A program made the translations under genes and the position numbers. Under the pieces are notes generated by a model, which saw only the letters and a list, made by a program, of their open reading frames with translations, had not been told where the DNA came from and did no database searches. From Candidatus Methanosuratincola petrocarbonis (ex Vanwonterghem et al. 2016) (lineage in GTDB: Archaea; Thermoproteota; Methanomethylicia; Methanomethylicales; Methanomethylicaceae): DNA of 11,991 nucleotides. Of the stretch, positions 1-11,991 are shown piece after piece. Where the stretch lies: positions 6,193-18,183 of the forward strand of contig MAGV01000036.1 in assembly GCA_001717015.1 (NCBI GenBank), written 5' to 3'. Numbering within the stretch: position 1 is the first letter of the stretch; each line of letters opens with the position of its first letter.

Positions 1-24
1 TTCTTCAGGGCATCCTCAAAGTAA

Positions 25-53
25 TATTTTATTTTTATTTTTTTTTTTATTTA
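25..53 (+). terminator. T-rich tract, probable terminator of a plus-strand gene left of the window
   Basis: A run dominated by T on the plus strand, including eleven consecutive T at 38-48. Archaeal RNA polymerase stops at such tracts in the non-template strand, so this would end a transcript entering from the left. A plus-strand frame from base 1 closes with TAA at 22-24, just before the tract, which fits the end of a neighbouring gene, but seven codons are too few to identify it. On the minus strand the tract is A-rich, so it is not an obvious terminator for the aminotransferase that ends at 55. Confidence 0.4.
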
Positions 54-54
54 C

Positions 55-1227
55 TTACTTCTCTGCAGGATGGCGGTTTTTGCTTTCCAAGCTTTCCGCG
101 TACCTGGCCACCCTCTCAAGCCCTTCCTCCAACACTTCCCGGGGGACGGCATAGCAGAGCCTGAAGCGGTTCCTGTCGTCGCCGAAGTACTCGCCCGGGA
201 TAACGGCCACTCCCTCGCTTTTCAGGAGCCCCTCGCAGAACTCCCGGCTGGAGCAGAGGGCAGGGTCTACCCTAGGATAGACATAGAAACCGCCTTCCGG
301 CTCCGGGCATACGATCGGACCGGTCGAGTTCAGCCTGTCCAAGACGATCCCCAGATTGCGCCTGCAGGCTGCAAGGTTTCTCTCGATGTATTCCCGGTGA
401 TTGTCAAGTGCCCGCAGGCAGCCGTATTGGGCGAATGTCGAGGGCGAGCTAACCGCATGCTCTTGGACCATATGAAGTCGGTCTATCAGTATTTTTGGAC
501 CTGCTGCGAACCCCACCCTCCAGCCGGTCATGCAGAAGACCTTGGAGAAGCCGTCAGTCACGACCACCCGATCCCTCAGGCCTTCTATCGAGGCAGGGGA
601 GATGAAGCGCCTCCCGCCGTAGACATAAGCCCAATCGATCTCGTCGGATAGGACGATCAGGTCGTGGTCCTCTGCCAGATCCCTGACTAGTTTCAGATCG
701 GACTCGCTCAGGATGCCTCCAGTAGGGTTGTTCGGAGAGTTCAGGACGATGGCGCGCGTCCTCGCATCTACCGCGGACTTGAGCGCCTCTTCATCCAGAT
801 GGTAAGGCTCTGTCGCCCATACCTCGACTGTCCTTATCCCGAGCATCTCTGGAACTGCCTTGAAGCTGGTCCAGAAGGGCTTTATGAGGACGACAGAGTC
901 CCCTGGCTTCAGCAGCGAGGCGAAGAAGGCGTAGTTAGCGAACTTGCCCCCTGTTGTGACGAGGATCTCGTCCATGGAATATTCGATCTGCCGGGTCGAT
1001 TTGAGAAATGCTGCCAGCGCCTCCCTGAGCTCTGGGATCCCCCAGCTTGAGGAGTACCTAAACATTCCGCTCGATAAGGCCTGCCTGGTCGCCTCCACGG
1101 CCTCCTCTGGGGGCGGGAAATCAGGCTCCGCCACATCGAACCTTATCGCTCCGCTGGGGGGTACGCCCCACTCTTCCAGGTACGAGATGGGCGACGGGCA
1201 GATCTTGTCAAACCTTTCTTGGGGCAT
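55..1227 (-). CDS. Class I/II PLP-dependent aminotransferase (aspartate aminotransferase-like, COG0436)
   Basis: A fold-type I, pyridoxal-phosphate enzyme that moves an amino group between an amino acid and a 2-oxo acid in the cytoplasm. With the GTG start (one residue longer, 391 aa) the visible signature residues are NSPNNPTG around 164-171, the cofactor-binding D196 followed by a tyrosine-rich stretch, the Schiff-base lysine K230 in SKVFCMTGWRVG, and the substrate-carboxylate arginine R357 in RFRLCYA. Length and N-terminus (CPSPISYLEEW, like the family's usual opening) indicate a complete protein. Start is ATG at 1227 or GTG at 1230; a TATA box centred near 1255 would place transcription start at about 1229, so the mRNA is probably leaderless and I prefer ATG. 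It is divergent from the MarC gene. The amino-donor preference cannot be read from sequence; aspartate, aromatic and alanine enzymes share these motifs. Confidence 0.93.
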   Translation of the reverse strand: MPQERFDKICPSPISYLEEWGVPPSGAIRFDVAEPDFPPPEEAVEATRQALSSGMFRYSSSWGIPELREALAAFLKSTRQIEYSMDEILVTTGGKFANYAFFASLLKPGDSVVLIKPFWTSFKAVPEMLGIRTVEVWATEPYHLDEEALKSAVDARTRAIVLNSPNNPTGGILSESDLKLVRDLAEDHDLIVLSDEIDWAYVYGGRRFISPASIEGLRDRVVVTDGFSKVFCMTGWRVGFAAGPKILIDRLHMVQEHAVSSPSTFAQYGCLRALDNHREYIERNLAACRRNLGIVLDRLNSTGPIVCPEPEGGFYVYPRVDPALCSSREFCEGLLKSEGVAVIPGEYFGDDRNRFRLCYAVPREVLEEGLERVARYAESLESKNRHPAEK

Positions 1228-1252
1228 CACTATCTTCTTCAGCTAATGCTGA

Positions 1253-1258
1253 TATATA
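1253..1258. promoter_or_regulatory. Shared TATA box of a divergent promoter
   Basis: The core TATATA is its own reverse complement and is the only good TATA-like element in the 57-60 bp between the two start codons. Its centre lies about 28 bp from the aminotransferase ATG (25 bp from the GTG) and about 32 bp from the MarC ATG. Archaeal TATA boxes sit about 26 bp before the transcription start, so both transcripts would begin at, or a few bases before, their start codons. The symmetric core gives no direction by itself; the flanking BRE and initiator sequences would have to. Confidence 0.6.
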
Positions 1259-1287
1259 ACTTAAGTAGAGATGGAAAGTGACTGCGA

Positions 1288-1884
1288 ATGGTCGACGAGC
1301 TGTGGGTGTACCTCCAGGGATTCCTGACGCTGTTCATCATATTCGACCCCATAGGCAACGTCCCGCTCTTCCATGCATTCACGAGCTCTTTTGAGGCGCA
1401 GAAGAAGGCAAAAATACTGAACGACTCTGTGAAGGTGGCTTTCGCAATTTTGGTGGTCTTTGCGGTCATAGGCGCGTACATACTCGATTTCTTCAGGATA
1501 TCCATGGACGACTTCAAGATCGCCGGCGGGGTGCTCCTCTTCATAATGTCCATCGAAGGCCTCTTGGGCAAGGAGGAGGGGCGCTGGATGAACAGGGAGG
1601 ACGTCGCAATAGTTCCCCTGGCTACTCCGCTCATGGCGGGCCCTGGGAGCATCTACACAGTGATGTACCTGATGCAGCCGCCAAACGGTCCGCTAGTTGC
1701 GCTCTTCGCGATAGTAGCGAACGTCATCCTCCAGTGGGCGCTCCTCAGGTCCTCCAACACACTCATGAAGGTGCTGGGGAGGGCAGGCTCAACAATTATA
1801 TCGAGGATAATGGCATTCATACTGTCGGCGATCGCGATAGGCATGATAAGGAGCGGTCTGGTTGGGGCCTACCTCGGGGGGTAG
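1288..1884 (+). CDS. MarC/SnatA-family integral membrane protein (probable small neutral amino acid transporter)
   Basis: A 198-residue, very hydrophobic protein of the MarC family (UPF0056, PF01914), at the family's usual length. About six membrane segments can be seen: roughly residues 5-25, 45-65, 74-92, 106-127, 133-152 and 172-192. The family's N-terminal signature DPIGNVPLF (about 20-28) and the conserved PLATPLMAGPGSI in the fourth segment are present. The Thermococcus homologue SnatA carries glycine and alanine; bacterial MarC was once wrongly tied to multiple antibiotic resistance, so transport of small neutral amino acids is the best guess and is by homology only. Start ATG 1288 lacks a clear SD, consistent with a nearly leaderless message from the shared TATA box. 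The HD-domain gene follows after 42 bp with a strong SD, so the two are probably co-transcribed. Confidence 0.9.
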   Translation: MVDELWVYLQGFLTLFIIFDPIGNVPLFHAFTSSFEAQKKAKILNDSVKVAFAILVVFAVIGAYILDFFRISMDDFKIAGGVLLFIMSIEGLLGKEEGRWMNREDVAIVPLATPLMAGPGSIYTVMYLMQPPNGPLVALFAIVANVILQWALLRSSNTLMKVLGRAGSTIISRIMAFILSAIAIGMIRSGLVGAYLGG

Positions 1885-1914
1885 GATCCCGCCTGGAAAG
1901 CAATCCGTCTGGAA

Positions 1915-1919
1915 GGAGG
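1915..1919 (+). promoter_or_regulatory. Shine-Dalgarno site fixing the HD-protein start
   Basis: GGAGG lies seven bases before ATG 1927. The in-frame TTG at 1921 practically abuts the site and cannot use it, which decides in favour of ATG 1927. Confidence 0.75.
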
Positions 1920-1926
1920 ATTGAAC

Positions 1927-2712
1927 ATGTCCCTTGACTTCAGCCTGCCTTGCGGGAGCAACGAAAAGCTGAGGGCAATAGTACAGAGAATCGAGAGTGA
2001 TGAGAGGCTCAAGGCGATCTGGAAATGCTCGAACGTGATGGCCATCGATCGGCTCGGGTACACCGACCACGGGGTCACGCACGTCAAGATAGTCGCGAAT
2101 TCGGCGCTGAAGATACTCAGGATCCTCATGAAGAACAACGCTGTGCCGAGCATCGTGAAGGACTATGGGATGGAGAGGGAGGATGCAGAGGTCGTTGTCG
2201 TCCTTGGGGCGCTGTTCCACGATGCTGGCATGACAGTAGCCAGGGAGGGGCACGAGCTCTACGGCGCGGCCGTCGCGATGAGCGTGCTATGGGGCATTCT
2301 TGACGGCATCTACAGCCCCTATGACGCAACAGTTGTGACCTCTGAAGTGATGCACGCGGTCGTATCACATGAAGAGCCTCACAGGCCGCTGACTCTGGAG
2401 GCGGGCGTGGTGAAGGTGGCGGATGCCCTCGACATGGAAAAAGGGAGGGCGAGGCTGCCCTTCGAGGCGGGGAAGATCGACATCCACTCAGTCTCGGCGC
2501 TCAGCATAGAGAAGGTCAGGATACAGGAAGGGACCCCTCCTGAGAAGCCGGTCATAGTGAGGATATCGATGTCTAACTCTGCAGGGATATTCCAGATTGA
2601 CGAGCTTCTGAAGCCCAGGATCGAGAGCTCAGGCATTGGCAAGTACATCCACGTCATAGCAGAGATCACCGGGGCGGAGGAGAAGAACATAATAAGGAAG
2701 TTCGAGTTCTGA
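1927..2712 (+). CDS. HD-domain metal-dependent phosphohydrolase
   Basis: 261 residues from the SD-supported ATG. The HD superfamily uses metal ions bound by His and Asp to hydrolyse phosphate esters, often of nucleotides. The visible metal-ligand pattern is DHGVTH (H48, H52), the doublet H98-D99 in ALFHDAGM, further histidines H109, H143 and H148, and the distal aspartate D166 in VKVADALDM. Residues about 35-175 form the HD core; the last 90 residues (Ile/Val-rich, with the stretch KPVIVRISMS) look like a small alpha/beta tail whose role I cannot name. It is probably co-transcribed with the MarC gene upstream. There is no cue for the substrate; related archaeal proteins are annotated only as HD phosphohydrolases. 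No truncation or missing ligand is seen. Confidence 0.88.
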   Translation: MSLDFSLPCGSNEKLRAIVQRIESDERLKAIWKCSNVMAIDRLGYTDHGVTHVKIVANSALKILRILMKNNAVPSIVKDYGMEREDAEVVVVLGALFHDAGMTVAREGHELYGAAVAMSVLWGILDGIYSPYDATVVTSEVMHAVVSHEEPHRPLTLEAGVVKVADALDMEKGRARLPFEAGKIDIHSVSALSIEKVRIQEGTPPEKPVIVRISMSNSAGIFQIDELLKPRIESSGIGKYIHVIAEITGAEEKNIIRKFEF

Positions 2713-2727
2713 GCGCCGTGCTGCGCT

Positions 2728-2744
2728 GCGGGGGCTCCCCACGC
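2728..2744 (+). terminator. GC-rich hairpin after the HD gene
   Basis: GCG-GGGG, a CT loop, CCCC-A-CGC can pair as a seven-base stem with one bulged A. A short T-rich patch follows at 2760-2765. It may end the MarC-HD transcript, but archaeal termination does not need a hairpin and the same T-rich patch may instead be the next gene's TATA region. Confidence 0.3.
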
Positions 2745-2758
2745 CGCGAGGGGGAAGG

Positions 2759-2767
2759 CTTTTCTGA
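2759..2767 (+). promoter_or_regulatory. Weak TATA-like element before the HTH gene
   Basis: The T-rich CTTTTCTGA is preceded by purine-rich GGGGAAGG that could act as BRE. Its centre is about 26 bp before GTG 2789, which would give a leaderless message. It is a poor match to a TATA box, so this is tentative. Confidence 0.3.
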
Positions 2768-2788
2768 TAGGCGGCGGATCGTTATTTG

Positions 2789-3046
2789 GTGGACAAAGTG
2801 GTTTTCAAGGCAACTTGGGAGGATTTTATTGCGGTGTACAGGAAGAGCGGCCAGCCAGGGCTCATGCTCAGGACGCTCAGGTACAGCAAGGGGATGACAA
2901 TCGAGGAGCTCTCAGCCAGGACTGGGATAAGCGAGTCCGAGCTTATCGCGATCGAAGGCGGGGCCAGCGACCATAGGCTTTCGGAGGACGAATCGACGAT
3001 AAAGAAGATCTTCGAAACGCTGATTGTGCTCGAGGAGAAGGAATGA
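2789..3046 (+). CDS. Small helix-turn-helix (XRE/Cro-like) protein
   Basis: About 85 residues, acidic at the C-terminus. Residues roughly 26-56 read as an XRE-type helix-turn-helix: LRTLRYSKGMTIEELSART, then GISESELIAIEGG, that is, a first helix, the TIEELSARTGIS turn pattern and a recognition helix followed by the usual IE.G ending. This is the DNA-binding core of lambda-repressor-like regulators; here it is flanked by a short N-terminal segment with an aromatic WEDF motif and a C-terminal helix (STIKKIFETLIVLEE) that may dimerise. Start is GTG 2789 or TTG 2786; neither has an SD and the TATA-like patch 26 bp upstream suggests a leaderless transcript. A target cannot be deduced; the HD gene upstream and the phosphate permease downstream are the nearest candidates. 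It could also be a non-regulatory accessory protein. Confidence 0.65.
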   Translation: MDKVVFKATWEDFIAVYRKSGQPGLMLRTLRYSKGMTIEELSARTGISESELIAIEGGASDHRLSEDESTIKKIFETLIVLEEKE

Positions 3047-3121
3047 AAGGGCGCTACCGGAGAATCGGGCTTTCATAACAGTTCGCGTTTCTTATTTTTC
3101 CTGTTTACGAATTCAATTCCA

Positions 3122-3200
3122 GAACGCCTTATTTTGCGCGCAGAGGATCATTATGAACAGCCGAAGGAGCGCTGCGCAGAATCCCCACCATTGGGCGTTC
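3122..3200 (+). ncRNA. Possible folded RNA of 79 nt ahead of a T-tract
   Basis: A seven-base outer stem GAACGCC (3122-3128) with GGCGTTC (3194-3200) encloses a six-base stem GCGCAG (3138-3143) with CTGCGC (3172-3177), and the 3' end runs straight into a T-tract. A T-rich TATA-like patch (3090-3099) lies about 27 bp before the outer stem. This arrangement fits a small independently transcribed RNA, or the structured 3' end of the HTH transcript. No C/D or H/ACA guide boxes are recognised and it does not fold as a tRNA. The evidence is only base pairing read by eye. Confidence 0.3.
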
Positions 3201-3219
3201 CTTATTTTTTTATTATTTA
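3201..3219 (+). terminator. T-tract terminator
   Basis: A T-rich run with seven consecutive T at 3204-3210, directly after the outer stem of the possible RNA. On the plus strand this is a typical archaeal stop signal for the HTH gene or the putative RNA, and it insulates the PiT promoter downstream. A weaker T-rich patch lies at 3087-3099. Confidence 0.5.
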
Positions 3220-3264
3220 ATTGATTCGTATTTGAGCTGCCCGACCGAGGAAAAATTTCCTTAA

Positions 3265-3277
3265 GAAACCTTTTTAA
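3265..3277 (+). promoter_or_regulatory. BRE and TATA box of the PiT gene
   Basis: GAAACC (BRE-like) is followed by TTTTTAA (TATA-like, 3271-3277). Transcription would start near 3300, leaving a leader of about 28 nt that holds the AGGTG SD at 3318-3322. The near-palindrome GGAAAAATTTCC at 3249-3260, just upstream, could be an operator but is unproven. Confidence 0.6.
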
Positions 3278-3317
3278 CAGATCATGATGCTACACGTCAA
3301 ACAGTACATCGAGTGCA

Positions 3318-3322
3318 AGGTG
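3318..3322 (+). promoter_or_regulatory. Shine-Dalgarno site fixing the PiT start
   Basis: AGGTG is five bases before ATG 3328. The upstream in-frame GTG at 3313 has no SD and would put this motif inside the gene, so ATG 3328 is preferred. Confidence 0.65.
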
Positions 3323-3327
3323 GTCAC

Positions 3328-4338
3328 ATGGATGTCGCGATGATCTTGCTCGCCCTAGGGCTCCTCCTTGCATTCATCATGTCCATAAACCTCGGGGGGA
3401 ACGACGCCGCGAACCCCACGAGCGCTGCCGTCGGGTCGGGCGTGCTGAGCCTCAAGAGGGCGCTGGTCCTCTTCGCGATATTCGTCTTTTTTGGGGCGGT
3501 GCTGCAGGGATCGATGGTCATGAAGACAATAGGCAAAGGGATAGTCCCCGAGATCGGTGTGGCAGGCGCGTTCGCGATAATACTGTCTGCCAACATATGG
3601 ATCTTCGCAGCGACGATGAGGGGCATGGCCATTTCGACTAGCCACTCCATCATCTGCGCAGTCATCGGGTACGGCCTCGTCGAATTCGGGCTCGGAGGCA
3701 TAAACCTGAATGTCTTCGGGACGATAGCACTCAGCTGGATCACATCCCCCATCTGCAGCCTGGCGCTCGGCTATGCCCTGTACAGGATGATTTCAGGCTA
3801 TGCGGAGCGCAACAATGAGGCGAAACTGCAGAAGTTCTTCAGGATCCTCCTCATCGCTTCCCTGTGCTTCAGCGCATATTCTTTCGGCGCCAACGATGTG
3901 GCGAACGCCACCGGGGTATACATAACCATCGCCTCGAAGATGGGGCAGGTCACCGACTCGGTCGCGATGATCTGGCTGGCTGTCTTTGGGACTGTGGGCA
4001 TAGTGGTCGGCGCCTTCTTATTCGGGCCCAGGGTGATCAGGACGCTTGCGTTCAGGGTCACCAGGCTCGACCTCCCTACAGGGCTTGCGGCAAGCCTCTC
4101 AAATGCGCTGGTGGTATACCTCTTCACAACCGTGCCCTACATCCTGTTCGGGTACGGGCTCCCGATATCAACCTCGTATGCCTCGGTCGGGGCGATCCTC
4201 GGCGCAAGCATGGCTGCAAGAAAGAGGCTGAGCAGGAACACTTCGGCATACCTCTTCTCATACTGGCTGCTGACCGTCCCAGCTAACATAATCCTGAGCG
4301 GCGCAATATACTACATTGTGAAGGGGCTGCTCGGCTGA
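3328..4338 (+). CDS. PiT-family inorganic phosphate permease
   Basis: A 336-residue polytopic membrane protein of the PiT family (PF01384), which imports phosphate (usually as a metal-phosphate complex or with a cation) at low affinity. The family's inverted internal repeat is plain: GGNDAANPTS (23-32) and SFGANDVANATG (185-196) carry the two GxND..N signatures, and STSHS (103-107) and STSYAS (281-286) are the matching re-entrant motifs. Around ten hydrophobic segments are visible, with a charged cytoplasmic-type loop near 153-172 (YRMISGYAERNNEAKLQK). The protein is short for the family but complete, with no long central loop. A DUF47 PhoU-like gene lies directly downstream in the opposite orientation. 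Sulfate transport is a known alternative substrate in this family, but the DUF47 neighbour favours phosphate. Confidence 0.93.
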   Translation: MDVAMILLALGLLLAFIMSINLGGNDAANPTSAAVGSGVLSLKRALVLFAIFVFFGAVLQGSMVMKTIGKGIVPEIGVAGAFAIILSANIWIFAATMRGMAISTSHSIICAVIGYGLVEFGLGGINLNVFGTIALSWITSPICSLALGYALYRMISGYAERNNEAKLQKFFRILLIASLCFSAYSFGANDVANATGVYITIASKMGQVTDSVAMIWLAVFGTVGIVVGAFLFGPRVIRTLAFRVTRLDLPTGLAASLSNALVVYLFTTVPYILFGYGLPISTSYASVGAILGASMAARKRLSRNTSAYLFSYWLLTVPANIILSGAIYYIVKGLLG

Positions 4339-4410
4339 AAGCCTGGATTTCAAAATATTTCTTAGCTTACTTAATGCTTGACAGATAGATCGCGCAATCG
4401 ATCGGTTGTA

Positions 4411-5094
4411 TTATCTCTTGCCCCTGAGCACGGCTATTGCCCTGATCAGGTCGGTGGTGTCCTCCATCCGGTCTGACGACGCCTCGATGTTCTCGACGAC
4501 CTCTTTTATCATCAGCCAGTCCCTTATGTGCGGGGCTGTATCCCCCCAGTCGAGTATCTTCGCGATCAGGTCGACGCGCACATCGTCGATCTTCTCCTCG
4601 AGGCGCTCAGTCTTCTCGGCTTTGCTGACCACTTCCCCGGTCCTCTTGACGAGCGCTTCGATGGTCTCCATGAGGCTCAGAGCCTCCTCCAGGAGCAGGT
4701 CCACCAAACCGCGGATGCCAGACTTCACGTCTTCGGGGATGTCTTTCGGGTGGGCGTACAGGAGCTTCCTCGTCGCGGACTTCACGTGGGCAGCGATGTC
4801 ATCGGCGGTCATGAGCAGGCGTATGATCTCATCCTGGTCCATCGGGTGGAGCGAGGATTCCATCAGCTCTTTCATTATGTTCTCCTTGATCTGGTCGGCC
4901 TCACGCTCTAGGGCTATTATCGATGACGACATCTCCTTGGCTTTCGCGCAGTCGCTGTCCAGGAACGCGTAGACGTACTCGCGGAACTTCCTGACTATCG
5001 AGAATATCTTCTCCATGTGCTTCTCGCAGGCAGATATCGCCTCCTTCTCGGCCCGCTCTCCGAGCCAGAAGCCTATGTGCCCTGAGCCCAGCAT
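4411..5094 (-). CDS. DUF47 (PhoU-like) protein, partner of the PiT permease
   Basis: A 227-residue, almost entirely helical protein of the DUF47/PF01865 family, the PhoU-like cytoplasmic proteins that usually accompany PiT permeases and are thought to control them. Two PhoU-type acidic metal-binding motifs are seen: EREADQIK (E64, D67) and ENIEASSDRMED (E201, E204, D208). ATG 5094 gives the family's usual length, starts shortly before the first helix, and follows a TATA box and a GAGG motif. The frame stays open for 61 further codons to 5277, but those residues have no family counterpart and would place the TATA box inside the gene. The two genes converge with 72 bp between stops instead of sharing an operon, so the permease and its regulator are made from separate promoters here. 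The 4339-4410 gap shows only AT-rich sequence. Confidence 0.88.
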   Translation of the reverse strand: MLGSGHIGFWLGERAEKEAISACEKHMEKIFSIVRKFREYVYAFLDSDCAKAKEMSSSIIALEREADQIKENIMKELMESSLHPMDQDEIIRLLMTADDIAAHVKSATRKLLYAHPKDIPEDVKSGIRGLVDLLLEEALSLMETIEALVKRTGEVVSKAEKTERLEEKIDDVRVDLIAKILDWGDTAPHIRDWLMIKEVVENIEASSDRMEDTTDLIRAIAVLRGKR

Positions 5095-5126
5095 TATACC
5101 GACCCTCTGCAAATAATTGCTGTTGG

Positions 5127-5137
5127 GTATATATTTA
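5127..5137 (-). promoter_or_regulatory. TATA box of the DUF47 gene
   Basis: On the minus strand the sequence reads AAATATATAC with AGTA upstream. The centre is about 38 bp before ATG 5094, which puts transcription start near 5106 and leaves a leader of about 12 nt containing GAGGGT as a weak SD. Confidence 0.55.
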
Positions 5138-5325
5138 CTATTCTGTGGGCAAACACTCTGCCAACCCATGTTAGTGACGACCGAGACTATCTCCTTTATA
5201 TTCTCGATCCAATCAAGAAGTCGAGATCCCATCACTTTCAAGGCCATCTGCAGCAAAAAATGCAGGATCTGGATCACAATCTATGTTTAGTGCAAGTGCA
5301 CCCATGAATCCGAATTTACACATAG

Positions 5326-5475
5326 TGCCTCTGGGCGCTTACACTGCGCCTTGCTAGTCCGGAACCAAACCTCCTCAGGGGGGCGTCGTTCAATATAACC
5401 AGCTACGGCGAGGGTCGGAGCATGTGCTACACCTATGACCTGGCTTCAAAAAGTTTCGTGAAGGAAAGTTTCTGA
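5326..5475 (+). pseudogene. Probable 3' remnant of a lost host gene
   Basis: An open frame of 49 codons closes with TGA at 5473-5475 and follows an in-frame TAG at 5323. It has no usable start codon before ATG 5422, which would leave only 17 residues. From about 5359 the codon choice looks like host coding sequence (TAC, GGC, GAG, AGC, ACC, CTG, AAG) and the peptide reads like a protein C-terminus (NITSYGEGRS, then MCYTYDLASKSFVKESF). I recognise no family. The best reading is the tail of a gene whose 5' part is gone; a chance open frame is the alternative. Confidence 0.3.
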
Positions 5476-5481
5476 GAAGCT

Positions 5482-5509
5482 GGAGGTCGAGATGGTATTG
5501 AATTTTTAA
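5482..5509 (+). pseudogene. Interrupted gene start: strong SD and ATG followed by a five-codon frame
   Basis: GGAGGT at 5482-5487 is close to a perfect archaeal SD and stands four bases before ATG 5492. It starts 6 bp after the stop of the remnant frame, exactly as a second gene of an operon would. The frame encodes only MVLNF and closes with TAA at 5507-5509, inside sequence that has become AT-rich. I read it as a host gene cut off within its first codons by the insertion of foreign DNA; a chance SD is possible. Confidence 0.3.
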
Positions 5510-5547
5510 AATCATCGACTATTAGTGGCTATTAATTTCTGCGGATG

Positions 5548-8500
5548 CTATTTTGTTGATGCAGCTTTCCATTTGTCAATTCTATATCTATAGTCGATTA
5601 TGGGAATTTTTTCTACTAGATCCTTGAATTTTACTGTTGGGTTTTGTATTGGGTAAACTATAGGATTGTCTAAGGCGTTTTCCACGGTGTAAAGCCAGTA
5701 TGCTTCTTTAATTCTGTTAGCCGTTTCCCATTCATTGCTTGTCATTTCTACTGATCCTGTTGTGCTAAAGGATTTGACTTCAATCACTCTGTCAAAAGAT
5801 TCTACATCGTATCCCTTATATTGGTCAGAGACATCTCTGATTCTGTTTCTTTCCTCTTCTGTTTTGGCCCTTTCCATTTCGTATTTTATGACTGCCTGAA
5901 CTCCTGCGTTTTCCACTTTCTTCTTGATGTCTGCGCCTGGCTTTCCTATGATTATGGCCGTGCCTATAAGCTCGTAGAGGGTGTAAATATTAAATACTGA
6001 GGATATTTCTGTTAGATTTGAGTCAAGTTCTAGTTTTAGCGAGTTTATTGTGCTCTCTTCTTTATTTATTAGCTTGGAGTAGTGGGGGCTCTCTTGTAGT
6101 CTATTCTGGTAATCCTCGATCTTTCTGCGACTTTCCTCAACTCTTCTTGAGTAGTACGCTATGATTATGTCTCTTGTTTTGTTCTTTATTTCCTCGATTT
6201 TTGCTGAGGTTTCATTTTTGAGGTCGGATACGATTTTGAGTAGAGCCTGATCCGCTGAATTTTTGCCTTCAATAATGTTTTTAGTGTCTATTTCAGGCTC
6301 TTCCCCGACGACAGGTTCGAGATCCCATATGCTCCTTGGATCTATTTCCCTTATTTTTCCCTCGGAGTAATGAAGAACTATTATTTTTCCGTTTCTTTCT
6401 TGTCCCTTTCCATCTTTCAATATGACGCGATAAATGTAAAGTATTCCGCTTAATGTTTCGTGCTTAAAGATTGAGACGGATGGCTTCATAGCGTCCAAAA
6501 TCATACTCATTATGCATTTGTTTCCTAGAGCTAGGTATGGATAGTTTTTCTGTTCTGCAACTGTATTTGAAAAGCTGCCGACCAATGTTCCGTAGTTAAG
6601 ATTGTGTGCAAGCTTTGCCGGAAGCATTAGCCTGTAAACTTCGTCTTCTTCTCTTACGGGCTCTATTTTCCCTCCTTTAGTTCCCAGGTAGACCTCTATG
6701 AAGCGTTTAACTTCACCTTTTTCGACGGCTTCGAGTCTTACTTTTTTGATTTCTTCAAGTTTGCTTCTATCAAGCCTGTGTCCAGAGAGGAGGGCGTTGA
6801 TTTCATTCAATATTCGCCTGCGTTCCTCAATTATATCGTCAACCCTCTTGACTTTGGCCTCCCAAAGCTCCTTAGGTACTTTCAAAAATTCTTCGTATAG
6901 GCTTGAAATGCCTTCCTCTGAAAGAAGTTTTCCAACGACATCGTAGACTTTGTCGCCTATGGCTTCTTTTATTGCTTCGATTTTTTCTAACAGTTTACTT
7001 AAAATGTATCCGTCAATAGTGCCCGACAATATAAAGTTGTAATAGTATACAGGTCTTGTCTGACCTATTCTATGTATCCTCCCCATTCTTTGCTCGAGCC
7101 TGTTTGGGTTCCATGGAAGGTCGTAGTTTATCATTATGTTGGCGAATTGCATGTCTATGCCCTCACCAGCCGCGTCAGTACAGACCATTATTTCCGCACC
7201 ATTTGGATCCCTAAAATTGGCCAAAGCATTATGTCGCTCATCGACGTTCATGACTCCGTATATTTTCGCGAGTCTATACTTGTTGGCCAGGTTTTCGAAA
7301 AGGTAGTCTACGGTGTCTCTATATTCGCTAAAAATCACTATTTTTGTCGTTTTATCGCCTTTCTTTATCGTATCTATGAAGCTCATCAAATGTTTTATTT
7401 TAGAATCTTCATGGATCTTTTCAAGTTCAGCTAACAACTCTGCAAGTTCTTTGCGATCTTCTTCTATGGAGTAGCCCGAAATCCCTACGACCTCTTGTTC
7501 GCTTTCCTCATATTGTTCCTCGTCGAACTCTTCTTCAGCCTCCTTCATTCTTTTTATGGCCTGTTCTGCGTTCACAGCCTGTCCTAGCCTTGTTAGTCTT
7601 CTTTCCAATGTCAGTTTGAGGGCTTTTAGGGATGACGACGCTCTTTTGCGAATTATGCCCCCTAAAAACCTCATTGCGTTGTATTCCTGTCGATCCCGGG
7701 CTTCGTCTATACGTCTTGAGATATATTCATCCACCATTCTGTGAAGTTTTGTTTCTTCCTCGCTTATGGGGATAGATACGGTTTTGCTTTGCCTAGGAGG
7801 GAAGACTTCTTTCCCTTCAAGGTCTACTACATCCTCTTTTAGGTTCCTAATTAGAATGTGAGAGGCGGATTGCACATCCGTTATGTAGGGGTCTAAAAGT
7901 TTGATTCTATTAAGATAGTCCTCATTATCGCCGTTGTGGGGCGTCGCCGTCAGGAAAAGCATGTGATTAGTTCTTGGAGCTAGGCATTCGCCCAGTTTTA
8001 GTCTGTCAGTATTTAGCGCTAGTTTGTGGGCTTCGTCGATTACGGTTATGTCGAATTCTGCGTCTTCAATCATTTTTATAACATGGCTCTGTTTTAGATA
8101 GTCCATAGATGAGATGTAGCAGAACTCCCTTTTGCCTAGAGGGGGCCCGTGTATTTTTACATAGGTGGAGTCTAGGATTTCTGCAGTCATTTCAAATCTG
8201 TTGTTTAATTCATCGCGCCACTTGTAGAGCAGAGCCTTTGGCACAACAAATAGTAGCTTGTTTGCTAACCCTCTGGCTTTGAGTTCATTTGCGACCAACG
8301 CAGCGGTTATTGTTTTGCCTAGACCGACCTCGTCAGCGATCATCATCCTTGGCATGTCAAGGATTCTTGTGACTTCGTCTATCTGGTGGGGAAAGATCCT
8401 GATTTTTGTTGATGAGGCTAGAACGTAGGGGTTGAATTTGTATTCTGAGAGCAGCCTGTAGGCGTCCATTGACAGGATGAAGTCTAATCCATCGTCCAGA

Positions 8501-8670
8501 TTTACAGTAATTATGCGGTCTATTAAAGAGAGGTCTTCTTCTAATTCTTCGATTGGATGCCACGTGTCGGCTGTGAGCGTTAAAACTCGAGCGAAGTTTC
8601 CCCTAAGCTCTAGAACTGCTCCAGTTTCGTTTTTTCCTCTTATTTTAACCCTTGAGCCTATCTGAATCAT
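5548..8670 (-). CDS. SNF2-type helicase with C-terminal DUF3883 (NOV_C) nuclease-like domain
   Basis: A 1040-residue cytoplasmic DNA-dependent ATPase. Order: an SH3/KOW-like N-terminal segment (1-50, with GSRVKIRGKNETGAVLELRG); helicase domain 1 with Walker A DEVGLGKT (113-120), DEAH (212-215) and LTATPHN (240-246); a charged acidic insert (about 370-420); helicase domain 2 with IFSEY (446-450), TDAAGEGIDMQ (498-508) and motif VI QRMGRIHRIGQ (527-537), the SNF2/Rad54-like form; a long helical region (570-900); and a C-terminal domain (about 925-1030) matching DUF3883. There D955, E964 and K966 (GYDV, then IEVKS) fit a PD-(D/E)XK active site, followed by the typical TSNEWETA and YWLYTVENA. It should translocate on DNA, with the last domain cutting or gripping it. 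ATG 8670 has only a weak AGGG SD, 12 bp after the methylase stop, so translation may be coupled. Nuclease activity is inferred, not shown. Confidence 0.9.
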   Translation of the reverse strand: MIQIGSRVKIRGKNETGAVLELRGNFARVLTLTADTWHPIEELEEDLSLIDRIITVNLDDGLDFILSMDAYRLLSEYKFNPYVLASSTKIRIFPHQIDEVTRILDMPRMMIADEVGLGKTITAALVANELKARGLANKLLFVVPKALLYKWRDELNNRFEMTAEILDSTYVKIHGPPLGKREFCYISSMDYLKQSHVIKMIEDAEFDITVIDEAHKLALNTDRLKLGECLAPRTNHMLFLTATPHNGDNEDYLNRIKLLDPYITDVQSASHILIRNLKEDVVDLEGKEVFPPRQSKTVSIPISEEETKLHRMVDEYISRRIDEARDRQEYNAMRFLGGIIRKRASSSLKALKLTLERRLTRLGQAVNAEQAIKRMKEAEEEFDEEQYEESEQEVVGISGYSIEEDRKELAELLAELEKIHEDSKIKHLMSFIDTIKKGDKTTKIVIFSEYRDTVDYLFENLANKYRLAKIYGVMNVDERHNALANFRDPNGAEIMVCTDAAGEGIDMQFANIMINYDLPWNPNRLEQRMGRIHRIGQTRPVYYYNFILSGTIDGYILSKLLEKIEAIKEAIGDKVYDVVGKLLSEEGISSLYEEFLKVPKELWEAKVKRVDDIIEERRRILNEINALLSGHRLDRSKLEEIKKVRLEAVEKGEVKRFIEVYLGTKGGKIEPVREEDEVYRLMLPAKLAHNLNYGTLVGSFSNTVAEQKNYPYLALGNKCIMSMILDAMKPSVSIFKHETLSGILYIYRVILKDGKGQERNGKIIVLHYSEGKIREIDPRSIWDLEPVVGEEPEIDTKNIIEGKNSADQALLKIVSDLKNETSAKIEEIKNKTRDIIIAYYSRRVEESRRKIEDYQNRLQESPHYSKLINKEESTINSLKLELDSNLTEISSVFNIYTLYELIGTAIIIGKPGADIKKKVENAGVQAVIKYEMERAKTEEERNRIRDVSDQYKGYDVESFDRVIEVKSFSTTGSVEMTSNEWETANRIKEAYWLYTVENALDNPIVYPIQNPTVKFKDLVEKIPIIDYRYRIDKWKAASTK

Positions 8671-8682
8671 AGCGCTTTCCCT

Positions 8683-11277
8683 TTAAGTGAAGCTGTCGAG
8701 GGTCCTTCTTTGCATTGGCTGGCCTATAACATCTGATATAGAATCTAAAACTTGGAGTTCGATTTTTTCGCTGTCTCTAAGTTCTTCGCCTTTGTTAATG
8801 AGCAGTCTATAATGTTTTGTCAGTAGGTTTATGATGTATTGGAGTTCTTGAAGCCCGAAGTTGCCGTAGGATGACAGCAGCTGTTTGATGGCCGGCGCCC
8901 CTTTCTCGTTGGCTGTTTTTAATAGGTAGAGGAGTTGTTGGTAGAGGTTGTTTCTTTCCACTTCTTCGGGGCTGATGTCTAAGGGGACTTCTGTGAAGGG
9001 CGTTATTTCTATTCCGCCGCTGATTTTTTTGGCGTAGCCCTTTTTCACTAGGGCGTCGACGGTCAGCCCATACGCTCTAACAACTTTTAGGGCTTCATCA
9101 CTAGGGATTGAGCTTCTGTAAAAGATTTTTGTTATAAGTGCGAATGAGGCTTCGGGTCCTAAAATGTTAAGCGATCTTCCAGTTAGCTTTCTTACGACTT
9201 CTCTGAAGATGAAGTCTCTGGCTTCGCCTATCAAATCTTCAAATTTAGCCTTGAAATCAGCCCTGTAGCTTTTGATTTGGGAGTATTGTGTTAATTCTTC
9301 AAGCACTTTACCGTAGGCCATTATAAGGAGGTCGGTTATGGGAAGGCTGAGCAGATCCTCGTCGCTTAAACCTTCAATTAACTCTTTTATCTCTTCCTCA
9401 ACTCTGGGCATGAGGCTTTCAAAATAAGCCTCTTTATCCTCAAGTATCTTCCTGCATGAAAGCACTATGGAACTCATGAAGGAAGTCTTGCCTCTTGCCA
9501 AAGGATTTTCTGTGCTTTCCGTGTGCACGGCATAGCTGGAAACCACCCTAAACCTGGATCCCCTTAAAACCTCTAAGAGAAGATCCCAGGCCTCGGTACT
9601 TGAATGGGCAAAGAAGACCACCAAAAGCCCGTCATCTTTAAGGGACTTGTAGATGTTTTGGAAGGCTAAAGTCATGCCTTTCTTATAAAACTCTAAAGCA
9701 AGTTTTTCGTTTCCGCCGAACCTACCCTTGCTTAAAACAAGATCTTCATCGCTTGGAACTGTTGATGGCAACTCAGGATAATAGTCTCTGAGAACTCTAG
9801 TGAGCCACACATAGAAAAATTCGCTCAACTCCGCATAAGCGACATCCTCCATATATGGCGGGTCAGTTAAAACTAAGTCAAATTTGTTTGATACAGCCAT
9901 ATTTACTGCAGAACCGCGCAAAACCTTAGCAGGCGTCTTATTCAACGCCGCAAAACTTACCGCATCAACAACATTCCGTAATACACTGTGAAATGAACCG
10001 CTAGTCTTCTCAAACGGGTTGGTTTCAGCGAAATTGTAGATAATACGGGGACTTCTCATAGATAGGGAATCACAAGTTATCTGTTTTGTTGGGTCCCATC
10101 TCACACCAATACAATTGTGATCAACATGCTTGCACATCATCAGCCCCAAGTAAGTGGCTATAGCCTTTCTGTATTCTTTGTCCACTATTTCCGAGCAGAC
10201 ATCGCGGATGATGCGCAAAAGCGTGGACATCAAAAGCAATTGTCTCTCGTTGAAAAACTCAAACCACTTTTTCAAGCCATAATTAGTTACACGGAATAAT
10301 TCTGATTCTTTGAGTTCCTCTTGCGGGATTAGGTCTTGGCTTATTAGATTTGCCCATTGGTCCTTCAGCTCTGCCGTTGCTTTATTGAATAATTCTATAT
10401 CCTCCATCGTGAACGGTTCATAGTCTTTTCCTTTCTGTGCCTTGACTACGACTGCTATCATTTGTTTGTCTCTTCTCTCAGCAATGTCTTTGGTCATGTG
10501 CTGATAACTTATTGCGTTTTTGCATTTTATGCAGGTGGCTTCCCCGTCTTTCTGGGTGTACTTCGAGCCTTCTTTATCACTTACCATTCCAACTTCTATC
10601 TCAAAGTCGTTGTCTTTCGTAGGCTTAATCCTATAGCCTGTTTTCCTTTTTTTATCAAGCCACATTTGATTCGTTAGGGGCACTCTTTGACCGCAATAAG
10701 GGCATTTTATACACCAACACCACAAATAATGCAAGGTTTGGCGACCGTTCTTTCTATAGTAGAACTTGCCGACCTCTTTCTTCGCCCGCTCTATTACCAA
10801 TTTGCCATATCGCTCAACGTCCTCTGCAAGCCTTTCGCCATAAACAGCCGGGTATTCCAACGTAGCCTTCAATATAATGTGTGCAACAGGATTATAGTCC
10901 ATAGCTGTGCAGTTAGGCCCCAAACGGGCCGCCTCAAATAGAAGGTTGCCAGCTCCAGCAAAAGGATCAAACACGGTTAACGAGTCTAGTGGCTTGCCCG
11001 CATTCTTCTTTATAGACTCAAGCTTTGGCGCATAATTGAAAGCTCTTTTTTCCCTACCGAGCCCCAGCAAAGGCTTAACATCAGCCAGATTGGTGTTTTC
11101 AGGAAGCAACGAAAGAAGTGTTACAGTCCTTCCAACAATAAGCGGCTTTCTCGTCCACCAATAAATCATTTCACTTATAGGCGGCCTGCCAAGTTTTTCC
11201 TTCCTAGCCTCCTCGCTAACATCCGCAAACAGTTTTAGGTGTTCGACGCTCTTGTTGTCCATCAATGTTTTATCCAT
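8683..11277 (-). CDS. DUF1156-family (COG1743) DNA methyltransferase with zinc ribbon
   Basis: An 864-residue S-adenosylmethionine-dependent DNA methylase, probably adenine-N6. Its N-terminus (about 10-90, with RPPISEMIYWWTRKPL) is the DUF1156 signature. The AdoMet-binding motif I is FDPFAGAGNLLFEA (103-116) and the catalytic motif IV is TDPPY (471-475). The roughly 355 residues between them include a zinc ribbon made of CPYC (C192, C195) and CIKC (C249, C252), with two more cysteines at 187 and 189. The last 160 residues are helical and winged-helix-like, perhaps for DNA or partner contact. DPPY is usual for N6-adenine enzymes but does not exclude N4-cytosine. ATG 11277 is chosen because GGAGG lies seven bases upstream; a longer frame to 11313 has no such support. 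The gene overlaps the preceding small gene by 8 bp. It would protect host DNA from the helicase-nuclease. Confidence 0.92.
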   Translation of the reverse strand: MDKTLMDNKSVEHLKLFADVSEEARKEKLGRPPISEMIYWWTRKPLIVGRTVTLLSLLPENTNLADVKPLLGLGREKRAFNYAPKLESIKKNAGKPLDSLTVFDPFAGAGNLLFEAARLGPNCTAMDYNPVAHIILKATLEYPAVYGERLAEDVERYGKLVIERAKKEVGKFYYRKNGRQTLHYLWCWCIKCPYCGQRVPLTNQMWLDKKRKTGYRIKPTKDNDFEIEVGMVSDKEGSKYTQKDGEATCIKCKNAISYQHMTKDIAERRDKQMIAVVVKAQKGKDYEPFTMEDIELFNKATAELKDQWANLISQDLIPQEELKESELFRVTNYGLKKWFEFFNERQLLLMSTLLRIIRDVCSEIVDKEYRKAIATYLGLMMCKHVDHNCIGVRWDPTKQITCDSLSMRSPRIIYNFAETNPFEKTSGSFHSVLRNVVDAVSFAALNKTPAKVLRGSAVNMAVSNKFDLVLTDPPYMEDVAYAELSEFFYVWLTRVLRDYYPELPSTVPSDEDLVLSKGRFGGNEKLALEFYKKGMTLAFQNIYKSLKDDGLLVVFFAHSSTEAWDLLLEVLRGSRFRVVSSYAVHTESTENPLARGKTSFMSSIVLSCRKILEDKEAYFESLMPRVEEEIKELIEGLSDEDLLSLPITDLLIMAYGKVLEELTQYSQIKSYRADFKAKFEDLIGEARDFIFREVVRKLTGRSLNILGPEASFALITKIFYRSSIPSDEALKVVRAYGLTVDALVKKGYAKKISGGIEITPFTEVPLDISPEEVERNNLYQQLLYLLKTANEKGAPAIKQLLSSYGNFGLQELQYIINLLTKHYRLLINKGEELRDSEKIELQVLDSISDVIGQPMQRRTLDSFT

Positions 11278-11623
11278 AAAGCATCCTCCAAGCCCTTCTG
11301 GGTTTTTTATCATCGTTCAAGAATTTAGTTGCCCAGAAATGAAGATCAAGCTGGCTTAAGCTATTTACAGCCTGCAAAAACTTTAAGGCTTCATCCAGGC
11401 TTCTTGCGCATTTTAAGGCTTCTAAACTCACAAGAGTTTTTGCGGCATCATCGTCCCATTTTCCGCTTTCAAGCTTTAAATGCTCCTCCGCTATTTCTTT
11501 TCGCCACCCTCTAAGCCTAGAAAGACTGACTTTTTTACGTCCAAACCTATCCTCTATTACCGCCTGCAGACACGCGGTTTTTCCACTCCCGCTTTCTTCA
11601 AGGCGGTATTTCACAGACCTCAA
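11270..11623 (-). CDS. Unrecognised 117-residue protein of the defence operon
   Basis: I do not recognise this protein. It is basic at both ends. The first 40 residues could form beta strands (SVKYRLEES, ACLQAVIEDRFGRKKVSL), and the rest looks helical, with an aromatic-basic tail (LDLHFWATKFLN, then KKPRRAWRMLYG). The GSGKT near residues 12-16 resembles a P-loop but lacks the leading strand and the first glycine, so I do not call it an ATPase. The proposed start is TTG 11623, with GAGGGG seven bases upstream and four bases after the previous stop; GTG 11614 is an in-frame alternative. The tight spacing on both sides, including the 8 bp overlap with the methylase, argues that it is a real subunit made with the complex. 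It could be an adaptor between ATPase and methylase, or a DNA-binding specificity factor; both are guesses. Confidence 0.75.
   Translation of the reverse strand: MRSVKYRLEESGSGKTACLQAVIEDRFGRKKVSLSRLRGWRKEIAEEHLKLESGKWDDDAAKTLVSLEALKCARSLDEALKFLQAVNSLSQLDLHFWATKFLNDDKKPRRAWRMLYG
11285..11289 (-). promoter_or_regulatory. Shine-Dalgarno site of the methylase, inside the small gene
   Basis: GGAGG on the minus strand lies seven bases before ATG 11277 and within the last codons of the 117-residue gene. Ribosomes finishing that gene at 11270 would be placed directly over the methylase start, suggesting translational coupling. Confidence 0.7.
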
Positions 11624-11627
11624 ACTG

Positions 11628-11991
11628 CTAACCCCTCAAACCATACCTTTTCAAATCTTCGCTTAGATCCTCTTTAGAGCTTACTGTGATTTCGCCGTTT
11701 CCAGAATAGCCCTTAGACCTAAGTACATTAAGCAGACTCTCAAGCTCCCCGAGCTTCTTCAATTTACTTTCAATGCTGACCTTGTCTTCGCTTTCGTTTA
11801 TAAGACTGATTGAAATGCGCATATCCAAGGCCCGACCCACAGACAAAACTTTAAGCTTATTCAGGTGCTCCAAGGCTTCATTCAAACTTTTACATTCAAA
11901 ACGATAATTATAAAGGGGCTCTGGCGGAGGCCAAGGTTTCCTTTCCTCTTCTTTTTCTTTTTCCCGCTCCTTTTTCTCTTCAACGTAAACG
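11628..11991 (-). CDS. C-terminal part of a large protein, probably a DUF499 (COG1483) AAA+ ATPase; truncated by the window edge
   Basis: The minus-strand frame ending at TAG 11628 stays open to the last base of the window, so its start lies outside. A TTG at 11885 is in frame but is not a credible start, because the frame continues upstream without a stop. The visible 120 or so residues begin with a strongly charged linker (VYVEEKKEREKEKEEERK), then proline-rich PWPPPEPLY, then a compact alpha/beta domain (YRFECKSLNEALEHLNKL, RALDMRISISLIN, GNGEITVSS). A charged and proline linker before a small C-terminal domain is what I would expect of a DUF499 ATPase, the usual partner immediately upstream of DUF1156 methylases. 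The ATPase core itself is not in view, so the family is inferred from context. It is 4 bp from the next gene. Confidence 0.5.
   Translation of the reverse strand, partial: VYVEEKKEREKEKEEERKPWPPPEPLYNYRFECKSLNEALEHLNKLKVLSVGRALDMRISISLINESEDKVSIESKLKKLGELESLLNVLRSKGYSGNGEITVSSKEDLSEDLKRYGLRG

Follow-up and report, generated by a model that had tools for sequence, protein, structure and literature searches.

A probable four-gene, BREX-related restriction-modification-like locus with a small ATPase-associated protein in Candidatus Methanosuratincola petrocarbonis

The window, i.e., the whole stretch of 11,991 nucleotides from Candidatus Methanosuratincola petrocarbonis that we analysed, probably carries a chromosomally acquired, BREX-related restriction-modification-like system of four genes built on the Hma core, with a small protein as the dedicated partner of its ATPase. 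In the list of open reading frames (ORFs), the genes form a packed run on the minus strand in the order ATPase end, small gene, methylase, helicase (Table 1). The preliminary description had given their spacing as 4 bp, an 8 bp overlap and 12 bp, and the ORFs agree: 4 bp separate the ATPase and small genes (11624-11627), 12 bp separate the methylase and helicase genes (8671-8682), and the small gene overlaps the methylase gene by 8 bp, if the methylase is taken to start at the ATG at 11277, 7 bases downstream of a GGAGG. The longest methylase ORF (8683-11313, 876 aa) would extend this overlap to 44 bp. The same order is found on a second contig of the same genome (L004, where the contig ends within the helicase gene), and a congener (L015) has it in full; thus, it is beyond chance.

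Table 1. Features of the locus, in positions of the window
Feature	Position	Strand	Basis
DUF499 AAA+ ATPase (HmaC), C-terminal 120 aa	11628..11990	-	ORF open at window edge
117-aa small protein, DUF499-associated small family (relatives: Pfam DUF7680, archaeal small proteins, probably DUF3780)	11270..11623	-	TTG start, GAGG upstream; profile comparisons
DUF1156 DNA methyltransferase (HmaB)	8683..11277	-	preferred ATG 11277; alternative ATG 11313
DUF1156 domain of methyltransferase	11095..11226	-	residues 30-73 of ORF starting 11313
SNF2/SWI2 helicase fused to NOV_C nuclease (HmaA), 1040 aa	5548..8670	-	ORF and domains
NOV_C / DUF3883 domain, PD-(D/E)XK-type residues D955, E964, K966, E980	5653..5898	-	residues 925-1006

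The PADLOC profiles HmaA and HmaB matched the helicase (1.7e-96) and the methylase (5.8e-75), and the Pfam and PADLOC searches bear out the earlier calls of a DUF1156 methylase and an SNF2 helicase with a DUF3883 domain. A 7-N assembly gap lies directly beyond the window piece of the ATPase and interrupts its gene, so that the integrity of this gene is seen in part. Past the gap, the frame L003:2172-4502 is a DUF499 protein (Pfam, 8.2e-51) with the motifs GGGKTH and LILIDE; its match to PADLOC HmaC (7e-86), compared to that of BrxC (0.011), rules out an assignment as BrxC. The upstream protein therefore has the ATPase core on which the earlier reading depended, and the gene linkage that it assumed recurs in many other loci examined, where the methylase, ATPase and helicase genes occur together. 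The methylase contains the motifs DPFAGAG and DPPY and CxxC pairs, with invariant cysteines C204, C207, C261 and C264 in a 4-Cys insert; it joins DUF1156 to a predicted N6-methylase with a TRD insert, a feature of Type-1 BREX-related (BR) systems. The helicase has the motifs GLGKT, DEAH and QRMGRIHR and a C-terminal NOV_C domain (2e-15), predicted to be an active nuclease from D955, E964 and K966, which are conserved in 69, 70 and 70 of the 70 aligned domains, respectively, as is E980 in 69 (duplicates kept). No Pfam match to a PLD/HKD (PLDc) nuclease was found in the window helicase. The order of strands and helices at the ATPase C-terminus is, by eye only, compatible with the RRM-like domain described in the available part of PMC12839542. 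The methylase and the ATPase piece had no match among PDB sequences at 0.001. PglZ was absent from the Pfam hits of the proteins scanned (four in the window, one beyond), and a PglZ profile built from L023 found only that locus's own protein.

The GC content of the operon is 42.4%, compared to 54.9% in the flank, and the operon is absent at this site in all six congeners that keep the PhoU flank. It is most improbable that the locus is a remnant left by decay or misassembly: the source assembly is 74.5% complete, consists of 84 contigs and has the gap inside the ATPase gene, but the other frames are open, the catalytic motifs are intact, the cluster of the window small protein is present on 6 contigs of up to 1.54 Mb, and the genus has, in L015, a full operon with this layout.

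The small gene, skipped by the preliminary description, is the least explained part of the unit. Its product had no Pfam or NCBIfam match over cut-off, no hit to Pfam DUF7680 (PF24728, gathering cut-off unmet) or to DUF3780, and only a weak PADLOC match, to LmuA (0.0041); a single-sequence search with it returned only two near-identical clusters. Profile comparisons tie it, as a putative distant homologue, to the small proteins encoded directly behind DUF499 in archaea and bacteria. The window clade matched the other two clades in hhalign at 7.9e-10 (A6, bacterial DUF7680-type proteins) and 2.3e-10, with scores of 59.6-61.9 against a maximum of 14.9 for shuffled columns; with a deeper window-clade alignment of 83 sequences, the matches dropped to 1.5e-7 and 2.3e-6. 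Among 8814 ORFs, the A6 profile (15 bacterial small proteins) had 44 hits at E<=1 once its own loci were set aside, all assigned to the small family by a profile in whose alignment the query sequences are included too. Of these hits, four repeat other loci as second copies (two duplicate the query members L051 and L099), nine lie in loci that were retrieved because of the family, and the 31 left are in loci not fetched for the family. The window protein was found in this search at E 0.055; a whole-genome search with the same profile at E<=0.1 did not find it. Many members of the small family are Pfam DUF7680, and a Bathyarchaeota relative (P0003) has PF24728.2 in its precomputed annotation.

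To describe the recurrence of the small family, we used the best 80 of at least 514 confirmed stretches, chosen by similarity to the window methylase, and further loci from 300 genomes of the phylum, with 40 regions fetched among the 69 matches listed. From 115 DUF499 genes of at least 500 aa, we removed 8 near-duplicates, 7 genes without downstream room and 6 family-fetched loci (L239, L242-L246, retained in the DUF499 tree), which left 94. The small family is directly behind DUF499 in 59 of these 94 unique genes, from archaea and bacteria; the other 35 have no small protein directly behind, and thus some BR systems do without it. By helicase type, it is present in 12/12 loci with a PLD helicase and in 26/49 with a NOV_C helicase. 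It occurs in two gene orders, ATPase-small-methylase-helicase and methylase-ATPase-small-helicase. The distance to the ATPase gene is at most 20 bp for 51 of the 59 small genes, measured from the first possible start codon, so that overlaps may be overstated. It should be noted that the small gene of L032, 469 bp behind the ATPase, was scored as lacking in the 94-gene count and as having in the tree. The small ORFs in the slot of L157, L158 and L159 did not qualify as family members (best hhalign, 0.0098) and, along with that of L088, counted as lacking; all four are included in A4, an alignment of 64 rows without the duplicates L015 and L143 that was used for the DUF7680/DUF3780 and BrxA profile scans and for fold prediction. 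Two relatives are found without DUF499: one (L240) is two genes away from brxL, and the other (L238) shares its locus with a 1015-aa protein whose matches to nSTAND models are below cut-off.

These data bear on the explanation that the locus is a plain three-gene Type-1 BR/Hma system and the small ORF an incidental or fast-evolving hypothetical gene with no role. The lack of a family match for the window protein, the list of only three genes for Type-1 BR in the available part of a 2026 description (PMC12839542) and a supported clade in which none of the 25 DUF499 genes has the small protein are consistent with this explanation. We nevertheless consider it very unlikely: homologues occupy the same slot in several archaeal and bacterial phyla, mostly at the short distances given above, presence on the DUF499 tree takes 5 changes compared to 28.3 when shuffled, and the fold predicted from A4 is confident.

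The slot behind DUF499 can also be filled by DUF3780, for which strands and helices are predicted in the same order as for the small family. The DUF3780 profile matched DUF7680 weakly (1.6e-5; 1.3e-4 with a deeper alignment) and all small clades merged at 0.053; direct homology to the window clade or the archaeal clade was rejected, as these comparisons were not significant, and therefore the link rests on the DUF7680 match, the fold order and the slot. DUF3780 was found in 0/151 genomes of Thermoproteota, in a search in which no control gave a match, and the DUF7680 and DUF3780 profiles matched no solved structure among PDB sequences (best E, 0.17 and 0.74). Tentatively, DUF7680, DUF3780 and the archaeal proteins, including that of the window, might form one superfamily, an old dedicated modification-sensing and nuclease-licensing subunit of DUF499-type ATPases that serves NOV_C and PLD nucleases alike, crosses the Type-1/Type-2 boundary and occurs even near a BREX gene (L240).

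Two other roles can be considered for the small protein. It could be a BrxA-like regulator that binds the BrxC-type ATPase and controls its DNA binding, with no reading of modification, which we regard as rather doubtful. The predicted fold has three or four strands and five helices, unlike BrxA, which is all-helical. The PADLOC BrxA profile touched 4 of the 64 rows of A4 weakly (best E, 0.0062), which is within chance for 64 queries, so that identity with BrxA was rejected; a search for an archaeal BrxA sequence for comparison gave 0 in 250 genomes, with no match from any control. The proximity of L240 to brxL and the report, in the available part of PMC13326643, that BrxA binds BrxC and inhibits its DNA binding are in agreement with such a regulator. 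Alternatively, in a Type IV-like, modification-dependent system, the small protein would detect modified bases of the invader as EVE/ASCH domains do, while the methylase would give self a different mark. In five loci, all bacterial (3/64 rows, L046 and L064), the small protein is fused to ASCH, a domain that reads modified bases; the parts of the literature available to us report DUF3780 fusions to ASCH/PUA and RAMA (PMC12839542) and a standalone EVE beside archaeal COG1743-DUF499-SNF2-nuclease operons, with a modification-dependent proposal (PMC7641849). We consider this role unlikely for the window, where no reader domain is fused to the small protein and EVE/ASCH was found in 0/5 neighbouring proteins scanned.

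Under the preferred reading, that of a dedicated ATPase partner, the DUF1156 enzyme would methylate host DNA, probably at N6-adenine given its predicted specificity, and the DUF499 ATPase, a BrxC relative, would form an assembly on DNA with the small protein. The latter may act as an adaptor or reader that couples the state of DNA modification to the ATPase; DNA judged foreign would then engage the SNF2 helicase, whose fused NOV_C nuclease would cut it. If so, Hma/BR definitions limited to three genes would miss one subunit in a sizeable fraction of loci, and a three-gene construct tried in a heterologous host could therefore fail because the fourth gene is lacking. Being short, linked to the ATPase and predicted with a confident fold, the small protein would also offer a testable way into the question of how DUF499/BrxC-type systems distinguish self from non-self. 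These results suggest that the line between Type-1 and Type-2 be drawn anew, from the ATPase tree.

The predicted modification and restriction unit of the preliminary description fits published proposals (PMC8565338, PMC7641849 and PMC12839542, in their available parts); one correction is that the unit is already named, as Hma or a BREX-related system, a family of predicted virus-defence systems, expected to tag self DNA and cleave foreign DNA, whose core the window has, as judged from sequence. The available text of PMC8565338 gives three genes for the Hma operon, whereas the window has a fourth, small gene between HmaC and HmaB, and thus we call it a variant with an Hma core, not a typical member. 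HmaB is an m5C methylase in that text and is annotated as an adenine methylase in the PADLOC profile. The archaeal operon with EVE (PMC7641849) has the same three large proteins, but no small fourth protein is named in its available description. With Type-1 BR, as far as described in the available part of PMC12839542, the window shares DUF499, the DUF1156 methylase with the 4-Cys insert and the SNF2 helicase with a C-terminal PD-(D/E)XK (NOV_C) nuclease; the features given there also include the RRM-like domain at the DUF499 C-terminus and a TUDOR domain at the helicase N-terminus. The published Type-1 genes are the ATPase, methylase and helicase, and the window is not filed as Type-1 BR because of its fourth gene. 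Type-2 BR with DUF3780, which the same part of that paper calls Type-2-specific, shares with the window a small alpha+beta protein directly behind DUF499 with the same predicted element order; however, its PLD/HKD domain is at the helicase N-terminus, in contrast to the C-terminal NOV_C of the window. The new part is the 117-aa protein, and the window combines a Type-1 helicase-nuclease with a Type-2-like small subunit.

A listing of open reading frames bore out the positions and spacings that the preliminary description had assigned to the four minus-strand genes, including the 8-bp overlap of the small gene with the methylase, which holds for the methylase start given in the table. The source assembly comprises 1.27 Mb in 84 contigs and is 74.5% complete, and a 7-N assembly gap ends the window, which therefore shows no more of the ATPase than its final 120 codons. 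A DUF499 core, for which the preliminary description had suggested looking beyond this end, is present across the gap (L003). The 876-aa protein contains DUF1156 and N6_N4 methylase domains (PADLOC HmaB, 5.8e-75), with the motif DPFAGAG followed by DPPY, and the 1040-aa protein contains SNF2, Helicase_C and NOV_C domains (NOV_C 2e-15; PADLOC HmaA, 1.7e-96). When 70 NOV_C domains were aligned, the latter protein kept D955 (69/70), E964 (70/70), K966 (70/70) and E980 (69/70), a pattern that would be expected of a PD-(D/E)XK nuclease; DUF3883 is termed an REase domain in passages of PMC3710099 and PMC12839542. The earlier remark that no separate endonuclease gene is in view was correct, because the predicted nuclease, NOV_C, is fused to the helicase. 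The operon's gene composition, the integrity of its motifs and the linkage of its genes are shown.

Coordinates of the features discussed
Feature	Locus	Position	Content
Window	G000:C30	6193-18183	four-gene operon
Methylase start	window	11277	ATG, GGAGG upstream
ATPase core	L003	2172-4502	DUF499 8.2e-51; GGGKTH, LILIDE motifs; PADLOC HmaC 7e-86
HEPN-DUF499 locus	L167 (G000:C48)	776-7126	HEPN_Swt1-DUF499 ATPase, then GmrSD_N and Schlafen AlbA_2 proteins
Small-family locus near brxL	L240 (G081:C75)	976-3812	small-family protein (DUF7680 4.4e-9); two genes separate it from brxL
Small-family locus without DUF499 in view	L238 (G289:C1:55000-74500)	5020-11645	small-family protein between a 358-aa protein and a DEAD/DEAH helicase
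Metallo-beta-lactamase-fold gene	L138	14862-16127	directly behind helicase
Metallo-beta-lactamase-fold gene	L147	3299-4600	directly behind helicase

The 117-aa small protein had no match above cut-off in Pfam or NCBIfam, its sole PADLOC match was a weak one to LmuA (0.0041), and a single-sequence search returned only two near-identical clusters. A second operon with the same gene order is found in the same genome (contig C6, L004), with a complete version in the congener G004 (L015); the 127-aa small protein of this type aligns with that of the window at 22% over 82 residues (pair E 0.003). An iterated profile seeded with one archaeal small protein (L020) and searched against 7838 ORFs converged at 65 ORFs. 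Among the 62 that are 80-330 aa long, 59 lie directly behind DUF499; of the remaining three, one is the window protein itself (following the ATPase fragment), one is in L032 (the next gene, at 469 bp) and one in L053 (at a contig edge). When a profile built from 15 bacterial DUF7680-type proteins alone (A6) was searched against 8814 ORFs, it gave 44 matches at E<=1 beyond the loci that supplied it, every one a small-family ORF and 31 from loci whose retrieval did not depend on this family; the window protein had E 0.055. Comparison by hhalign of the window clade (A8) and the archaeal MT-ATP-small-HEL clade (A7) with each other and with A6 gave 2.3e-10 (A8-A7), 7.9e-10 (A8-A6) and 5e-9 (A7-A6), with scores of 56.5-61.9 compared to maxima of 14.9 for shuffled (60 column-shuffles per pair) and 15.3 for reversed controls; with the window clade enlarged to 83 sequences, the matches were weaker (1.5e-7 to A6, 2.3e-6 to A7). 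In the window's genome, the A7 profile, from which the window protein was excluded, matched this protein alone (E 4.9e-5) and missed the C6 copy, and the A6 profile found neither at E<=0.1. A protein search with A8 returned 80 proteins, one annotated PF24728. Of 64 aligned rows (60 family members and four unproven rows), 26 had a DUF7680 match with E<=0.05, the best being 7.4e-48; no row matched DUF3780. ORFs of 146-184 aa without demonstrable similarity to the family occupy the small-protein slot in L157, L158, L159 and L088; by eye, the strand-helix pattern of those in L157-L159 could represent the same fold.

Pairings were counted at 94 unique DUF499 genes that had enough sequence behind them, none fetched for the small protein. 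A small-family protein directly followed 59 of them: 12/12 with a PLD helicase, 26/49 with a NOV_C helicase in view and 21/33 with no classified helicase. The gap was at most 20 bp in 51 of the 59 pairs, the commonest spacing being a 4-base overlap (21). Across 300 genomes, 23 of 24 A7 matches (22 genomes) and 11 of 13 A8 matches (12 genomes) adjoin DUF499, the neighbour in G285 being visible in L143 ('same phylum' set), the exact reverse complement of L071 ('Candidatus Tiamatella', Thermoproteota); on this ground the window's host is regarded as belonging to that phylum. In 50 bacterial genomes, DUF499 was upstream in 19 of 20 returned DUF7680 loci, the remaining locus being at a contig end. 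On a DUF499 tree of 100 genes (FastTree, a quick method, midpoint root; weak deep nodes, several long branches), small-protein presence required 5 changes versus 28.3 for shuffled labels (0/500 as low). The protein is absent throughout one 25-gene clade (support 99) to which this genome contributes its third DUF499 gene, the HEPN_Swt1 fusion on contig C48; the nearest partner of the window ATPase is L162 (support 100). In three archaeal Type-2-like loci (L161, L166, L016), a gene for 174-184 aa lies directly behind the PLD helicase.

The good-scoring exceptions lacking a DUF499 partner are L240 and L238. L240 suggests a possible additional use of the small family in a BREX-type system, and L238 is possibly another defence unit with the same small protein; there, the 358-aa protein is preceded by a 1015-aa protein whose nSTAND matches are below cut-off. 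G314:C49 holds a broken copy with no DUF499 in view, and a marginal match in G194 was not confirmed by the family profile.

A PhoU orthologue was found in six of seven congeners searched (none in G007), all six keeping the two neighbour genes on its far side. None of the four operon genes had a match beside PhoU in the stretch fetched from these six (5.1 kb only for G005); DUF499 loci occur elsewhere in G004 and G006. This absence, together with the GC content (42.4% in the operon versus 54.9% in the flank) and patchy presence (DUF1156 in 7/41 genomes, DUF499 in 55/300), fits horizontal transfer of the operon.

A metallo-beta-lactamase-fold protein is encoded directly behind the helicase in L138, L147 and 13 more archaeal loci, all 15 distinct and of MT-ATP-small-HEL order; in L160 the gene is split into two ORFs. 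Lactamase_B was above cut-off in both members scanned and RMMBL in one. Such loci may have in it a fifth gene that encodes a second nuclease; none was seen in the window operon, and the word lactamase is absent from the main text of PMC12839542.

Going by homology to BREX and by the cited proposals, the methylase would mark self DNA, the DUF499 ATPase would, like BrxC, form a DNA-bound assembly, and the helicase-nuclease would be the effector. Because BrxA and BrxB, partners of BrxC, are described in PMC13326643 as affecting its assembly and DNA binding, a small dedicated partner for DUF499 is plausible by analogy. Since its most conserved positions (W97, F/Y/W96, E/D93, R/K113) do not resemble a catalytic site, the small protein would be expected to be a binding protein, and ASCH fusions favour a reader role. 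ASCH was found on DUF7680 proteins; in L033, L046, L062, L064 and L076 (bacterial, labelled Chloroflexota) it is at the N-terminus.

The window small-protein model (64-row alignment; pLDDT 91.9, pTM 0.85) has strands 3-10, 16-25 and 28-38, helix 39-48, a two-residue strand 54-55, and helices 58-72, 76-88, 91-103 and 107-116. In the DUF3780 model (eight sequences; pLDDT 76.5, with both termini scoring low), three strands are followed by helix 88-108, strand 119-123 and helices 125-138, 143-155, 158-172 and 181-191, and two further short helices lie at the ends. As modelled, the two share one strand/helix order; PMC12839542 gives the DUF3780 fold as four strands and five helices. The DUF3780 and DUF7680 profiles matched at 1.6e-5 over 99 columns (score 39.2 versus 18.8 for the best shuffle) and, with 119 sequences, at 1.3e-4; DUF3780 had no significant profile match to A7, A8 or the merged small set. 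Support from sequence for the link is moderate and indirect, through DUF7680. DUF499 was recognised beside DUF3780 in four of eight DUF3780 loci (3.5 kb each), and in L175 and L176 the DUF3780 start coincides with the DUF499 stop.

The three-gene Hma system was named in PMC8565338, and its gene set is called BREX-related (BR) in PMC12839542, where Type-1 has three genes and a helicase with PD-(D/E)XK, Type-2 has DUF3780 and a helicase with an HKD nuclease, and Type-3 has PglZ. An archaeal COG1743-DUF499-SNF2-nuclease operon with EVE proteins is described in PMC7641849, and a HEPN-DUF499 form in the HEPN survey PMC3710099. In the open-access literature searched, DUF3780, DUF499 and COG1743 were each found and DUF7680 was not; the last is also absent from the main text of PMC12839542. 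Because ASCH fusions of DUF3780 are reported there, and ASCH is found here on DUF7680 proteins, DUF7680-type proteins may already be counted by its authors as DUF3780 within Type-2. The small protein alongside NOV_C (Type-1) helicases goes beyond the three-gene Type-1 description of that paper.
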